A stretch of 64,000 nt of DNA from Wenzhouxiangella limi (GTDB lineage Bacteria; Pseudomonadota; Gammaproteobacteria; Xanthomonadales; Wenzhouxiangellaceae). The number at the start of each line of letters is the position of its first letter. The stretch's first letter is position 1. Below, in pieces: positions 1-64,000 of the stretch. Location: assembly GCF_010499265.1 (NCBI RefSeq), contig NZ_JAAGSC010000044.1:372521-436520 (forward strand), in the 5' to 3' direction. The notes beneath the pieces were generated by a model. That model had not been told where the DNA came from. It ran no database searches and worked only from the letters and a program-made list of their open reading frames with translations. A program made the position numbers and the translations under genes.

Positions 1-571
1 CCGGCGAACAGCAGTGCCGCGACCTGCGCTCGGAAGGGGCAACAAAGGTCGCCGAGCTGCGCCGCAAGGCTTTCGCCCGGGCGCGACAGCGGGTCAGCGC
101 GGCCATTGCCGAGGAGCGCAAGCGCATGGACCAGGCGATCGGCCGGGTCGAGGCAGAAGTCGAGACCACCCTGCGCCAGCGCCTGCTCGCCCACGATGCC
201 GCACTGGTCGAGCAAGGCCGCCGCGTGCTGATCGAGAATCTGCAGCGGCGCTGGCAGGATCCCGACGCGCGCAGCGCCTGGGCCGCCACCCTGGTGGACG
301 AGGCGGCGAACGTGGTGATTGCGCGCGATTGGCGGGTCGAATGTCCAAACGGCTGGCCCGGAGAAGAGCAGGCCGAGCTCGCTCGACGCGCGGCCGAGGC
401 GCACGGTGCGCGCGTCGAGATCGTTCCCTCCGACTCGCTCGAGGCCGGACTGAAGCTGGTCAGCGGTGGCCTGGTCGTGGACATGAGCCTGGCTGGCCTG
501 CTGGTCGATGAGGATTTCATCGACGGCGCCCTGCTCGATCTGGTCGGACGGGCGAGTGCGGGAGAAGCGTC

Positions 572-575
<4 letters not shown>
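1..575 (+). CDS. ntpE: V/A-type ATPase subunit E, 5' end outside window
   Basis: Peripheral-stalk subunit that links the A3B3 head to the membrane sector of a V/A-type ATPase. The frame is open from base 3, so the start lies upstream and about 190 C-terminal residues are seen. The N-terminal half is a charged Arg/Glu/Ala-rich helix, probably coiled coil. The C-terminal part has the hydrophobic GLKLVSGGLVVDMSL stretch expected of the globular head-binding domain of subunit E. The stop overlaps the next gene as ATGA, so translation is probably coupled to subunit A. The assignment rests mainly on position plus this C-terminal pattern, because subunit E diverges quickly. Confidence 0.8.
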
Positions 576-2318
<1,743 letters not shown>

Positions 2319-2329
<11 letters not shown>

Positions 2330-3710
2330 TGTCATCCTCAGCGGCGCCCTGACCGGGCTGGAAGGCCCGTTGCTGTTTGCCCGCCGCGAAGCCAACGTGG
2401 CCTTGAACGACGCCGTCGAGGTCATCGGTCGCGAGGGCCGGGGGCGGGTCGGCCGGGTATCGGCGCTGGACGAGGAAGCCATGGTCATCGAGGTGCTTGA
2501 ATCGACCACCGGGCTGGACCTGGACGGGACCCGCATCCGCATCCGCCAGCGGCCGCTGGAAATGGCGCTGGGCCCCGGTCTGCTGGGTCGGGTGTTCAAC
2601 AGCGTCGGGGCGCCGATCGACGGCGGTCCGGCGCTGCCGGCCGAGCGCCGCCAGCGCGTCGACGGCATGGCCATCAACCCGGCCGCGCGCGACCTGCCGC
2701 GCGATTTCATCGAGACCACGGTCTCGACCATCGATTTGATGAACAGCCTGGTCCGGGGCCAGAAGCTGCCGCTGTTTTCCTGCGGCGGCCTGCCGCACGA
2801 TCGCCTGGCCACCCAGATCGCCCAGCGTGCCCGGCTGCGCGACGCCCAGGCCGGCGAGTTCTGCGTGGTCTTCGTCGGCATCGGTGTGCCCTACGACACC
2901 GCCGAGAACTTCCGCTACGCGATGGAGAAATCCGGCGCCCTGGCGCACACGGCGATGTTTCTCAACCACGCCGACGAGCCGTCCACCCAGCGCCTGCTGA
3001 CCCCCAGGTTCGCGCTGACCGCGGCCGAGTACCTGGCCTTTGTCGAAGACCGGCACGTGCTGGTGGTGATGACCGACATGACCAACTACTGCGAAGCCCT
3101 GCGCGAGGTCTCGGCCAGCCACGGCGAGATCCCCAGCCGCAAGGGCTATCCCGGCTACATGTACTCCGACCTGGCGACCATTTTCGAGCGCGCCGGCTGC
3201 ATCAAGGGCCTGCCGGGAACCCTGACCCAGCTGCCCATTCTGACCATGCCCGGCGACGATATCGGCCACCCCATCCCGGACCTGACCGGCTACATCACCG
3301 AGGGCCAGATCGTGCTCGGGCGCGAGCTCGACCGCAAGGGCGTCTACCCGCCGGTCGAGGTGCTGCCCAGCCTGTCGCGTCTGATGGACGCCGGCACCGG
3401 CAAGGGCTATACCCATCCCGACCACCCGGCGCTTTCGAATCAGCTGTTCGCCTGCTACGCGCGCGCCAGCCGGGCGCGCGTGCTGGCTTCGGTCATGGGC
3501 GTCGACGGACTGCCGGAAACCGACCGCCGCTTTCTCGAATTCGGCGATGCTTTTGAGGAACGCCTGGTCAGCCAGCAATACCCGCGCACGCTCGAAGAAA
3601 GCATGGCGCTGGGCTGGGAGCTTCTGCGCGCTCTGCCGGTGTCAGAGCTGACGCGGCTGTCGGGCGAGCAGCTGGCCTGCTACATTGAAGCCCCGGCCGA
3701 GGCCGGCTAG
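2319..3710 (+). CDS. ntpB: V/A-type ATPase non-catalytic subunit B
   Basis: Regulatory subunit of the A3B3 head, 463 residues, usual length. It has no classical P-loop (FSCGGLPHDRLA occupies that place), as expected for subunit B, and it retains the VGIGVPYDTAENFR and TDMTNYCEALREVSA signatures. The ATG at 2319 is chosen because a strong AAGGAGG site lies at 2306-2312, six bases upstream. The longer open frame from 2262 has no such site and would run far into ntpA. The spacer to the next gene is only six bases. Confidence 0.95.
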
Positions 3711-3716
3711 CGCGCC

Positions 3717-4328
3717 GTGGCCGGGACCGAGACCAGCCCGACCCGCAGCGCCTTTCTCGAGCTGCAGGACGAGCGCCAGGTCGTGCGCGAGGGCTTCGAG
3801 TTCCTCGACGAGAAGCGCGTCATCCTGGCCCAGGAAATGCTGCACCGGCTGGAAGTCTTTCAGCTTGATCGAGGCCGCTACCAGGCCCTGCACGCCGAGG
3901 CCGTGGTCGCCGTGGCCCGCGCCCTGGGCCGACACGGGCTCGATGGGCTGGAAGTCCAGCCGCCGCAGGTGCTCAAGTCAGCCAGGCTTGATCTGCGCGA
4001 GCAGCCTTTTCTCGGCGTGAGTCTGGTCGATGCCGAACTGGACCTGGAGCCGGGTGCGGCTGAACCGGCAGTCAATCCCTCGCCGGAGGCCAGGCGCTGT
4101 GCCGCAGCCTTTGGCGAACTCACCCGGCTGGCGCTGGCCATGGCGGTCCAGCGATCCTGCCTCGAGCGCCTGATTGACGAATACATCCGCACCGAGCGCC
4201 GCGCCCGCGCGCTGGAAAACGTGGTCCTGCCTGAAATCACCGAATCGCTGGAATTCATCAACGAGCAGCTCGAAGCGGTTGACCAGGAAGAAGCCATCCG
4301 CGTCAGGACCGCGCGCAAAAGCGATTGA
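3717..4328 (+). CDS. ntpD: V/A-type ATPase subunit D (central stalk)
   Basis: Central rotor-stalk subunit, 203 residues, predicted mostly as two long helices at the N and C termini ([21 protein letters not shown] and the [19 protein letters not shown] region). The latter motif is typical of subunit D. The GTG start at 3717 follows ntpB by six bases. The stop codon lies inside the -35 box of the promoter for the downstream tRNA cluster. This is the last gene of the ATPase operon. Confidence 0.9.
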
Positions 4329-4353
4329 CCGGAACCAGGCCAGCGCCTACAAT
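4325..4353 (+). promoter_or_regulatory. Sigma-70 promoter of the tRNA cluster
   Basis: TTGACC (4325-4330), 17-base spacer, TACAAT (4348-4353). It overlaps the stop codon of ntpD and lies 16 bases before tRNA-Pro, the right place to start the tRNA transcript. Confidence 0.7.
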
Positions 4354-4369
4354 CGACCGGCTATATGTT

Positions 4370-4446
4370 CGGGGTGTAGCGCAGCCTGGTAGCGCAACTG
4401 CTTTGGGAGCAGTAGGTCGCAGGTTCAAATCCTGCCACCCCGACCA
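4370..4446 (+). tRNA. tRNA-Pro(TGG)
   Basis: Complete cloverleaf of 77 nt. Acceptor CGGGGTG pairs with CACCCCG, the anticodon stem is ACTGC/GCAGT, loop TTTGGGA gives anticodon TGG, and the T arm is GCAGG/CCTGC. The CCA is encoded (4444-4446). It is the first gene of a tRNA cluster upstream of tig, an arrangement known from Xanthomonas-type genomes. Confidence 0.97.
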
Positions 4447-4497
4447 AAAATGACTTGATTTTGCGCCCGTAGCTCAACTGGATAGAGCATCGGCCTT

Positions 4498-5191
4498 TGA
4501 GCAGCGCAGCCTTCGGGTTGCGTGACAAAAGGAGCCCCTGTCGGGAAACGGAACCGGCAGGGTGGACTGCACTGTAACGGGGAAACCTTAGCGGCGGCCG
4601 CGGCCGGCCGATGGCAATCCCGTGGAAACCGTCGGTTGCCCTATCCGATGGAGTAAGATGTGTGGCGGGTTGGTTTTGGCCTTCTGCCATGCATCACACC
4701 AAGGAAAAAGGTGACCTGGGAGTCTTGAAGGCTCAGGTGGATTTGTTCGAGCAGGGATTTACGATCCTGCAGCCGCTGACCGAGCACGCCCCGTTTGATC
4801 TGGTGGCGTATCGAGGAGGACGCTTCGTTCGGATACAGGTCAAATATCGCAGATTGGACCGCACGGGAAAATTGGAAGTCAAGTTCTGGACTTCCTGGGC
4901 CGACAGAAATGGAACCCATAGCGTGCCAGTCGACAAGAACGAGGTCGACGTCTACTGTGTTTATTGCCCGGATACGGATGAATGCTATTACCTTGATCCT
5001 GGTCAATTTGGCTACTCGGCCTGCCTGAGGGTAAGGGCGACCAAGAATCGTCAATCGCGCGGCGTTCGTTTCGCGAGCGACTTTCGACGGGTTCCGTAGA
5101 GACTATACGTGCAGCACCTGAGAAGGTGAAGAGATAGTCCAGACCACAAACCCGGCCCAGGGCCGGGGCCGCGAAAGCGGTAGTTGGTAAG
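4498..5191 (+). mobile_element. Group I intron (tRNA-type) with homing endonuclease ORF
   Basis: The 694-nt insert begins after a U and ends with G (5191), as group I introns do. The catalytic core is visible. P3 pairs CTGCAC (4567-4572) with GTGCAG (5109-5114). P7 pairs GACTAT (5101-5106) with ATAGTC (5134-5139); the latter belongs to the conserved S element GAGATAGTCC. P8 is CACCT-GAGA-AGGTG (5115-5128). P9-like hairpins follow at 5151-5167 and 5169-5180 (the latter CCGC-GAAA-GCGG). Near the 5' end a UUCG-capped hairpin lies at about 4504-4523, and CCTTT at the splice site can pair with AAAGG near 4530 as P1. I could not settle the register that gives the usual G-U pair at the splice site. 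The coding ORF sits between P3 and P7, probably in the P6 region. Confidence 0.9.
4689..5099 (+). CDS. Intron-encoded PD-(D/E)XK homing endonuclease
   Basis: 136 residues from ATG 4689. The family-typical opening HTKEKGDLGVLKAQVDL follows at once, which is why this start is preferred over GTG 4662 or ATG 4611 in the same frame. The core fits the PD-(D/E)XK fold: APFDLVAY with Asp37, then RIQVKYR with Gln50-x-Lys52, where Gln replaces the usual acidic residue. This pattern is known from the group I intron endonuclease family typified by cyanobacterial I-Ssp6803I. A later VDVYCVYCPDTDECYYLDP segment also suits the family. The predicted job is to cut intronless tRNA-Arg genes near the insertion site and so spread the intron. 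The stop codon (5097-5099) lies two bases before the P7 strand, so ORF and ribozyme core are packed together. No damage to the ORF is visible. Confidence 0.85.
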   Translation: MHHTKEKGDLGVLKAQVDLFEQGFTILQPLTEHAPFDLVAYRGGRFVRIQVKYRRLDRTGKLEVKFWTSWADRNGTHSVPVDKNEVDVYCVYCPDTDECYYLDPGQFGYSACLRVRATKNRQSRGVRFASDFRRVP

Positions 5192-5288
5192 CTAAGCCGG
5201 CGGTTGCAGGTTCGAGTCCTGCCGGGCGCGCCATGACATTCGGTCCGGGTTACAATACCGGGCTCGGAAAAATAAAAGTTTTGCCTGT

Positions 5289-5365
5289 GGTGGGCGTAGC
5301 TCAGTTGGTAGAGCACTGGATTGTGGCTCCAGAGGTCGCGGGTTCAACCCCCGTCGCTCACCCCA
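5289..5365 (+). tRNA. tRNA-His(GTG)
   Basis: Acceptor GTGGGCG (5290-5296) pairs with CGCTCAC. An extra 5' G at 5289 can serve as the G-1 diagnostic of tRNA-His, facing discriminator C5362. The anticodon stem is CTGGA/TCCAG, and loop TTGTGGC gives GTG. CCA is encoded (5363-5365). Confidence 0.96.
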
Positions 5366-5371
5366 CCCATC

Positions 5372-5447
<76 letters not shown>

Positions 5448-5487
5448 AATTCCCTTATCGATTCACGGATACACGAGACGATCGAGC

Positions 5488-6771
5488 ATGCAGGTAAGCG
5501 TAGAGAAAACCGGTGACCTCGAGCGCCGGATGACCGTCCAGGTGCCCGGCGACGACATCACCTCGAAGGTGAACAGCCGGCTCAGCGAGTTGCGCCGCCA
5601 GGTGCGCCTTAAAGGTTTCCGGCCGGGCAAGGTGCCGCTGAACGTCGTGCGTCAGCGCTACGGCAAGCAGGTGCGCGAAGAGGTTCTCGGCCAGGTCATG
5701 GAATCCAGCCTGCAGGAAGCCATCGGACAGGAAGAAATGCGCGTAGCCGGCGTTTCGCGGCTGGAGCCCGCCAGCGGTCCGGACTTCGAGGGCGATTTCG
5801 AGTTCATCGCCGAACTCGAGGTCTTTCCCGAAATGCCCGAAATCGAGATCGCCGACCTGGCCTTCGAGCGCCCGGTGGCCGAGGTGGCCGATTCCGACGT
5901 CGACGACATGATCGACACCCTGCGCCAGCAGCGCCGCGAATGGGAGACGGTCGAACGGCCCGCGGCCATGGACGACCGGGTGCGTTTGACTTACGTCGCC
6001 GACGCCGAGGGTGAGCGCGTGCCGGAAGTCGGTCACCACGAACTCGCGCCCACGCTCGGCAACATGACGACCTTCCCCCAGCTCGAGGAAGCGCTCACGG
6101 GCATGTCGGCAGGTGAAAGCAAGGAGGTCGAGCTGACCTTCCCCGAGGATTACCGCTACCAGGCCCTGGCCGGCAAGACCGCCAAGGTCGAACTCAGCGT
6201 CCAGGAAGTCCAGGCCTCGGAGATGCCCGAGGTCGACGATGCCTTCGCCGATTCTTTCGGCGTCGATGGCGGGGTGGAACAACTGCGCGCCGACGTGCGC
6301 CGCAACCTCGAGCGTGAGCTGCGCCAGGCGGTTACCAACCGCCTCAAGACCGCGGTGACCGACGCACTGAGCGAGAAATACGCCGATCTTGCGCTGCCGC
6401 GTTCCAGCGTCACCCAGGAGGCGCGTCAGATGGTCCAGCAGATGCAGCAGCAGTCCGGCCAGCAGGCCGACCTGCCGCTGGAGCAGTTCATGCCGATGGC
6501 TGAACGACGTCTGCGCCTCGGCCTGCTGATGGGCGAACTGGCCCGCCAGAACGAAATCAGCATCGATCAGGGCCGGGTCCAGCAAAAGCTCGAGGAGGTC
6601 GCCGATACCTACGAAGATCCCTCGCAGATCATTGAAATTTACCGCGCCGACAAAAACTTGATGGACCAGCTGGAGAATCTGGTGCTTGAAGAGCAGGTGA
6701 TCGATCTCGTGCTGGACAAGGCCGAGGTCGCCGACAAGACAATGAGCTTCAAGGAAGCGCTGGAGACGTAA
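5488..6771 (+). CDS. tig: Trigger factor, ribosome-bound chaperone and prolyl isomerase
   Basis: 427 residues, normal length. The N-terminal ribosome-binding signature [17 protein letters not shown] is present. The FKBP-like isomerase domain follows (about residues 150-245, [17 protein letters not shown] to [13 protein letters not shown]), then the long helical chaperone domain. ATG 5488 is chosen because [15 protein letters not shown] is the family N terminus; the longer frame from 5434 would start inside tRNA-Lys. The stop overlaps the clpP start (TAATG), giving the conserved tig-clpP-clpX order that couples nascent-chain folding to the Clp protease. Confidence 0.97.
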
Positions 6772-7391
6772 TGGACGAAAAAGCCCTCAATCTGGTGCCG
6801 ATGGTGGTCGAGCAGTCGGCCCGCGGCGAACGTGCCTACGATATCTACTCGCGCCTGCTCAAGGAGCGGGTCATTTTCGTGGTCGGACCGATCGAGGACT
6901 ACTCGGCCAACCTGATCGTCGCCCAGCTGCTGTTTCTGGAGTCGGAGAATCCGGAAAAAGACATCAATATCTACATCAACTCGCCGGGTGGTTCGGTCAC
7001 CGCGGGGATGGCGATCTACGACACCATGCAGTTCGTCAAGCCCGATGTGGCCACGATGTGCATCGGCCAGGCCGCCAGCATGGGCGCGCTGCTGCTCGCC
7101 GCCGGCGCGGCCGGCAAGCGCTACTGTCTGCCCAATTCACGGGTGATGATTCATCAGCCGCTGGGCGGATTCCAGGGCCAGGCCTCCGACATCGATATCC
7201 ACGCCCGCGAAATCCTCAAGCTCAAGGACAAGCTCAACCGGATTCTGCAGCACCACACCGGGCAGGATCTCGAGGTCATCGAGCGCGACACCGATCGCGA
7301 CAAGTTCATGTCCGGCGAGGACGCCTGCGAGTATGGCCTGATCGACGAAGTCCTGAGCTCGCGTCAGCCGCCCAAGGCAGTCTCCGAATAA
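6771..7391 (+). CDS. clpP: ATP-dependent Clp protease proteolytic subunit ClpP
   Basis: Serine peptidase subunit (206 residues) that forms the tetradecameric chamber fed by ClpX. The catalytic triad is visible: Ser103 in GQAASMG, His128 in MIHQPLGG, and Asp in the DTDRDKFMS segment. The oxyanion strand [11 protein letters not shown] is intact. The short N-terminal region may be processed, as in E. coli. The start codon overlaps the tig stop. Between clpP and clpX (7392-7506) a GC-rich inverted repeat (about 7402-7424) lies without a tight T run, perhaps a partial terminator. Confidence 0.98.
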
Positions 7392-7506
7392 AACCGGGGG
7401 AAGCCGGCCATCCGGGCCGGCGCCGGGCTCTGACGTTTTCCTCGGCTTTCATGCTTTCGGGTACACTGTTTTCCTCAACGAATCAGCGGAAACCCCAGAC
7501 AGTCCC

Positions 7507-8769
7507 ATGAGCGATTCGAGCAGCGACGGCAAGATCCTGTACTGTTCCTTCTGCGGCAAGAGCCAGCACGAGGTCCGCAAGCTGATTGCCGGTCCCAGCG
7601 TCTACATCTGCGACGAATGCGTCGAGTTGTGCAACGACATCATTCGCGAGGAACTGGAGGAATCCAGCCTGGCCGAGCGCGAAGAATTGCCGACCCCGCG
7701 TGAAATCCATTCCTTCCTCGACAACTACGTCATCGGTCAGCAGCCGGCCAAGAAGGTGCTGTCGGTGGCCGTCTATAACCACTACAAGCGGCTGGAATCG
7801 CACAAGCATCGCGATGACGTCGAGCTCAACAAGTCCAATATCCTGCTGATTGGTCCGACCGGTTCGGGCAAGACGCTGCTGGCCGAGACGCTGGCGCGCA
7901 TGCTCAATGTCCCGTTCACCATCGCCGACGCCACCACGCTGACCGAGGCTGGCTACGTCGGCGAGGATGTTGAAAACATCATCCAGAAGCTGCTGCAGAA
8001 GTGCGATTACGACGTCGAAAAGGCCCAGAGCGGCATCGTCTACATCGACGAAATCGACAAGATCTCGCGCAAGGCCGAAAACCCGTCGATTACCCGGGAT
8101 GTCTCGGGTGAAGGGGTACAGCAGGCGCTGCTGAAACTCATCGAGGGCACTTCCGCCTCGGTTCCGCCCCAGGGCGGGCGCAAGCATCCGCAGCAGGAGT
8201 TCCTGCAGGTCGACACGCGCAACATCCTGTTCATTTGCGGCGGTGCCTTCGCCGGGCTTGAAAAGGTCATCCAGGCGCGTTCAGAGTCGGCCGGTATCGG
8301 TTTCCGGGCCGAGGTGCGCTCAGCGGAAACGGACAACACCTCCGAACTGCTGGCCCGCGTCGAGCCGGAAGATTTGATCCGCTTCGGTCTGATCCCGGAA
8401 TTTGTCGGCCGCATGCCGGTCATCGCCACCCTGGGCGAGCTCGACGAGGAAGCGCTGGTGCGCATTCTCATCGAGCCCAAGAACGCGGTCGTCAAGCAGT
8501 TCCAGAAGCTGTTCGAAATGGACCACTGCGAGCTCGAGGTCCGCGAGGACGCGTTGCACGCCATCGCCCAGAAGGCCATGGCCCGCAAGACCGGCGCCCG
8601 CGGTCTGCGCACCATCCTTGAAAACGTGCTGCTGGAGAGCATGTATGACCTGCCGTCGCTCGACGATGTCTCCAAGGTGGTCGTGGACGAGGCGGTGATC
8701 AACGGCGAATCCGAGCCCTATCTGATGTACGAAAGCAGCCGCAAGCAGCGCGCCGGGGCCGAAAACTGA
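7507..8769 (+). CDS. clpX: ClpX, ATPase specificity subunit of ClpXP
   Basis: AAA+ unfoldase, 420 residues. The N-terminal zinc-binding domain has Cys13, Cys16, Cys35 and Cys38 (CSFC...CDEC). Walker A is GPTGSGKT at residues 116-123, and Walker B is the VYIDEIDKI segment. The pore loop GYVGEDVEN and the ClpP-contacting IGF loop (within SAGIGFRAE) are present, followed by sensor 2 GARGLRTI. It lies 115 bases after clpP; an own promoter is possible but not convincing by eye. Confidence 0.98.
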
Positions 8770-8856
8770 GCGCGTCCTGATCCCCGTGGGCCGGTTTTTC
8801 ACGCCGGCCCGGCTTGCCTTGCTATCCTCCCCGGGGTGCCAGCCGCCCGGGCCGCG

Positions 8857-8885
8857 CTTGAATCCGGTACCGGCAAGGCCAATAT
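8857..8885 (+). promoter_or_regulatory. Possible heat-shock (sigma-32 type) promoter of lon
   Basis: CTTGAA (8857-8862) and GGCCAATAT (8877-8885) are separated by 14 bases, a fair match to CTTGAAA-N13/14-CCCCATNT. It lies 42 bases before the lon start, and heat control of lon is well known in the class. The -10 half is weak. Confidence 0.3.
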
Positions 8886-8926
8886 CTCTGGCCAGCAACC
8901 CTTCTTTCTTCAATATTCAGGAATCT

Positions 8927-11350
8927 ATGGCTACGCAAGCATCAAGCAGCGCTTCAGACATCACCCCACGTCAGCCCACGCCGGTCTTGAGCCTGCGCGA
9001 CGTGGTGGTCTTCCCGCACATGGTGATCCCGCTATTCGTCGGCCGCGAGCGTTCGGTTCGCGCGCTGGAAGAAACCATGAACGTCGACAAGCAGATCCTC
9101 CTGGTAACCCAGAAAAACCCGGAAACCGAGTCGCCGGACGCCGAGGATCTTTTCGACTGCGGAACCCTGGCGACCATTTTGCAGATGCTGCGCCTGCCGG
9201 ACGGCACCACCAAGGTGCTGGTCGAAGGCGTCGAACGGGTCAGCATCGACGAGATGTCCGAGACCGACGGCTATCTGGCAGGGCGCTGGCATTATCTCGA
9301 GCCGGCCGAGGCCGAAGACGAGCGCGTGCTCGAAGTCACCATGCGCAGCCTGGTTGGACTGTTCGAGCAGTACGTCAAGCTCAGCCGCAAGATTCCGCCC
9401 GAACTGCTCACCACGCTGGCCGGTATCGAGGATCCCAGCCGGCTGGCCGATACCATCGCCGCCCACCTGGGAATCCGGATCGAAGACAAGCAGCAAATCC
9501 TGGAAACCGCCTCGATCCTGGAGCGCATGGAGCGACTGATGGCGCTCGTGGAAGGCGAGATCGACGTACTCAAGCTCGAAAAGCGCATCCGCGGCCGGGT
9601 CAAGACCCAGATGGAAAAAAGCCAGCGCGAGTACTACCTCAACGAGCAGATGAAGGCCATCCAGAAAGAACTGGGCGATCTCGACGAGTCGGGCAACGAC
9701 CTGGGCGACCTGGAAGCCAAGATCGAGAAATCCGGGATGCCGGCCGAGGCCATGGAAAAGGCCAAGACCGAGTTCAACAAGCTCAAGATGATGTCGCCGA
9801 TGTCGGCCGAGGCCACGGTGGTGCGCAACTACCTCGACTGGATGCTGATGATGCCGTGGAAAAAGCGCAGTCGCATCCGCAACGACATCCGTGCTGCCGA
9901 GGAAATTCTCGAGGCCGATCACTTTGGCCTGGAACGGGTCAAGGAACGGATTCTCGAGTACCTGGCCGTCCAGCAGCGGGTCAAGAAGCTTAAAGGTCCG
10001 ATCCTGTGCCTGGTCGGACCGCCGGGCGTGGGCAAGACCTCGCTGGGTCGCTCGATTGCGCGCTCCACCAACCGCGAGTTCATCCGCATGAGCCTGGGCG
10101 GGGTGCGCGACGAGGCCGAAATCCGCGGTCATCGCCGCACCTATATCGGCTCCATGCCGGGTCGGGTGCTGCAGAACCTGGGCAAGATCGGTACCCGCAA
10201 CCCGCTGTTCATGCTCGACGAGCTCGACAAGATGTCGATGGATTTCCGCGGCGATCCGTCCTCGGCCCTGCTCGAGGTGCTCGATCCCGAGCAGAACAAC
10301 ACCTTCGGCGATCACTACCTGGAAGTCGATTTCGACCTCTCGGAGGTGATGTTCGTGGCCACGGCCAACTCGCTCAACATCCCGCCGGCGCTGCTGGACC
10401 GGATGGAGATCATCCGCATCCCCGGCTACACCGAAGATGAAAAGCTCAATATCGCCACGCGCTACCTGCTGTCCAAGCAGATCAAGCAGCACGGCCTCAA
10501 GGAAGACGAGATCTCGATCAGCGAGGGCGCGATCACCGACATTATCCGCTACTACACCCGCGAGGCCGGGGTCCGCAACCTGGAGCGCGAGCTGGCCAAG
10601 ATCTGCCGCAAGGTGGTCAAGGAGCTCAGCGTGGACAAGGCGCTTGAATCGCGCCAGGTCACGGTGCGCAATCTCGACAAGTACCTGGGCGTGCGTCGTT
10701 TCCGCTACGGCCGGGCCGAGGAAGAAAACGAGATCGGCCAGGTGACCGGGCTGGCCTGGACCGAGGTCGGCGGCGAGCTGCTGCAGATCGAGGCCGCGGC
10801 CGTGCCGGGCAAGGGCAAGCTGACCCATACCGGCCAGCTCGGCAACGTGATGCAGGAATCGGTCCAGGCTGGGCTGTCGGTTGTCCGCTCCCGGGCCAAG
10901 GCGCTGGGCATTGCCGAAGATTTCCACCAGAACCGCGACATCCACATCCACGTGCCCGAAGGCGCCACCCCCAAGGACGGTCCAAGCGCCGGTGTGGCCA
11001 TGGTCACCGCGCTGGTCTCGGTGCTGACCGGCGTCGCCGTGCGCGCCGATGTGGCCATGACCGGCGAGATCACTCTGCGCGGCAAGGTATTGCCCATCGG
11101 CGGACTGAAGGAGAAACTGCTGGCGGCCCTGCGAGGCGGCATCCGTCTGGTGCTGATCCCGCAGGAAAACGAAAAGGACCTGGCCGAAATCCCGCAGCGC
11201 ATCAAAAAAGGCCTGGACATCCGGCCGGTGCAGTGGATCGATGAGGTGCTCGAACTTGCTCTGGAGCACCTGCCCGAAGCCAGTCCGGACGACGATGCGG
11301 CCCCGGCCACGAAAGGCGAGAGCAACGAGGCGGCGATCCGGGCACATTGA
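8927..11350 (+). CDS. lon: Lon ATP-dependent serine protease
   Basis: Homo-oligomeric AAA+ protease that degrades misfolded and regulatory proteins; 807 residues. The N-terminal substrate-binding domain begins [23 protein letters not shown]. Walker A is GPPGVGKTS from residue 364, and Walker B lies in [11 protein letters not shown]. The protease domain has catalytic Ser687 in PKDGPSAG and the Lys of [13 protein letters not shown] 8927 was chosen because the residues before it in the longer frame (from 8786) are low-complexity and not Lon-like. It follows clpX by 157 bases; the start lies in a relatively AT-rich patch. The C terminus ends in an Asp/Glu/Ala-rich tail. Confidence 0.97.
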
Positions 11351-11425
11351 GCCCCAGCCGGTCCGCGAATGCGTTTAAAATAATGTCAATTCGCGGTCTC
11401 GGCCTTCGCCGGGCGCCTTTTCGAG

Positions 11426-11454
11426 TTGCCGGCGGATGTCGGCTGAGATAGTAT
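11426..11454 (+). promoter_or_regulatory. Sigma-70 promoter of hupB
   Basis: TTGCCG (11426-11431), 17-base spacer, TAGTAT (11449-11454). It leaves a leader of about 95 bases before hupB, ending in a GGAG ribosome-binding site at 11543-11546. Confidence 0.55.
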
Positions 11455-11555
11455 CAACAAGGCACGCTTTGCCGTCCGCTGGCACTTTCGGTACCGAGGG
11501 GGATGCAGACCGACAGGGCGGTTTCTTTTCACTGGAATCTTTGGAGCAAGACAGA

Positions 11556-11828
11556 ATGAATAAATCGGAATTGGTTGACGCGGTCGCTGAGGAAGCGGGA
11601 CTGACCAAGGCGGACGCGCAGCGCGCGCTGGACGCGACCACCACGAGCATTGCCAAGGCGCTCAAGAGCGGGGACACCGTTTCTCTGGTTGGTTTTGGCA
11701 CCTTCTCGGTCAAGGAGCGGGCCGCCCGCAGCGGCCGGAACCCGGCAACGGGCGAGACCATCAAGATCAAGGCGTCGAAATCGCCCTCCTTCAAGGCTGG
11801 TAAAGGTTTCAAAGACGCGATAAAATAG
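11556..11828 (+). CDS. hupB: DNA-binding protein HU-beta
   Basis: Small basic nucleoid protein, 90 residues, dimer that bends [19 protein letters not shown] at the start and [16 protein letters not shown], the DNA-gripping arm with its intercalating Pro, are classical. ATG 11556 has GGAG seven to ten bases upstream. It sits after lon as in most gammaproteobacteria. Two tRNA genes start 15 bases after the stop without an obvious terminator or promoter between, so they are probably released from the hupB transcript. Confidence 0.98.
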
Positions 11829-11843
11829 CGGGCTTGTTGCCCG

Positions 11844-11919
11844 GGGTGCTTAGCTCAGCTGGGAGAGCATCGCCCTTACAAGGCGAGGGTCGGCGGTTCG
11901 AGCCCGTCAGCACCCACCA
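11844..11919 (+). tRNA. tRNA-Val(TAC)
   Basis: 76 nt. Acceptor GGGTGCT pairs with AGCACCC, anticodon stem CGCC/GGCG, loop CTTACAA, anticodon TAC, encoded ACCA. It begins 15 bases after hupB. Confidence 0.97.
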
Positions 11920-11927
11920 GGTTTTTA

Positions 11928-12004
11928 GGAGTGGTAGTTCAGTTGGTTAGAATACCGGCCTGTCACGCCGGGGGTCGCGGGTTCGAGTCCCGTCCACTCC
12001 GCCA
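11928..12004 (+). tRNA. tRNA-Asp(GTC)
   Basis: 77 nt. Acceptor GGAGTGG pairs with CCACTCC, anticodon stem CCGGC/GCCGG, loop CTGTCAC, anticodon GTC, encoded GCCA. It lies eight bases after tRNA-Val and is followed by a terminator. Confidence 0.97.
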
Positions 12005-12012
12005 CCACGCTG

Positions 12013-12041
12013 CAGGGCGCCTTCGGGGCGCCCTGTTTGTT
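12013..12041 (+). terminator. Rho-independent terminator after tRNA-Asp
   Basis: CAGGGCGCC (12013-12021), TTCG-type loop, GGCGCCCTG (12027-12035), then TTTGTTT. It ends the hupB-tRNA-Val-tRNA-Asp transcript before ppiD. Confidence 0.85.
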
Positions 12042-12067
12042 TTGAGAATAGGGTATTCTAATACGTC

Positions 12068-13972
12068 ATGCTTCAGGCCATTCGCGAACGCGTTACCGGA
12101 ATCGTCGCCATCTTCATCCTGGGTCTGCTGGCCATTCCTTTCCTGTTTTTCGGCATGGAGAGCTACATCAGCGCCGTCCCCCAGGACGCCGTGGCCACCG
12201 TGGCTGATGAAGAGATCACCACCACCGAATTCCAGTCCAGCTTCGCCCGCCATCGCGCCGAGCTGCGCCAGCAGCAGGGCGATGACTACGACGAGATTGC
12301 CACCAACCAGCCCGCCGCCCGTCGCCAGCATCTCGAGCAAATGATCGACGAGCGCCTGCTGCGACACCACGCCGAGTCCATGGGCCTGACCATCAGCGCC
12401 ACCATGCTGCGCGACATCATCGCCCAGATTCCCGCGTTTCAGATCGACGGAAACTTCGACGGTGAGTCCTACCGTCAGGCGCTGCGCGCATCCGGGCGCA
12501 CGCCGCGCGGGTTCGAGCAGGAACTGCGCGAGGATCTGCTCACGCGCATGCTGCCGACCACGCTCTCGTTCTCGACCGTCGTGACCGAAGCAGAAATCGA
12601 CCGCATGCTCAGTCTCGAGAATGAAACCCGCCAGATCAGCCTGGTCGATGTGCCGGTCGCGCCCTACCGCGACCAGGTCGAGGTCACCGAACAGGCCGTG
12701 GCCGAGTATTACGAGGCCAACCAGGATGACTTCCTGACCACCGAGGAAGTCAGCATCCGCTACATCGAGCTCGACGCCCAGGCGCTGACCAGCGACCTGA
12801 CCCTGACCGAGGACGAATTGCGCCAGCGCTACGAGGCTGCCAGCCAGCGCTACCTCACACCCGAGGCGCGCCAGGCGTCGCATATCCTGATCGAAACCGA
12901 CCACGAAGGCAGCGACGAGGAGGCCCGGGCGCTGGCAACCCAGCTCTACGAGCGTGCGCTGGAAGGCGAGGCCTTCGAAGACCTGGCCCGGGAGTTTTCG
13001 GACGATCCCGGCTCGGCCGAGATCGGCGGCGAGCTCGGCTGGATCGAGCCCGGCGACATGGTCGAAGCGTTCGAAGATGCGCTGTTTGACCTGACCTTCA
13101 GCGGAGAAATCGGCGAGCCGGTCCGCAGCCCCTTCGGGTGGCACGTGATTCGCCTGGATGAAATCCGCGAGCCCGAGGGTAAGAGTTTTGAAGAAGCTCG
13201 CGAGGAGATCCTGGCCGAGTACCGCGAGCGCGAGGCCGAGGCGCTGTACATCGAACTGTCCGACCGGCTCGTGGATCTCGTGTTTGCCGACGACAGCAGC
13301 CTGGACCCGCTCGCCGAAGAGCTGGCGCTTGAGATCGAGCGCACCGAGCCTTTTTCGCGCGCCGGAAGCGAAGAAGGAGTGGCCTCGAACCAGAGGGTCG
13401 TTGACGCCGCGTTTTCAGACAGGGTGTTGCTCGATGGCACGGTGTCGGATCCGATCGAGCTGGATCGCAATCAGCTGGTGGTGGTCGAGGTCGAGGAGCA
13501 TTTCCCCGCCGAACCCCAGCCGCTGGAAGCGGTGGCCGACCGGATTCGCGAACGTCTGATCGCCGATGGGGCTCGCGAAATGGCGCGTGAGCGGGCCGAA
13601 TCGCTGAAGGAACAGGCCGCCGGTTCAAGCGACCTGGCCGAGTTGGTCGCCGGCGATGAAAACCTGTCCTTGAACGAATATCCCGCCGTGGGCCGCTACG
13701 ATTTCCAGCACGGTCCGCAGCTGCTCGACGAGCTGTTCCGTCTGCCGGCCCCGGGTGACGAGCCCACCCTGCACGTGCTGCCGCGCGCCCAGGGCTTCGC
13801 GCTGGTGCGGCTGGAAGGCGTGCAGCCGGGCAACCCGGTCGAGGCTGCGCAAGAAGAGCGCGATCTCATGCGCCAGCAGATCCGTTTCCGGCAGTCCAAC
13901 GAAGAGGTGCTGGGGCTGCTCGCCTACCTGCGGGAAAACACCGACATTCAGGTGGTCGAAGACCGGCTTTGA
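12068..13972 (+). CDS. ppiD: PpiD, membrane-anchored periplasmic folding factor
   Basis: 634 residues, usual for PpiD. A single N-terminal membrane helix (GIVAIFILGLLAIPFLFFG, about residues 12-30) anchors it with the bulk in the periplasm. A SurA-like N-terminal chaperone region follows (ITTTEFQSSFARHRAELR). A parvulin domain then starts near residue 278 (ARQASHILIETDH...GELGWIEPGDMV...FGWHVIRLDEI). It assists outer-membrane and secreted proteins emerging from SecYEG. The order lon-hupB-ppiD is conserved. It converges with fabI, leaving only 18 bases between the stops. Confidence 0.94.
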   Translation: MLQAIRERVTGIVAIFILGLLAIPFLFFGMESYISAVPQDAVATVADEEITTTEFQSSFARHRAELRQQQGDDYDEIATNQPAARRQHLEQMIDERLLRHHAESMGLTISATMLRDIIAQIPAFQIDGNFDGESYRQALRASGRTPRGFEQELREDLLTRMLPTTLSFSTVVTEAEIDRMLSLENETRQISLVDVPVAPYRDQVEVTEQAVAEYYEANQDDFLTTEEVSIRYIELDAQALTSDLTLTEDELRQRYEAASQRYLTPEARQASHILIETDHEGSDEEARALATQLYERALEGEAFEDLAREFSDDPGSAEIGGELGWIEPGDMVEAFEDALFDLTFSGEIGEPVRSPFGWHVIRLDEIREPEGKSFEEAREEILAEYREREAEALYIELSDRLVDLVFADDSSLDPLAEELALEIERTEPFSRAGSEEGVASNQRVVDAAFSDRVLLDGTVSDPIELDRNQLVVVEVEEHFPAEPQPLEAVADRIRERLIADGAREMARERAESLKEQAAGSSDLAELVAGDENLSLNEYPAVGRYDFQHGPQLLDELFRLPAPGDEPTLHVLPRAQGFALVRLEGVQPGNPVEAAQEERDLMRQQIRFRQSNEEVLGLLAYLRENTDIQVVEDRL

Positions 13973-13990
13973 GCTTGAACCGGGGGTCGG

Positions 13991-14776
13991 TCAGTCGATC
14001 CCGGCCATGCCGACGATGCTGTAGCCGCCGTCCACGTAGGTGATTTCGCCGGTGATCCCGGCTGCGAGGTCCGAGCACAGGAAGGCGGCGGCGTTGCCGA
14101 CATCCTCGATGCTGACGCTGCGCCGCAGCGGTGCGGTGTGCTCGACGTGGTCCAGCATCGCCCGGAACCTTGGAATGCCGGCTGCGGCCAGGGTCTTGAT
14201 CGGACCGGCCGAAATCCCGTTGACGCGAATGCCTTCCGGCCCCAGCCCGTGGGCCAGGTAGCGCACGGCGGCTTCCAGCGAGGCTTTGGCCAGTCCCATG
14301 ACGTTGTAGCTGGGCATGGCCCGGACCGCGCCCAGGTAGCTCAGCGTCAGCAGGGCGCCGTTGCGTCCTTTCATCAGCGAGCGCCCGGCCCGCGCCAGCG
14401 CGGCGAAGCTGTAGGCCGAGATGTCGTGGGCAATGCGGAACCCCTCGCGATCGACGACGTCGGCAAACTCGCCCTCCAGCTGCTCGCGCGGGGCAAAGCC
14501 CACGGCGTGGACGATGATGTCCAGGCCGTCCCAGTGCTCGGAGATTTCATCGAAAACGGCGGTGATCTGCTCGTCGCTGGTCACGTCCAGCGGCATCACC
14601 AGCTTCGAGCCCGTTTGCTGGGCGATCTTGTCGACCCGGCTTTTGAGCTTTTCATTCTGGTAGGTAAATGCCAGTTCGGCGCCTTCCCGCGCCATGGCTT
14701 CGGCAATGCCCCAGGCGATGGAACGCGGGCTGGCGACGCCGACGATGAGGGCTTTTTTTCCGGTAAGCATTCCCAT
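13991..14776 (-). CDS. fabI: NADH-dependent enoyl-ACP reductase FabI
   Basis: Reduces trans-2-enoyl-ACP in the last step of each fatty-acid elongation round; 261 residues. It is a short-chain dehydrogenase of the FabI type: the cofactor motif [13 protein letters not shown] replaces the classical Gly-rich loop, and Tyr-x6-Lys is seen in [13 protein letters not shown]. The variable strand [14 protein letters not shown] is FabI-like. The target region of triclosan-type inhibitors is intact. tRNA-Arg(CCT) lies 31 bases upstream on the same strand, so the two may share a transcript. MLTGKK two codons in is an alternative start. Confidence 0.96.
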
Positions 14777-14807
14777 TTTGGAAATCCTGATTGAGTGGTT
14801 ATGGTTT

Positions 14808-14883
14808 TGGTGCCCCGGGCAGGATTCGAACCTGCGACCTGCCGCTTAGGAGGCGGCTGCTCTATCCCCTGAGCTACCGAGGC
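14808..14883 (-). tRNA. tRNA-Arg(CCT)
   Basis: Read on the minus strand: acceptor GCCTCGG pairs with CCGGGGC (one G-T), anticodon stem GCCGC/GCGGC, loop CTCCTAA, anticodon CCT, T arm GCAGG/CCTGC, encoded CCA. It is the intact member of a pair; a broken copy lies 270 bases upstream at 15154-15216. Confidence 0.96.
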
Positions 14884-14926
14884 GACTTCAAGCTCAAGAT
14901 GGTAGCAGACGGGGGGCCGGGCAGGA

Positions 14927-15123
14927 TTGCTGCGCAGCCTGCGGCTGCTTGCCCTTCGGGCTGTCGCAAAGAGCGACAGCGAGCTCCGCTCTTCGAGCTC
15001 CGGTTGCTGCGCAGCCTGCGGCTGCTTGCCCTTCGGGCTGTCGCAAAGAGCGACAGCGAGCTCCGCTCTTCGAGCTCCGGTTGCTGCGCAGCCTGCGGCT
15101 GCTTGCCCTTCGGGCTGTCGCTT
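14927..15123. repeat. 77-bp direct repeat, two full units and one partial
   Basis: Units at 14927-15003 and 15004-15080 are essentially identical. A third stops matching near 15122, after CGGGCTGTCGC. Each unit holds two inverted repeats: one around GCGCAGCCTGCG, and one with AAGAGC...GCTCTT arms. The block fills the spacer between the intact and the broken tRNA-Arg genes. The 14884-15232 stretch otherwise holds no gene. Confidence 0.9.
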
Positions 15124-15134
15124 ACGCTCCAGCG

Positions 15135-15156
15135 ATTGTGCGCGGCCGCGCACAAT
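15135..15156. repeat. 22-bp perfect palindrome at the tRNA-copy breakpoint
   Basis: ATTGTGCGCGG followed by its exact reverse complement. Its last three bases (15154-15156) are where homology to tRNA-Arg(CCT) begins, so the palindrome marks the junction at which the 3' part of the second tRNA copy is lost. Confidence 0.85.
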
Positions 15157-15216
15157 TCGAACCTGCGACCTGCCGCTTGAGGTGAGCGGCTGCTCTATCC
15201 CCTGAGCTACCGAGGC
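15154..15216 (-). pseudogene. Truncated second copy of tRNA-Arg(CCT)
   Basis: From the 5' end (15216) to the T loop (TTCGAAT) it matches the intact tRNA-Arg at 14808-14883. The 3' T-stem strand, acceptor strand and CCA are replaced by the palindrome. The anticodon region is also altered: TCACCTCAA lies between the GCCGC/GCGGC stems instead of a 7-base loop. It cannot fold as a normal tRNA. It looks like one side of an old insertion or duplication at tRNA-Arg. Confidence 0.75.
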
Positions 15217-15232
15217 CATAGTCTGGCTTGGG

Positions 15233-16381
15233 TCAGGATTCTAGCAGTTCGGACAGCAGCGGGCCGCGCCAGCCTTGCAGCCAGTCAGGACGCTCACCGC
15301 GGGCAATGCGGGTCAGCTCGCGCTTGCTGGCGATCAGGGCGGGCTCGATGTTGAGCGCTTCGGCGATCCTGCGCACGGCCTGCTGGGCGTTGCCGATCCA
15401 GTCGCGCTGATCGGGGCTCAGCGCCGTCAGCGCGGCCGGGCGGTTGAAATCGCGGCTTCCATCGACGGCCAGCATCTCGACCAGTTGGTCGCGGTAGCGT
15501 CTGCGGACCGGGTCGGGCAGGGCGCGCAGGGCGTCATCCAGGCGCCCCTTGACGGCGCTTTCGGCCAGCCGCAGCAAGTCTTCGTCGCGAATTACGAAGC
15601 TGCGCGGCAGGTCGCGATCGCGGGCCGTCTGCTCGCGCCATTGCGCCAGATCCGCCAGCGCTGCGAGCGCGTCGTCCGAGAGCCGGCCGGCGCCCTTGAC
15701 CCGCAGCAACGCGGGTGCCGCATCGTCGGCGCGCGCGGACTCGACGAGGCGCGCGCAGTCCTCCAGCAGCCACGCCAGCCGGCCCGCCTTGTCCAGGCGT
15801 TCGGCCAGGTGCTGCTGCAGTCGCGGCAGCCAGATCACGTCCTGGGCGGCATAGCTGAGCAGGTCGCGGGTGAGCGGGCGCTTGCACCAGTTCGAGCGGG
15901 CTTTTCCTCCGGCCAGCTCGACGCCCAGCGTATCGGCCACCAGCTGTTCATAGCGAACCTGCAGGGGCTGGCCCAGCATGGCCGCGGCAATCTGGGTGTC
16001 GAACAGCGGATCCGGCACCGTGCCGGTCAGGATGCGGAAGATCTCCATGTCCTCGCCGACGCTGTGCAGGATCTTGATTCGTTCGCGGTCGTCGAGCAGC
16101 CCGGCCAGCGGTGCCATTTGCGGCAGCGCCACGGCATCGAGCAGCCAGACCTGGCGTCCCTCGCTGGCCTGGACCAGGCCGGGACGGGGAAAGAAGGTTC
16201 GTTCGCGCACGAATTCGGTATCCAGGCCGACGGTCGCCGCGTGCTGCCACTGGGCGCTTGCTGATTCCAGTTCGTCTGCGCGCGAGATCAGGGCCGCCTG
16301 CGATACCGCCTGATCGGCGCGTTCGCGCTCGGCCTGGGGCACCGATTGGGCTTTGGTTGAATCAGACGGATCCAAGGTCAA
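15233..16381 (-). CDS. rnd: Ribonuclease D
   Basis: 3'-5' exoribonuclease that trims tRNA precursors; 382 residues. The DEDD exonuclease domain starts near residue 50 with motif I GLDTEFVRERTFFPRPGLVQ; a motif II region (ILHSVGEDMEIF) and a motif III region (LLSYAAQDVIWLPRL) follow. One or two HRDC domains complete the C-terminal half (LAQWREQTARDRDLPRSFVIRDEDLLRLA). The N-terminal 30 residues are Ser/Ala/Gln-rich and not family-like, so a downstream start is possible. The start overlaps the stop of the TPR gene by four bases. Confidence 0.94.
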   Translation of the reverse strand: MTLDPSDSTKAQSVPQAERERADQAVSQAALISRADELESASAQWQHAATVGLDTEFVRERTFFPRPGLVQASEGRQVWLLDAVALPQMAPLAGLLDDRERIKILHSVGEDMEIFRILTGTVPDPLFDTQIAAAMLGQPLQVRYEQLVADTLGVELAGGKARSNWCKRPLTRDLLSYAAQDVIWLPRLQQHLAERLDKAGRLAWLLEDCARLVESARADDAAPALLRVKGAGRLSDDALAALADLAQWREQTARDRDLPRSFVIRDEDLLRLAESAVKGRLDDALRALPDPVRRRYRDQLVEMLAVDGSRDFNRPAALTALSPDQRDWIGNAQQAVRRIAEALNIEPALIASKRELTRIARGERPDWLQGWRGPLLSELLES

Positions 16382-16812
16382 CGCTGGGGCCCGTCCTTAT
16401 CGGGGTCCTGCCCGCTGAGTTCTTCGCGGGGCGTGGGCAGATCCGCGGCGTCCAGCGAGAACTCCGCGACGCTATGGCTGGCCGCCAGCGTGCCCGGATC
16501 TACCGTGAGCAGGCCCAGGCGCCGGCCTTCCTCGAGGACCTTGGCGGCATCATCGGCATAGCCGGCCTGCATCAGGGCCTGGACCAGGTTCTTCCAGATC
16601 GCCGGATCTTCGGGCTGGCGCTGCAGGGCCTGGTGCAGGAGCCGCGCGGCATCCTCGAAGTGGCCGGTGCGATAGGCGATATCGCCGAGACGTCCATGCA
16701 CCTCGGCGTGGTCCGGGTCGTCGGCCAGGATGGCGCGATAGAGCGTTTCTGCCTCGGGCAGGCGGCCGTCCTGGTGCTGTTCGATCGCTTCTTTCAGTCG
16801 CGGGTCGGGCAT
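16378..16812 (-). CDS. Small tetratricopeptide-repeat protein
   Basis: 144 residues with three to four TPR-like helix pairs (EAIEQHQDGRLPEAETLYRA, HGRLGDIAYRTGHFEDAARL, NLVQALMQAGYADDAAKVL), then a Pro/Asp-rich tail without signal peptide or membrane span. It is probably a cytoplasmic protein-interaction module. It lies between the EAL/HDOD gene (8 bases away) and rnd (4-base overlap), so the three are co-transcribed. No specific function can be assigned. Confidence 0.75.
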   Translation of the reverse strand: MPDPRLKEAIEQHQDGRLPEAETLYRAILADDPDHAEVHGRLGDIAYRTGHFEDAARLLHQALQRQPEDPAIWKNLVQALMQAGYADDAAKVLEEGRRLGLLTVDPGTLAASHSVAEFSLDAADLPTPREELSGQDPDKDGPQR

Positions 16813-16820
16813 GGTGTTCC

Positions 16821-18092
16821 TTATTCAGTCAGGGCCAGGTACTGGTCGGTGGCCCAGGCAACGGCCTCCAGGTAACTGCGGCGCAGGTCTTTGACCGCAA
16901 ACAGCCCGTCCTGGATCTGCTCCCATTCGCCGCGTTCGTAGCTGACCACGGTCTGCAGCAGACGTCCGTAGGGGCCTTCGCGCTCGACCAGCGCGCTGAC
17001 CAGGTCGTCCTCAAGGGGAAGCAGGGCGATGACCTCTTTCATGGGTGCGTCCATGAGCGCGTCGAGCAGCGAAAACAGGCCGGCGGTGAACGCCATGTCC
17101 CGGGTTTCCTTGGCCATCTCCCCGGTCATCAGTTCGCACATGCGCGCCCGGATCAGGGCCAGTCGCATGAGTTCGCTGGGACGATCATCCACGCCGGCCA
17201 TGACCTGCAGCCGGGCCCAGCTGCGGATCGTCGGGATCCCCAGGTAGACAATCGCGTGCTGGATTGACTTGATCTTGACCGACAGCCCGTAATAGGCCGA
17301 ATTGACGGTCCGCAGCAGCCGATAGTGCAGGGCGACGTCGTTGCGGATGATCGCTTCGAGTTCTTCGGGCGTCACGTCCGGATCCTGCAGCTGCTTGACC
17401 AGGCGCATGACGTTGATCTTGCTTTCCGGCAGCCGCTTGGCCGTCATGGTGGTGGGACGGCACAGGAAGAACCCCTGGAAATACTTGAAGCCCAGGCGGC
17501 GGCACTGCTCGAACTGGGCCCGGGTTTCCACCGATTTGGCCACCATGATGATGTCGTGGTCCTGAAGCTTCTTGATGATTTCGATCTGGGCCATGACATC
17601 GTGGGCGAGGATGTCGATCTTGACCAGGCGGGCGTGCTCCAGAAAGCGTTCGACGCTGTCCCGCCAGGTGAAATTGTCGAGCGCAATGGTGTAGCCGAGC
17701 ATGTTCAGCTGGGCCACGGCGGCGACGGTCTCGTCGTTGACGGGCACGTCTTCCATGATCTCGATGCCGACGTGTTCGCTGCCGAAGGGCAGGTCGGTGC
17801 CGGCGAGCAGGAACTGGTGGTCGAGATTGAAAAACGCGAGCCGATCACCGACCAGCCGGCCGAGATCGAGTTCCATCATGGTGTTGAGCATGACCTTGGA
17901 GGTCGCGCTGGCGCCGTCGGTGTCGAGATCGGCGCGGTTTTGACGGGAGTCACGAAACAGCAGTTCGTAGCCGTAAATCCCCTGCTCGTCGTCGAAGATG
18001 GGCTGACGAGCCAGATAGATCAGGGCCTCGGGGCCGTTCTCGTGGTCAGCGGGCTCGCCGGGGGGCGTTGCCGCCGGATACTTTGTCATCAT
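16821..18092 (-). CDS. Degenerate EAL plus HDOD domain signalling protein
   Basis: 423 residues. The N-terminal half is an EAL fold (YLARQPIFDDEQGIYGYELLFRDS), but key diesterase residues are changed: the signature reads ELL, the later DDFG motif reads ALDNFTW, and VKIDI keeps only part of the metal site. c-di-GMP hydrolysis is therefore unlikely. The C-terminal half is an HDOD domain (LEAIIRNDVALHYRLLRTVNSAYYG). YuxH/CdgJ-like EAL-HDOD proteins influence motility in related bacteria. The gene follows ycgR by 39 bases, consistent with a link between second-messenger signalling and flagellar output. Confidence 0.88.
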   Translation of the reverse strand: MMTKYPAATPPGEPADHENGPEALIYLARQPIFDDEQGIYGYELLFRDSRQNRADLDTDGASATSKVMLNTMMELDLGRLVGDRLAFFNLDHQFLLAGTDLPFGSEHVGIEIMEDVPVNDETVAAVAQLNMLGYTIALDNFTWRDSVERFLEHARLVKIDILAHDVMAQIEIIKKLQDHDIIMVAKSVETRAQFEQCRRLGFKYFQGFFLCRPTTMTAKRLPESKINVMRLVKQLQDPDVTPEELEAIIRNDVALHYRLLRTVNSAYYGLSVKIKSIQHAIVYLGIPTIRSWARLQVMAGVDDRPSELMRLALIRARMCELMTGEMAKETRDMAFTAGLFSLLDALMDAPMKEVIALLPLEDDLVSALVEREGPYGRLLQTVVSYERGEWEQIQDGLFAVKDLRRSYLEAVAWATDQYLALTE

Positions 18093-18131
18093 TCCTGACC
18101 AGCCTGCCGTAGAAGTCGTTTTACCCTCCGA

Positions 18132-18839
18132 CTAAAGTCCCCGGCTGTGCTGGATCGATTGCCGCTCCAATTCCAGCACGAGTTTGCTCAGTCGGCGTTC
18201 CTGCACGGGCTCCAGCTCGGTGAATCGCGCGCCCAGCCGCCAGAACCTCGTTTCGGGTAGATCGTCGAAACTCTGAACGGCCGCCTTGACGACCAGCTGC
18301 TGACCCTGCAGGTCCAGCAGGCAGTCTAGCACCTCGCCCGGGCTCAGTTGCGCCTCCGGGCCGATGAGCGCCCCGAAGCCGCCGACGGACAGGTCAACGA
18401 GTCGAGCACGATGGCGTTCGCCGGCATCCTCGAGTTCCAGCGTGACGTCGGCCTGTCCGCCGGTCATCCGGACGCGAAAGGCCATGCGCCGCTCGTAGTG
18501 GTGTACTTCGTCGGGCCACTCGCACAGCAGCGCCGGGTAGCTGTCGTAGCGGCTGTGCAACTGCAGGCGGGTACGGAAGCGGACTTCGGTGCCGTCGAGC
18601 TGCGAGCGCACCTGCAGCGCATCGCCCGGTCGATACAGGTCGATCACCGATGCCGGCGGTGCATCGAGATAGATGCCGCTGACCGGTTTGAGCCCGACGA
18701 TGGTCGAGAGATGGCCTTCCTGGCCGTTGGGGTGCCAGAGGTTGATCAGCGATCGGGCCTCGATCAGCCGGCGCAGCAGGGCCTGAACCCGCTTGGGTTC
18801 CCGAATCGGTTCCGGGGTGGAATCTGGTTCGGGCGTCAA
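18132..18839 (-). CDS. ycgR: YcgR-type flagellar brake, PilZ domain
   Basis: 235 residues from a TTG start at 18839 that overlaps the flgN stop as TTGA. The longer open frame would overlap flgN completely and has an Arg-rich shadow N terminus. The YcgR N-terminal domain (LINLWHPNGQEGHLSTIVGLKP) is followed by a PilZ domain. The c-di-GMP signature appears as RRMAFRVRM (RxxxR) and DLSVGGFGAL (the D/NxSxxG motif). The predicted role is slowing the flagellar motor when c-di-GMP is high. It is co-transcribed with flgA-flgM-flgN. Confidence 0.88.
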   Translation of the reverse strand: MTPEPDSTPEPIREPKRVQALLRRLIEARSLINLWHPNGQEGHLSTIVGLKPVSGIYLDAPPASVIDLYRPGDALQVRSQLDGTEVRFRTRLQLHSRYDSYPALLCEWPDEVHHYERRMAFRVRMTGGQADVTLELEDAGERHRARLVDLSVGGFGALIGPEAQLSPGEVLDCLLDLQGQQLVVKAAVQSFDDLPETRFWRLGARFTELEPVQERRLSKLVLELERQSIQHSRGL

Positions 18840-19327
18840 CCCGAGGCCAGCAGGCGTGAGGAAGAGGGATTGCTGGTCCGGCCGTCGGGGCCGTAGACTC
18901 CGCCGGTACCGGCGGGCTGCCCGTTGAGGACATCCAGGGCGCGCCGAACATAGCCCAGTCGATACTGGACGGTCAGACCGTTGCGCTCGTTGAGTTCGCG
19001 GCAGCGCTGGAGGCGCTGGCCGATGCGCTGCTGTTCGCTTTCGAGTTCGGCGCCGGGATCGCACCAGGCCAGGGCCTGCTGCATGCCGCTGTCGTTGACG
19101 TCGAACTGAAGTTCCGACAGCAGGCGGATCTGGTCGCGACCGAGATCGTCGAGCTTGCGCAACAGGTCGGTCTTTTCCCGGGTCAGGAGGTCGAGCCGAT
19201 CGGCATCACCGGATTCCAGCGCCGAGCGCTCGGATTCCAGCGTGCCGAGCAGCTCGCTTGCGCACTCGCCCTGGGTGTGCAGCAAGCGTTTCAGCGCGTC
19301 ACGAAACTGTCCCGGGCCCTGAAGCAT
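18836..19327 (-). CDS. flgN: FlgN-type export chaperone for hook-associated proteins
   Basis: 163 residues, mostly helical (FRDALKRLLHTQGECASELLGTLESERSALESGDADRL, quoted in part). The pattern of Glu/Leu heptads and the QQRIGQRLQRCRELNERNG segment fit FlgN. It escorts FlgK and FlgL to the export gate. It starts five bases after flgM, the usual neighbour. Assignment is by fold pattern and position. Confidence 0.82.
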   Translation of the reverse strand: MLQGPGQFRDALKRLLHTQGECASELLGTLESERSALESGDADRLDLLTREKTDLLRKLDDLGRDQIRLLSELQFDVNDSGMQQALAWCDPGAELESEQQRIGQRLQRCRELNERNGLTVQYRLGYVRRALDVLNGQPAGTGGVYGPDGRTSNPSSSRLLASG

Positions 19328-19332
19328 GCGGT

Positions 19333-19659
19333 CTAGCCTTCTCCGAGGCCGTCATCCAGGGCCAGCAAACGCTCGGCGATCTGGCGCGGATCGATTTCGT
19401 AGACACCCTCTTCGAGCGCCTGGCGCGCGGATTCGACGCGGCCGATGTCGACGGCTTCGCCGGCTGCGGCCTCGCTGGCGAGTTCGCTCAGGCGCCGCGC
19501 CGACTCGGTCAGGCTGACCGAATCCGTCGGCTGCGTGCCCGAAGATCTCGCTTCGGTGTCTGTCGAAGACGCTTGGCCCGGCGACGTTTCCTGCCGACCG
19601 ATGCGCGAATCGGACTGGGTGTTGGGTGGCCTGATCAAGCCGTCAATTCTTTCAGGCAT
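19333..19659 (-). CDS. flgM: Anti-sigma-28 factor FlgM
   Basis: 108 residues from ATG 19659 (MPERIDGLIRP). The disordered Ser/Thr/Gln-rich N-terminal half is followed by the conserved sigma-binding helices (VDIGRVESARQALEEGVYEIDPRQIAERLLAL), ending in LD. FlgM holds FliA until the hook is complete and is then exported. The longer frame to 19740 would cross the predicted promoter, so the short form is preferred. Confidence 0.92.
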   Translation of the reverse strand: MPERIDGLIRPPNTQSDSRIGRQETSPGQASSTDTEARSSGTQPTDSVSLTESARRLSELASEAAAGEAVDIGRVESARQALEEGVYEIDPRQIAERLLALDDGLGEG

Positions 19660-19688
19660 GGTGCCTTCTCCGCTATAAGCGTGTGTCC

Positions 19689-19718
19689 AGTATAAGGGAT
19701 AGCGACCGTCGCGCCCAA
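19689..19718 (-). promoter_or_regulatory. Probable sigma-70 promoter of flgM
   Basis: Minus strand: TTGGGC (19718-19713), 18-base spacer, TATACT (19694-19689), 30 bases before the flgM start. It allows flgM expression apart from flgA. Confidence 0.5.
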
Positions 19719-19766
19719 TTCTTGAGCCCCGGCGGTACAAAAATATGCTTCAGGTCACGTTTCGGC

Positions 19767-20525
19767 TCAGGGCACATGAACCGCAACCTCTCCGGGGCCC
19801 CGCACGACCCCTTCCACGACTGTTTCCGACGACAGGTTTCGAACCTGGATGATATCGCCGATCTGCGCATCCTTCAGCGCTCGCCCGGGTGCGCGGATGG
19901 CGATACCGGCGCGCTCGGCCAGCAGCGTGACCTGTTCGTCCTTGCGGATCGTCGGTGGGACCGCCACCAGCGCCGGCGTGATCACGGTCCCGGCGGCCGC
20001 CGCTCGACGCAGGGTCTGACCGGTCACCCGTTCCAGGTCTTCGTAGTAGCCAAACCCCAGCGTACTGGTGTCCAGGCGCTGCATGCGAACCGCCTTTGAG
20101 TCCAGCGCCGCGCCGCGCGGGAGGCTGCGCGCCAGCACCGCGACCTCGACTTCCCGACTGACCTTGACCGGCACGTAGATCTTCCACGGCCGCTGACCGG
20201 TGCAGCGGATGCCCACGCTGGTATTGCCGCCAAGCCGGCTGCCGGCCGCGTTGAAGGCTTCCAGCGGCTGTTCGCATGCCGACAGGCGCAGCCGCCGGTC
20301 CAGCCGGCCGGCTTCGGCCACGACCCCGGGCCCTTTGGCCTCGAGCTGGGCCAGCACGAACGATTCGGCCGCCTCGCGAATGCTGTCCAGCGACTGGGTG
20401 GCTTGCTGACCGGCCGCGAGCGGGCCGATCAAAAGTAGCACTAGCGCGGCCACGGCCGCTGGCACGCACTTTGCCGGTTTCACGATGGTTGGATACTGCT
20501 TGGAAGTGGCGGTGATCGAGTTCAT
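19767..20525 (-). CDS. flgA: FlgA, periplasmic P-ring assembly chaperone
   Basis: 252 residues from ATG 20525. A GTG at 20483 would give MKPAKC plus a textbook signal peptide (AAVAALVLLLIGPLAAG). With the predicted sigma-54 start site near 20528, the GTG would have a normal leader while the ATG would be almost leaderless. Mature FlgA has the SAF domain (RGAALDSKAVRMQRLD) and the C-terminal beta region ending in NLSSETVVEGVVRGPGEVAV. It helps FlgI form the P ring. Divergent from flgB. Confidence 0.93.
   Translation of the reverse strand: MNSITATSKQYPTIVKPAKCVPAAVAALVLLLIGPLAAGQQATQSLDSIREAAESFVLAQLEAKGPGVVAEAGRLDRRLRLSACEQPLEAFNAAGSRLGGNTSVGIRCTGQRPWKIYVPVKVSREVEVAVLARSLPRGAALDSKAVRMQRLDTSTLGFGYYEDLERVTGQTLRRAAAAGTVITPALVAVPPTIRKDEQVTLLAERAGIAIRAPGRALKDAQIGDIIQVRNLSSETVVEGVVRGPGEVAVHVP
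20460..20474 (+). promoter_or_regulatory. Sigma-54 consensus inside flgA, antisense
   Basis: TGGCAC-GCACT-TTGC on the plus strand, an exact consensus match within the flgA signal-peptide codons and pointing toward flgB. It could be a second distal flgB promoter or an antisense promoter against flgA, or chance. Confidence 0.4.
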
Positions 20526-20539
20526 GGCCAGCAACGGCA

Positions 20540-20554
20540 GCAAAAACGATGCCA
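20540..20554 (-). promoter_or_regulatory. Possible sigma-54 promoter of flgA
   Basis: Minus strand TGGCAT-CGTTT-TTGC with correct GG-to-GC spacing. The predicted start site lies about 3 bases before ATG 20525, which favours GTG 20483 as the flgA start. Confidence 0.5.
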
Positions 20555-20678
20555 CCCCGTCAGCGAACGCCAAAGCGGCAAGACTTTGCCGCCCCGCTGG
20601 TGTGGCGACCCGACCGGCGGGCAGGGCATTGCCGGCCGAGGCGTGGATTGCAAGGGTTTCGGCCGATCGCCATGCAGC

Positions 20679-20693
20679 TGGCACAGACTTTGC
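20679..20693 (+). promoter_or_regulatory. Sigma-54 promoter of flgBCDE
   Basis: TGGCAC-AGACT-TTGC, exact match to the -24/-12 consensus, 46 bases before the flgB start. A 7-bp-arm inverted repeat (GCGGCAA-GACT-TTGCCGC, 20575-20592) lies about 90 bases upstream, where an enhancer-binding activator could sit. Confidence 0.85.
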
Positions 20694-20738
20694 TGCAGTC
20701 CTCACGACCAATTCGCGGCAAGCAAAGAGGTGCCGTCC

Positions 20739-21140
20739 ATGAGTCTGAATATCGACAAACATTTCGGGGTTCACGCCCAGGCGGTGCAGCTGCGCAGCCA
20801 GCGTAACGAGGTGCTGGCCGCCAACATCGCCAACGCCGATACCCCCGACTACAAGGCGCGCGACGTGGATTTTGACGCTGTCTTGCGTCGCACGGCCGAG
20901 TCCGGCGAGGGCCTGCGGGTCACGCACGAACGCCACATGCTGGCCAACGGCGCCGCCCCCGGGCAGGCGCCGACGGTCTATCGCGTCCCGACCCAGCCGT
21001 CGCAGGACGGCAACACGGTTGACGTCCAGCAAGAGCAGGCGGCCTTTGCCGAAAACGCCGTGCGCTACCAGGCCAGCCTGGAGTTCCTAAGCGGTCGCGT
21101 ACGCGGCCTGATCACCGCCATCAAGGGTCAGAGTCAATGA
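20739..21140 (+). CDS. flgB: Flagellar proximal rod protein FlgB
   Basis: 133 residues. The rod/hook family N-terminal motif appears as EVLAANIANADTPDYKARDVDF. ATG 20739 has an AAAGAGG site nine bases upstream. Exported by the flagellar type III system to build the proximal rod. The stop overlaps flgC (ATGA). First gene of the flgBCDE operon under the sigma-54 promoter. Confidence 0.96.
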   Translation: MSLNIDKHFGVHAQAVQLRSQRNEVLAANIANADTPDYKARDVDFDAVLRRTAESGEGLRVTHERHMLANGAAPGQAPTVYRVPTQPSQDGNTVDVQQEQAAFAENAVRYQASLEFLSGRVRGLITAIKGQSQ

Positions 21141-21553
21141 GTCTGTTTAAAGTCTTTGATATCGCCGGATCCGGCATGAGCGCCCAGTCGGTGCGCCTGA
21201 ACACCACCGCTTCGAACCTGGCCAACGCCAACTCGGTGTCCACCACCGAGGAAGGCGCCTACCGTTCGCGCCAGCCCCTGTTCCAGGCCGCGCTCGACCG
21301 CGCGGCCGGCGGCAACGACGCGACGGTGGGCGTGCGCGTGCTCGGCATCATGGAATCCAGTGCCGAGCCGCAGCGGCTGTTCGAGCCCGGCAACCCGCAG
21401 GCCGACGAAGAAGGTTACGTCTACAAGAGCAACGTCAATATCGCCGAGGAGATGGCCAACATGATCTCGGCCTCGCGCTCGTTCCAGAACAACATCGAAG
21501 TGCTCAACACCTCGAAGGATCTGATGATGCGCACCCTCAATCTCGGCCGATAG
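21137..21553 (+). CDS. flgC: Flagellar proximal rod protein FlgC
   Basis: 138 residues. N-terminal IAGSGMSAQSVRLNTTASNLANANS and C-terminal NIAEEMANMISASRSFQNNIEVLNTSKDLM are the paired helices that polymerise in rod and hook proteins. Co-translated with flgB, 18 bases before flgD. Confidence 0.97.
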   Translation: MSLFKVFDIAGSGMSAQSVRLNTTASNLANANSVSTTEEGAYRSRQPLFQAALDRAAGGNDATVGVRVLGIMESSAEPQRLFEPGNPQADEEGYVYKSNVNIAEEMANMISASRSFQNNIEVLNTSKDLMMRTLNLGR

Positions 21554-21571
21554 CCAAGGAGCCCCAACCAC

Positions 21572-22243
21572 ATGGATATCAGCAGCATTTCCGGCATTCG
21601 CCAGTTCGACGACGGATCCAAGGTACCGACCAACCCGAACAATGAGCTGGGCCAGGAAGAGTTCCTGAGCCTGATGATCGCGCAGCTGCAGAACCAGGAC
21701 CCGTTCAAGCCGATGGAAAACGGTGATTTCCTCGGCCAGATGGCGCAGTTCTCGACGGTCTCGGGGATCGGCGAGCTCAAGGAAAGCTTCGAGGCCACGG
21801 CCCAGTCACTGCAGGGCGGCCAGGCCTTGCAGGCGGCCTCGCTGGTCGATCGCTCGGCGCTGGTCGAAAGTGACCAGGTGGCGTTCGACGGCGAGAACCC
21901 GGTCCGTGGCGCGTTCGAAGTGCCGGGGGGTGCGACCGAAGCCCAGGTCGACATTCGCGACGGAACGGGCGCCTTGATCCAGCGGGTACCGGCGGTGATT
22001 GGCGCCGACGGCCGTGCCAGCTTTGCCTGGGACGGCTTTGACAGCGATGGCCTCCAGCGCGCGCCGGGCAGCTACTCGATCTCGGCCAGCGTGCGCGTCG
22101 GCAGCGAAATGCAGGCCGCCGACACGCTGGTCTGGGGCCGCATTGAAAGCGTCACCCTGGGCACGTCAAAAGACGGCAGCGCCCTGCTCAATATCGCGGG
22201 CCTGGGGTCCGTGCCTCTTGGCCAGGCCAAGGAAATTTCCTAA
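21572..22243 (+). CDS. flgD: Hook-capping scaffold protein FlgD
   Basis: 223 residues. The N-terminal LGQEEFLSLMIAQLQNQDPFKPMENGDFLGQMAQFS segment (quoted to mark the family) is the export and assembly region. The Tudor/fibronectin-like cap domains follow (FAWDGFDSDGLQRAPGSYS). Needed for hook polymerisation, not in the final structure. AAGGAG at 21556-21561 precedes the start. Confidence 0.96.
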   Translation: MDISSISGIRQFDDGSKVPTNPNNELGQEEFLSLMIAQLQNQDPFKPMENGDFLGQMAQFSTVSGIGELKESFEATAQSLQGGQALQAASLVDRSALVESDQVAFDGENPVRGAFEVPGGATEAQVDIRDGTGALIQRVPAVIGADGRASFAWDGFDSDGLQRAPGSYSISASVRVGSEMQAADTLVWGRIESVTLGTSKDGSALLNIAGLGSVPLGQAKEIS

Positions 22244-22283
22244 AGAAACCACCGCCTACTGATTCGACAAGGAGTCAAACACC

Positions 22284-23585
22284 ATGCCTTTCCAGATTGC
22301 ACTTTCCGGCCTGAACGCGGCTTCGACCAGCCTCAATACGACGGCCAACAATATCTCCAACGTCAACACCACGGGTTTCAAGAGTTCCAGGGCGAACTTC
22401 GTGGAGTTGTTCGCCACTGGGCTTCAGAACGTTCAAGAAAGTGCAACCGGGCTTGGTGCCCGAACGTCTTCTATCCAGCAGCTGTTTTCGCAAGGCTCGC
22501 TCGAGTTTACTGATAACAATCTTGATCTGGCTCTGATCGGAGAGGGCTTTTTTACTTTGTCTGACGATCAAGGAGCGCTTTCGTATACTCGAGCCGGCAA
22601 CTTTGGTGTCAATGCAGATGGGGAAATCGTGAATGATCAGGGGCTTAAATTACAAGGTTTTCCCGCCTTGGATAATGGAAGCTTTAATACTGGGGATCCA
22701 CAAGATTTAGCGCTAAATACGACAAATGCAAGACCGCAAGCGACTGGAAACATAAATCTTGGGCTCAACCTACCGTCAGAAGCGCCAATCCCAAAGGATC
22801 CAAATTTTGATATTTCTGAGCCCGATTCTTATAACAGCACAACCGCTGTGACGATTTTTGACTCTTTGGGTAATGCGAAGTCAGCTTCTTATTACTTTGT
22901 TAAAGATTCTGAAAATTCATGGACGGTTTATCTTGCTATAGATGGCACGGTTGTCGAGGATCCCGCTAACCCCGGAACGGAATTAACTGCTCAGTTGGGT
23001 TTTACAAACGACGGTGAACTCGAAACTATTAACGGAAATAACATTAGCTCAGACGGGACTGAATTTTCGTTCATTGATCCAAATGCCGCGGATCCTGATA
23101 ATCCAGTGAATGGGGAAGGCTTCCCGGTGCCTGGTTCGAACGATCTTTTTATAACAGCTGATTTTGCGAACGTTACCCAGTTTGGAGGTAGCTTTACTGT
23201 CAACAACCTGACGCAAGATGGGTTTGCCAGTGGGCGATTAGCGTCAATCCAGATTACCGATGAAGGCGTTGTATCAGCTCGTTTCACCAATGGAGTATCT
23301 CAACCTTTAGGTCAATTGGCGATTACCAACTTTGCCAATCCGGAAGGGCTGGAGAATGTTAGCGACACGCGTTGGGCTGAAACTGCTGATTCCGGGCAGG
23401 CACTCCGAGGTGCTGCGGGCACCGGCAACTTTGGAGAGATTCAGTCCGGTGCCATTGAGACCGCCAATGTCGATCTGGCTAAAGAACTGGTCAACATGAT
23501 CACCGCGCAGCGGACCTATCAGGCCAACGCGCAGATGATCACTACCGCTGACCAGATCACCCAGACAGTGCTGAATATCCGATGA
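22284..23585 (+). CDS. flgE: Flagellar hook protein FlgE
   Basis: 433 residues. The N-terminal SGLNAASTSLNTTANNISNVNTTGFK and C-terminal ANVDLAKELVNMITAQRTYQANAQMI ends are conserved. The RBS is AAGGAG at 22269-22274. The two ends have the local high GC and codon use, while about 22500-23350 (the surface-exposed middle domain) is clearly richer in A and T and uses codons rare elsewhere in the window. This suggests that the exposed domain was exchanged by recombination with a foreign flgE. Confidence 0.96.
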   Translation: MPFQIALSGLNAASTSLNTTANNISNVNTTGFKSSRANFVELFATGLQNVQESATGLGARTSSIQQLFSQGSLEFTDNNLDLALIGEGFFTLSDDQGALSYTRAGNFGVNADGEIVNDQGLKLQGFPALDNGSFNTGDPQDLALNTTNARPQATGNINLGLNLPSEAPIPKDPNFDISEPDSYNSTTAVTIFDSLGNAKSASYYFVKDSENSWTVYLAIDGTVVEDPANPGTELTAQLGFTNDGELETINGNNISSDGTEFSFIDPNAADPDNPVNGEGFPVPGSNDLFITADFANVTQFGGSFTVNNLTQDGFASGRLASIQITDEGVVSARFTNGVSQPLGQLAITNFANPEGLENVSDTRWAETADSGQALRGAAGTGNFGEIQSGAIETANVDLAKELVNMITAQRTYQANAQMITTADQITQTVLNIR

Positions 23586-23676
23586 GCAGTAATGGCCATC
23601 CTGTCGATTGGGACAACTCCGACAGCCAGCGCGTGCACTAGCGCGCTGGTCTGACGACGCTGCAAGGAGATAAGTC

Positions 23677-24417
23677 ATGGACCGACTTCTATATGTCAGC
23701 ATGACCGGGGCCAACCAGGTCATGAAAGGCCAGGCGGTCACCGCCCACAACATCGCCAACGTTTCGACCACCGGTTTCAAGGCCAGCCTGCAGGAAGCGG
23801 TCGGTCAGGAAATCCAGGGCCGCGGCCTGCCAACGCGGGTCAACGTGCTGTCCGATCACAGCCGGGTGGATTTCGCGCCCGGCACGCTGCAGGCCACGGG
23901 CCGGGACCTTGATGTCGCCCTGCGCGGTGATGCCTGGATGGTGGTGCAGGGCCCGGACGGCGACGAGGCGCTCACCCGCCGCGGCGACCTCCAGGTCGAT
24001 GCCACGGGTCTGATCACAACCGGCGCCGGTCACCCGGTGCTCGGCGACGGCGGCCCGATTGCCGTGCCGCCCAACAGCAAGCTCACCGTCGGCCAGGACG
24101 GCACGATCTCGGTCGTGCCGCTGGGGCAGGGCGCCGAAGTCCAGGCCATCGTCGACCGCATCCGGCTTGTCATTCCCGAGTCCGACAACCTCGATCGCGG
24201 GGCCGATGGCCTGTTCCGCCCGCGCGAGGGCGAAATTCCACCGGCCGATGCCGCCGCCAGCCTGATCTCGGGCCACCTGGAGACCAGCAACGTCAACATG
24301 GCCCAGGCCATGGTCGACATGATCGAGCAGTCGCGCCAGTTCGAGCTGCACGTGAAGATGATGCGCACCGCAGACGACAACGGCGCCCGCGCCGCTGAAC
24401 TGATGCGGATGAGCTAG
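23677..24417 (+). CDS. flgF: Flagellar proximal rod protein FlgF
   Basis: 246 residues with the rod N terminus (MKGQAVTAHNIANVSTTGFKA) and C terminus (SNVNMAQAMVDMIEQSRQFE). AAGGAG lies just before the ATG. It is 91 bases from flgE, and local GC returns to the usual level. Confidence 0.95.
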   Translation: MDRLLYVSMTGANQVMKGQAVTAHNIANVSTTGFKASLQEAVGQEIQGRGLPTRVNVLSDHSRVDFAPGTLQATGRDLDVALRGDAWMVVQGPDGDEALTRRGDLQVDATGLITTGAGHPVLGDGGPIAVPPNSKLTVGQDGTISVVPLGQGAEVQAIVDRIRLVIPESDNLDRGADGLFRPREGEIPPADAAASLISGHLETSNVNMAQAMVDMIEQSRQFELHVKMMRTADDNGARAAELMRMS

Positions 24418-24430
24418 CTCTCGGTGCTGC

Positions 24431-24445
24431 TGGCACCCATTTTGC
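24431..24445 (+). promoter_or_regulatory. Sigma-54 promoter of flgGHIJ
   Basis: TGGCAC-CCATT-TTGC, exact consensus, 53 bases before flgG. It separates flgG onward from flgBCDEF. Confidence 0.8.
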
Positions 24446-24497
24446 TGCGTTTGTGCCCAGCGCTCGACGCCCAAGCACTTTTTCAAGGATGTGAAGC

Positions 24498-25280
24498 ATG
24501 AAGGCACTCTGGATCGCCAAGACCGGGCTTGATGCCCAGCAGACCAAGATGGCCGTGGTTTCGAACAACCTGGCCAACGTCGGCACGACCGGTTTCAAGA
24601 AGGGCCGGGCGGCGTTCGAAGACCTGGTTTACCAGAATGTCCGCCAGGCCGGCGGGCAGCAGGCCCAGGACGCAGAGATGCCTTCGGGTCTGTATCTGGG
24701 CACCGGCGCGCGCGTGGTATCAACCGAAAAGCTGTTCGGCCAGGGCAACCTGCAGCAGACCGAGAACGCTTTCGATGTCGCCATTCTCGGGCGCGGTTTC
24801 TTCCAGATCCAGCAGCCCGACGGCACCGTGGCCTACAGCCGCGACGGCTCGTTCCAGGTCAACTCCCAGGGCCAGATGGTGACCTCCAGCGGCTACCAGG
24901 TCCAGCCCAACATCAACATTCCGCAGGGCGCCCAGAGCGTGACCATCGGCCGCGACGGCACGGTCACGGTGCGCCTGGCCGGACAGGCCGAGCCGGTCCA
25001 GGTCGGGCTGATGCAGCTGGCCGACTTCATCAACCCGGCCGGTCTCGAGCCGCTGGGCGAGAACCTGTTTGTCGAGACCGGCGCCAGCGGTCCGCCGCTG
25101 CAGGGCAACCCGGGCATCAACGGACTCGGCAGCCTGTCGCAGGGCTCGCTGGAAAGCTCCAACGTCAACGTGGTCGAGGAGCTGGTCAACATGATCGAGA
25201 CCCAGCGCGCCTACGAAATGAATTCCAAGGCCATCTCCAGCTCCGACGAGATGCTGCGTTACATCAACAACAACCTCTAG
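24498..25280 (+). CDS. flgG: Flagellar distal rod protein FlgG
   Basis: 260 residues, the family length. [31 protein letters not shown] at the start and [28 protein letters not shown] at the end are diagnostic (segments cited to identify the ends). Forms the drive-shaft distal rod. Eight bases before flgH. Confidence 0.97.
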
Positions 25281-25288
25281 GTGACCGC

Positions 25289-25981
25289 ATGAAAACGTTC
25301 TTGCAGTCTGCTTGCGTTCTCGCCGTCATCGGTGCACTGGCCGCCTGCGCTTCGCCGCAGCCCATCCCCGACTGGGAGCCGGCGTTTCCCGAAGCCCCGC
25401 CGGTCGAGGACTTCGGGCCGCCCAACGGCGCGATCTTCCAGCAGCAGGTGGGTGCTGCCCTGTTCAGCGACCTCAAGGCGCGTCAGGTGGGCGATACGCT
25501 GACCGTGCGCCTGGTCGAAAACACCACGGCGTCGACCAGCGCCAGCACCAACACCTCCAAGGAAACCAACGCCGAAATCGTCAACCCCACGGTGTTTGGC
25601 CGCGCGCCGACCCGCCGCGACGACTCTGGCGCCCTGCCGCTGTTCGGCGGGTCGATGGATTCCACCACCGAGTTCGATGGGACCGGCAGTTCCAGCCAGT
25701 CCAACAGCATGCAGGGCAGCATGACCGTGACCGTCTACCAGCGCCTGCCCAACGGCAACCTCATGGTCAAGGGCGAGCGCTGGATCACGGTCAACCAGGG
25801 TCGCGAGTTCCTGCGCATCGCCGGCATCGTGCGCCCGGCCGATATCGGCACCGACAACTCCGTGCCCAGCTTCAAGATCGCCGACGCCCGCATCGACTAC
25901 CGCGGCACCGGCGCAATCGACGACGCCAACCGCCAGGGCTGGCTGGCGCGCTTCTTCCAGTCCCCCTGGATGCCGTTTTAA
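25289..25981 (+). CDS. flgH: FlgH, outer-membrane L-ring lipoprotein
   Basis: 230 residues. Lipoprotein signal peptide MKTFLQSACVLAVIGALAAC with lipobox LAAC, so Cys20 is probably acylated. The conserved SDLKARQVGDTLTVRLVENTTA and NGNLMVKGERWITVNQGREFLRI segments of FlgH are present. Forms the L ring, the bushing in the outer membrane. Confidence 0.96.
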   Translation: MKTFLQSACVLAVIGALAACASPQPIPDWEPAFPEAPPVEDFGPPNGAIFQQQVGAALFSDLKARQVGDTLTVRLVENTTASTSASTNTSKETNAEIVNPTVFGRAPTRRDDSGALPLFGGSMDSTTEFDGTGSSSQSNSMQGSMTVTVYQRLPNGNLMVKGERWITVNQGREFLRIAGIVRPADIGTDNSVPSFKIADARIDYRGTGAIDDANRQGWLARFFQSPWMPF

Positions 25982-25983
25982 AC

Positions 25984-26013
25984 CCGAACCCGTAACCCGT
26001 AACCCGTAACCCT
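25984..26013. repeat. Short CCCGTAA heptamer repeat between flgH and flgI
   Basis: Three exact heptamers plus two degenerate units (starting CCGAACCCGTAACCCG), just after the flgH stop. A simple-sequence tract of the slippage type. Confidence 0.8.
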
Positions 26014-26033
26014 GAACCCCAAGGCCTTTAGAA

Positions 26034-27167
26034 ATGAAAACGCTCCCGGTCCTGCTGATCCCCCTCCTGGCTCTGATCCTGGCCGCTGCGGGCGTCTCTT
26101 CGGTGCCCGCCCAGGAGTTCGAGGGCGAGCGCCTGAAAGACCTGGTCTCGGTGGCCGGCGTTCGTTCCAACCAGCTGGTCGGGTTCGGCCTGGTGGTGGG
26201 CCTGGACGGGACCGGCGACCAGACCAGCCAGGTGCCCTACGCGGTCCAGTCGATCAACAACATGCTCCAGCAATTCGGTATCACCGTGCCCGAAAACATC
26301 AACCCGCAGCTGCAGAACGTGGCCGCGGTGACGGTGCATGCCGACCTGCCGCCGTTCGTCAAGCCCGGCACGTCCATCGACGTGACCGTCAGCTCGATCG
26401 GCAACGCCGACAGCCTGCGCGGCGGCAGCCTGCTGATGACCCCCTTGCGCGGCGCCGACGGCGAGATCTACGCCATCGCCCAGGGCAATCTCACGGTCAG
26501 CGGTTTCGGCGTGTCCGGGCAGGACGGCTCGAGCATTACCGTCAACGTGCCGTCCACCGGCCGCATTCCCAGCGGGGCGACGGTGGAGCGCGAAGTGCCG
26601 ACCAGTTTCCTGGCCAGGGAGACGCTGCTGCTCAACCTGCACACGCCCGACTTCACCACCGCCCACCGCGTGGTCGAGGCGATCAACAAGGTCATGGGGC
26701 AGGGCATGGCGCGGCCGCTGGATTCGGTCTCGATCGAAGTCCAGGCCCCCAGCGATCCGTCGCAGCGGATTTCGTATGTCTCCACGCTGGAGAACCTGGA
26801 AGTCCATCCGGGCACGGCGCCGGCGCGGGTGATCGTCAACTCGCGCACCGGCACCGTGGTCATCGGCCGCAACGTGCGCGTGCTGCCGGCGGCCGTGACC
26901 CACGGCTCGCTGTCGGTCACCATCACCGAACGGGCCCAGGTCTCCCAGCCCGGCGCTTTCTCCGAAGGCGAGACCGTGGTCACGCCGCAGACCGGCATCG
27001 AGGTCGAGGAAGAAAGTCCGCGCATGTTCCTGTTCGATCCCGGGGTCGAGCTCAACGACATCGTCCAGGCCGTCAACCAGGTCGGGGCCGCGCCCGGTGA
27101 CCTGGTCGCGATCATGGAAGCGCTGAGCCAGGCCGGCGCCCTGCGCGCCGAGCTGATAGTGATCTGA
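26034..27167 (+). CDS. flgI: FlgI, periplasmic P-ring protein
   Basis: 377 residues. Sec signal peptide [20 protein letters not shown], cleaved near [36 protein letters not shown] is the FlgI start (cited in part) and the C terminus carries [20 protein letters not shown]. Forms the P ring in the peptidoglycan layer with help from FlgA. Confidence 0.97.
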
Positions 27168-27183
27168 TCCGTATCGAGTCGCC

Positions 27184-28164
27184 ATGAGCATCGCGCCCAC
27201 GCAGTCGACCTTTTTTGCCGATACCGGCGATATGGCCGAGCTGCGCCTGGCCGCGCAGAAAAACGACCCCCAGGCCACCCGCGAGACCGCGCAGCAGTTC
27301 GAGGCCCTGTTCATCCAGCTGATGCTCAAGTCCATGCGCGATGCCGGCATCAAGAGCGAACTGTTCGACTCCAGCCAGATGGACCGCTACATGGAGCTCT
27401 ACGACCGCCAGATCGCGCTGGACATGGCCCAAAGCGGCGGTATCGGCCTGGCCGACGTGATGGTCGAGCAGATGCAGCCGGCCGGGCAGGGTGCGGCGCC
27501 GGTGCCCGAGGGCGGGTTCGCGGTCCCGCCGCGGGTCGATATCCGCCCCGCACCGAGTTTTGCGCCGGCACCGGACAGCGGCGTCACAACCGAGCCGGCG
27601 GCGACCCCGGTTTCCGTGCCGGCCGAGACAGCCGCGCTCCCCACGCCCGACCGCGCCCCGGTACCCGGACCGGACCCGACCCGCGCCCCGGCCTTCGAGG
27701 GACGCGAGGACTTCATTGCCAACATGCTGCCGCTGGCGCGCCGGGCCGCCGCGCGGCTGGGTGTGCCGGCCGAGGCCATCGTCGCCCAGTCCGCGCTCGA
27801 GACCGGCTGGGGCCGACACGTCATGCAGCGGCCCGACGGCTCGCCGGCCTGGGCGATGTTCGGCATCAAGGCCGGCTCGGACTGGACCGGCGACAGCGTC
27901 TCGGTGACCACGCTGGAGGTTCGCGACGGCGAGGCCGTGCGCGAGCGCGCCCGATTCCGGGCCTATGCCTCGCCCGAAGCGGCGGTCAACGACTACGTCA
28001 ACTTCCTGACCTCGCGGCCCAGATACGCCGAGGTGCTGCAGGCCGGTTCCGACCCGGCCGCCTTCGCCACCGGCCTGCAGCGGGCGGGCTACGCGACCGA
28101 CCCGCACTACGCCAGCAAGATCGAACGCCTGGTCGATACCGTCCGTCAGCGCGGAGAGGGCTAA
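27184..28164 (+). CDS. flgJ: FlgJ, rod scaffold and peptidoglycan hydrolase
   Basis: 326 residues. The N-terminal rod-binding domain (ETAQQFEALFIQLMLKSMRDA) is joined by a Pro/Ala-rich linker (about residues 100-175) to a C-terminal glucosaminidase-type domain (FIANMLPLARRAAARLGVP). The catalytic Glu is Glu206 in ALETGWGRHV. It digests peptidoglycan to let the rod through. The stop codon overlaps the sigma-28 promoter of flgKL. Confidence 0.95.
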   Translation: MSIAPTQSTFFADTGDMAELRLAAQKNDPQATRETAQQFEALFIQLMLKSMRDAGIKSELFDSSQMDRYMELYDRQIALDMAQSGGIGLADVMVEQMQPAGQGAAPVPEGGFAVPPRVDIRPAPSFAPAPDSGVTTEPAATPVSVPAETAALPTPDRAPVPGPDPTRAPAFEGREDFIANMLPLARRAAARLGVPAEAIVAQSALETGWGRHVMQRPDGSPAWAMFGIKAGSDWTGDSVSVTTLEVRDGEAVRERARFRAYASPEAAVNDYVNFLTSRPRYAEVLQAGSDPAAFATGLQRAGYATDPHYASKIERLVDTVRQRGEG

Positions 28165-28188
28165 AGAAATGTCGACTATGGCCGCTAA
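28162..28188 (+). promoter_or_regulatory. Sigma-28 (FliA) promoter of flgKL
   Basis: TAAA (28162-28165), exactly 15 bases, GCCGCTAA (28181-28188), seven of eight -10 bases as in the GCCGATAA consensus. It overlaps the flgJ stop and lies 85 bases before flgK. Confidence 0.85.
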
Positions 28189-28272
28189 CAGAGCATCAAC
28201 GGCACACAGGGTCAACCGGGAATTGCCCTGCCTGCCGAACACCGGCCAAGCGCCGGCAGGAGAGAGTAAGTC

Positions 28273-30156
28273 ATGCTGAAGATCGGAACTTCCGGGCTGC
28301 TGGCCACCCAGCGCGCTCTGGCGACCACCGCCAACAACATCACCAACGCCTCGACCGAAGGCTACAACCGCCAGCGGGTCAATTTCTCGACGCGCCCGCC
28401 GGAGTTTCTCGGCGGCAGCTTCCAGGGCACCGGCGTCCAGACCAGCAGCGTCAGCCGCATTTACGACAGCTTCCTGACCGGCGAAATCCGCTCGGGGCTG
28501 TCGGGCGAGGGCCGTCTTTCGACCTTCGCCAGCCTGGCCGGCCGCGTCGGCGACATCGTCGGCAGCGAGGCCAGCGGTCTGTCCGGCGGCCTGCAGTCGT
28601 TCGTTGCCAGTCTTGAAGGCCTGGCCAACGACCCCTCGTCCACACCGGTGCGCCAGGTGGCTATTTCCGAGGCCGAGTCGCTGGCGCGTCGCTTCACTAC
28701 GCTCGATTCACGGCTGGACTCGGTGGCGCGCGAAGTTGACGCCCGGGTCGCCGGGACCGTGGACGAAATCAACGGCCTGGCCCGCTCCATCGGCGAGCTC
28801 AACGAACGCATCGCCCGGGCCCAGGGCGCGTCGGGCGGGGCCGGCCCCAACGACCTGCTCGACCAGCGCGATCAGCTGATCAACGAGCTGTCGAGCAAGA
28901 TCGAGGTCAACACCATCGACCAGGGCGATGGCGTCATCAACGTCTTTGTCGGCAACGGCCAGAACCTGGTGCTCGGCGGCAACGTCAACACCCTGAGCAC
29001 GGGTGCCGGCGCGTTCGGGGCGCAGACCCAAGAGGTGTTCGTCGGCAATACGCCGGTGACCAACCAGCTCACCGGCGGTGAACTGGGCGGCCTGCTGGAC
29101 TTCAAACGCGAGATCCTCGAGCCGACGCAAAATGAACTGGGCCGCACGGCCGTCGCCCTGTCGCAGGAATTCAATCGTCTGCAGAACGAGGGGCTGGATC
29201 TGAATGGTGACCTCGGTGCCGACTTGTTTGCCGTTGGCGGGCCGGAGGTGCTGGGTTCAGGGAGTGAGTCGGTCGATGTATCGATAGGCGATCCGAACCA
29301 GCTGACCGGTAACGATTACCGTCTGAGTTTCGACGGTACGGATTTCACGTTGACCAACACTGCCACGGGTCAGAACGTCGGCCTCAGTGGTAGCGGGACT
29401 GCCGCTGATCCATTTTCGGCCGATGGGTTAGAGATTGTGGCCGATCCGGCTGACTTCTCCGACGGCGACCGCCTTCTGATCCAGCCCACGCGCACTGCCG
29501 CCGGCGAAATGCGCACCTTGTTCAGCGATCCGGCGCTGCTGGCGGCCGCGGCCCCGGTTCGGGAAAGTGCGAGTATCGACAACACCGGAAACGCCACGAT
29601 TTCCTACGTGGGTACCGCTAACCCAACGGATCCGCCGCTGCTTAACGACGTGACCATCACCTTTGATGACCCGCCTGACACCTTCAGCGTGGTCGACAAC
29701 AGCACCAACACCACCCTGGCGTCCGGCGAGCCCTACACCAGCGGTGAGCCCATTGAATTCAACGGCTGGACCGTCCAGATCGACGGCGAGCCCGATGCCG
29801 GCGATGTGTTCACGGTTGAAGCCAACACCAACGGCTCCGGCGACAACCGCAACGCCCTGCGCCTGTCCGGCATGTTCGACGACAACCTGCTCGACGACGG
29901 CAATACCACGCTGTTCGGCCAGGTTGATGCGCTGGTCTCGCGGGTGGGTAGCGCAACGGCTTCGGCCAATACCGCGCTCCAGGCCCAGGAAGGCCTGCTG
30001 GCCCAGTCGCAGGCCGCGCGCGAATCGGTCAGCGGCGTCAACCTGGAAGAAGAGGCCGCCAACCTGGTCCGCTTCCAGCAGGCCTACGAGGCCAACGCCC
30101 AGGTCATCCGGGTGGCCGACACGGTCTTCCAGACCCTGATCAACGCGGTGAGGTAA
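28273..30156 (+). CDS. flgK: Hook-filament junction protein FlgK (HAP1)
   Basis: 627 residues, longer than the E. coli protein because of an enlarged surface domain (about residues 310-540). Ends are conserved: GLLATQRALATTANNITNAST and EEEAANLVRFQQAYEANAQVI. A good RBS (AGGAGAGAG) precedes. Exported late with FlgN. Six bases before flgL. Confidence 0.96.
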   Translation: MLKIGTSGLLATQRALATTANNITNASTEGYNRQRVNFSTRPPEFLGGSFQGTGVQTSSVSRIYDSFLTGEIRSGLSGEGRLSTFASLAGRVGDIVGSEASGLSGGLQSFVASLEGLANDPSSTPVRQVAISEAESLARRFTTLDSRLDSVAREVDARVAGTVDEINGLARSIGELNERIARAQGASGGAGPNDLLDQRDQLINELSSKIEVNTIDQGDGVINVFVGNGQNLVLGGNVNTLSTGAGAFGAQTQEVFVGNTPVTNQLTGGELGGLLDFKREILEPTQNELGRTAVALSQEFNRLQNEGLDLNGDLGADLFAVGGPEVLGSGSESVDVSIGDPNQLTGNDYRLSFDGTDFTLTNTATGQNVGLSGSGTAADPFSADGLEIVADPADFSDGDRLLIQPTRTAAGEMRTLFSDPALLAAAAPVRESASIDNTGNATISYVGTANPTDPPLLNDVTITFDDPPDTFSVVDNSTNTTLASGEPYTSGEPIEFNGWTVQIDGEPDAGDVFTVEANTNGSGDNRNALRLSGMFDDNLLDDGNTTLFGQVDALVSRVGSATASANTALQAQEGLLAQSQAARESVSGVNLEEEAANLVRFQQAYEANAQVIRVADTVFQTLINAVR

Positions 30157-30161
30157 GCGAG

Positions 30162-31682
30162 ATGCGCATTTCCACAGCCCAGATTTACCAGCAGGGTCTC
30201 TCGGGGATTCTGCGCCAGCAGAGCAGCCTCAACCAGACCCAGCTGCAGCTGTCCACGGGACGCAAGATCAACAGCCCGTCCGATGATCCGGTCGGCGCCG
30301 CCCGGCTGCAGACCCTCGAGCGCGGCGTGCAGTCCCAGGAGGTCTACGACCGCAACGTCAGCCGTACCCGCCAGCGCCTGCAGGTCGAGGAATCGGCCAT
30401 CCAGTCCGCCGGCGAGCTCATCCAGCGCGTGCGCGAACTCACCGTCCAGGCCTCCAACGCGCCCTTGAGCGACGGCGACCGCGGCCAGATCGCGGTCGAG
30501 CTGCGCCAGCGCCTGGACCAGATGGTGGCCATCGCCAACACCCGCGACGGCGACGGCGAGTTCATCTTTGCCGGTGCCCAGGCCGGCACCCAGCCTTTCG
30601 TTCGCGAGGGCGGGGATATCGAGTACAAAGGCGACAGCATCCAGCGCGAACTCAGCATCGGCCCCGGCATCACCATGCGCGACGGCGATACCGGCGACAA
30701 GGTGTTCATGGGCATCCGCGACGGCAACGGTGTGGTCAGCGCCGGCCAGGCGGACGGCAATACCGGCACCGGGTTCGTGGCGGTGGAAAATGCGATTTCT
30801 GTCGCCGACTACCCCTCCGAGCGCTATACGGTCGACTTCATCAACGGCACTCAGTTCAATGTGCTCGACGGAAACGGCGCCCAAATCGGCCCGTCCCAGA
30901 GCTACGTTGACGGCGATACGATCAGCTTGCCACCCGGCCCCGGTGGCGCCGAAATCACGCTGACCGGGCCTGCAACGGACGATGACAGTTTCGCGGTCAC
31001 GCTCCGCACCGATAACAACGAAGTGGTTCAGGCCGGGCTCGGTCCGGATAACACCGGCAACATGGAATTCAGCGTCACCAGCGCGATCTCCCCGGCGAGC
31101 TACGATCGCGCCGACTACAGCATTGAGTTCGTGAATGAGGATTCGTTTGTCGTTCTTGATAATGAGGGTTTCCGATTATTGCCTACTACCGGAACGGATC
31201 CTCTCGACGATGGTGAGCGCGCCTTTGCATCCGGCGAAACAATTTCGTTCAACGGCGTCAACTTGACCCTGCGGGGCAACCCTGAAGTCGGTGACCAGTT
31301 CACCGTCGAGCCGGCCGCCAACCAGAGCGTGTTCGCCACCCTCGACGATCTGATCGTTGCGCTGGAAAGCGGCAGCGGCACCCCGGCCGAGGCGGCCGTG
31401 CAGCGCCAGGGTATCGACGACGCGCTGGCGCGCCTGGACCGCATCGAAACTCGTTTCCTGGAAGTGCGCTCCGACATCGGCGGGCGCCTGAACACCCTCG
31501 ACAGCGTCGAAGAAAGCATCGCCGAGCAGAGCCTGAGCCTCGAGACCCTGGTCTCGGAGGTCCGCGACCTGGACTACGCCGAAGCCATCACCCGCCTGCA
31601 GCAGGAGCTCGTCACCCTGCAGGCCGCCCAGCAGAGCTTCGTGCGCATCCAGGGCCTGAGCCTGTTCCAGTTCCTGCGCTAG
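30162..31682 (+). CDS. flgL: Hook-filament junction protein FlgL (HAP3)
   Basis: 506 residues, distinctly longer than the usual 300-400. MRISTAQIYQQGLSGILRQQSSLNQTQLQLSTGRKINSPSDDP (only partly needed) marks the family. The C terminus LDYAEAITRLQQELVTLQAAQQSF matches the flagellin-like coiled end. The extra length lies in the middle (about residues 200-400), where two similar segments ending FNVLDGNGAQIG and FVVLDNEGFRL suggest a duplicated surface domain. Confidence 0.95.
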   Translation: MRISTAQIYQQGLSGILRQQSSLNQTQLQLSTGRKINSPSDDPVGAARLQTLERGVQSQEVYDRNVSRTRQRLQVEESAIQSAGELIQRVRELTVQASNAPLSDGDRGQIAVELRQRLDQMVAIANTRDGDGEFIFAGAQAGTQPFVREGGDIEYKGDSIQRELSIGPGITMRDGDTGDKVFMGIRDGNGVVSAGQADGNTGTGFVAVENAISVADYPSERYTVDFINGTQFNVLDGNGAQIGPSQSYVDGDTISLPPGPGGAEITLTGPATDDDSFAVTLRTDNNEVVQAGLGPDNTGNMEFSVTSAISPASYDRADYSIEFVNEDSFVVLDNEGFRLLPTTGTDPLDDGERAFASGETISFNGVNLTLRGNPEVGDQFTVEPAANQSVFATLDDLIVALESGSGTPAEAAVQRQGIDDALARLDRIETRFLEVRSDIGGRLNTLDSVEESIAEQSLSLETLVSEVRDLDYAEAITRLQQELVTLQAAQQSFVRIQGLSLFQFLR

Positions 31683-31717
31683 ATCGACCGCCTCTCCGGG
31701 TCCTTTAGCGCATCCTA

Positions 31718-31747
31718 CCGCCGCCCGGCACCCGGTCCGGGCGGCGG
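31718..31747 (+). terminator. Strong hairpin after flgL
   Basis: CCGCCGCCCGG (31718-31728) pairs with CCGGGCGGCGG (31737-31747). There is no proper T run, so it may be an mRNA-stabilising hairpin rather than an intrinsic terminator. Confidence 0.4.
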
Positions 31748-31795
31748 CCCTATCGCATTTGCGGAACCCTGTCAACACCCTCCGGCCAGATTGTG

Positions 31796-31801
31796 TACAA
31801 T
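31796..31801 (+). promoter_or_regulatory. Possible -10 box of the first flaG gene
   Basis: TACAAT, 30 bases before the flaG start. The -35 region (TCAACA near 31772) is weak and its spacing of about 18 is only fair. Confidence 0.3.
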
Positions 31802-31831
31802 TAAGTCACGAAACCCGTCGCGGAGGTCATC

Positions 31832-32275
31832 ATGGACAACGGAATTGCAGGCGCTGCCGCCATGCCCCGGCCCATGCCTCTACCCACTCGTCCTGCCGTG
31901 GCGGATTCGCTTTCGCAAGACCGCGACCGGCCCCAGAACAACGCGACCCGTCCGGATCCGGAAAACCCCTCGACCACGCCGGCCCAGCCCGACCCGGTAC
32001 CGGAACCCGTATCCACCCAGGCGCCCTCCGGCGAGACCCGCAATCCCTTCGTCGACCAGCTGCAGGGGATGGCCGAGCAGATGACCGAGCGCGTCCAGTC
32101 CCAGGGCCGCTCGCTGGAGTTCGTGGTCAACGGTCAGGAAGGCGAAGACGTCGTCGTGCTGATCCGCTCGTCCGACACCGGCGAAGTCGTCCGCACCATT
32201 CCGCCCGAGGAACTCGCCAACCTCTCCCAGCAGGTCCGCAACGGCGGCCTGAACACGGTCGACGCCCGGGTCTGA
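31832..32275 (+). CDS. FlaG-family protein, copy 1
   Basis: 147 residues. The Pro-rich disordered N-terminal half is followed by the FlaG core SLEFVVNGQEGEDVVVLIRSSDTGEVVRTIPPEEL (shown partly). FlaG affects filament length and swims with fliD/fliS genes in other species. A second homologue lies at 38734-39129, after fliC. This copy is separated from fliC by the 4-kb toxin-antitoxin block, so the block may have split a duplicated region. Confidence 0.85.
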   Translation: MDNGIAGAAAMPRPMPLPTRPAVADSLSQDRDRPQNNATRPDPENPSTTPAQPDPVPEPVSTQAPSGETRNPFVDQLQGMAEQMTERVQSQGRSLEFVVNGQEGEDVVVLIRSSDTGEVVRTIPPEELANLSQQVRNGGLNTVDARV

Positions 32276-32367
32276 TACTCGAGGCTTGAGCCTGCCTGTC
32301 GAGGAAGGCTGCAAGGCAGGCAGACAGCCTGTCATCGCGGCTCAACGTATCCTCTGGTCGCGGCTCT

Positions 32368-32476
32368 ACTCATCCTGTCGTCCCGGCCCCACTCATCCTG
32401 TCGTCCCGGCTCCACTCATCCGGTCGTCCCGGCCCCACTCATCCGGTCGTCCCGGCCGAAGAGCCGGGACCTCCAG
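32368..32476. repeat. 23-bp tandem repeat (four units) ending in a REP-like hairpin
   Basis: Units of 23 bp start at 32368, 32391, 32414 and 32437, each around ACTCATCC(T/G)GTCGTCCCGG. The last unit runs into the REP-like element CCCGGC-CGAAGA-GCCGGG (32446-32476), also found twice near 41.1-41.3 kb. Confidence 0.9.
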
Positions 32477-32530
32477 CGCGCAACTGTCACAACGCGGTGG
32501 CGGTCGATGACGGATGATGCCGGCTCGAGG

Positions 32531-32628
32531 CCGGCATGACAGAGTGTTGGGGCCGGAATGACGAAGTGTTTGGATCGGCATAACAGAGCGTTGGGGCCGG
32601 AATGACAGAGCATTCGGCCCGGCATGCC
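32531..32628. repeat. 22-bp tandem repeat, four units and a partial fifth
   Basis: Units start at 32531, 32553, 32575, 32597 and 32619, around CCGG(A/C)ATGACAGAGTGTTGG. The 32276-32677 stretch holds only this block, the 23-bp block and the first short copy of the antitoxin-tail repeat; no gene is supported. Confidence 0.88.
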
Positions 32629-32636
32629 AGCCCCAT

Positions 32637-32656
32637 CTACCGCTCCCCCAACGTCA
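32637..32656 (-). repeat. Antitoxin-tail repeat, short copy 0
   Basis: CTACCGCTCCCCCAACGTC is identical to the first bases of the 78-bp repeat copy at 33385. It lies 22 bases before the first toxin-antitoxin gene of block 1. Confidence 0.7.
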
Positions 32657-32677
32657 ACACCTAAGAGCGCCGATGCC

Positions 32678-32917
32678 ATGACAACCGTACGCTGGAATAT
32701 CGCCGTGTCCGCCGAAACCGATCGCGCCCTTCGTATGTTGTTGGCGCGCCAGGGCGGGCGCAAAGGTGACCTTTCGCGATTTATCGAAGACGCCGTCCGC
32801 GAACGGCTCTTTGAGCAAACCGCCAGCATGATCAAGGATGCCAACGCCAACTACACGCCTGAACAGATCGACAGCGCCGTTGAGGAGGTGCTCGACTGGG
32901 CTCGGCGTGGCGAATGA
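32678..32917 (+). CDS. Ribbon-helix-helix antitoxin-like protein (XACb0070-like)
   Basis: 79 residues from ATG 32678 (MTTVRWNIAVSAETDRALRML). The start RWNIAVS followed by RGGRKGDLSRFIEDAVRERL-type helices fits DNA-binding RHH proteins of plasmid and TA loci. Its normal partner, a PIN-type toxin, should start at the ATGA overlap (32914). What follows instead is a short open stretch MTTYIPAEFDCSLALQ that quickly runs into a HicB gene. The partner toxin seems to be deleted, which leaves an orphan antitoxin. Confidence 0.7.
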   Translation: MTTVRWNIAVSAETDRALRMLLARQGGRKGDLSRFIEDAVRERLFEQTASMIKDANANYTPEQIDSAVEEVLDWARRGE

Positions 32918-32979
32918 CGACCTATATCCCAGCCGAATTCGATTGTTCACTGGCCTTGCAAGTCCGTACAATCTGCAGA

Positions 32980-33210
32980 ATGGAACGAATGATCAACCTG
33001 CACATTGAAAAATTGCCCGAAGGGTTCTACCTGGCCACCAGTGATGACTTGCCGGGTCTTGTGGCCCAGGGCCGTACCATTCAGGAAACCCTTGAGATCG
33101 CCCGCGATGTAGGCAAGAAGTTGCTGGAAGCCCGCGAGGAGCGGGCTGGTGCGCCGATTTTGCCAGTCATAGCGGACAAATTTGATTACCCACTGGTCAT
33201 TAGCGGCTGA
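32980..33210 (+). CDS. HicB-like (DUF1902) antitoxin
   Basis: 76 residues from ATG 32980 (or ATG 32989). INLHIEKLPEGFYLATSDDLPGLVAQGRTIQETLEIA (cited in part) is the partial RNase-H-like HicB fold. The frame is open back to 32914, where it overlaps the RHH gene, but the extra 22 residues are not HicB-like. A TACAAT box at 32968-32973 could serve as its own -10. The toxin gene hicA that should follow survives only as its last 30 codons. Confidence 0.75.
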   Translation: MERMINLHIEKLPEGFYLATSDDLPGLVAQGRTIQETLEIARDVGKKLLEAREERAGAPILPVIADKFDYPLVISG

Positions 33211-33219
33211 ACAACAATT

Positions 33220-33309
33220 CCAAATCACCCTGGTGACTTGCCCGAAGGAACGCTACGCGCGATCCTCAAGCAAGCCGGGGTGACTCCGGAGGCATTTTTG
33301 CAGGCCTGA
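33220..33309 (+). pseudogene. hicA toxin remnant, last 30 codons only
   Basis: PNHPGDLPEGTLRAILKQAG and the following VTPEAFLQA-stop are the typical C terminus of HicA mRNA interferases. The catalytic His and the N-terminal dsRNA-binding-like fold are missing. The fragment lies in the same frame as hicB, 9 bases after its stop. Loss of the toxin leaves hicB as an orphan. The following 33310-33384 holds nothing recognisable. Confidence 0.7.
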
Positions 33310-33384
33310 ACTTGATGAGCAGGCCCCTCCGCTGGCCAGAAGCCTTGCGGCAGAGAGCGCCCGCGTGTCTGGCCGACGGCCATG

Positions 33385-33462
33385 CTACCGCTCCCCCAAC
33401 GTCCCATGCACGTATTTGTGCAGAACGCTGGCCATGAGCGTCTGGCAGGGGATGCCCTCGCG
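33385..33462 (-). repeat. Antitoxin-tail repeat, copy 1
   Basis: Minus-strand reading EGIPCQTLMASVLHKYVHGT, then LGER-stop: the C terminus of a CopG-like antitoxin of the type intact at 41715-41990. About 95% identical at DNA level to copy 2. Codons upstream of it do not continue an antitoxin. The remaining 33463-33599 holds only the likely promoter zone of the next pair. Confidence 0.85.
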
Positions 33463-33599
33463 CAGAGGGCGCGTTTGCAGGAGTTCCTTAGTCTGGGCTA
33501 CAGACGGGACCATTTACAGGCTTGTCCTGCGCGGTGGCGCATGAAATATTCAGGCTGACGGGCTAAACTCTAGAGTTACTGCACCTGAGGCTCCCTGAG

Positions 33600-33824
33600 A
33601 TGAATCTCGAGAACAAAATCACGATTGATCCGCAAATCCGTTCCGGCAAGCCCTGCATCAAGGGCACGCGTATCACCGTTTATGACGTGCTCGAATATCT
33701 GGCCGGTGGAAACAGCGAGGCGGAGCTTCTAGAGGATTTCCCCGACCTCTCGCATGAAGACGTTCTGGCCGTTCTGGCCTTTGCCGCCGCCCGCGAGCGC
33801 AGGTTGGCCGCCTCTGCTGCGTGA
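33600..33824 (+). CDS. DUF433 (VapB45-like) antitoxin
   Basis: 74 residues. ITIDPQIRSGKPCIKGTRIT and the helix-turn-helix that follows (SEAELLEDFPDLSHEDVLAVL) define DUF433. It overlaps the PIN-like toxin gene by GTGA, the usual order. The predicted role is to neutralise the toxin and to repress the operon. Confidence 0.88.
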   Translation: MNLENKITIDPQIRSGKPCIKGTRITVYDVLEYLAGGNSEAELLEDFPDLSHEDVLAVLAFAAARERRLAASAA

Positions 33825-34159
33825 GATTTCTGTTTGACGAAAATCTGAGTCACCGGCTGGTTCATTTGCTGGCCGATGTTGTCCCCGGCAGCCAGCATCC
33901 CCGAGGGGTGGATCTGCTGGGCGCTACAGACGATAATATCTGGCGATATGCAGCCGGCACGGGCTTGGTCATCGTGTCGAAAGATGATGACTTCCGCCAG
34001 CGAGCGCTGCTTTACGGCCCTCCGCCAAAGGTTGTGTGGTTGGCTGTCGGTAACGCTGGCACTCGTGCGATTGCCCAGCATATTCGCCAAAATCTACTTG
34101 CCATTTCCGGCTTCGTTCAAGATCCAGAAGCTGCCGTCCTGATCTTGCCGCGCCGGTAG
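33821..34159 (+). CDS. DUF5615 PIN-like toxin
   Basis: 112 residues from GTG 33821. MRFLFDENLSHRLV carries the first acidic residues of the PIN-like active site, and VSKDDDFRQRALL the second cluster. It is a predicted RNase, partner of the DUF433 antitoxin. Both genes look intact. Confidence 0.87.
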   Translation: MRFLFDENLSHRLVHLLADVVPGSQHPRGVDLLGATDDNIWRYAAGTGLVIVSKDDDFRQRALLYGPPPKVVWLAVGNAGTRAIAQHIRQNLLAISGFVQDPEAAVLILPRR

Positions 34160-34165
34160 GCACGC

Positions 34166-34342
34166 CTACCGCTCCGCCAACGTCCCATGCACGTATTTGT
34201 GCAGCACGCTGGCCATGAGCGTCTGGTAGGGGATGCCCTCGCGGTAGCGGTCGAGCAGTTCGGCATCCGCCACGGACTGCCATTCGCCCTGCTCCCAAGA
34301 GTGCAGCAGCTCGCGTTCTTCTGTGGAGAGTTCATCTTTCAT
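34166..34342 (-). CDS. Internally deleted CopG-like antitoxin, 58 residues
   Basis: Open frame from ATG 34342. MKDELSTEERELLHSWEQGE is an antitoxin N terminus and REGIPYQTLMASVLHKYVHG the shared C terminus (antitoxin-tail repeat copy 2, 34166-34243). The ribbon-helix-helix strand expected between them (compare IRLPSKDLRALQKKAL in the intact gene at 41715) is missing, so DNA binding should be lost. No stop or shift interrupts the fusion, so a product is possible. No toxin partner adjoins. Confidence 0.6.
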   Translation of the reverse strand: MKDELSTEERELLHSWEQGEWQSVADAELLDRYREGIPYQTLMASVLHKYVHGTLAER

Positions 34343-34366
34343 CGTTGCTTTCCAGATACTGGCGCA

Positions 34367-34597
34367 TCACGTCCATCCGCGCGCATCCTCAAAAGCATCG
34401 CCGTCGTAAATGCCACTGTCGAGCCCGTCCTGTACGGCCTGTCTGAGGCCTAACGCGCTGGTGTGACGCTCTTGATCGCGTCGGACCAGGTCGCGGATGT
34501 ACTCGCTGTCGTTGGTAAAGCGGCCAGCGCTGATTTGGGCTTTGACCCACTGGTCTTGCTGTTTGGTCAGCGTGACGGTCTTGCGAATGGCGGTCAT
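34367..34597 (-). CDS. ParD-family antitoxin, toxin partner missing
   Basis: 76 residues from ATG 34597 (MTAIRKTVTLTKQQDQWVKAQ). The N-terminal RHH domain and the ERHTSALGLRQAVQDGLDSG C-terminal toxin-binding part are typical of ParD. A parE gene should follow on the minus strand, but the next sequence is a 12-codon ATG stub and then the deleted antitoxin at 34342. An ATGCATGCAT palindrome in the upstream AT-rich stretch may be its operator. Confidence 0.85.
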   Translation of the reverse strand: MTAIRKTVTLTKQQDQWVKAQISAGRFTNDSEYIRDLVRRDQERHTSALGLRQAVQDGLDSGIYDGDAFEDARGWT

Positions 34598-34727
34598 AGC
34601 GTGCCTCATGCGCGAATAATCATACGATGCATGCATATTAGCGCATTTTCTAGCGAGCGGCAGTGTCGGTTTACCTCCCGGCCGCAGAGCCGGGACCGCA
34701 GACCCGGCGCCCGGACCAAAAGTCGGC

Positions 34728-34804
34728 TTACCGCTCCGTCAACGTCCCATGCACATACTTGTGCAGAACGCTGGCCATGAGCGTCTGGTAGGGGATGCCT
34801 CGCT
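34728..34804 (-). repeat. Antitoxin-tail repeat, copy 3
   Basis: Minus-strand reading RGIPYQTLMASVLHKYVHGT, then LTER-stop, with two or three base changes from copy 2. A degenerate REP-like hairpin (CCCGGC...GCCGGG) lies just before it at 34677-34696. Confidence 0.85.
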
Positions 34805-34856
34805 GCAGTTCGGCAAGTCTTGTGCAGCGTTCGGAGGATCAACACTTGCCCGAATG

Positions 34857-34897
34857 TTGTAAAATATTGCAGAAATTCAGATATACGGATATTCTGC
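34857..34897 (+). promoter_or_regulatory. Promoter and operator of the AbrB-PIN pair
   Basis: TTGTAA (34857-34862), 17 bases, GATATA (34880-34885). A dyad with GCAGAA (34869-34874) and TTCTGC (34892-34897) arms covers the -10 box and ends at the start codon, a likely site for self-repression by the antitoxin. Confidence 0.5.
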
Positions 34898-35155
34898 ATG
34901 CCCAAAGAAACCTTGACGATCTCCTCGCGCGGCCAGATCACGCTGCCGGCTTCCCTGCGCAAGCGTCTGGGCCTGGAAGCGAACGCCGTGCTGACCGCTG
35001 AAGTGGTCGATGGTCGCGTCGTGCTGACGCCTGCTGTCGTTCTCGAACTGGAGGCCTACGATGACAAACAGATCAAAGCCTGGGAGCGGGCCGATGAGTT
35101 TTCCCCTGGCGAACTAGCCACGCTGGAAGCCAAATTGAACCGCGATCCGATCTGA
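34898..35155 (+). CDS. AbrB/SpoVT-type antitoxin
   Basis: 85 residues from ATG 34898. TLTISSRGQITLPASLRKRL is the swapped-hairpin AbrB motif. The C-terminal part (EAYDDKQIKAWERADEF) would wrap the toxin. Six bases before the PIN toxin gene. Confidence 0.88.
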   Translation: MPKETLTISSRGQITLPASLRKRLGLEANAVLTAEVVDGRVVLTPAVVLELEAYDDKQIKAWERADEFSPGELATLEAKLNRDPI

Positions 35156-35161
35156 ACCACA

Positions 35162-35566
35162 GTGGATTTGCGACTATTTCTGGATGCCAACGTCCTGTTC
35201 ACTGCGGCGCATCGGCCGCAGGGCAAGGCCGCTTTCCTGTTTCACTATCCCCAGCGCTGGACACTGCTGTCCAGCGAATACGCGCTGGAGGAGTGCCGGC
35301 GCAATCTGGCAGTGAAATTCCCCGATGCTGTGGGCCCGATGCGAAAACTTGCCCTGCAACTGGACCGCGCGCCGCAGGTTTTTGGTGTGTCTCCACTGGC
35401 AGGCCTGGCTGGAAAAGACCAGCCGATCTTCCAGGCGGCGGTGGCGGGGCGCTGCACCCATTTGCTGACCGGAGACCTGCGGGATTTCGGACCTTTCATG
35501 AACCAGCCGGAGCAAACCCGCGGCCTCATCATTCAAACCGTCGCCGATTTTCTGGCCGATTGCTGA
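35162..35566 (+). CDS. PIN-domain toxin
   Basis: 134 residues from GTG 35162. Acidic PIN residues are seen in LFLDANVLFTAAH, in EYALEECRRNL and in HLLTGDLRDFGP. A predicted Mg-dependent RNase, partner of the AbrB-type antitoxin. Intact. Confidence 0.85.
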   Translation: MDLRLFLDANVLFTAAHRPQGKAAFLFHYPQRWTLLSSEYALEECRRNLAVKFPDAVGPMRKLALQLDRAPQVFGVSPLAGLAGKDQPIFQAAVAGRCTHLLTGDLRDFGPFMNQPEQTRGLIIQTVADFLADC

Positions 35567-35614
35567 AAGCGCACGCCCCATGCGTCCCAGGCCTCGCATT
35601 TGTGCACGAATGCT

Positions 35615-35700
35615 CTGTGCTGCCATTGTCGAGCACTTCAAGGCCCTGGCCGGTGAGCGGGGCTACCAGATCCTGATCAACGACAATCTAAGTCTGCCGC
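35615..35700 (+). pseudogene. BrnA/CopG antitoxin C-terminal relic, plus strand
   Basis: AIVEHFKALAGERGYQILIN followed by DNLSL resembles the helix-turn part of BrnA-type antitoxins (EYFKA...GYQTLIN...). It has no N-terminal half and no toxin. Confidence 0.45.
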
Positions 35701-35772
35701 TCCCCCAAGATCTCAAGCGCATATTTGTGCAGGCTGCTGGCCATGAGCGTCCGGGAGGGAATGCCCTCGCGC
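35694..35772 (-). repeat. Antitoxin-tail repeat, copy 4 (divergent)
   Basis: Minus-strand reading REGIPSRTLMASSLHKYALE, then ILGERQT-stop at 35688. Less conserved than copies 1-3. Confidence 0.75.
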
Positions 35773-35817
35773 ACCGTATTCCGGGCGGCAAGTCAGCAGC
35801 GATTGTTCTACAAATCC

Positions 35818-35870
35818 GCTTCCGGCAGCATCCGAACATAGCGTGCGTAGGGCACTCCCTTCGCCCGGAC
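35818..35870 (-). pseudogene. Another antitoxin tail relic
   Basis: Minus-strand reading VRAKGVPYARYVRMLPEADL-stop, preceded in frame by a stop. KGVPY-x-R-Y-x-R is the C-terminal helix motif of a second CopG antitoxin type. Only about 17 codons remain. Confidence 0.45.
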
Positions 35871-35886
35871 CTAGCGGCCTTGTTTG

Positions 35887-36178
35887 TCATGGCTTGGCAG
35901 CTTCAATCCTGGCTAGCGCATGGCTGGCGGTGACGATGTCTATTCCCTGGAAGCGTTCCAGCACCAGCAGGTCTTTGTCGCCGGAGACAATGAGGTCGGC
36001 TTTGGCGGAGAGCGCGCAGGCGAGCACATGGTCATCGTCCGGATCGGGTGATACGCGAGGCGGTGCTACAAGCCAACTCGATGCGCTGCCCGACGGCGGC
36101 ATCCAACAGCTTACCTGGCGGCCCTTCCGGCCATAGCAGACCGGATAGTGCGGTATTGGTATCAAGAATAAGTCGCAC
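35887..36178 (-). pseudogene. PIN toxin, broken by internal deletion and frameshift
   Basis: From GTG 36178 the frame reads VRLILDTNTALSGLLWPEGP, the N terminus of PilT/VapC-like PIN proteins. After about 45 residues it loses the family pattern. A different frame then gives SPDPDDDHVLACALSAKADL and IVSGDKDLLVLE, the C-terminal acidic cluster. The middle 50-60 residues are missing, so the toxin should be dead. Confidence 0.7.
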
Positions 36179-36404
36179 ACCGCTGCTCCGCGCGGTAGGC
36201 GCGGATTTCGGCTTGAATTTCGTCGGCGGTCATGGTCGGCAGCGGGTCGGCGGCGCATTTGGCGCGGGCGGTGCGCAGATGGCTGAGACGGGCGCTTCGC
36301 AGTTCTTCGCGTAACAGCGCCTCGAGTCGGTCTGCTGCAAGCAGTCCTGCCCTGGTGGCTTCCTCGGCGAGCTCGTCCGGCAAGGTGATCTGGACGGTGG
36401 TCAT
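36162..36404 (-). CDS. Antitoxin of the broken PIN toxin
   Basis: 80 residues, MTTVQITLPDELAEEATRAG start (beta strand plus helix of an RHH domain) and a PTMTADEIQAEIRAYRAEQR C-terminal part as in antitoxins of PilT-type PIN toxins. Overlaps the toxin remnant by 17 bases. Probably still made. Confidence 0.75.
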   Translation of the reverse strand: MTTVQITLPDELAEEATRAGLLAADRLEALLREELRSARLSHLRTARAKCAADPLPTMTADEIQAEIRAYRAEQRCATYS

Positions 36405-36664
36405 CGGTGTTTCTCCTAACGATTCCGCTCAACACTCCTCTCAGTATACCGTGCGGTTTGTTGACCCCAAAGCCATTGTTTTGGCAGGGACATCGGCGGA
36501 AGTTCTCCCTCGGGTCGGTTGACTTCACAGCCACATCGGCTGGTCGGGAATCCCGTCCGTCAAGGCGCAAGTTTGCCGTCCGCCCAGCCACCCCCAAAGC
36601 CGGGCGCGAAACGAGACGGGCGTCACAGGCGCTGATTTTCTTCGAAAAGTTCTGAAATTTTCTC

Positions 36665-36691
36665 TAAAGTTTCCGCTCCCCGAACCGCTAA
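36665..36691 (+). promoter_or_regulatory. Sigma-28 (FliA) promoter of fliC
   Basis: TAAAG at 36665, 15 bases after TAAA, then ACCGCTAA (36684-36691), six of eight -10 consensus bases. It leaves a leader of about 130 bases before fliC. The surrounding non-coding stretch 36405-36831 holds this promoter, a small TCCGG-TCA-CCGGA hairpin (36735-36747) and an RBS; no gene. Confidence 0.75.
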
Positions 36692-36831
36692 TGTCAGTGA
36701 ACGCAGCGAGTGCGCTTGAGCCCCAGGCCGGGAGTCCGGTCACCGGAAGTTAACCAAATCAGGGGCTTGCAGGCGATCGCCGCGGGAGTCAAAATCAAAC
36801 TGAAGCAGTCTGGACGACAAAGGAGCACACC

Positions 36832-38625
36832 ATGTCCCAGGTCATTAACACCAACGTACTTTCGCTGACCGCTCAGCGGAACCTGCAGACCTCCCAGAGC
36901 GAGCTGGCCACGTCGCTGCAGCGCCTGTCTTCCGGTCTGCGCATCAACTCGGCCAAGGACGACGCCGCCGGCCTTGCCATTTCCGAGCGGTTCACCACCC
37001 AGATCCGTGGTCTGAACCAGGCCATCCGCAACTCCAACGACGGCATCTCGCTGGCCCAGACCGGTGAAGCCGCGCTGGCCACGGTGACCGAAAACCTGCA
37101 GCGCGTTCGTGAACTGGCCGTGCAGTCGGTCAACGCCACCAACTCCGACACCGATCGCGCCACCCTGCAGCAGGAAGTGACCCAGCGCCTGAACGAAATC
37201 GACCGGATCGCCGGTCAGACCTCGTTCAACGGCCGCAACGTGCTCGACGGCACCTTCGGCAACGCCCTGTTCCAGGTCGGCGCCAACGTCGGTCAAACCA
37301 TCGCTCTGGATCTTGAGTCCAGCGTTCGTAGCAGTGATATCGGTTCGGTTGCTACGGCTTCTTCGGTTGATTTGACGACTTTGATCAATGAAGGCACCGA
37401 CGACACGGCAGCCTCTTTCACCACGGGGGATGTCAGTTCATTGGTCGGCGTGGATCTGAGTTCAGCGGGAACCGGCGGCTCTTTTGAAACCGACGCCGCA
37501 ATCACCGAATTTGACTTCGGCGCAAACAATGTGACGTTTGACGTAAATGGTGAGGAGATTTCGCTCACTAGCGATGTTAGCACCATCGGTGGCTTAGTTA
37601 CCGAAATTCAAGGCCAGTTAGACACCGCCTTTGGGGCGGGTGTAGTCACGGTTACAGAGGATACCGGGGTTCTGACTTTTACGGATACTTTGTCAGCGGA
37701 AGCCGTTGTGGTAGACAACCAGAGTGCCGTAATTGCTAATGCAGCTTTCGACACGGGCACGGGTTCACCCGGGACGCTCGGCACCATCAGCTTTGAGGTG
37801 GATGGCAACGCGATAACGCTCGATGGTGACGCCACAGACAACGCCACCCTGCAAGCCATTGCCGATGACATCGGTGCGCAACTGGAAACAGCCGCGGCGG
37901 GTACTTATTCGGTCAGTGTCGATGGTAGCGGCATCGCAATTTCGACGGTTGCCACAGGCTCAGCTGAGTCAGCGCCTGTCATTTCGGCCCTTAGCGGCGT
38001 TGGTGCAGCCCTGTTTGATGACGCCGCGGGCACCTCCGTAGACGGCGCCGATGGTGACCCGGCAGCTGAACTGACGACTTCCGGCCTGACCATTCAGTTC
38101 GGCGACAACGACGCGATCGAAGTTGAAGACAACACCTTCACAACGGTCCAAAGCTTCGTCGATGCGGTCAACACGGCGTTGGGCAGCAATGGCACCGCCT
38201 TGTTGAATGCTGACAACGAACTGACCATCACGTCTGGTGAAGCCATCACGATTGCCGGTGACTCTGAAAACGTGTTCGATGGCACCACCGAGTTCGCGGT
38301 CGATACCGCGACCGCTTTGGCGGATACCTCGGTGAGCAGCGTGGACAATGCCAACAACGCCATTGCACGTGTCGATGCGGCGCTGTCGTCGGTCTCCGAG
38401 CTGCGCTCCACCTTCGGTGCGATCCAGAACCGGTTCGAGTCAACGATCGAGAACCTGACGACCACGACCGAGAACCTGCAAGCCTCGCGGTCGCGCATCC
38501 TCGACGCCGACTTCGCCGCTGAAACGGCCAACCTGACCAGGGTTCAGATCCTGCAGCAGGCCGGTATCTCGGTGCTGTCGCAGGCCAACGTCCAGCCGCA
38601 GAACGTGCTGGCCCTGTTGCAGTAA
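36832..38625 (+). CDS. fliC: Flagellin FliC
   Basis: 597 residues. D0/D1 ends are conserved: QVINTNVLSLTAQRNLQTSQ at the start and ILQQAGISVLSQANVQPQNV near the end. The middle (about residues 160-500) is a long Ser/Thr/Asp/Ala-rich exposed region with somewhat lower GC than the ends, as in other variable flagellin domains. Transcribed from the sigma-28 promoter; an AAAGGAG site lies before ATG 36832. Confidence 0.97.
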   Translation: MSQVINTNVLSLTAQRNLQTSQSELATSLQRLSSGLRINSAKDDAAGLAISERFTTQIRGLNQAIRNSNDGISLAQTGEAALATVTENLQRVRELAVQSVNATNSDTDRATLQQEVTQRLNEIDRIAGQTSFNGRNVLDGTFGNALFQVGANVGQTIALDLESSVRSSDIGSVATASSVDLTTLINEGTDDTAASFTTGDVSSLVGVDLSSAGTGGSFETDAAITEFDFGANNVTFDVNGEEISLTSDVSTIGGLVTEIQGQLDTAFGAGVVTVTEDTGVLTFTDTLSAEAVVVDNQSAVIANAAFDTGTGSPGTLGTISFEVDGNAITLDGDATDNATLQAIADDIGAQLETAAAGTYSVSVDGSGIAISTVATGSAESAPVISALSGVGAALFDDAAGTSVDGADGDPAAELTTSGLTIQFGDNDAIEVEDNTFTTVQSFVDAVNTALGSNGTALLNADNELTITSGEAITIAGDSENVFDGTTEFAVDTATALADTSVSSVDNANNAIARVDAALSSVSELRSTFGAIQNRFESTIENLTTTTENLQASRSRILDADFAAETANLTRVQILQQAGISVLSQANVQPQNVLALLQ

Positions 38626-38656
38626 GCCGCTTGATCGACAACTAGAGCAAGGTAAC

Positions 38657-38688
38657 GGGGCCGGGCGGACAACGTCCGGCCCCTTTTC
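38657..38688 (+). terminator. Rho-independent terminator after fliC
   Basis: GGGGCCGG (38657-38664), loop, CCGGCCCC (38676-38683), TTTT. It isolates fliC from flaG-fliD. Confidence 0.85.
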
Positions 38689-38733
38689 GCTTGCAGGAAA
38701 GCTTTTCTGGAATAGGTTTTTTAGGAGTAGGGC

Positions 38734-39129
38734 GTGATGGATAACAGTATTTCCATGACCCGGGTGCCGCCGGCTTCGACCTCGCTGGTCGAGACCGCGC
38801 CGCGCCAGCCCGCTGCCTCCCCGCCGTCGGTTTCGGGCAATGCCCCCCAGCCGCCGTCTGCCGCCCCACCGGCCGCCGCGCCGGACGAGGTGCAGCGGGT
38901 GGACCTGGAGGAAGTGCTGGAACGCGTCGGTGAGCAGATCAGCGAATATTCGAGCCAGATCGGTCGGGCGCTGGAGTTCCAGGTGGAACGACAGGACGAT
39001 CGTGTGGTCATCCTGGTAACCAACAGCGACACCGGCGAGCTGGTGCGTTCGATTCCGTCCGAAGAGGTGCAGCGTCTGTCCGAGGTGCTGGCCGACGGCG
39101 ATCCGCTGTTGCTGGACCTGCGGGCATGA
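38734..39129 (+). CDS. flaG: FlaG-family protein, copy 2
   Basis: 131 residues. Pro/Ala-rich N-terminal half, then the FlaG core (ALEFQVERQDDRVVILVTNS and LVRSIPSEEVQRL). In the canonical place between fliC and fliD. Related to the copy at 31832. Confidence 0.88.
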   Translation: MMDNSISMTRVPPASTSLVETAPRQPAASPPSVSGNAPQPPSAAPPAAAPDEVQRVDLEEVLERVGEQISEYSSQIGRALEFQVERQDDRVVILVTNSDTGELVRSIPSEEVQRLSEVLADGDPLLLDLRA

Positions 39130-39191
39130 GCTTTGCATCCCGCGTAGACTGGATCGACAACCGCAAGAACCGAGCGTAATCGAGGATTGAT

Positions 39192-40574
39192 ATGGCCATT
39201 TCTGCACTGGGCACCGGCTCCGGCCTGGACCTGAACTCGCTGGTCGAGCAGCTGTTGCAGGCCGAGCGGGAACCCGTTGAAAACCGCCTGAACACCCGCG
39301 AAGAACGCTTCGAGACCCAGCTGTCGGCCTTGGGCCTGTTCTCCGGCGCCCTGTCGGGGCTGCGCGATGCCGCCAGTGGCCTGGAAAATGGCACGGGGCT
39401 GGCCCAGCGCCAGGCCGTCAGCGGGGATGAAAGCCTGTTTACCGCCACGGTCGAAGAGGGCACACCACCCGGGCGCTTCGATATCCGCGTGCTGGGCCTG
39501 GCCCAGGCCGACAAGCGCGCCAGCGCGGCGTTTGCCGACGGTGCTTCGGCCGAGGTCGGCACCGGCACGCTCAACTTTACCGTCGGCGATGACGCGTTCA
39601 GCATCAACGTCGACCAGGACAACAACACCCTGGGCGGGATTCGCGACGCGATCAATCGTGCTACCGACAACACCGGGGTGTCGGCCGGCATCATCAACGA
39701 GGCCGGCGGCGCACGCCTGATCCTGACCGGACGCGATACCGGCGCCGAGAATGCTATCAACTTGACCGCCAGCGGTGGCGATGGGGGTCTGGATACACTC
39801 GTTTCCGGCTTTGCCGTGCTGACCGAGGCCGCCGACGCCGAGGTGGAAATCGACGGCTTTACCGTCAACAGCAGCTCCAACCGCATCGATGGGGCCATCG
39901 ACGGGGTCACCATCGACCTGGCCGGGGTCTCCGCCGGGGTGGCCGAAGGCGAGCTGAACGTACCCACCACCTCGCTGAGCATCAACGAAAACCGCTCGGC
40001 GACGCTGGAGCAGGTGCGCACCTTCGTCGACCGCTACAACGCGCTCAACGACGTGTTGAACGGCGTGGCCAGCTACGACCCGGAAACCGAAGTCGCCGGC
40101 CCGCTGCAGGGTAACGCCACGGTGCGTGCGATTGCCTCGCAGGTTCGCCGCGAACTGACCGAGGCGGTGCCGGGCGCCGCGCTGGGCGCCAACACCCTGG
40201 CCGGCATCGGCATCACCACCGCCGAAGGCGGCGCGCTGCGCATCGACGAGGGCCGCTTGAACGAGGTCATCGACCAGCGCCCACAGGCGCTGGAAGAACT
40301 GTTTGGCGGCGAAAACGGCGTCGGCGGGCGGCTGAACAGCTACCTGTCGCAGGTGGTCGGTTCCAACAGCCTGCTCGAAGGCCAGACCGAGAACCTGCAG
40401 AACCGTATTGACGATATCGGTCGCCAGCGCGAGGCCCTGGAGGCCCGGCTGGAGCGGACCGAAGAGCGCCTGGTGCGGCAGTTTTCCGCGCTGGATTCGC
40501 TGGTCGCCGAGCTGAACCAGACCAGCAGTTTCATCGAGCAGCAGTTTGCCAACCTGCAGGGCGGGCGGTCATAG
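39192..40574 (+). CDS. fliD: Filament cap protein FliD (HAP2)
   Basis: 460 residues. MAISALGTGSGLDLNSLVEQ is the FliD N terminus, and the C-terminal coiled coil (ERTEERLVRQFSALDSLVAE) is typical. Caps the growing filament and guides flagellin folding. GAGGA precedes the ATG. Confidence 0.95.
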   Translation: MAISALGTGSGLDLNSLVEQLLQAEREPVENRLNTREERFETQLSALGLFSGALSGLRDAASGLENGTGLAQRQAVSGDESLFTATVEEGTPPGRFDIRVLGLAQADKRASAAFADGASAEVGTGTLNFTVGDDAFSINVDQDNNTLGGIRDAINRATDNTGVSAGIINEAGGARLILTGRDTGAENAINLTASGGDGGLDTLVSGFAVLTEAADAEVEIDGFTVNSSSNRIDGAIDGVTIDLAGVSAGVAEGELNVPTTSLSINENRSATLEQVRTFVDRYNALNDVLNGVASYDPETEVAGPLQGNATVRAIASQVRRELTEAVPGAALGANTLAGIGITTAEGGALRIDEGRLNEVIDQRPQALEELFGGENGVGGRLNSYLSQVVGSNSLLEGQTENLQNRIDDIGRQREALEARLERTEERLVRQFSALDSLVAELNQTSSFIEQQFANLQGGRS

Positions 40575-40646
40575 CGCTCGCGCCGGCCGCCTCGTCCTGA
40601 TTAATACCGCACCGACAACGGATTCAGCCAGAGGATTCCCACGCCC

Positions 40647-41054
40647 ATGAACGCCAACATCAACGCCTACAACCAGAACGCCGCCATCGGCGCCGAAGAA
40701 ACCAGCCCCCACCGCCTGGTGGCCATGCTCTACCAGGGCGCCATCGACCGCATGTCGCGCGCCATCGGCCACTGCGTGCGCGGTGAAGTCGCCAAGAAAG
40801 GCGAGTGCCTGTCGCGCGCCGCCGCCATCGTCGACCAGCTGCGCGACAGCCTCGACATGGAAGCCGGAGACGGCACCCTCTCGCAGCGCCTGGACGACCT
40901 GTACGAGTACATGATCCGCCGCATCACCGAGGCCAACTTCCGCAACGACACCACGATGATGAAAGAAGTCCACGACCTGCTGGCCCAGCTGGCCGAGGGC
41001 TGGAACGCGATCCCGCCCGAGCAGCGCGAAGTGCAGGGCGCCCGGCCGGCTTAA
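40647..41054 (+). CDS. fliS: Flagellin export chaperone FliS
   Basis: 135 residues. Start YNQNAAIGAEETSPHRLVAM with LYQGAIDRMSRA is the FliS signature. Four-helix bundle that binds the flagellin C terminus and keeps it unfolded for export. Confidence 0.96.
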   Translation: MNANINAYNQNAAIGAEETSPHRLVAMLYQGAIDRMSRAIGHCVRGEVAKKGECLSRAAAIVDQLRDSLDMEAGDGTLSQRLDDLYEYMIRRITEANFRNDTTMMKEVHDLLAQLAEGWNAIPPEQREVQGARPA

Positions 41055-41081
41055 GCCATGAGGTTGCTGGCAACAACCCCT

Positions 41082-41113
41082 TGTCGTCCCGGCCGAAGCG
41101 CCGGGACCTCCAG
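41082..41113. repeat. REP-like hairpin, left copy
   Basis: 32-bp element with CCCGGC...GCCGGG arms and trailing ACCTCCAG, identical to 41298-41329 and nearly identical to 32446-32476. Confidence 0.85.
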
Positions 41114-41174
41114 TGTTGACGCGGCACTTTGTTTAAGCAGGCTGCGTTCGGGCTGGAGATGCCGGGTCAAGCCC

Positions 41175-41291
41175 GGCATGACAGGCGGTGTTGGCGGCAT
41201 GACAGTTCATGCTGCCGGCATGACAGGCGGTGTTGGCGGCATGACAGTTCATGCTGCCGGCATGGCAGGCGGTGTTGGCGGCATGACACCA
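41175..41291. repeat. 42-bp tandem repeat built from two 21-mers
   Basis: Units start at 41175, 41217 and 41259. Each is GGCATGACAGGCGGTGTTG plus GC, then GGCATGACAGTTCATGCTGCC. The third unit is partial. Flanked on both sides by identical REP-like hairpins. The 41055-41365 gap holds nothing else. Confidence 0.9.
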
Positions 41292-41297
41292 GCGTTC

Positions 41298-41329
41298 TGT
41301 CGTCCCGGCCGAAGCGCCGGGACCTCCAG
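41298..41329. repeat. REP-like hairpin, right copy
   Basis: Identical in all 32 bases to 41082-41113 and in the same orientation, so the tandem repeat lies between two direct copies. Confidence 0.85.
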
Positions 41330-41365
41330 CCTCCCACCGGCACCCCACCTAACCCTGCAGCACCC

Positions 41366-41695
41366 ATGAACGCCAGCGCCACGCCACCGCCGGAACTCGA
41401 CCACATCCGCGCCCTGGGCCGCGAGATGCGCGAGTGCGTTCAAAACGCCGACCTGGAAGCCGCCGGCGAGCTGGCCGCCGAGCGCCACCGCCGGGTCGTC
41501 GCCCTGTTCGACGACGGCCCCGAACCGGCCGGCGACGAGCAGGTGGCCGAACAACTGCGCGAACTGCTGGATGCCGACAAGGAACTGTTGAGCGTGCTCG
41601 CCGCCCTGCGCGACCAGCTGGCCAGCGAACTGGGTGAGGCCCGCGCCGGCGCCCGCGGGGTCAGGGCGTATATGGATACGGCAGAAGAGGCCTGA
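41366..41695 (+). CDS. FliT-like flagellar chaperone
   Basis: 109 residues from ATG 41366. Fully helical, acidic and Ala/Leu/Glu-rich (IRALGREMRECVQNADLEAA, DEQVAEQLRELLDADKELLS), size and place (after fliD-fliS) as for FliT. Sequence alone gives only weak support, because FliT proteins diverge. The open frame upstream of this ATG runs through the REP repeats and is not coding. Confidence 0.6.
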   Translation: MNASATPPPELDHIRALGREMRECVQNADLEAAGELAAERHRRVVALFDDGPEPAGDEQVAEQLRELLDADKELLSVLAALRDQLASELGEARAGARGVRAYMDTAEEA

Positions 41696-41714
41696 AGCCC
41701 TGGCTGTCGGCGAA

Positions 41715-41990
41715 TTAGTTTTCGACCTCCTGAAGCCTGCCCTCGGCATATTTGTGCAGAATGCTCCCGATCAGCGTCTGATACGGAATACCCTCGCTTA
41801 GAGCTTTTTTCTGCAGGGCACGTAAGTCCTTGCTGGGTAGCCGAATGCTAATGCGCTGATCCTTGCGCACGGTCGCTTCGGCATAGGTGGCATGCCGCTG
41901 CTGAATGTCTTCAGCATTTTTCGATCGCTTGAGCTTTCCCTGTTCGTAGGCCTCAAGAATATCGCGCTCTTCCTGATCAAGATGGCTCAT
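41715..41990 (-). CDS. CopG-type antitoxin, intact
   Basis: 91 residues. Acidic N-terminal part (SHLDQEERDILEAYEQGKLK), RHH strand and helices (ISIRLPSKDLRALQKKALSE), C terminus EGIPYQTLIGSILHKYAEGR. This last part is the source type of the tail repeats scattered in block 1. Overlaps its toxin gene as ATGA; here the toxin comes first, as in BrnTA. Confidence 0.88.
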   Translation of the reverse strand: MSHLDQEERDILEAYEQGKLKRSKNAEDIQQRHATYAEATVRKDQRISIRLPSKDLRALQKKALSEGIPYQTLIGSILHKYAEGRLQEVEN

Positions 41991-42265
41991 TTTTTGCGGT
42001 CCTGATACTGTTTGGTCGCTTTGCGGCTTGGAATGATGGTCTTCAGGAAAACCTCGTCTTCAGTTTCGATAAACGGCACAAGATAGACGTAGTCCTCCAG
42101 TCGAATTGCATGGATTTTCTGGTCTGGATATCGCGATGGCTTCGGATGATCAAATGTATCCAGAATGTCGTCGGTCAGGAGGTGGAGCAACACGTCCTCA
42201 AACCGGATTCCGCGTTCAGACTGCAGCTGTTTGTTCTTGTCCGGATTCCAGTTGATCTTCTTCAA
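41987..42265 (-). CDS. BrnT-like toxin
   Basis: 92 residues. INWNPDKNKQLQSERGIRFEDVL (short extract) and DYVYLVPFIETEDEVFLKTI, IPSRKATKQY match the BrnT-like RNase toxins that precede CopG antitoxins. Intact, so the pair is probably active. Local GC is lower than in the flagellar genes, a sign of transfer. Confidence 0.82.
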   Translation of the reverse strand: MKKINWNPDKNKQLQSERGIRFEDVLLHLLTDDILDTFDHPKPSRYPDQKIHAIRLEDYVYLVPFIETEDEVFLKTIIPSRKATKQYQDRKK

Positions 42266-42344
42266 ATCAAGCGATTATGACGCTGTACTTACGTTGAGCA
42301 TACTTTGCAGGTTCTCAGTTGGCAAGTTCAAGGTAGGGCGTGCC

Positions 42345-42764
42345 TTATGAAGTCGCATCCAGCCAGTTTTCCAGCGCCAGGCCGGGGATGCGGCCGAATT
42401 CCGAGACGTTTGCCGTCACCACGACGAGGCCCTCGGCGAGGGCCTGGGCTGCGATCAGCAGGTCGTTCGGGCCGATCGGAGTCCCGCGGCTGGTCAGATG
42501 ATGACGAGTCTCGGCATAGTGGTGGTCGGTGGGTGCTTCCAGTGGCAGGATGTCAATGGCCGACAGCACAAGATCCAGCCGATCGGTAATTTTTCCGGAT
42601 TGCGATTTCGCCGCACCGTAGCGCAGTTCGGCGGCTGCGATCAGGCTGGTGCAAATGCTCTTTTCGCCGACTCTGGTGATGTGCCCAGCGACGCTGCCGC
42701 CGGGATTTTTAACCAGGTCGGACAGCATGTTGGTGTCCAGCAGATATCGCCGACGGCCGCTCAC
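42345..42764 (-). CDS. vapC: VapC-family PIN toxin
   Basis: 139 residues. PIN signature YLLDTNMLSDLVKNP, the Glu of IAAAELRYGA, Asp in IGPNDLLIAAQALAEGL, and the last acidic position in VVVTANVSEFGRIPGL. Intact RNase fold. Overlaps its antitoxin gene by four bases. Confidence 0.92.
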   Translation of the reverse strand: MSGRRRYLLDTNMLSDLVKNPGGSVAGHITRVGEKSICTSLIAAAELRYGAAKSQSGKITDRLDLVLSAIDILPLEAPTDHHYAETRHHLTSRGTPIGPNDLLIAAQALAEGLVVVTANVSEFGRIPGLALENWLDATS

Positions 42765-43009
42765 AACAGGTCTTCGTCCAGCGCTTGCAGATCCTCATCG
42801 ATGTCCGGGAAAGTGTCTTCCAGCGGTTCGAGCGTCGACAGTACGGCCAGCAGCTTGCCGCGGCGCACGGGTTCGATAATGAGCCGGTCGCCCTCCTTGT
42901 GCACAATGGCTTCGTCGCCGTCGATTTCGAACTCGCGCGGAATCCGCAGCGCCTGATTGCGCCCGTTGCGGAACAGGCGGACATTTCTTTGCGATATCGA
43001 CATGGCCAA
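42761..43009 (-). CDS. vapB: VapB-family AbrB-type antitoxin
   Basis: 82 residues (or 80 from the second Met). QRNVRLFRNGRNQALRIPRE is the VapB swapped-hairpin DNA-binding motif; the C-terminal PDIDEDLQALDEDLL wraps VapC. Confidence 0.9.
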   Translation of the reverse strand: MAMSISQRNVRLFRNGRNQALRIPREFEIDGDEAIVHKEGDRLIIEPVRRGKLLAVLSTLEPLEDTFPDIDEDLQALDEDLL

Positions 43010-43096
43010 ACTCTATTAAATAAACATATGGCGTAGCATATGCCAAGCTTAACAGGTTTTCAAGTTGCTTTACCGAGCGGGGTTCCATCAGCAGGC

Positions 43097-43444
43097 TCAG
43101 AAGGCGAACATCTCTGTCAGCGTGCTTGCGATTGCTCTGGCCCGGCTTTCGGTCAGGGCTCCCAGGCGCTTGACCAGGCGGGATTGGTCGACGGCTCTGA
43201 TCTGATCCAGCACGATCTGGCCTTTCTGGCCCTGGAAGCTCAGGTCGATCCGGCTGGGGTAGTTGCGACGGGTGGAGGTCAAGGGAGCGATGACGACGGT
43301 GTTGAGATGCCGGTTCATCTCGTCGGGTGAAATGACGACGCAGGGGCGGGTCTTTCGGATTTCCGAGCCGGTTGTCGGGTTGAGGTTGATCAGGTAGATC
43401 TCGTAGCGCGTGATTTCCGGCCGCGACGGGTTCACCACTGCCAC
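43097..43444 (-). CDS. mazF: MazF/PemK-type mRNA interferase
   Basis: 115 residues. YEIYLINLNPTTGSEIRKTRPCVVIS (extract), the APLTSTRRNYPSRI strand and LDQIRAVDQSRLVKRLG are typical of MazF, with the catalytic Arg near residue 30 and a Thr after it. Cuts mRNA at short sites. Overlaps mazE by 13 bases. Confidence 0.93.
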   Translation of the reverse strand: MAVVNPSRPEITRYEIYLINLNPTTGSEIRKTRPCVVISPDEMNRHLNTVVIAPLTSTRRNYPSRIDLSFQGQKGQIVLDQIRAVDQSRLVKRLGALTESRARAIASTLTEMFAF

Positions 43445-43683
43445 GCCTGTTCGTCGAAATCGTTGGCCAGGGTGTCATCGATCAGCAGCGCATCGGCGCT
43501 CTCGCCAGCCGCCGCGGCGAACGCATCGTCCCAACCCTCGCGCAGGTGTCGGGCGGGTCTGATTTTCAGGCCGTCCTGTTCGACCCGCAGGTCGAGCTCG
43601 TACTCCAGTCCGGCCTCGCGGATCATCGCGGCTGGAATACGCACGCCTTTCGAGTTGCCGATGGCGATCAGTTTGGTTTTCAT
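43432..43683 (-). CDS. mazE: MazE-type AbrB antitoxin
   Basis: 83 residues from ATG 43683. KTKLIAIGNSKGVRIPAAMI is the MazE DNA-binding motif. The acidic C terminus (DTLANDFDEQAWQW) would block MazF. GAGGTGAGAAAC precedes the ATG. Confidence 0.92.
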   Translation of the reverse strand: MKTKLIAIGNSKGVRIPAAMIREAGLEYELDLRVEQDGLKIRPARHLREGWDDAFAAAAGESADALLIDDTLANDFDEQAWQW

Positions 43684-43767
43684 GTTTCTCACCTCGTGAT
43701 GTAGGCACATTGTAGATACGTCTGATCACCGTCGCAAGCCCTGGCGCGCTGCTCTACAATTGAGCGC

Positions 43768-44067
43768 ATGCGGCTGACCAGCGAACAGATCCATACCATC
43801 AAGCAGGCGACCGCCGAGATTTTCGGTGAGGCCGCGCGCGTGCGGCTGTTTGGGTCGCGCACGGATGACCGCAAGCGCGGCGGGGATGTGGATTTGCTGG
43901 TCGAAGCCGACAGCCCGATCGAAGACGAGACCTGGCTGGCCGCGCGCTTGTCGGCCCGGGTGTCTCGCAGCATGCAGGGGCGGCGGGTCGATGTGCTAGT
44001 CCAGGCCCCGGGCATCAGGGAACAGCCGATTCACCGCATTGCGCGTCGTGAGGGCATTGCGTTATGA
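43768..44067 (+). CDS. mntA: MNT nucleotidyltransferase antitoxin (MntA-like)
   Basis: 99 residues. The nucleotidyltransferase active site is RLFGSRTDDRKRGGDVDLLV (GS...D-x-D). In HEPN/MNT pairs this enzyme AMPylates and silences the HEPN toxin. Overlaps the HEPN gene by ATGA. Divergent from mazEF. Confidence 0.88.
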   Translation: MRLTSEQIHTIKQATAEIFGEAARVRLFGSRTDDRKRGGDVDLLVEADSPIEDETWLAARLSARVSRSMQGRRVDVLVQAPGIREQPIHRIARREGIAL

Positions 44068-44558
44068 ATCTGGACGCCCGCGATCTTGAGCGTCTGGCTT
44101 TTTTGGTCCGGGTCGTCAACGGCGAGCGGCGCAATCTGAAAGCGACCGATGAGCGGCTTTTTGCCGAACCCTTTACGGCGCAGAAAGCCGGCCTGCTTGA
44201 GGAAGACTCGGAACTTGCAGAGCGCGTTGATGCGTTTGTCGCCCGCTTCAGTCGTCTGCAGGATACGCTCGGTGACAAATTGTTGCCGGCGCTTCTCGCG
44301 GCTGTCGGTGAAGAGCGCCGGACGCTGGTGGACAGGCTGGATGTGGCTGAAAAGCTGGGCTGGATCGAGTCCAGCGAGGAATGGATGGCGATTCGAAAGT
44401 TGCGCAACCGCATGGTTCACGAGTACATCGAAGATGCCGAGGTACTGGCTCTTGCGCTTCAGACCGGCCACGCGCGTGTGCTGACCTTGCTGAATGCGGC
44501 GGACCGTATGCTTGCCGAAGTCCGCGAACGGGATTGGCTAGGAGGGCGGCATGATTGA
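44064..44558 (+). CDS. hepT: HEPN-domain RNase toxin (HepT-like)
   Basis: 164 residues, helical. The catalytic R-x4-H motif is RNRMVH in IRKLRNRMVHEYIEDAEVLA, including the Tyr two residues after His (HEY) that is the AMPylation target in HepT. The last eight bases overlap the PilZ gene, so the TA pair has become fused to the flagellar operon without a spacer. Confidence 0.85.
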   Translation: MNLDARDLERLAFLVRVVNGERRNLKATDERLFAEPFTAQKAGLLEEDSELAERVDAFVARFSRLQDTLGDKLLPALLAAVGEERRTLVDRLDVAEKLGWIESSEEWMAIRKLRNRMVHEYIEDAEVLALALQTGHARVLTLLNAADRMLAEVRERDWLGGRHD

Positions 44559-45096
44559 CTATGAAGACCGTCTGGTCGCGATCTGGGAGGCCGATGAAGG
44601 GGCCGATGAGCGCGAGATGGATCGGCTGGAGGCCGGCAACGTTGCGGTGCTGCAGGGTGTGGCCGCGGTGGAGGAGGGTGCGTCGCACCGCCTGCGTGAG
44701 GAGCAGCCCGAGCTGTACCAGGAAATCGAGCGTCTCAACGCCCGGCTGGACTTGCTGGTCGACATGGTCGGGCGGTTGCTGGCCGAGCAGCGCGAGAGCG
44801 GGCCGACGCGGCGGGTGCGGCTGGCGGTGGAGGAGATCGAGTTCGTGGCCCCGGCCGAAGAGGCCGCGCCCGGCCAGGCGGGCAGGCTCAGCCTGCGGCT
44901 GCACGCGTCCGTGCCCGAGCCGCTGACGCTGCCGGGAAAAATCACGGCCGAGCGCCGGGACACGGAGAACCGGCGCTGGGTGTGCTTCCAGCCTCTGGCG
45001 ATGAGCGGGCGGCTGCGCGATGCGCTGGATCAGCTGGTTTTCCGCCACCACCGGCGCATGATCGCCGAGCAGCGTAGCCGCCGCGCGCACGGGTAG
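44551..45096 (+). CDS. Atypical PilZ-domain protein with coiled coil
   Basis: 181 residues. The middle (EEQPELYQEIERLNARLDLLVDMVGRLLAE, partly quoted) is a strong coiled coil. The C-terminal half has the beta-rich pattern and final helix (DALDQLVFRHHRRMIAEQRS) seen in tetrameric PilZ proteins of xanthomonads. The RxxxR and D/NxSxxG c-di-GMP motifs are not clear, so binding is doubtful. A flagellar-operon gene downstream of fliT in related clusters; here the second TA block separates it from fliT. Confidence 0.55.
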   Translation: MIDYEDRLVAIWEADEGADEREMDRLEAGNVAVLQGVAAVEEGASHRLREEQPELYQEIERLNARLDLLVDMVGRLLAEQRESGPTRRVRLAVEEIEFVAPAEEAAPGQAGRLSLRLHASVPEPLTLPGKITAERRDTENRRWVCFQPLAMSGRLRDALDQLVFRHHRRMIAEQRSRRAHG

Positions 45097-45216
45097 ATCG
45101 CCTCAGCGTTCTGATCCGCCGCCGCCGGCGGTCTTGCGCGATCGGGGCGGGCCGGGGAGGGATCAGGGGTTGACGGGTCGCTGCCCGGTTGCCGGATAAC
45201 GGTCCGCGCCTGCACC

Positions 45217-45231
45217 CGGCATAAATTTTGC
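45217..45231 (+). promoter_or_regulatory. Possible sigma-54 promoter upstream of rpoN
   Basis: CGGCAT-AAATT-TTGC with correct GG-to-GC spacing, sharing TAAATTTTGC-like bases with the fleSR promoter. It would give rpoN autogenous control and a leader of over 200 bases. The gap 45097-45464 holds no supported gene. Confidence 0.4.
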
Positions 45232-45353
45232 TACCGTGACCTTGTGCCCGGTGGCGGCGCTGATGGAATACCGCCCGACCGACGGCGCACCAGCCGGGCA
45301 AGGTCGCGAAGCCAGGATTTGATCCGGATCAAAAATGCTTCTAAAACGATAGT

Positions 45354-45384
45354 TTGTGTTTACTTTCTGGAAAAGTTCTATTAT
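45354..45384 (+). promoter_or_regulatory. Possible sigma-70 promoter of rpoN
   Basis: TTGTGT (45354-45359), 19-base spacer, TATTAT (45379-45384) in an AT-rich patch 80 bases before rpoN. Confidence 0.35.
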
Positions 45385-45464
45385 CTTGACCGCCATGACC
45401 TGGGTGACGCAATTTCGGCACGACGACAGCGGGCTGTCGATAAACTGACGCGAGGGAGCAGATC

Positions 45465-46837
45465 ATGATGCACGCGGGCTTACAGCTTCGACAGGGACAG
45501 CAACTGACGGTCACACCGCAGCTGCAGCAGGCCATCCGGCTGTTGCAGCTGTCTTCCATGGAGCTGGAGGGCGAGCTGCGCGAGGCCCTGGAGACCAACG
45601 TTTTCCTCGAGCAGGAAGAGCCCGCCGAGACCGGCCCGATCAGCGCCGAGCTGCCGGTGTCCGGCCCCACCCCCGCGCTGTCGCGCCCGGAAGAGCACGA
45701 GGCGCGCGAGCAGGCCGCGCCCGGCACCAGCCTGACCGATCACCTGGCCTGGCAGCTGGACATGAGCGAGATCAGCGCGCGCGACCGCATGATCGCCGCG
45801 GTCATCATCGACGCGCTCAACGCCAACGGCTACCTGGCCGAAAGCCGCGCCGACCTGCTCGAGGTGCTGGCCGACGAGGACGTGAGCCGGGATGAGTTCG
45901 AAGCGGTTCGGGCCCGGGTGATGCACCTGGACCCGGTCGGCTGCGGCGCGGTCGGCCTGCAGGAGTGCCTGCTGACCCAGCTCAAGGTGCTCGATCCGGG
46001 CTTGAGCGTCGGCTGTCGCGGCCTGGCCGAGCGCCTGATCGGGCAGGACCTGGCCCTGCTGGCCGAGGCCGACGTCGACCGCCTGGCCGAGCGTCTGGGC
46101 TGCGAGCCGTCCGGCGTGGCCGACGCGCTCGACCTGCTGCGCTCGCTGCACCCCAACCCCGGCGCGGTGATGGCGCCGGCCGAGACCGCCTACATCGTCC
46201 CCGACGTGCTGGTCAGCCGGCGCGAGGGCCGCTGGGTGGTCGAGCTCAACCCCGAGCTGCTGCCGCGGGTGCGGGTCAACCGCACTTATGAGTCGATGAT
46301 GGGCCAGGGCGGGGCCGCGGCCGGGCATGCCGTCATGCAGACCCAGCTGCAGGAAGCGCGCTGGCTGGTCAAAAGCCTGCAGATGCGCAACGAGACCCTG
46401 CTCAAAGTCGCCGGCGCGATCGTGCGCCACCAGCGCGGTTTCCTCGACCACGGCGATATCGCCATGCGGCCGATGGTGTTGAGCGACATCGCCGAAGCCG
46501 TGGAGATGCACGAGTCCACGGTCTCGCGCGTGACCACCCAGAAGTTCATCCACACCCCGCGCGGCAGCTTCGAGCTCAAGTACTTCTTCTCCAGCCGCCT
46601 GGCCACCAGCGGCGGCGGGCGCTGCTCGTCGACGGCGGTTCGGGCGCTGACGCGCACCCTGGTCGAGAGCGAGAACCCGGCCCAGCCGCTCAGCGACAGC
46701 GAGATCGCCCGTCTGCTGGCCGAAAAAGGCGTGCGCATCGCCCGGCGCACGGTCGCCAAGTACCGCGATTCGCTGGGCATTCCGCCGCTGGCCGAGCGCC
46801 AGGCGGCGGCCGCCCGCGACGAGGCCCGCCGGGTGGC

Positions 46838-46841
<4 letters not shown>
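45465..46841 (+). CDS. rpoN: RNA polymerase sigma-54 factor, flagellar-locus copy
   Basis: 458 residues. Region I ([20 protein letters not shown] and [13 protein letters not shown]) contacts activators. The core-binding region and the C-terminal RpoN box ARRTVAKYR (residues 426-434) are intact. The usual rpoN lies beside lptB and hpf; a second copy inside the flagellar cluster is known in Xanthomonas (rpoN2). This copy is coupled by ATGA to a FleQ-like activator, so it is probably dedicated to flagellar genes. Confidence 0.96.
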
Positions 46842-47932
<1,091 letters not shown>

Positions 47933-48047
47933 TTTTTTTACCGCAGATGAACGCAGATTAACGCGGATAAAAATCGGCTGGTCGTTGCTTGCTGGCGGCG
48001 TGAGTCTTGCTGCATCTGCGGTCGAGTTGCCGGCTTACGGCACCGGG

Positions 48048-48062
48048 TGGCACAAATTTTGC
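48048..48062 (+). promoter_or_regulatory. Sigma-54 promoter of fleSR
   Basis: TGGCAC-AAATT-TTGC, exact consensus, 33 bases before fleS. It separates fleSR from rpoN and the FleQ-like gene. Confidence 0.85.
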
Positions 48063-48095
48063 CGCTTCTCCCCCGGATTCATCGGGCACCAACCC

Positions 48096-49316
48096 ATGAC
48101 GAAACATCCGGAATCAGACCAGGCGCGGCTGGAATCGGCGTTTGCTGCCTTCAATCAGCTCTCCGAGCAGCTCTCGGGCGCGTATCGCGACCTCGAGCAG
48201 CGCGCGGCGGGGCTGGCCGAGGAGCTGGCCCGTTCACGCCGCGAGAAAGAGCGCCAGCGGGCCGAGAAAGAGCGCCTGGCCGAGCGCCTGGCGGCCCTGC
48301 TGGACTCGCTGCCCGGCGGGGTGGTGGTGCTCGACCGCAGCGGCGCCATCCGCCAGTCCAACGCTCCGGCCCGGGAATGGCTGGGGCGGGCACTGGACGG
48401 CAGCCGCTGGGACGAGGTGCTGGCCGAGACCGACCTGGATTTGAGCGACGACGGCAGCGAGCTGACCGTGGCCGGGCGCACCCAGTTGACGGTGGCGCGC
48501 AGCCGCGTGGCCGATCGCGGCGAGACCATCATTCTTTTGACCGATGTGACCGAGCAGCGCCGCCTGGCCGCCGAGCTGGACCAGAATCGGCGCCTGGCGG
48601 CGATGGGCGAGATGGCCGCGCGCCTGGCCCACCAGGTCCGCACCCCGCTGTCGGCTGCACTGCTCTACGCCGATCACCTGACCACCCGCGAACTCGACAC
48701 TGAGCAGCGCGAGCGCTTCGGCGAGCGCCTGCTGGGTCGGCTGCGCGATCTGGAGCGCATGACCCGCGACATGCTGGGTTTCGTGCGCGGCGGCTGCCGC
48801 CAGTCCGATCCGGTGGCGCTGGCGGACCTGCTCGGGCGCCTCGACGAGACCCTGGCCGGCACGGTGCCGGAGGGTTCGCGCCTGAAGATCGACCACGGCG
48901 GCGTGCGTGGCGTGATCCAGGGCGACGCCCAGGCCCTGCTGGGCGCGCTGTGCAACCTGGTCGAAAACGCCTGGAACGCCGGCGGGCCCGGCGTTGCGGT
49001 GACCGTGCAACTGCGCCTGAGCGGCGCTTCGGCGGTGGAGATCTGGGTGATCGATGACGGCCCCGGCGTGCCGGACGAGCTCGCCGGGCGCCTGTTCGAG
49101 CCGTTTGTGTCCGGCCGTCCCGGCGGCACCGGGCTGGGCCTGGCGGTGGCGGCTTCGGTGGCCGAGGCCCACGGCGGCAACCTGCGCCTGTCTGAATCGT
49201 CAAGACACTCGTCAAGACAATCGTCAAAACAGGCGTCAAGCCCGGGCGCGCGCTTCGTGCTGCGCCTGCCGCTGGTCGGGCGCCGCGTTGAACAAGCATC
49301 GGAGGCCATGGCATGA
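48096..49316 (+). CDS. fleS: FleS/FlrB-type flagellar sensor histidine kinase
   Basis: 406 residues from ATG 48096; the frame upstream crosses the promoter and is discarded. Soluble: an N-terminal coiled coil (RREKERQRAEKERLAERLAA) is followed by a PAS domain (LDSLPGGVVVLDRSGAIRQS). The His box has His179 in ARLAHQVRTPLSAALLYA, and the ATPase has N (NLVENAWNAG), G1 (DDGPGVP) and G2 (GGTGLGLAV) boxes. Near the C terminus four imperfect 12-base repeats (about 49198-49240) encode SSRHSSRQSSKQASS, so length may vary between strains. Phosphorylates FleR (overlap 4 bases). Confidence 0.93.
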   Translation: MTKHPESDQARLESAFAAFNQLSEQLSGAYRDLEQRAAGLAEELARSRREKERQRAEKERLAERLAALLDSLPGGVVVLDRSGAIRQSNAPAREWLGRALDGSRWDEVLAETDLDLSDDGSELTVAGRTQLTVARSRVADRGETIILLTDVTEQRRLAAELDQNRRLAAMGEMAARLAHQVRTPLSAALLYADHLTTRELDTEQRERFGERLLGRLRDLERMTRDMLGFVRGGCRQSDPVALADLLGRLDETLAGTVPEGSRLKIDHGGVRGVIQGDAQALLGALCNLVENAWNAGGPGVAVTVQLRLSGASAVEIWVIDDGPGVPDELAGRLFEPFVSGRPGGTGLGLAVAASVAEAHGGNLRLSESSRHSSRQSSKQASSPGARFVLRLPLVGRRVEQASEAMA

Positions 49317-50689
49317 GCAATTCCAGAACCGATTTTTCCATTCTGCTGGTCGAGGACGACGAGCCGCTGCGCGAGGCGCTGGCCGATACCCTGGAGCTGG
49401 AAGGCTTCCGGGTCACGGCGGTCGCCGACGGCCCGGCGGCGATGGATGCGCTCACCGACAGCCCGGCCGGGCTGGTCATTTCCGATATCCAGATGCAGCC
49501 GTGGACCGGGCTGGAGCTGCTCGGCCGCCTGCGCCAGGCCCACCCCGACGTGCCGGTGGTGCTGATGACGGCCTTCGGCTCGGTGCCGCAGGCCGTCCAG
49601 GCCATCCGCGAGGGGGCGATGAACTACCTGGTCAAACCGGTCGAGGCGGCCGACCTGATCGCCCTGGCGCGGCGCTTTGCCGAGCAGCCGGCGGCGACCG
49701 CCGAGCTGGTGGCCGAGGATCCGCGCTCGCGCACCCTGGCCGCACTGGCCCGCAGAGTGGCCGAAAGCGAGGTCACGGTCCTGCTGACCGGCCCGTCGGG
49801 CAGCGGCAAGGAGGCCTACGCGCGCTATATTCACCGCCACTCGCCGCGCGCGCAAAAACCCTTCGTGGCCCTGAACTGTGCGGCGATTCCGGAGTCCATG
49901 CTGGAGGCAGAGCTGTTCGGCCACGACAAGGGCGCGTTTACCGGCGCGACCAGGGCACGCACCGGCAAGTTCGAGGCTGCCCAGGGCGGCACCCTGCTGC
50001 TCGACGAGATCTCGGAAATGGAGCCCGGGCTGCAGGCCAAGCTGTTGCGCGTGCTCCAGGAGCGCGAACTGCAGCGCCTGGGCAGCAACCAGACCGTGGA
50101 CCTGGACGTGCGCGTGATCGCCACCACCAACGTGGATTTGAAGGCCGCGGTCGCCGAAGGACGATTCCGCGAGGACCTGTACTACCGCCTGAACGTGTTT
50201 CCGCTGGACCTGCCGCGCCTGGCCGAGCGCCCGGGCGATATCCGCGCCCTGGCCGAGCGCGCGATTGCCCGCCACTGGCGCGGCAAGGGCGCCCCGCCGG
50301 TGCTGTCGACGGCGGCCGGCCAGGCGCTGGCCGCGCATCCGTGGCCGGGCAACGTGCGCGAGCTGGAAAACGTGGTGCAGCGGGCGCTGGTGCTGCTGGG
50401 CGAGGGCCGTGAGATCGGTCCCGGCGAGCTGTTTTTCGAGCAGGCCGAGCCCGGCGGGCAGCAGTCCGAGCCCGGCCCGACGGATGCGCGCACGCTGGAG
50501 GAAACCGTCGCCGAGCGCGAGTCCAGCGCCATTGTCGCCGCGCTTGAAGCCGAGCGCGGCCACCGCGGCAAGGCGGCGCGGCGGCTGGGCATCAGCCCGC
50601 GCACGCTGCGCTACAAGCTCTCACGCCTGCGCGAGGCCGGCGTCGAGATACCGGGCGAGGCTGGCCCGAAGTTTGCAGAAGCCCGGTAG
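49313..50689 (+). CDS. fleR: FleR/FlrC-type sigma-54 response regulator
   Basis: 458 residues. Receiver domain with phospho-acceptor Asp58 (LVISDIQM), AAA+ domain with GPSGSGKEAYARY, GAFTGA in HDKGAFTGATRAR and LLLDEISEM, and a Fis HTH (KAARRLGISPRTLRYKLSRL). Turns on the basal-body and hook operons (flgB, flgG, fliE, fliL promoters). Its last codons hold the fliE promoter. Confidence 0.95.
   Translation: MSNSRTDFSILLVEDDEPLREALADTLELEGFRVTAVADGPAAMDALTDSPAGLVISDIQMQPWTGLELLGRLRQAHPDVPVVLMTAFGSVPQAVQAIREGAMNYLVKPVEAADLIALARRFAEQPAATAELVAEDPRSRTLAALARRVAESEVTVLLTGPSGSGKEAYARYIHRHSPRAQKPFVALNCAAIPESMLEAELFGHDKGAFTGATRARTGKFEAAQGGTLLLDEISEMEPGLQAKLLRVLQERELQRLGSNQTVDLDVRVIATTNVDLKAAVAEGRFREDLYYRLNVFPLDLPRLAERPGDIRALAERAIARHWRGKGAPPVLSTAAGQALAAHPWPGNVRELENVVQRALVLLGEGREIGPGELFFEQAEPGGQQSEPGPTDARTLEETVAERESSAIVAALEAERGHRGKAARRLGISPRTLRYKLSRLREAGVEIPGEAGPKFAEAR
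50662..50676 (+). promoter_or_regulatory. Sigma-54 promoter of fliEFGHIJK
   Basis: TGGCCC-GAAGT-TTGC inside the last codons of fleR, one base off the consensus, 54 bases before fliE. Confidence 0.65.
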
Positions 50690-50730
50690 CCGGTGATTTT
50701 CGCGGTTGATTTTTTCAGGAGCGATTTGCG

Positions 50731-51051
50731 ATGAGTGACATGGCCATCCAGCAAGTACTGGCCCAGATGCGGGCGCTGCAGGTGCAGGCCGGCGGGACGC
50801 CCGAGCAGGCGGCGCCGGCGGCCGAGCAGAACCGTTTTTCCGACCTGCTGCACCAGTCCATCAACAAGGTGGCAGAGAACCAGAGCGTGGCCGGCGAGCT
50901 GTCGACTTCGTTCTCCAGCGGCGATCCCGATACCGACCTGACCAGCGTGATGATCGCGATGCAGAAGTCGCGGGTCTCGTTCGAAGCCATGGTCGAGGTG
51001 CGCAACAAACTGGTCGAGGCGTACAATGAAATTCGGCGTATGCCGATCTGA
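50731..51051 (+). CDS. fliE: FliE, MS-ring to rod adaptor
   Basis: 106 residues. C-terminal part TDLTSVMIAMQKSRVSFEAM and VEVRNKLVEAYNEIRRMPI is the FliE hallmark. AGGAGCG precedes the ATG. First gene of the fliE-K operon. Confidence 0.96.
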   Translation: MSDMAIQQVLAQMRALQVQAGGTPEQAAPAAEQNRFSDLLHQSINKVAENQSVAGELSTSFSSGDPDTDLTSVMIAMQKSRVSFEAMVEVRNKLVEAYNEIRRMPI

Positions 51052-51085
51052 CCGGCACTGACCGGTCGTCCGGAGATTCAAGCGA

Positions 51086-52711
51086 ATGGCAGCACAAAAC
51101 CCCGTTCAGTCCAACTCACCGCTGGCCCTGCTTGATACGGTTCCGGGCCTGCGCCCGCTGGTGCTGCTGATTGGCCTGGCGGCGGCCGTGGCGGCCGGTG
51201 TCGGGATCGTGCTGTGGTCGCAGGAGGGCAGCGAGCGGGTGCTGTTCAGCAACCTGACCGAGCGCGATGCCGCCGAGGTGGTGGGCGCGCTGGATACTTC
51301 GGCAATCCCGTATTCCTACGAACCCGGCAGCGGCGTGATCACCGTGCCGTCGGACCAGGTGCATTCGGCCCGGCTGATGCTGTCGGCCGAAGGCCTGCCG
51401 AACGGGGCCGGCGTCGGCCTGGAAATGCTGCAGGAATCCGACGGGCTGGCCAACAGCCAGTTCATCGAAAGCGCCCGCTACCAGCGCGCGCTGGAAATCG
51501 AGCTGCAGCGCACCATATCGAGCATCAATGCCGTCAGCGGCGCGCGCGTGCACCTGGCCATCCCGCGCCAGACCGTGTTCGTGCGCGAGCGCACGCCGGC
51601 CAGCGCCTCGGTGCTGCTGGAACTGCACGCCGGTCGGCGGCTGGAGCCGGGGCAGGTCGAGGCCATCGTCAACCTGGTGGCCTCTTCGGTGCCGGACATG
51701 GAGCGCTCGCAGATCTCGGTGATCGACCAGCAGGGCACGCTGCTGTCGGCCGACCGCTCCGGCGGCGACGATGGCGCCGCCGACGGCGCCGACCGCCAGG
51801 TGCAGCGGCTGGAAGATCGCCTGGCCCGCCGGGTGGAGGATCTGCTCTCGCCCATGGTCGGCATGGGGCGGGTCCGGGCCCAGGTCGCGGTGGACATGGA
51901 CTTCACCAGTTCCCAGGAAACCCAGGAACTCTACGATCCGGACAACCCGGTGCTGCGCAGCGAGCAGAGCAGCGAGGAAATCCGGTCGATCTTCGATCCG
52001 GCCGTCGGGGTGCCGGGTGCGGTGGCCAACCAGCCGCTGCTCGAAGACCTGGCCGGCGTCCTCGACGAGGACAACGAACAGGAATCGGTCCCGCTGTCGC
52101 GCCAGAACCTGCGCAATTTCGAGATCAGCCGGACCATCCGCCACATCCAGTCCGGACCGGGCGAGGTCGATCGCCTGTCGGTGGCCGTGGTGGTCGATCA
52201 GCCGCGCGCGGCCGATGACGGCGACAACCAGGTCGAGGCCTACAGCGACGAAGAGATGGAGCGCATGACCGGTCTGGTGCGCGAGGCCGTGGGCTTTGAC
52301 GCCGAGCGCGGGGATTCGGTCAGCGTGGTCCAGGCGCCGTTCCGCGCCCTGGAGATGGGGGACGAGGTGGAGTTTGACAGTCCCGGTTTGCTGGATCGGG
52401 TTGATTTCATGGGCATTTTCCGCATCATGGCCAGCGTGGTAATGGTCTTGATGCTGATCTTGCTGGTGGTGCGGCCGCTGATGAAGACGCTGTCCTCGCC
52501 ACCGCCACTGCGCACCCTGAGCCTGCCGGGCGCGGCCCAGGGCCAGGCCAGCCTGCCGGCCGCCGAGCAGGCCTACGAACCCGACAGCGGGGGCGGCGGC
52601 CAGCGCCGGGCCGGCTACCAGGAAAGCCTGAATACCGCCCGGTCGGTGGCCAGCCAGGACCCCAAGCGGGTCGCCAGCGTGGTCAAACAGTGGGTCAACG
52701 AAGGTGGCTGA
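51086..52711 (+). CDS. fliF: FliF, MS-ring protein
   Basis: 541 residues. Two membrane helices, near residues 25-45 (PLVLLIGLAAAVAAGVGIVL) and 445-470 (IFRIMASVVMVLMLILLVV), enclose a periplasmic ring-building part with EGLPNGAGVGLEMLQESDGL and the ARVHLAIPR segment. The C-terminal tail DPKRVASVVKQWVNEGG is the FliG-binding end. Base of the export gate and rotor. Confidence 0.97.
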   Translation: MAAQNPVQSNSPLALLDTVPGLRPLVLLIGLAAAVAAGVGIVLWSQEGSERVLFSNLTERDAAEVVGALDTSAIPYSYEPGSGVITVPSDQVHSARLMLSAEGLPNGAGVGLEMLQESDGLANSQFIESARYQRALEIELQRTISSINAVSGARVHLAIPRQTVFVRERTPASASVLLELHAGRRLEPGQVEAIVNLVASSVPDMERSQISVIDQQGTLLSADRSGGDDGAADGADRQVQRLEDRLARRVEDLLSPMVGMGRVRAQVAVDMDFTSSQETQELYDPDNPVLRSEQSSEEIRSIFDPAVGVPGAVANQPLLEDLAGVLDEDNEQESVPLSRQNLRNFEISRTIRHIQSGPGEVDRLSVAVVVDQPRAADDGDNQVEAYSDEEMERMTGLVREAVGFDAERGDSVSVVQAPFRALEMGDEVEFDSPGLLDRVDFMGIFRIMASVVMVLMLILLVVRPLMKTLSSPPPLRTLSLPGAAQGQASLPAAEQAYEPDSGGGGQRRAGYQESLNTARSVASQDPKRVASVVKQWVNEGG

Positions 52712-53708
52712 ACGGCAAGCCGATTTGAGCGGCGCCGATCGCGCGGCGATCCTGCTGATGTCGCTGGGCGAGGAGCAGGCCTCCGAGGTGCTCAAGCACA
52801 TGGGCGCCAAGGACGTGCAGCGCATCGGCGCGGCGATGGCCGCCATGCAGGCGGTCAACCGCGACCAGGCCGAGGAGGTGCTGGAGGCGTTCGTCACCAC
52901 GGTCGAGGACCAGACCGCGCTCGGCGTCGGGTCGCACGATTACGTGCGCCGGGTGCTCAACCAGGCCCTGGGCGACAAGGGGGCCAACCTGATCGACCGC
53001 ATCCTCATCGGGCGCGACAGCAAGGGCCTGGAAAACCTCAAGTGGATGGATCCGCGCAGCGTGGCCGAGCTGATCCGCATGGAGCATCCGCAGATCATCG
53101 CCATCGTGCTGGCCTACCTGGAAGCCGACAACGCCGCCGAGGTGCTGGCCTCGCTGCCCGAGCGCATCCGTCCCGACGTGATCATGCGCCTGGCCACGCT
53201 CGACGGGATCCCGCCGTCGGCGTTCCAGGAGCTCGACGAGGTGCTCGAGCGCCAGTTTGCCGGCAGCGACAACGTCAAGTCGTCGATGGTCGGCGGCATC
53301 CGCTCGGCCGCCGAGATCCTGAACTTCGTCGACGGCGCCAACGAGCAGCTGGTGCTCAAGACCGTGTCCGAGGCCGACGAGAATCTGTCGCAGCAGATCC
53401 AGGACCAGATGTTCGTGTTCGAAAACCTGCTCGACGTCGACGATCGCAGTATCCAGACGCTGTTGCGCGAGATCACCACCGACACCCTGGTGATCGCGCT
53501 CAAGGGCGCCGACGACGAGCTGCTCGACAAGTTCGTCAGCAACATGTCCAAGCGTGCCGCCGAAATGCTGACCGAGGACCTGGACGCCAAGGGCCCGGTG
53601 CGGCTGTCCGAGGTCGAGGCCGCGCAGAAGGAAATCCTGGGCGCCGCCCGCCGCCTGGAAGAGCAGGGCGAGATCAACCTGAGCGGTTCCGGCGAAGAAT
53701 ATGTCTGA
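52704..53708 (+). CDS. fliG: FliG, rotor switch protein
   Basis: 334 residues from GTG 52704, overlapping fliF by 8 bases. Middle motif EHPQIIAIVLAYLE, and a C-terminal domain with the charged torque helix (LIVIALKGADDELLDKFVSN-like, here TLVIALKGADDELLDKFVSN). Torque-generating partner of MotA. Confidence 0.97.
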   Translation: MAERQADLSGADRAAILLMSLGEEQASEVLKHMGAKDVQRIGAAMAAMQAVNRDQAEEVLEAFVTTVEDQTALGVGSHDYVRRVLNQALGDKGANLIDRILIGRDSKGLENLKWMDPRSVAELIRMEHPQIIAIVLAYLEADNAAEVLASLPERIRPDVIMRLATLDGIPPSAFQELDEVLERQFAGSDNVKSSMVGGIRSAAEILNFVDGANEQLVLKTVSEADENLSQQIQDQMFVFENLLDVDDRSIQTLLREITTDTLVIALKGADDELLDKFVSNMSKRAAEMLTEDLDAKGPVRLSEVEAAQKEILGAARRLEEQGEINLSGSGEEYV

Positions 53709-54372
53709 AATCCTCTCGCGCGAGTGGCTGGATGACGTGACCGCCTGGCAGCCGCCGGACGTGCGCCGTCCCGGCCAGGCGGTGGCGCCGAACAAGCCTG
53801 CGGCCCGGCCACGAACCATCCACAGCGCCGCTGAACTGGAGCGCTTGCAGAAACAGGCCTGGGAAGAGGCGCATGCCGCCGGCCGGCGCGAAGGCCTGGA
53901 AAAAGGCCTGGCCGAGGGCCGCGACGAGGTGCGCCACCAGGTCCGGATCCTGAAGTCCATGATCCAGGCGGTCCAGAAGCCGCTGGCGGCCATCGATGAC
54001 GAGGTCGAGCAGGAGCTGGCCTCGCTGGCCGTGGCGATTGCCCGTCACGTCATCGACGACGAGCTGCGCAGCGACCCGGCGCGCATTGTCAAGCTGGTGC
54101 CGCAGGCGATCGCCGATCTGCCCGCCGGCAGCCGCGAGGTACGGGTGCGCGTCCATCCCGACGACGCAGAGCTGCTGCACGAGCACCTGCCCGACGGCGA
54201 CGGCGAGGCTTCCTGGTCGCTGGTCGAAGACGCCGCCGTCCGCCGCGGCGGGTGCCGGATCGACAGCCCGACTTCGAGCGTCGATGCCACCCTGGAGACC
54301 CGCCTGGACGCGGTGGTGGCCCGGGTCTTCGGCGAAGACGACGACGCCGACGACGGCGGAGCGCCGGCGTGA
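53701..54372 (+). CDS. fliH: FliH, negative regulator of the export ATPase
   Basis: 223 residues. The Ala/Gly/Glu helix with spaced Gly (EEAHAAGRREGLEKGLAEGR) is the FliH GxxxG region, and the C-terminal domain resembles the V/F-ATPase peripheral stalk. Binds FliI. Overlaps fliG by 8 and fliI by 4 bases. Confidence 0.93.
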   Translation: MSEILSREWLDDVTAWQPPDVRRPGQAVAPNKPAARPRTIHSAAELERLQKQAWEEAHAAGRREGLEKGLAEGRDEVRHQVRILKSMIQAVQKPLAAIDDEVEQELASLAVAIARHVIDDELRSDPARIVKLVPQAIADLPAGSREVRVRVHPDDAELLHEHLPDGDGEASWSLVEDAAVRRGGCRIDSPTSSVDATLETRLDAVVARVFGEDDDADDGGAPA

Positions 54373-55802
54373 GCGGCGCTGAGCGCGCGCACGGCTGGTC
54401 GCGCAGCCTGGGCGCACGCCGCGCCGGGCTGGAAGGCGTCGAGACCTATGCCGCCTGCGGAAAGCTCAAGCGCGTGGTCGGCCTGACCCTGGAGGCGGTG
54501 GGCTGCGAGGCCTCGCTGGGTGATCGCTGCTGGCTGCTCGATGAGCACGACCGCAAGCGCGAAGCCGAGGTCGTCGGTTTCGCCAACGACAGCCTCTACC
54601 TGATGCCGATCGAGGACCTGCGCGGGCTGTCGCCCAACGCCCGCGTGATGCCCGGCGGCAAGGCGCTGGATGCGCCGGCCGGCAACGCCCTGCTGGGGCG
54701 GGTGATCGACGGCGTCGGGCGGCCGCTGGACGGGCGCGGCCCGCTGCGCGCCCGGGAAAGCACGCCGCTGGCCGGCCGCGAAATCAACCCGCTGGAGCGC
54801 GCGCCCATCCGCCAGCCGCTGGACGTGGGCATCCGCGCCATCAATACCCTGTTTACCGTCGGTCGCGGCCAGCGCCTGGGGCTGTTTTCCGGCTCCGGGG
54901 TGGGCAAGTCGACGCTGCTGGGGATGATGACCCGCTACACCGAAGCCGACGTCGTGGTGGTCGGTCTGATCGGCGAGCGCGGTCGTGAAGTGCGCGATTT
55001 CGTCGAGACCACGCTGGGCCCGGAAGGCATGCGCCGGGCGGTGGTGGTGGCTACGCCCGCCGATCGCCCGCCGCTGATGCGCATGCGCGGCGCCTGGCTG
55101 GCCACGGCGGTGGCCGAGCATTTCCGCGACCAGGGCAAGAAAGTGCTGCTGCTGATGGATTCGCTGACCCGTTTTGCCCAGGCCCGGCGCGAGATCGCCC
55201 TGGCCGTGGGCGAGCCGCCGGCGACCAAGGGCTATCCGCCGTCGGTGTTCACGACCCTGCCGACCCTGGTCGAGCGCGCCGGCAACGGCCCCGACGGCGG
55301 CGGCTCGATCACCGCGTTCTACACCGTCCTGGTCGAGGGCGATGACGCCAACGACCCGATCGCCGACGCTGCCCGCGCCATCCTGGACGGGCACATCGCG
55401 CTGTCGCGCAACCTGGCCGAGGCCGGGGTGTATCCGGCCATCGATGTCGAGCGCTCGATCAGCCGGGCGATGGCCGAGATTACCGGCGATGACCACCAGG
55501 AACAGGTTCGCCGCTTCCGGCAAATCTTTGCCACCTATCGCCAGAACGAGGACCTGATCGCGGTCGGCGCTTACCGTCGCGGCGCCGATCCCAGAATCGA
55601 CGAGGCCGTCGCCAAGTACCCGTTATTGCTGGACTTTGTGCGCCAGAAGACCGCCGAAAAGGTGTCTTTCGAGCAAGGCCTGGCCGAGCTGGACAAGACC
55701 CTGGGGGCCGATGTCTCGACCGGCAAGGGGGCTGGCACGGGCGTTGCAGCTAGTGTTGGCGCAACGACCGCGTCGCCGGCTGGCGCCGAGAGCGGTTCGT
55801 GA
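54369..55802 (+). CDS. fliI: FliI, flagellar export ATPase
   Basis: 477 residues from GTG 54369 (GTGA overlap with fliH); the longer frame from 54252 gives an Arg-rich shadow. P-loop GSGVGKSTLLG from residue 175, VGLIGERGREVRDFVE, and LMDSLTRFAQARREIALA. The C terminus is extended by about 25 Ala/Gly/Thr-rich residues beyond the usual end. Energises export with FliH and FliJ. Confidence 0.96.
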   Translation: MSGAERAHGWSRSLGARRAGLEGVETYAACGKLKRVVGLTLEAVGCEASLGDRCWLLDEHDRKREAEVVGFANDSLYLMPIEDLRGLSPNARVMPGGKALDAPAGNALLGRVIDGVGRPLDGRGPLRARESTPLAGREINPLERAPIRQPLDVGIRAINTLFTVGRGQRLGLFSGSGVGKSTLLGMMTRYTEADVVVVGLIGERGREVRDFVETTLGPEGMRRAVVVATPADRPPLMRMRGAWLATAVAEHFRDQGKKVLLLMDSLTRFAQARREIALAVGEPPATKGYPPSVFTTLPTLVERAGNGPDGGGSITAFYTVLVEGDDANDPIADAARAILDGHIALSRNLAEAGVYPAIDVERSISRAMAEITGDDHQEQVRRFRQIFATYRQNEDLIAVGAYRRGADPRIDEAVAKYPLLLDFVRQKTAEKVSFEQGLAELDKTLGADVSTGKGAGTGVAASVGATTASPAGAESGS

Positions 55803-56245
55803 CCCGCTCGAAGCGGCTGTACCGGATTGCCGACCACGTCGGCCAGGACCAGGAAGCGGCCGCGCGCGAGCTGACTCGACTCGGCGGCCAGCTGCAGGAG
55901 CACGAAGAACAACTCGCGCGACTGCACGAATACTGCCAGGGCTACCACCAGCAGTTGGCCGAGGCCCAGGCTCGCGGCGGCAGCGCCGCCCGGCTGGCGA
56001 ACTATTCGCAGTTCCTGGCCCGGCTGAACGAGGCCATCCGCCAGCAGGAGCACAACGTGGCTTCGGCCGGCCGGGCCTTCGAGCAGCAGCGCCAGGTCTG
56101 GATTGAGGCCCGGGCGCGGGTCAAGGCGGTGGAAAAGGCGGCCGAGCGCTGCGCCGCCGAGGAAGCGCGAACCGAAGAAAAGCGCGAACAGCGCCACAAC
56201 GACGACTTGAATCTGACTCGACTGATGCGAGGAAAGCAATCATGA
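55799..56245 (+). CDS. fliJ: FliJ, export chaperone-escort
   Basis: 148 residues from GTG 55799. A long antiparallel coiled coil (ELTRLGGQLQEHEEQLARLH and RAFEQQRQVWIEARARVKAV). Overlaps fliI and fliK by 4 bases each. Confidence 0.9.
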   Translation: MTRSKRLYRIADHVGQDQEAAARELTRLGGQLQEHEEQLARLHEYCQGYHQQLAEAQARGGSAARLANYSQFLARLNEAIRQQEHNVASAGRAFEQQRQVWIEARARVKAVEKAAERCAAEEARTEEKREQRHNDDLNLTRLMRGKQS

Positions 56246-58113
56246 TGCCGCAGAATCTCGATGCCCTGGTTTCGACCCTGTCGGGCCTGTCCGGCACCGC
56301 CGGCAACCGTCCGGGCGAGTTTGCCGGCGAGGCCGGTGTGGCGGCCTGGGCCGAGGCGCTGGCGATGTTCGAGCAATTGGGACAGGAGGCGACAGCCTTG
56401 GGCGCGGAAGGCGGGCAGGCGAGCGAGTGGACAGCGAAGTTGGCCGAGCTCGCGGAGTTGACGGAGCTGGCAGCCGATGAGGAAGGCGGGCAGGCGAGCG
56501 ACTGGACAGCGCGGTTGGCCGAGCTCGCGGAGTTGACGGAGCTGGTAGCCAATGAGGAGGGCGTTGTGCCGGAAGATCTGGCAGCAGAATTCACCGCTTT
56601 GTTCGACGTGCTGGAAACGGGTTCCGGGAGTACAGAAGCGCAACCGCATTACAGTGACGATTTCTGGCCTTCGGCCGGGGAGATGATGCTGCTGCATCAG
56701 GGCATCAGCCCTTGGGGTGAAAGTCCGTCTGCCGAGCAACAGAAGTGGCTGGATGAAGTTGGCCCCTATCTCAACATCCCGGAGCTGACCTCTTCCTATG
56801 ACGGTCCTGTTGAGGTTGATCGTGATTTCACGCTGGTCAACTTGGCGGCCGCCGCCGGCGGCGACCTCCAGAGTGCTTTCCGAGATGGATGGCTCGGGCG
56901 GGCCACTCCGGAGGTCTCGCGCAACATTTACGAAGTGAGGTGGAATGCCTGGGAGCAAGGTGCTCTCCGAATACAGTCTGAGAACGGCATTAAGTCGGCA
57001 AGGTCCACAAAGACCGAAGACGCGGTTTCGATCACGATGCTGCAGGTCCAAGAGGCTTTGAAGCAACTCGTTGAAGCTGACGCGCTGCCTGATGTGGAGG
57101 CGATGGTCAGAGAGGCAGATGCTGTCGACGCGCAGCCGAAGCTGCACGACATCAAGCCCAAGGAATTGTTGTCGCAGCTTCATCAACTTCTGAAGTGGGA
57201 CCTAGAATCTGGTTCTGGCTCTATTGCGGAGGCCCTCACTCGAGCCACGGGGGCGCAGTCTGCGGCCGCAGCTCAGGAGAGTCTTGATCGTGAGCAGTTA
57301 CTTTCCCAGTTGCGGCGCGTGGTGTCGGAGACGCTTCCCGGCGCGTCCGGCCGCCAAGACAGTGACGCGTTGCCGGAGAATTCGCCAAGGCAGATGGTTT
57401 CAACTGAACTGAGCCGACGGGAACAGATCTTTGGGCGGATCGCGGAAATGCAGGCTATGGTGCGCGACGGCGACGGGATACAGAATCGCGGCATGCCTGA
57501 GATCAATCGCGCGGTGCTGTTGTCGCAGCAGTTGCAGAATGCCGGTAACGCGATTCAATCCGCTCCGACGGAGCAACCCACACTATCGAGGGGAGATGCC
57601 TCGCCCGGGTCTTTGGCGACCGCTTCAACCACGCCGGCGCGCGATCCGGCCCTGCCGCCGACCGCGCAGCTGCTGGGCCAGCCGGGCGCGAGTGCCGGCG
57701 AGATGCGCGCGGCCGCCGAGCAGGCGATGCAGCGGGTGGTGTGGATGGCTGCCCGCGAGCAGGGCGCAAGCCAGGCCCGCCTGCAGCTGCACCCGGCGCA
57801 CCTGGGCAAGGTCGACGTCAAGCTGGAGGTGCAGGGACGCGAGGCCAGCGTGGTGCTCAACGTCCAGAACGGTCCGATCCGCGAGGCCATGGAGGCCATG
57901 CTGCCGCGCCTGCGCGAGCAGCTTGAGCAGCAGGGCATCAACCTGGGCGATGCCTCGGTGTTTGATTCCGAGCCCGACGATGCCTCGCCCGAGGAGCATC
58001 GCGGCGCGTTCGCCGGAGTGGTGGACGGCGGTGGTGAGGCCGAGGCTGATGAATTACCGGTGCAGGCGGAACTGAACCTGCGCGGCCGCGGCCTGCTCGA
58101 CGCCTATGCCTGA
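56242..58113 (+). CDS. fliK: FliK, hook-length control protein
   Basis: 623 residues. The C-terminal switch domain is clear (ARLQLHPAHLGKVDVKLEVQ and LREQLEQQGINLGDASV). The N-terminal ruler region contains two tandem 25-residue repeats (GGQASEWTAKLAELAELTEL type) from an exact-period 75-bp DNA repeat. The middle (about 56.6-57.6 kb) has lower GC than its neighbours. The gene ends 43 bases before a terminator hairpin. Confidence 0.92.
   Translation: MMPQNLDALVSTLSGLSGTAGNRPGEFAGEAGVAAWAEALAMFEQLGQEATALGAEGGQASEWTAKLAELAELTELAADEEGGQASDWTARLAELAELTELVANEEGVVPEDLAAEFTALFDVLETGSGSTEAQPHYSDDFWPSAGEMMLLHQGISPWGESPSAEQQKWLDEVGPYLNIPELTSSYDGPVEVDRDFTLVNLAAAAGGDLQSAFRDGWLGRATPEVSRNIYEVRWNAWEQGALRIQSENGIKSARSTKTEDAVSITMLQVQEALKQLVEADALPDVEAMVREADAVDAQPKLHDIKPKELLSQLHQLLKWDLESGSGSIAEALTRATGAQSAAAAQESLDREQLLSQLRRVVSETLPGASGRQDSDALPENSPRQMVSTELSRREQIFGRIAEMQAMVRDGDGIQNRGMPEINRAVLLSQQLQNAGNAIQSAPTEQPTLSRGDASPGSLATASTTPARDPALPPTAQLLGQPGASAGEMRAAAEQAMQRVVWMAAREQGASQARLQLHPAHLGKVDVKLEVQGREASVVLNVQNGPIREAMEAMLPRLREQLEQQGINLGDASVFDSEPDDASPEEHRGAFAGVVDGGGEAEADELPVQAELNLRGRGLLDAYA
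56410..56559. repeat. 75-bp in-frame tandem repeat in fliK
   Basis: Units 56410-56484 and 56485-56559 differ at only a few bases (for example GAGTGG/GACTGG). Unit loss or gain would change the FliK ruler by 25 residues. Confidence 0.9.
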
Positions 58114-58155
58114 TTCGGGGGGGTGTGCGCTAAACCATTGATTTGAAGAGAAATT

Positions 58156-58192
58156 GGCCGGTGACGGGGCGCTGTCACCGGCCGTCAATTTT
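58156..58192 (+). terminator. Rho-independent terminator after fliK
   Basis: GGCCGGTGAC (58156-58165), 8-base loop, GTCACCGGCC (58174-58183), then GTCAATTTT. It ends the fliE-K transcript. Confidence 0.75.
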
Positions 58193-58216
58193 CCGGCGCC
58201 TGGATCTTATGCCGCG

Positions 58217-58231
58217 TGGCACGCCTTTTGC
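58217..58231 (+). promoter_or_regulatory. Sigma-54 promoter of fliLMNOPQR-flhB
   Basis: TGGCAC-GCCTT-TTGC, exact consensus, 55 bases before fliL and just after the fliK terminator. Confidence 0.85.
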
Positions 58232-58285
58232 TTTTCCTCCTGTGGTAAAAACGGGTCAGATTTCATCAGTGGAGCACCCAGAAGC

Positions 58286-58849
58286 ATGGCCAGAGGCGAC
58301 AACCGGCAAGCGGGCAGACGACGACCGATCGACGACGAGCCCGAAGAGGAAGTCGTTGAGGAGCAGCCCAAATCCCGCAAGAAGATGTGGATCATCATTA
58401 TTTCGCTGTCCACGCTGCTGTTGCTGGGCGGGGGCGGCGCCGGGGCCTATTTCTTCGTCTTCGCCGAGGACGACCCGCTGGGCCTGTTCGGCGGTGGCGA
58501 GGCCGCGGCCAATGAGCCTGAGCCGCGGCAGCCGCCGATTTATTACGGCATGGACCCGGCCTTCGTCAACAATCTGTCCGGCACCGGCGGGCGGCGCTTC
58601 ATGCAGGTCAACGTGCAGCTCATGGCCCGGGATCCGGAAGTGATCGCGGCCGTGGAGCGACACGAGCCGGTGATCCGCAATGACCTGATCATGCTGTTTT
58701 CCGATCAGACACTGGAGTCGGTCGACACCACAGAGGGCAAGGAAGCGCTTCGCCGCGACAGCCTGGAGACGGTCCGCGAGATTCTTGGCGACAACGACGA
58801 ACCCGACGAGGTCGAAGAATTGTTCTTTACCTCGTTCATCGTTCAGTAG
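58286..58849 (+). CDS. fliL: FliL, stator-associated membrane protein
   Basis: 187 residues from ATG 58286; the longer frame crosses the promoter. Charged cytoplasmic N terminus, one membrane helix (MWIIIISLSTLLLLGGGGAG), then a periplasmic domain ending in EVEELFFTSFIVQ. Supports torque at high load. GGAG lies 12 bases upstream. Confidence 0.93.
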   Translation: MARGDNRQAGRRRPIDDEPEEEVVEEQPKSRKKMWIIIISLSTLLLLGGGGAGAYFFVFAEDDPLGLFGGGEAAANEPEPRQPPIYYGMDPAFVNNLSGTGGRRFMQVNVQLMARDPEVIAAVERHEPVIRNDLIMLFSDQTLESVDTTEGKEALRRDSLETVREILGDNDEPDEVEELFFTSFIVQ

Positions 58850-58862
58850 GCAGCCTTAAGCC

Positions 58863-59870
58863 ATGGCCGAAGACATCCTCAGCCAGGACGAGATCGACGC
58901 GCTGTTGCACGGCGTCGACGGCGGCGATGTCGAAACCGAGACCGGCGTCGAGGCCGACGGCGAGTTCAAGCCCTTCGATCTGGCCAGCCAGGACCGGATC
59001 GTGCGCGGGCGCATGCCCACGCTGGAAATGATCAACGAACGCTTTGCCCGCGCCTTCCGCATCGGGCTGTTCAACATGCTCAGGCGCTCGGCCGAGATGT
59101 CGGTCGAAAGCGTGCAGATGATGAAGTTCCAGGAGTACATGCATACCCTGCACGTGCCCTCCAGCCTGAGCCTGATGAAAGTTCGCCCGCTGCGCGGCAC
59201 CAGCCTGCTGGTGATGGACGCCAAGCTGGTCTTTTCGATCGTGGATACCTTTTTCGGCGGCAGCGGGCGGTTCTATACCCGCATCGAGGGACGCGAGTTC
59301 ACCCCGGTCGAGATCCGCATCATCGAGCGCATGCGCCAGCAGGTATTCGACGATCTCAAGGAAGCCTGGAAGATGGCGCTGGACGTGGACTTCGAGTTCA
59401 TGAACATGGAAGTCAATCCGCAGTTTGCCAACATCGTCAGCCCGTCGGAAATCGTGGTCGTGACCCGTTTCGGTATCGAGCTGGAAAGCGGCGGCGGTGA
59501 AATGCACGTGACCATGCCGTACTCGGCGATCGAGCCGATCCGCGAGATCCTGGACTCGGGCATGGCTTCGGACCGGATGGAAAAGGACGAGCGCTGGGCG
59601 CGCGCGCTGAGCGAGGAAATCCGCGACGCCATGGTCGAGATCAAGGTGGAGTTGTGCCGCAAGACCATGACCCTGCGCGATCTGATGATGATGCGGCCCG
59701 GCGACGTGATCCCGATCGACCTGCCCGAGACCATGCCGCTCATGGCTTCCGGCGTGCCGTGTTTCCACGGCGTGGTCGGGCGCAGCGACGATCGCTACGC
59801 GATCAAGATTACCGACCGGATCGACGGCGAGCTGGCGCCGCCCCGGAAACGCAAGGCGAAGGAGGCTTGA
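58863..59870 (+). CDS. fliM: FliM, switch protein
   Basis: 335 residues. The N-terminal CheY-binding peptide is LSQDEIDALLHGV. The CheC-like middle domain has PSSLSLMKVRPLRGTSLLVM and FGGSGRFYTRIEGREFTPVE. The C-terminal SpoA domain follows. C-ring component. 13 bases after fliL. Confidence 0.97.
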   Translation: MAEDILSQDEIDALLHGVDGGDVETETGVEADGEFKPFDLASQDRIVRGRMPTLEMINERFARAFRIGLFNMLRRSAEMSVESVQMMKFQEYMHTLHVPSSLSLMKVRPLRGTSLLVMDAKLVFSIVDTFFGGSGRFYTRIEGREFTPVEIRIIERMRQQVFDDLKEAWKMALDVDFEFMNMEVNPQFANIVSPSEIVVVTRFGIELESGGGEMHVTMPYSAIEPIREILDSGMASDRMEKDERWARALSEEIRDAMVEIKVELCRKTMTLRDLMMMRPGDVIPIDLPETMPLMASGVPCFHGVVGRSDDRYAIKITDRIDGELAPPRKRKAKEA

Positions 59871-59877
59871 AGCAGCC

Positions 59878-60270
59878 ATGAACGATGAAAAGGAATCGAC
59901 CGAGGACCCGGGAACGGACGACAACGTGCCCGAGGCGATGAGCGAGGAAGAAGCGGCCCAGATGGCGGCTTTCGAAAACCTGGAGGATGATGCCGAGCCC
60001 CATCACGGAGACGTCAACCTGGAGTTGATCCAGGACGTGCCGGTGACCCTGGCGATGGAGGTCGGGCGCACCGAAATCAGTATCCGCAACCTGCTGCAGC
60101 TCAACCAGGGGTCGGTGGTCGAACTCGACCGCACCGCCGGCGAGCCGCTGGATGTCTACGTCAACGGCACGCTGGTGGCTCACGGCGAGGTGGTGGTGGT
60201 CAACGAAAAGTTCGGTATCCGCCTGACCGACGTCATCAGTCCGTCCGAGCGCATCAAGAAGCTGCAATGA
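59878..60270 (+). CDS. fliN: FliN, switch protein
   Basis: 130 residues. Acidic N-terminal 40 residues, then the SpoA domain LIQDVPVTLAMEVGRTEISI and VVVNEKFGIRLTDVISPSER. Forms the bottom of the C ring. Confidence 0.97.
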   Translation: MNDEKESTEDPGTDDNVPEAMSEEEAAQMAAFENLEDDAEPHHGDVNLELIQDVPVTLAMEVGRTEISIRNLLQLNQGSVVELDRTAGEPLDVYVNGTLVAHGEVVVVNEKFGIRLTDVISPSERIKKLQ

Positions 60271-60683
60271 AACCGCGGCTGCGCGCCTTGCACCTGGCGG
60301 CCGCAGCCTCGCTGGCCGCGCTGCCGGCCGCCAACGCACTGGCCCAGCCGGGCCAGGCCGATGCCGCCCAGAGCCTGACCCGGGTCACGGTGGGGATGCT
60401 CGCCGTGGTCGTGCTGATTTTCGGCCTGGCCTGGGCGGTGCGGCGTTTTTCCTTTCTGAAGGGTTTCCAGGGCGACGGCAACAACCCGATCCGCAACCTG
60501 GCCCAGCTGTCGGTCGGCCCCAAGGAGCGGGTCGTGCTGATCGAGGTCGAGGGCAAGCGACTGCTGATCGGCGTCGCACCCGGTCGAATCACGCGTCTTG
60601 ACGTGCCAGACGGCGAATCCGCCGAGGCTGGCAAGGACTTTGCTACGCATCTGCAGGCAAGTCGCGAGGCGCGAAAAAAATGA
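60267..60683 (+). CDS. fliO: FliO, export gate assembly protein
   Basis: 138 residues. N-terminal signal-like segment (AAAASLAALPAANALAQ), a second membrane helix (VTVGMLAVVVLIFGLAWAV), then the small domain NLAQLSVGPKERVVLIEVEG with KRLLIGVAPG. Overlaps fliN and fliP by ATGA. Confidence 0.92.
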   Translation: MKPRLRALHLAAAASLAALPAANALAQPGQADAAQSLTRVTVGMLAVVVLIFGLAWAVRRFSFLKGFQGDGNNPIRNLAQLSVGPKERVVLIEVEGKRLLIGVAPGRITRLDVPDGESAEAGKDFATHLQASREARKK

Positions 60684-61447
60684 CACGGTTTGGCCTGTTC
60701 GCCGGCCTGACCCTCCTCATCATTCCGAATCTGTTGATGGCCACCCCGGCCAATCTGCCGGGCATGGAAGTGCTGACCATTACGCAGACCGATGAGGGCG
60801 GCCAGACCTGGAGCCTGACGCTTCAGGTTCTGATCCTGATGACGGTGCTGACGCTGCTGCCGTCCATCGTGCTGATGATGACCTCGTTTACCCGCATCAT
60901 CGTGGTGCTGGCGATCATGCGCCAGGCCATGGGGACGGCGACGACGCCGCCCAACTCGGTGCTGATCGGACTGGCGCTGTTTCTGACCTTTTTCATCATG
61001 TCGCCGGTGCTCTACGAGATGAACGACGTCGCCGTCCAGCCGTACCTGGCCGAGGAGATGACGCTGCAGGAAGCCTACGAGGAGGGCCGCGAACCGCTCC
61101 ACCGCTTCATGCGCAACCACGTGCGCGAGCGCGACCTGGAGATGTTCGCCGCCATGGCCGAGCATGACGAGAGCTTCGAGGAACCGTCCGACATCCCGTT
61201 TTCCATCCTGGTGCCCTCGTTTCTGACCAGCGAACTCAAGACCGCCTTCCAGATCGGCTTTCTGATCTACATCCCGTTCGTGATCATTGACCTGGTGGTG
61301 GCCAGCGTGCTGATGTCGATGGGCATGATGATGCTCTCGCCGATGCTGGTCTCGCTGCCGTTCAAGCTGATGCTGTTCGTGCTCGTCGACGGTTGGGGGC
61401 TGATTACCGGCACACTGGCCGCCAGTTTCTTTCCGGGAGTGATTTAG
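60680..61447 (+). CDS. fliP: FliP, export gate protein
   Basis: 255 residues. Cleavable N-terminal signal, then LILMTVLTLLPSIVLMMTSF and TRIIVVLAIMRQAMGTATTP, the FliP signature with PPN following. Four membrane helices in all. Forms the FliP5Q4R1 channel. Confidence 0.97.
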   Translation: MTRFGLFAGLTLLIIPNLLMATPANLPGMEVLTITQTDEGGQTWSLTLQVLILMTVLTLLPSIVLMMTSFTRIIVVLAIMRQAMGTATTPPNSVLIGLALFLTFFIMSPVLYEMNDVAVQPYLAEEMTLQEAYEEGREPLHRFMRNHVRERDLEMFAAMAEHDESFEEPSDIPFSILVPSFLTSELKTAFQIGFLIYIPFVIIDLVVASVLMSMGMMMLSPMLVSLPFKLMLFVLVDGWGLITGTLAASFFPGVI

Positions 61448-61449
61448 CC

Positions 61450-61725
61450 ATGACGCCAGACCTTGTGATGGATATCGGCCGCGAGGCCCTGTGGACGATT
61501 GCGCTGCTGCTGGCCCCGCTGCTGCTGTCGGCCCTGGCCGCCGGCCTGACCATCGGCATGTTCCAGGCCGCGACCCAGATCAATGAAATGACCTTGAGCT
61601 TCATCCCCAAGCTGGCGGTGCTGATCCTGGCGATGGCGCTGGCCGGTCCGTTCATGATCGATCTGATCGTGAACTACATGCGCGAACTGGTCACCAGTAT
61701 TCCGACCCTGCTTGACCTGAACTGA
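61450..61725 (+). CDS. fliQ: FliQ, export gate protein
   Basis: 91 residues from ATG 61450; the frame upstream is fliP shadow. Two membrane helices (TIALLLAPLLLSALAAGLTI and AVLILAMALAGPFMIDLIV) around QAATQINEMTLSFIPK. Confidence 0.96.
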   Translation: MTPDLVMDIGREALWTIALLLAPLLLSALAAGLTIGMFQAATQINEMTLSFIPKLAVLILAMALAGPFMIDLIVNYMRELVTSIPTLLDLN

Positions 61726-61732
61726 CGGTGTC

Positions 61733-62509
61733 GTGATCGAGTTCAGCGAAACGCAGCTGCTGTCCTGGATCGCGCAGTTCCTGTGGCCGTTCTTTCGCAT
61801 TGCCGGGATGCTGATGGTCGCACCGTTGTTTGCCTCCAGCTTCATCCCGGTGCGCATTCGTCTCGTGGTGGCGCTGAGCCTGTCGGCCGCGATCGTGCCG
61901 ATGCTGCCGCCGCCGCCCGAGGTCATCCCGTTTTCTGCCCAGGGGCTGTTCATCGGCGTCCAGCAGCTGGTCATCGGCATGGCGGCGGGCTTCGTGCTGC
62001 AGCTGGTCTTTGACGCCATCGTGGTCGGTTTTCAGACCGTGGCGATGAGCATGGGCCTGGGTTTTGCGGTGATGGTCGACAACCAGCGCGGCCAGCAGGT
62101 GCCGATGCTCAGCCAGTTTCATTTCATCATCGCGATCCTGCTGTTTCTGGCCATGGATGGTCACCTGATGATGATCGGGCTGTTGATCGACAGCTTCGAG
62201 CACCTGCCGGTGGGCGAGGGCGGGCTGGATCCTGAATCCTTCCGCCAGATTGCCGCCTGGGGTACGCACATGTTCGCCGGCGCCCTGCGCGTGGCTTTGC
62301 CGGCCGCAACGGCGATCCTGCTGGTCAACCTGTCGATCGGCGTCATCAGCCGGGCGGCACCGACGCTGAACCTGTTCGCGGTCGGTTTTCCGATCACCAT
62401 GCTGACCGGCTATCTGGTGATGATGGTCAGCCTGCCGATGCTGGATTTCTCGCTGCGCCTGCTGCTGGAACAGGCCTGGGCGTCGATTTTCGCGCTGTGG
62501 GGGGGGTAA
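61733..62509 (+). CDS. fliR: FliR, export gate protein
   Basis: 258 residues from GTG 61733. Multi-spanning; FFRIAGMLMVAPLFASSFIP and RIRLVVALSLSAAIVP are the FliR start, and the PTLNLFAVGFPITMLTGYLV segment is diagnostic. Confidence 0.96.
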   Translation: MIEFSETQLLSWIAQFLWPFFRIAGMLMVAPLFASSFIPVRIRLVVALSLSAAIVPMLPPPPEVIPFSAQGLFIGVQQLVIGMAAGFVLQLVFDAIVVGFQTVAMSMGLGFAVMVDNQRGQQVPMLSQFHFIIAILLFLAMDGHLMMIGLLIDSFEHLPVGEGGLDPESFRQIAAWGTHMFAGALRVALPAATAILLVNLSIGVISRAAPTLNLFAVGFPITMLTGYLVMMVSLPMLDFSLRLLLEQAWASIFALWGG

Positions 62510-62512
62510 GCA

Positions 62513-63691
62513 GTGGCCGAGAACGACACCAGCCAGGAACGCACCGAGGAGCCGACCCCCAAACGCCTGGACGACGCCAGGAAAAAGGGCCAGGTCCCGC
62601 GGTCGCGCGAGCTGAGCATGACGCTGGTGATGCTGGTCGGCGCGATCTCGCTGCTGTTTCTGGGCAAGCGCCTGGCCGCGGGTATGGCCGAGGTGATGCG
62701 TACCGGGTTCGGTTTCGACCCGTCGCTCATCGCCCGGCAAGACGCGGTCGTCGGGTATTTCGTCGATCAGGTGATGACGGCGATCGTGATGCTTGCGCCG
62801 CTCATGATCATTCTCATGGTGACCGCGATCATGGCGCCGGCAACCACCGGCGGCTGGAATTTCAGCGTCCAGGCGCTGCAGCCCAAGTTGGAGCGGCTGG
62901 ATCCGCTCAAGGGCTTGAAGCGCGTCTTCGGACCCAAGGGCCTGATGGAACTGCTCAAGACCCTGGGCAAGTTCCTGGTGGTTGGTATTGCTGCGGCGAT
63001 TCTGATCTCCAGCCTGGCCGAGCGTTTCGCCGGCCTGTCGGCGCTGGATTCGGTGCCGGCCATGGCCGAGGCGACGTCGATGGTGGGGTTTGCCCTGATC
63101 GTGCTCAGCGCGGTGTTGATCATCATCGCCGCGGTCGACGTGCCCTTCCAGCTCTATCAGCACACCAAGCAGCTGAAAATGACCCGGCAGGAGGTCCGCG
63201 ACGAAATGAAGCAGACCGAGGGCAAGCCGGAGGTCAAGGCCAAGATCCGTCAGCTGCAGCAGGAGGTCGCCAGCCGGCGAATGATGGAAGACGTGCCCAG
63301 GGCTGATGTGGTGATCACCAACCCGACCCATTTCGCCGTCGCCCTGCGCTACGAGGCCGGCCAGATGGACGCGCCGGTGGTGGTCGCCAAGGGCGCCGAC
63401 CTGGTCGCCGCTGCGATTCGACGGGTGGCCGAGGAAAACGATGTGCCGCTGCTCGAGGCCCCGCCGCTGGCGCGCGCCTTGTTCCACGCCGCCGACATTG
63501 GCCAGGCCATTCCGGCCGGTCTGTACGTGGCCGTCGCCGAGGTCTTGAGCTGGGTCTACCAGATCCGCCGCCTGTCCGGCAGCGGCCACGAACCGTCGCC
63601 GCCGGACATCGAACTGGACGAGGCCGAGTGGGTGCCGAAGCGTTTCCGCGGCGGTGACGGTCGGGGGGGTGCCCGGGCCCCGAGCACGTGA
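62513..63691 (+). CDS. flhB: FlhB, export substrate-switch protein
   Basis: 392 residues from GTG 62513. Starts TSQERTEEPTPKRLDDARKK, with four membrane helices. The autocleavage site NPTH (residues 270-273) in VVITNPTHFAVALRYEAG is intact. The tail after LYVAVAEVLSWVYQIRR is long (about 40 residues), and its last codons and stop lie in a degenerate copy of the 33-bp repeat found downstream. Confidence 0.96.
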   Translation: MAENDTSQERTEEPTPKRLDDARKKGQVPRSRELSMTLVMLVGAISLLFLGKRLAAGMAEVMRTGFGFDPSLIARQDAVVGYFVDQVMTAIVMLAPLMIILMVTAIMAPATTGGWNFSVQALQPKLERLDPLKGLKRVFGPKGLMELLKTLGKFLVVGIAAAILISSLAERFAGLSALDSVPAMAEATSMVGFALIVLSAVLIIIAAVDVPFQLYQHTKQLKMTRQEVRDEMKQTEGKPEVKAKIRQLQQEVASRRMMEDVPRADVVITNPTHFAVALRYEAGQMDAPVVVAKGADLVAAAIRRVAEENDVPLLEAPPLARALFHAADIGQAIPAGLYVAVAEVLSWVYQIRRLSGSGHEPSPPDIELDEAEWVPKRFRGGDGRGGARAPST

Positions 63692-63709
63692 TCCTCTCGG
63701 CGCTTCGGG
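63679..63709. repeat. Degenerate copy of the CACGTG-cored repeat at the flhB stop
   Basis: CCGAGCACGTGATCCT is shared with the two perfect copies downstream; the rest (CTCGGCGCTTCGGGC) differs at four positions. It supplies the last codons and the TGA of flhB. Confidence 0.75.
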
Positions 63710-63739
63710 CGGTTGTTGGGCTTGGGTTGGTGGCCGGCA

Positions 63740-63772
63740 CCGAGCACGTGATCCTGTCCCGGCGCTGCGGGC
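63740..63772. repeat. 33-bp direct repeat, copy 1
   Basis: Starts CCGAGCACGTGATCCTGTCC and is identical over 33 bases to 63968-64000, 228 bases away. The region 63692-64000 holds only these repeats; open frames in it are low-complexity and not believed. Confidence 0.9.
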
Positions 63773-63967
63773 GAACGCGTTTGGTGGTAAGGCGTGGGCT
63801 GGTGGCGCCCGGGTGCCGGGCGAATGGCGCTGACGAGGGTTCTGACAGGCTGCGCGCTGCGGGCGTGGCCGCCTGGCTGGGCGCGCGGATGGGGCGTGCT
63901 GGTTGCCGCGCCCTCCGGTTCGGAACAGGATCCCGCGCTCGGTGCTGGAGGGGTTGGTGCCGGGGCG

Positions 63968-64000
63968 CCGAGCACGTGATCCTGTCCCGGCGCTGCGGGC
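63968..64000. repeat. 33-bp direct repeat, copy 2 at window end
   Basis: Identical to 63740-63772. The repeat may go on beyond the window; a period of 228 bases suggests a larger array. Confidence 0.85.

What the first reader, a model, noticed from the sequence alone, without database searches (positions are those of the whole stretch)
4463..5233. Group I intron splits the anticodon of tRNA-Arg(TCT)
Removing 4498-5191 restores a perfect tRNA-Arg(UCU), and the insert shows P3, P7, P8 and an S element as expected of a group I ribozyme. The insertion lies between anticodon bases 34 and 35. Group I introns are known in a few bacterial tRNA genes (Leu-UAA, fMet, Ile-CAU, Arg-CCU). I do not know of a well-described case at Arg-UCU in this part of the gammaproteobacteria, so host range and site may be new. 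Decoding of AGA codons may depend on self-splicing here.
Basis: partly seen in the sequence, partly recalled or inferred. Interest (0 to 1): 0.9.

Follow-up and report, generated by a model that had tools for sequence, protein, structure and literature searches.

The report
Homing intron splits tRNA-Arg(UCU) anticodon
In this bacterium the only tRNA gene found for the arginine codon AGA is interrupted inside its anticodon by a group I intron that is predicted to splice itself out and that carries a gene for a likely DNA-cutting enzyme which would spread it; introns in this same tRNA gene were already reported in related bacteria, so the case itself is not new.

Summary
Removing 4498-5191 (694 nt) restores tRNA-Arg(UCU), and 65 aligned cores at the same site show a group I fold with a covarying P3, a conserved P7 and a U34·G splice-site pair. 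Rfam misses the window's intron but hits a 243-nt same-genus sibling without the endonuclease (34.2 bits, E 3e-7, below the cut-off).

No second tRNA-Arg(TCT) was found.

The site is not new: 62 of 75 related loci gave a complete core there, and Arg-TCT introns are reported for Beggiatoa and Thiomargarita. Of 30 genus genomes, 8 carry the intron (endonuclease intact in 5, remnant in 1, undetected in 2), 15 an uninterrupted gene, 7 gave no clear hit.

A lead goes further: endonuclease relatives outside introns also sit beside tRNA-Arg(UCU) in bacteria and phages, and in some cyanophage-like contigs a unit of spare tRNA-Arg(UCU) plus endonuclease is inserted in the anticodon loop of another tRNA-Arg(UCU). 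The family seems addressed to this anticodon with or without a ribozyme. Splicing and cleavage were not tested.

The parts
4463..4497 (+). tRNA-Arg(UCU) 5' exon (bases 1-34)
   Evidence: ARAGORN intron mode; spliced form folds as a tRNA
4498..5191 (+). group I intron, 694 nt, ends in G
   Evidence: sibling hit by RF00028
5192..5233 (+). tRNA-Arg(UCU) 3' exon (bases 35 to CCA)
4495..4498 (+). P1 5' strand: C32 U33 U34 and intron base 1
   Evidence: pairs with 4531-4534, 260/260 cells in 65 cores, U34.G in 65/65
4531..4534 (+). P1 3' strand (internal guide GGAG)
4536..4562 (+). P2 hairpin (4536-4544 with 4554-4562)
   Evidence: 580/585 cells paired, 8 of 9 pairs with compensatory change
4567..4572 (+). 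P3 5' strand
   Evidence: pairs with 5109-5114, 390/390 cells, 5 of 6 pairs compensatory; among the top blind covariation pairs
5109..5114 (+). P3 3' strand
4577..4623 (+). P4 (4577-4581 with 4619-4623) enclosing P5
   Evidence: P4 325/325 cells; RF00028 alignment of the sibling shows the same helices. The P5 count was mis-indexed
4624..4630 (+). P6 5' strand
   Evidence: read from sequence; pairs with 5090-5095; the count was mis-indexed and is not used
5090..5095 (+). P6 3' strand, inside the last codons of the endonuclease ORF
   Evidence: sequence; ORF end 5099
5101..5105 (+). P7 5' strand
   Evidence: pairs with 5135-5139, 324/325 cells, 1 of 5 pairs compensatory
5115..5128 (+). P8 hairpin
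5135..5139 (+). P7 3' strand (S element)
5151..5180 (+). P9 (5151-5156/5162-5167) and P9.1 (5169-5172/5177-5180, GAAA loop)
4689..5099 (+). PD-(D/E)XK homing endonuclease gene, 136 aa by family alignment (longest ORF begins 4611)
   Evidence: PF11645 131 bits for the longest ORF; 2ost by sequence E 4.6e-5 and by fold E 1.9e-7; dN/dS 0.08-0.09
4370..4446 (+). tRNA-Pro(UGG), upstream neighbour
5290..5365 (+). tRNA-His(GUG), downstream neighbour
5372..5447 (+). tRNA-Lys(CUU), downstream neighbour

Best explanation
A group I intron sits between bases 34 and 35 of the anticodon of the only tRNA-Arg(UCU) gene found here, is predicted to splice itself out of the precursor, and carries in its P6 loop a gene of the PD-(D/E)XK endonuclease family whose product likely cuts intron-free copies of the gene so that the intron would be copied into them. 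Shown by sequence: the exons restore the tRNA; [quoted passage not shown] P3 covaries and P7 is conserved; the intron ends in G; the ORF is of the I-Ssp6803I kind, with D, Q and K positions invariant. Shown by comparison: in one genus the same tRNA locus is found empty, with intron and intact endonuclease, with a decayed endonuclease, and with no detectable endonuclease, as the homing cycle predicts. Inferred: splicing with guanosine, cleavage of the empty anticodon site, and dependence of AGA decoding on splicing.
For: tRNA and intron limits; blind covariation on 65 cores, the top 12 pairs all in group I helices or the anticodon stem; helix counts; RF00028 on the same-genus sibling without endonuclease, 34.2 bits, E 3e-7; PF11645 131 bits against a cut-off of 26.1; the four best PDB fold matches are the four chains of 2ost, I-Ssp6803I; dN/dS 0.093 and 0.083 against the two nearest homologues; 8 of 30 genus genomes with the intron and 15 of 30 with an uninterrupted gene; all 15 uninterrupted loci lie between tRNA-Pro and tRNA-His, 14 of them with tRNA-Lys next; the endonuclease of L043, also named Wenzhouxiangella, groups with that of a Natronospira MAG and not with the window's, which fits horizontal movement.
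Against: No Rfam hit on the window itself, and the sibling hits stay below the curated cut-off. No transcript data. The P1 register was chosen by inspection of the same sequences. The exon motifs were part of the core search, so the shared site is partly by construction. The predicted endonuclease model is of moderate confidence (pLDDT 69). The cleavage site is inferred from location only. Of the 30 genus genomes, 7 gave no clear tRNA-Arg(TCT) hit.
Confidence: 0.92

Rival explanations
1. The intron has lost splicing and the interrupted gene is a pseudogene; AGA is read by another tRNA or by a copy not in the assembly.
For: No RNA data; AGA is rare (12 of 14,379 codons); the assembly has 44 contigs and its tRNA list lacks tRNA-Ile(GAT) and tRNA-Ala(TGC).
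Against: Both exons are intact and fold; the core helices counted are kept, including the U.G pair; of 40 tRNA matches none other reads TCT; the best full-length match to the spliced tRNA in this genome is 87%.
Confidence: 0.05
2. The endonuclease is no longer a homing enzyme, and the intron is inherited vertically as a fixed part of the tRNA gene.
For: Homing itself was not observed; two genus members have introns without a detected endonuclease.
Against: Strong purifying selection, invariant D, Q and K, 15 of 30 genus genomes with an uninterrupted gene in the same tRNA cluster, and a patchy spread over several phyla.
Confidence: 0.1
3. A protein-spliced intron of the archaeal bulge-helix-bulge kind.
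For: It lies in the anticodon loop.
Against: The 694-nt insert has the group I core with a covarying P3 and a conserved P7, and the sibling without endonuclease is hit by RF00028.
Confidence: 0.01

Closest known systems
[quoted passage not shown] Thiomargarita nelsonii Bud S10 and Beggiatoa BOGUAY (PMC4853749, passages read; MacGregor 2013 is cited there and was not read)
   Same: same tRNA and anticodon, gammaproteobacteria
   Different: the Bud S10 interrupted gene spans about 324 bp, too short for this endonuclease (inference); that paper says it did not determine secondary structure or type
I-Ssp6803I, PD-(D/E)XK homing endonuclease of the cyanobacterial tRNA-fMet intron (PDB 2ost; its biology is recalled)
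   Same: fold, family PF11645 (for the window's protein; for 2ost recalled), residence in a tRNA group I intron
   Different: other tRNA; only 23-24% identity in the fold alignments
Introns of tRNA-Leu(UAA), tRNA-fMet, tRNA-Ile(CAU) (Azoarcus) and tRNA-Arg(CCU) (recalled, in part PMC4033280, passages)
   Same: group I introns in bacterial anticodon loops; the tRNA-Leu intron also lies at 34/35 (recalled)
   Different: other host genes; no sequence comparison with them was made here
NCBI product name 'group I intron-associated PD-(D/E)XK endonuclease' on 2 of the 120 homologues listed (P0040, P0042)
   Same: same protein family, 74-75% identity
   Different: a name only; no description of the tRNA site was seen

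Membership tests
[quoted passage not shown]
   U34.G4532 in the window and 65/65 cores; register chosen by inspection
group I intron | P3/P7 pseudoknotted core with P4-P6 | tested here: met
   P3 390/390, P7 324/325, P4 325/325 cells; blind covariation. P6 read from sequence only
group I intron | intron ends in G | tested here: met
   G at 5191. For the other cores the search required GCTAA, so they are no independent test
group I intron | match to RF00028 at the curated cut-off | tested here: not met
   none on the window; siblings 34.2 and 28.9 bits against 50. A score threshold, not a biological feature
group I intron | guanosine-initiated self-splicing | not testable with these tools
   needs RNA
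group I intron subgroup IC3 (as known tRNA introns) | subgroup-specific peripheral elements | not tested
   no subgroup models at hand
I-Ssp6803I-like PD-(D/E)XK homing endonuclease | PF11645 above cut-off and fold of 2ost | tested here: met
   131 bits against 26.1; Foldseek E 1.9e-7
I-Ssp6803I-like PD-(D/E)XK homing endonuclease | catalytic D...QxK | tested here: met
   D37, Q50, K52 invariant in 24/24 rows and in 10/10 rows with phage members; their catalytic role is recalled
mobile (homing) intron | presence/absence polymorphism at one orthologous locus | tested here: met
   8 of 30 genus genomes with, 15 of 30 without, 7 undetermined
mobile (homing) intron | endonuclease cuts the empty site | not testable with these tools
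   needs the protein

The most novel reading that the evidence does not exclude
One endonuclease family is addressed to the anticodon of tRNA-Arg(UCU) and has found three ways of living with a gene that the cell cannot lose: inside a self-splicing intron (the window), beside the gene with or without an intron (bacteria, phages), and, in cyanophage-like genomes, inside an insertion in the anticodon loop that brings a complete spare tRNA-Arg(UCU) instead of a ribozyme. Ribozyme and endonuclease would then be separable partners that met at a shared target, so mobile introns such as this one arise when an endonuclease that already cuts the site enters an intron lying there.
Probability: 0.5. Interest if true: 0.85.

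Novelty: new member of a known kind. Interest (0 to 1): 0.5.

Why it matters
The intron itself adds a well-supported member to a known class and shows that the class is widespread at tRNA-Arg(UCU). Its value is as a system. Within one genus the same locus shows an empty gene, a full homing intron, a decaying one and one with no detectable endonuclease, and the family also occurs without an intron at the same tRNA in bacteria and phages. That makes two open questions directly testable: how an endonuclease and a ribozyme combine into a mobile intron, and why a cell tolerates a parasite in what may be the gene for its only AGA-decoding tRNA.

Tried and rejected
Rfam on the window: no hit; sought in siblings with short introns instead. 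ARAGORN reads Arg(tct) with the intron at base 36 in 43 of the 75 loci (my count). It labels others tRNA-Ser(gct) (e.g. L040, L041, L043, L044, L047); I read these as a one-base shift of the intron, since where the sequences were printed the exons are CTT and CTAA. Its Gln, Ser(tga), Phe, SeC, Stop and Leu labels for L042, L050, L063, L084, L091, L092 and L095 I take as similar misreadings. P5 and P6 were mis-indexed and are not used. The pattern was mis-specified and says nothing; repeated correctly on 11 genomes: no match in the 7 genus genomes and 1 family genome in doubt; G054 (same order), G000 and G014 matched. One search also lists a weak match in G043 (E 1.7e-4, 30 residues inside a 373-aa frame), which I do not count. 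The label of L220 in the tree was wrong: it has an intronless tRNA; L219 has the intron and was not in that tree. The nearest-tRNA test on viral clusters is modest: 11 of 20 clusters against 7.3 expected, P 0.005; 14 of 20 if immediate neighbours on either side are read by eye (L185, L205, L201 added); 6 of 20 sit beside other tRNAs. Of 8 clusters under 36% identity, 4 have a tRNA in the stretch and 1 of these lies nearest Arg(TCT). The identities used for that split are to the query of each search, so they are not all against one protein. Plasmids: no match in 72,556 records. Viral scan with alignment A1: no relative. Class survey: 4 of 184 genomes, the window's included, match the endonuclease profile, one of them over 35 residues only. 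I first counted 3 AGA codons in 7 housekeeping genes; all lie ahead of the likely true starts. NCBIfam: no model matched.

Not all data were used. Of 78 sources given to the core search, 65 gave a complete core and 13 did not: L083, L093, L096 and L102 have the endonuclease beside an intronless tRNA; L108 has it downstream of an intron-bearing one; L064, L082, L094, L103 and L109 are cut by contig ends; L062 and L073 lack an exon; L078 has an enlarged P2. In one search, 5 of 63 bacterial endonuclease matches were dropped for a stop or frame break. For the tree, 23 bacterial rows were removed to thin it, and only 32 of the 59 phage and viral loci were put in.

Full report
OBSERVATION. ARAGORN in intron mode finds tRNA-Arg(tct) at 4463-5233 with a 694-nt intron, 4498-5191, between bases 34 and 35; the default run lists seven other tRNAs only. 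The joined exons make a regular 77-nt tRNA with encoded CCA. The gene stands between tRNA-Pro(UGG) and tRNA-His(GUG)-tRNA-Lys(CUU).

GROUP I CORE. Rfam finds nothing on the window. Related loci were therefore collected with the endonuclease as bait: 75 loci in genome contigs. Of 78 sources (the window, those 75 and two same-genus loci), 65 gave a complete core at the site CTT|Y...G|CTAA; 62 of these are among the 75. Exon motifs were part of the search, so the shared site is partly by construction, but ARAGORN, which used no such motif, reads Arg(tct) with the intron at base 36 of the gene in 43 of the 75 (my count). With the endonuclease segment left out, blind mutual information put 24 of its 30 top pairs (my count of the printed table) into P2, P3, P4, P5, P8, P9, P9.1 or the anticodon stem, the first 12 without exception. 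Counts: P3 390/390 cells paired, 5 of 6 pairs with compensatory change; P4 325/325 (2 of 5); P7 324/325 (1 of 5); P2 580/585 (8 of 9); P1 260/260 (0 of 4) with U34·G in 65/65; P9.1 303/325 (4 of 5). P8 is 262/325 and P9 327/438, in part because I listed an end pair that does not form. P5 and P6 were mis-indexed there and are not counted. RF00028 hits the intron of a same-genus genome that has no detected endonuclease, over its whole model (L161, 34.2 bits, E 3e-7, cut-off 50), and one Bacillus sibling (28.9 bits); 10 other loci given to one search had no such hit. I also saw J8/7 base 5133 vary with P4 pair 4581-4619 and P3 pair 4568-5113, as a tertiary contact would, but this may only follow the split between phyla.

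CARGO. The ORF is PF11645 PDDEXK_5 at 131 bits. It matches I-Ssp6803I (2ost) by sequence (E 4.6e-5), and its predicted structure has the four chains of 2ost as its best PDB matches (model pLDDT 69). D37, Q50 and K52 are invariant in 24/24 and 10/10 rows. dN/dS is 0.093 and 0.083 against the two nearest homologues, so it is under selection as a protein. It lies in the P6 loop, and its last codons and stop (TAG, 5097-5099) run through the 3' strand of P6 into J6/7 (read). There are 1314 homologues at E <= 1e-5, and a source of the 120 listed 'group I intron-associated PD-(D/E)XK endonuclease'.

THE GENUS. The nearest named locus is a Wenzhouxiangella MAG. Among 30 genomes of the genus, the window's included, the intron is found in 8: with an intact endonuclease in 5, with two remnants in one (459-nt intron), and with no endonuclease match in two (243 and 281 nt). 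An uninterrupted full-length tRNA-Arg(TCT) at 96% identity or more is found in 15 of 30; all 15 loci have tRNA-Pro before it and tRNA-His after it, and 14 also tRNA-Lys. The remaining 7 gave no such hit; several are incomplete. This is the series that the homing cycle predicts. Outside the genus, 1 of the 31 same-family or same-order genomes carries intron and endonuclease (G053).

DEPENDENCE. The assembly (44 contigs, 99.59% complete) has 40 tRNA matches; reading all of them gives Arg anticodons CCG, CCT and ACG and no TCT besides the interrupted gene. tRNA-Ile(GAT) and tRNA-Ala(TGC) are also absent, so the list has gaps. AGA makes 12 of 14,379 codons in a rough, non-overlapping ORF set; the endonuclease itself has 2 in 136.

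PRIOR ART. [quoted passage not shown] PMC4033280 (passages) lists tRNA group I introns in cyanobacteria and alpha- and beta-proteobacteria. Nothing on tRNA-Arg(UCU) with this endonuclease appeared in the titles and abstract starts listed; most listings were cut to the best rows, and the library lacks most subscription papers.

BEYOND THE WINDOW. The endonuclease keeps this address without the intron. (a) In Bacilli (L081, L085, L087, L089, L090) the tRNA-Arg(TCT) has a 286-292-nt intron, too short for the gene, with remnants of its end read in L081, L090 and L110, and a copy of the ORF lies downstream of the tRNA (the last residues of L089 depart from the family, which suggests a frame break); in L110 and L108 the downstream copy is broken. 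(b) In L083 (Pimelobacter), L093 (Nocardioides), L096 and L102 (MAGs named Deltaproteobacteria and Kofleriaceae; L102 broken) it lies beside an intact, intronless tRNA-Arg(TCT), the only tRNA that ARAGORN finds in each 4.1-4.4 kb locus. (c) In Synechococcus phage Sf-FR1 and Acinetobacter phage Herod it lies just behind an intact tRNA-Arg(TCT); 33 of 50,697 phage records match at all, and I looked at the surroundings of 6, the 4 more distant ones lying near other tRNAs. (d) In viral contigs (57 loci) plus the two phages, of 20 clusters at 36% identity or more with a tRNA in the stretch held, the nearest tRNA is Arg(TCT) in 11 (7.3 expected, P 0.005), or 14 if immediate neighbours are read by eye; 6 sit beside others. 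(e) L219 and L220 share an endonuclease (one 80% cluster) and spacer, but the tRNA has the intron in one and not in the other. (f) In L185, L186 and L187 (L188 and L189 show the same sequence) a 568-nt unit holding a complete tRNA-Arg(TCT) and the endonuclease is inserted at the end of the anticodon of another tRNA-Arg(TCT), one or two bases from the intron's site; the outer halves joined are read as tRNA-Arg(tct) in 3 of 4 contexts tested, L190 being the exception. Whether the outer tRNA is used is unknown, and 'cyanophage-like' rests on likeness to the Sf-FR1 endonuclease.

VERDICT. A real group I intron with an apparently active homing endonuclease, at a site already known: a new member of a known kind. 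The shared address of the endonuclease across intron, flanking and spare-tRNA settings is the novel lead; it rests on gene order and needs cleavage data.

Noticed in passing
L081, L085, L087, L089, L090, L110, L108: In Bacilli the tRNA-Arg(TCT) intron is too short for the endonuclease and keeps remnants of its end (read in L081, L090, L110), while a copy of the gene lies downstream of the tRNA (broken in L110 and L108, perhaps in L089).
   Followed up: partly
L083, L093, L096, L102: Endonuclease gene beside an intact, intronless tRNA-Arg(TCT), the only tRNA found in the locus; L102's ORF has stops.
   Followed up: partly
L179 (Synechococcus phage Sf-FR1) 2851-3426; L180 (Acinetobacter phage Herod) 2906-3441: Phage relatives of the endonuclease lie directly behind an intact tRNA-Arg(TCT).
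   Followed up: partly
L185, L186, L187-L189, L190 around 1343-1914: A 568-nt unit of complete tRNA-Arg(TCT) plus endonuclease is inserted in the anticodon loop of another tRNA-Arg(TCT); an inverted repeat CTTAGAACAACC/GGTTGTTCTAAG brackets the inner tRNA. In L190 the outer halves do not make a tRNA.
   Followed up: partly
L219, L220: Two viral contigs with the same flanking endonuclease: tRNA-Arg(TCT) with the group I intron in one, without it in the other.
   Followed up: partly
L181, L182, L183, L184: More distant PDDEXK_5 phage proteins (about 30% identity) lie beside other tRNA genes (annotated Met, by ARAGORN Asn; Ser; Asp); L182 has tRNA-Arg(tcg) about 200 bp on.
   Followed up: no
window 5088-5099; L204, L206, L209-L213: The last codons of the endonuclease (GTTCCG/A TAG) double as P6/J6-7 of the ribozyme in introns and overlap the 5' end of tRNA-Arg by 6 bases in some phage contigs; possible microhomology for its entry into the intron.
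   Followed up: no
G007, G010, G016, G020-G023: Seven genus genomes gave no clear tRNA-Arg(TCT), three of them 95-98% complete; lost, unassembled or otherwise interrupted.
   Followed up: partly
window 572-4328: Genes that look like V/A-type ATPase subunits precede the tRNA cluster; the names are from reading the ORFs, not searched.
   Followed up: no
L064: Intron locus in a MAG labelled Halobacteria archaeon; its endonuclease nests among gammaproteobacterial ones, so the label is probably wrong or the contig foreign.
   Followed up: no
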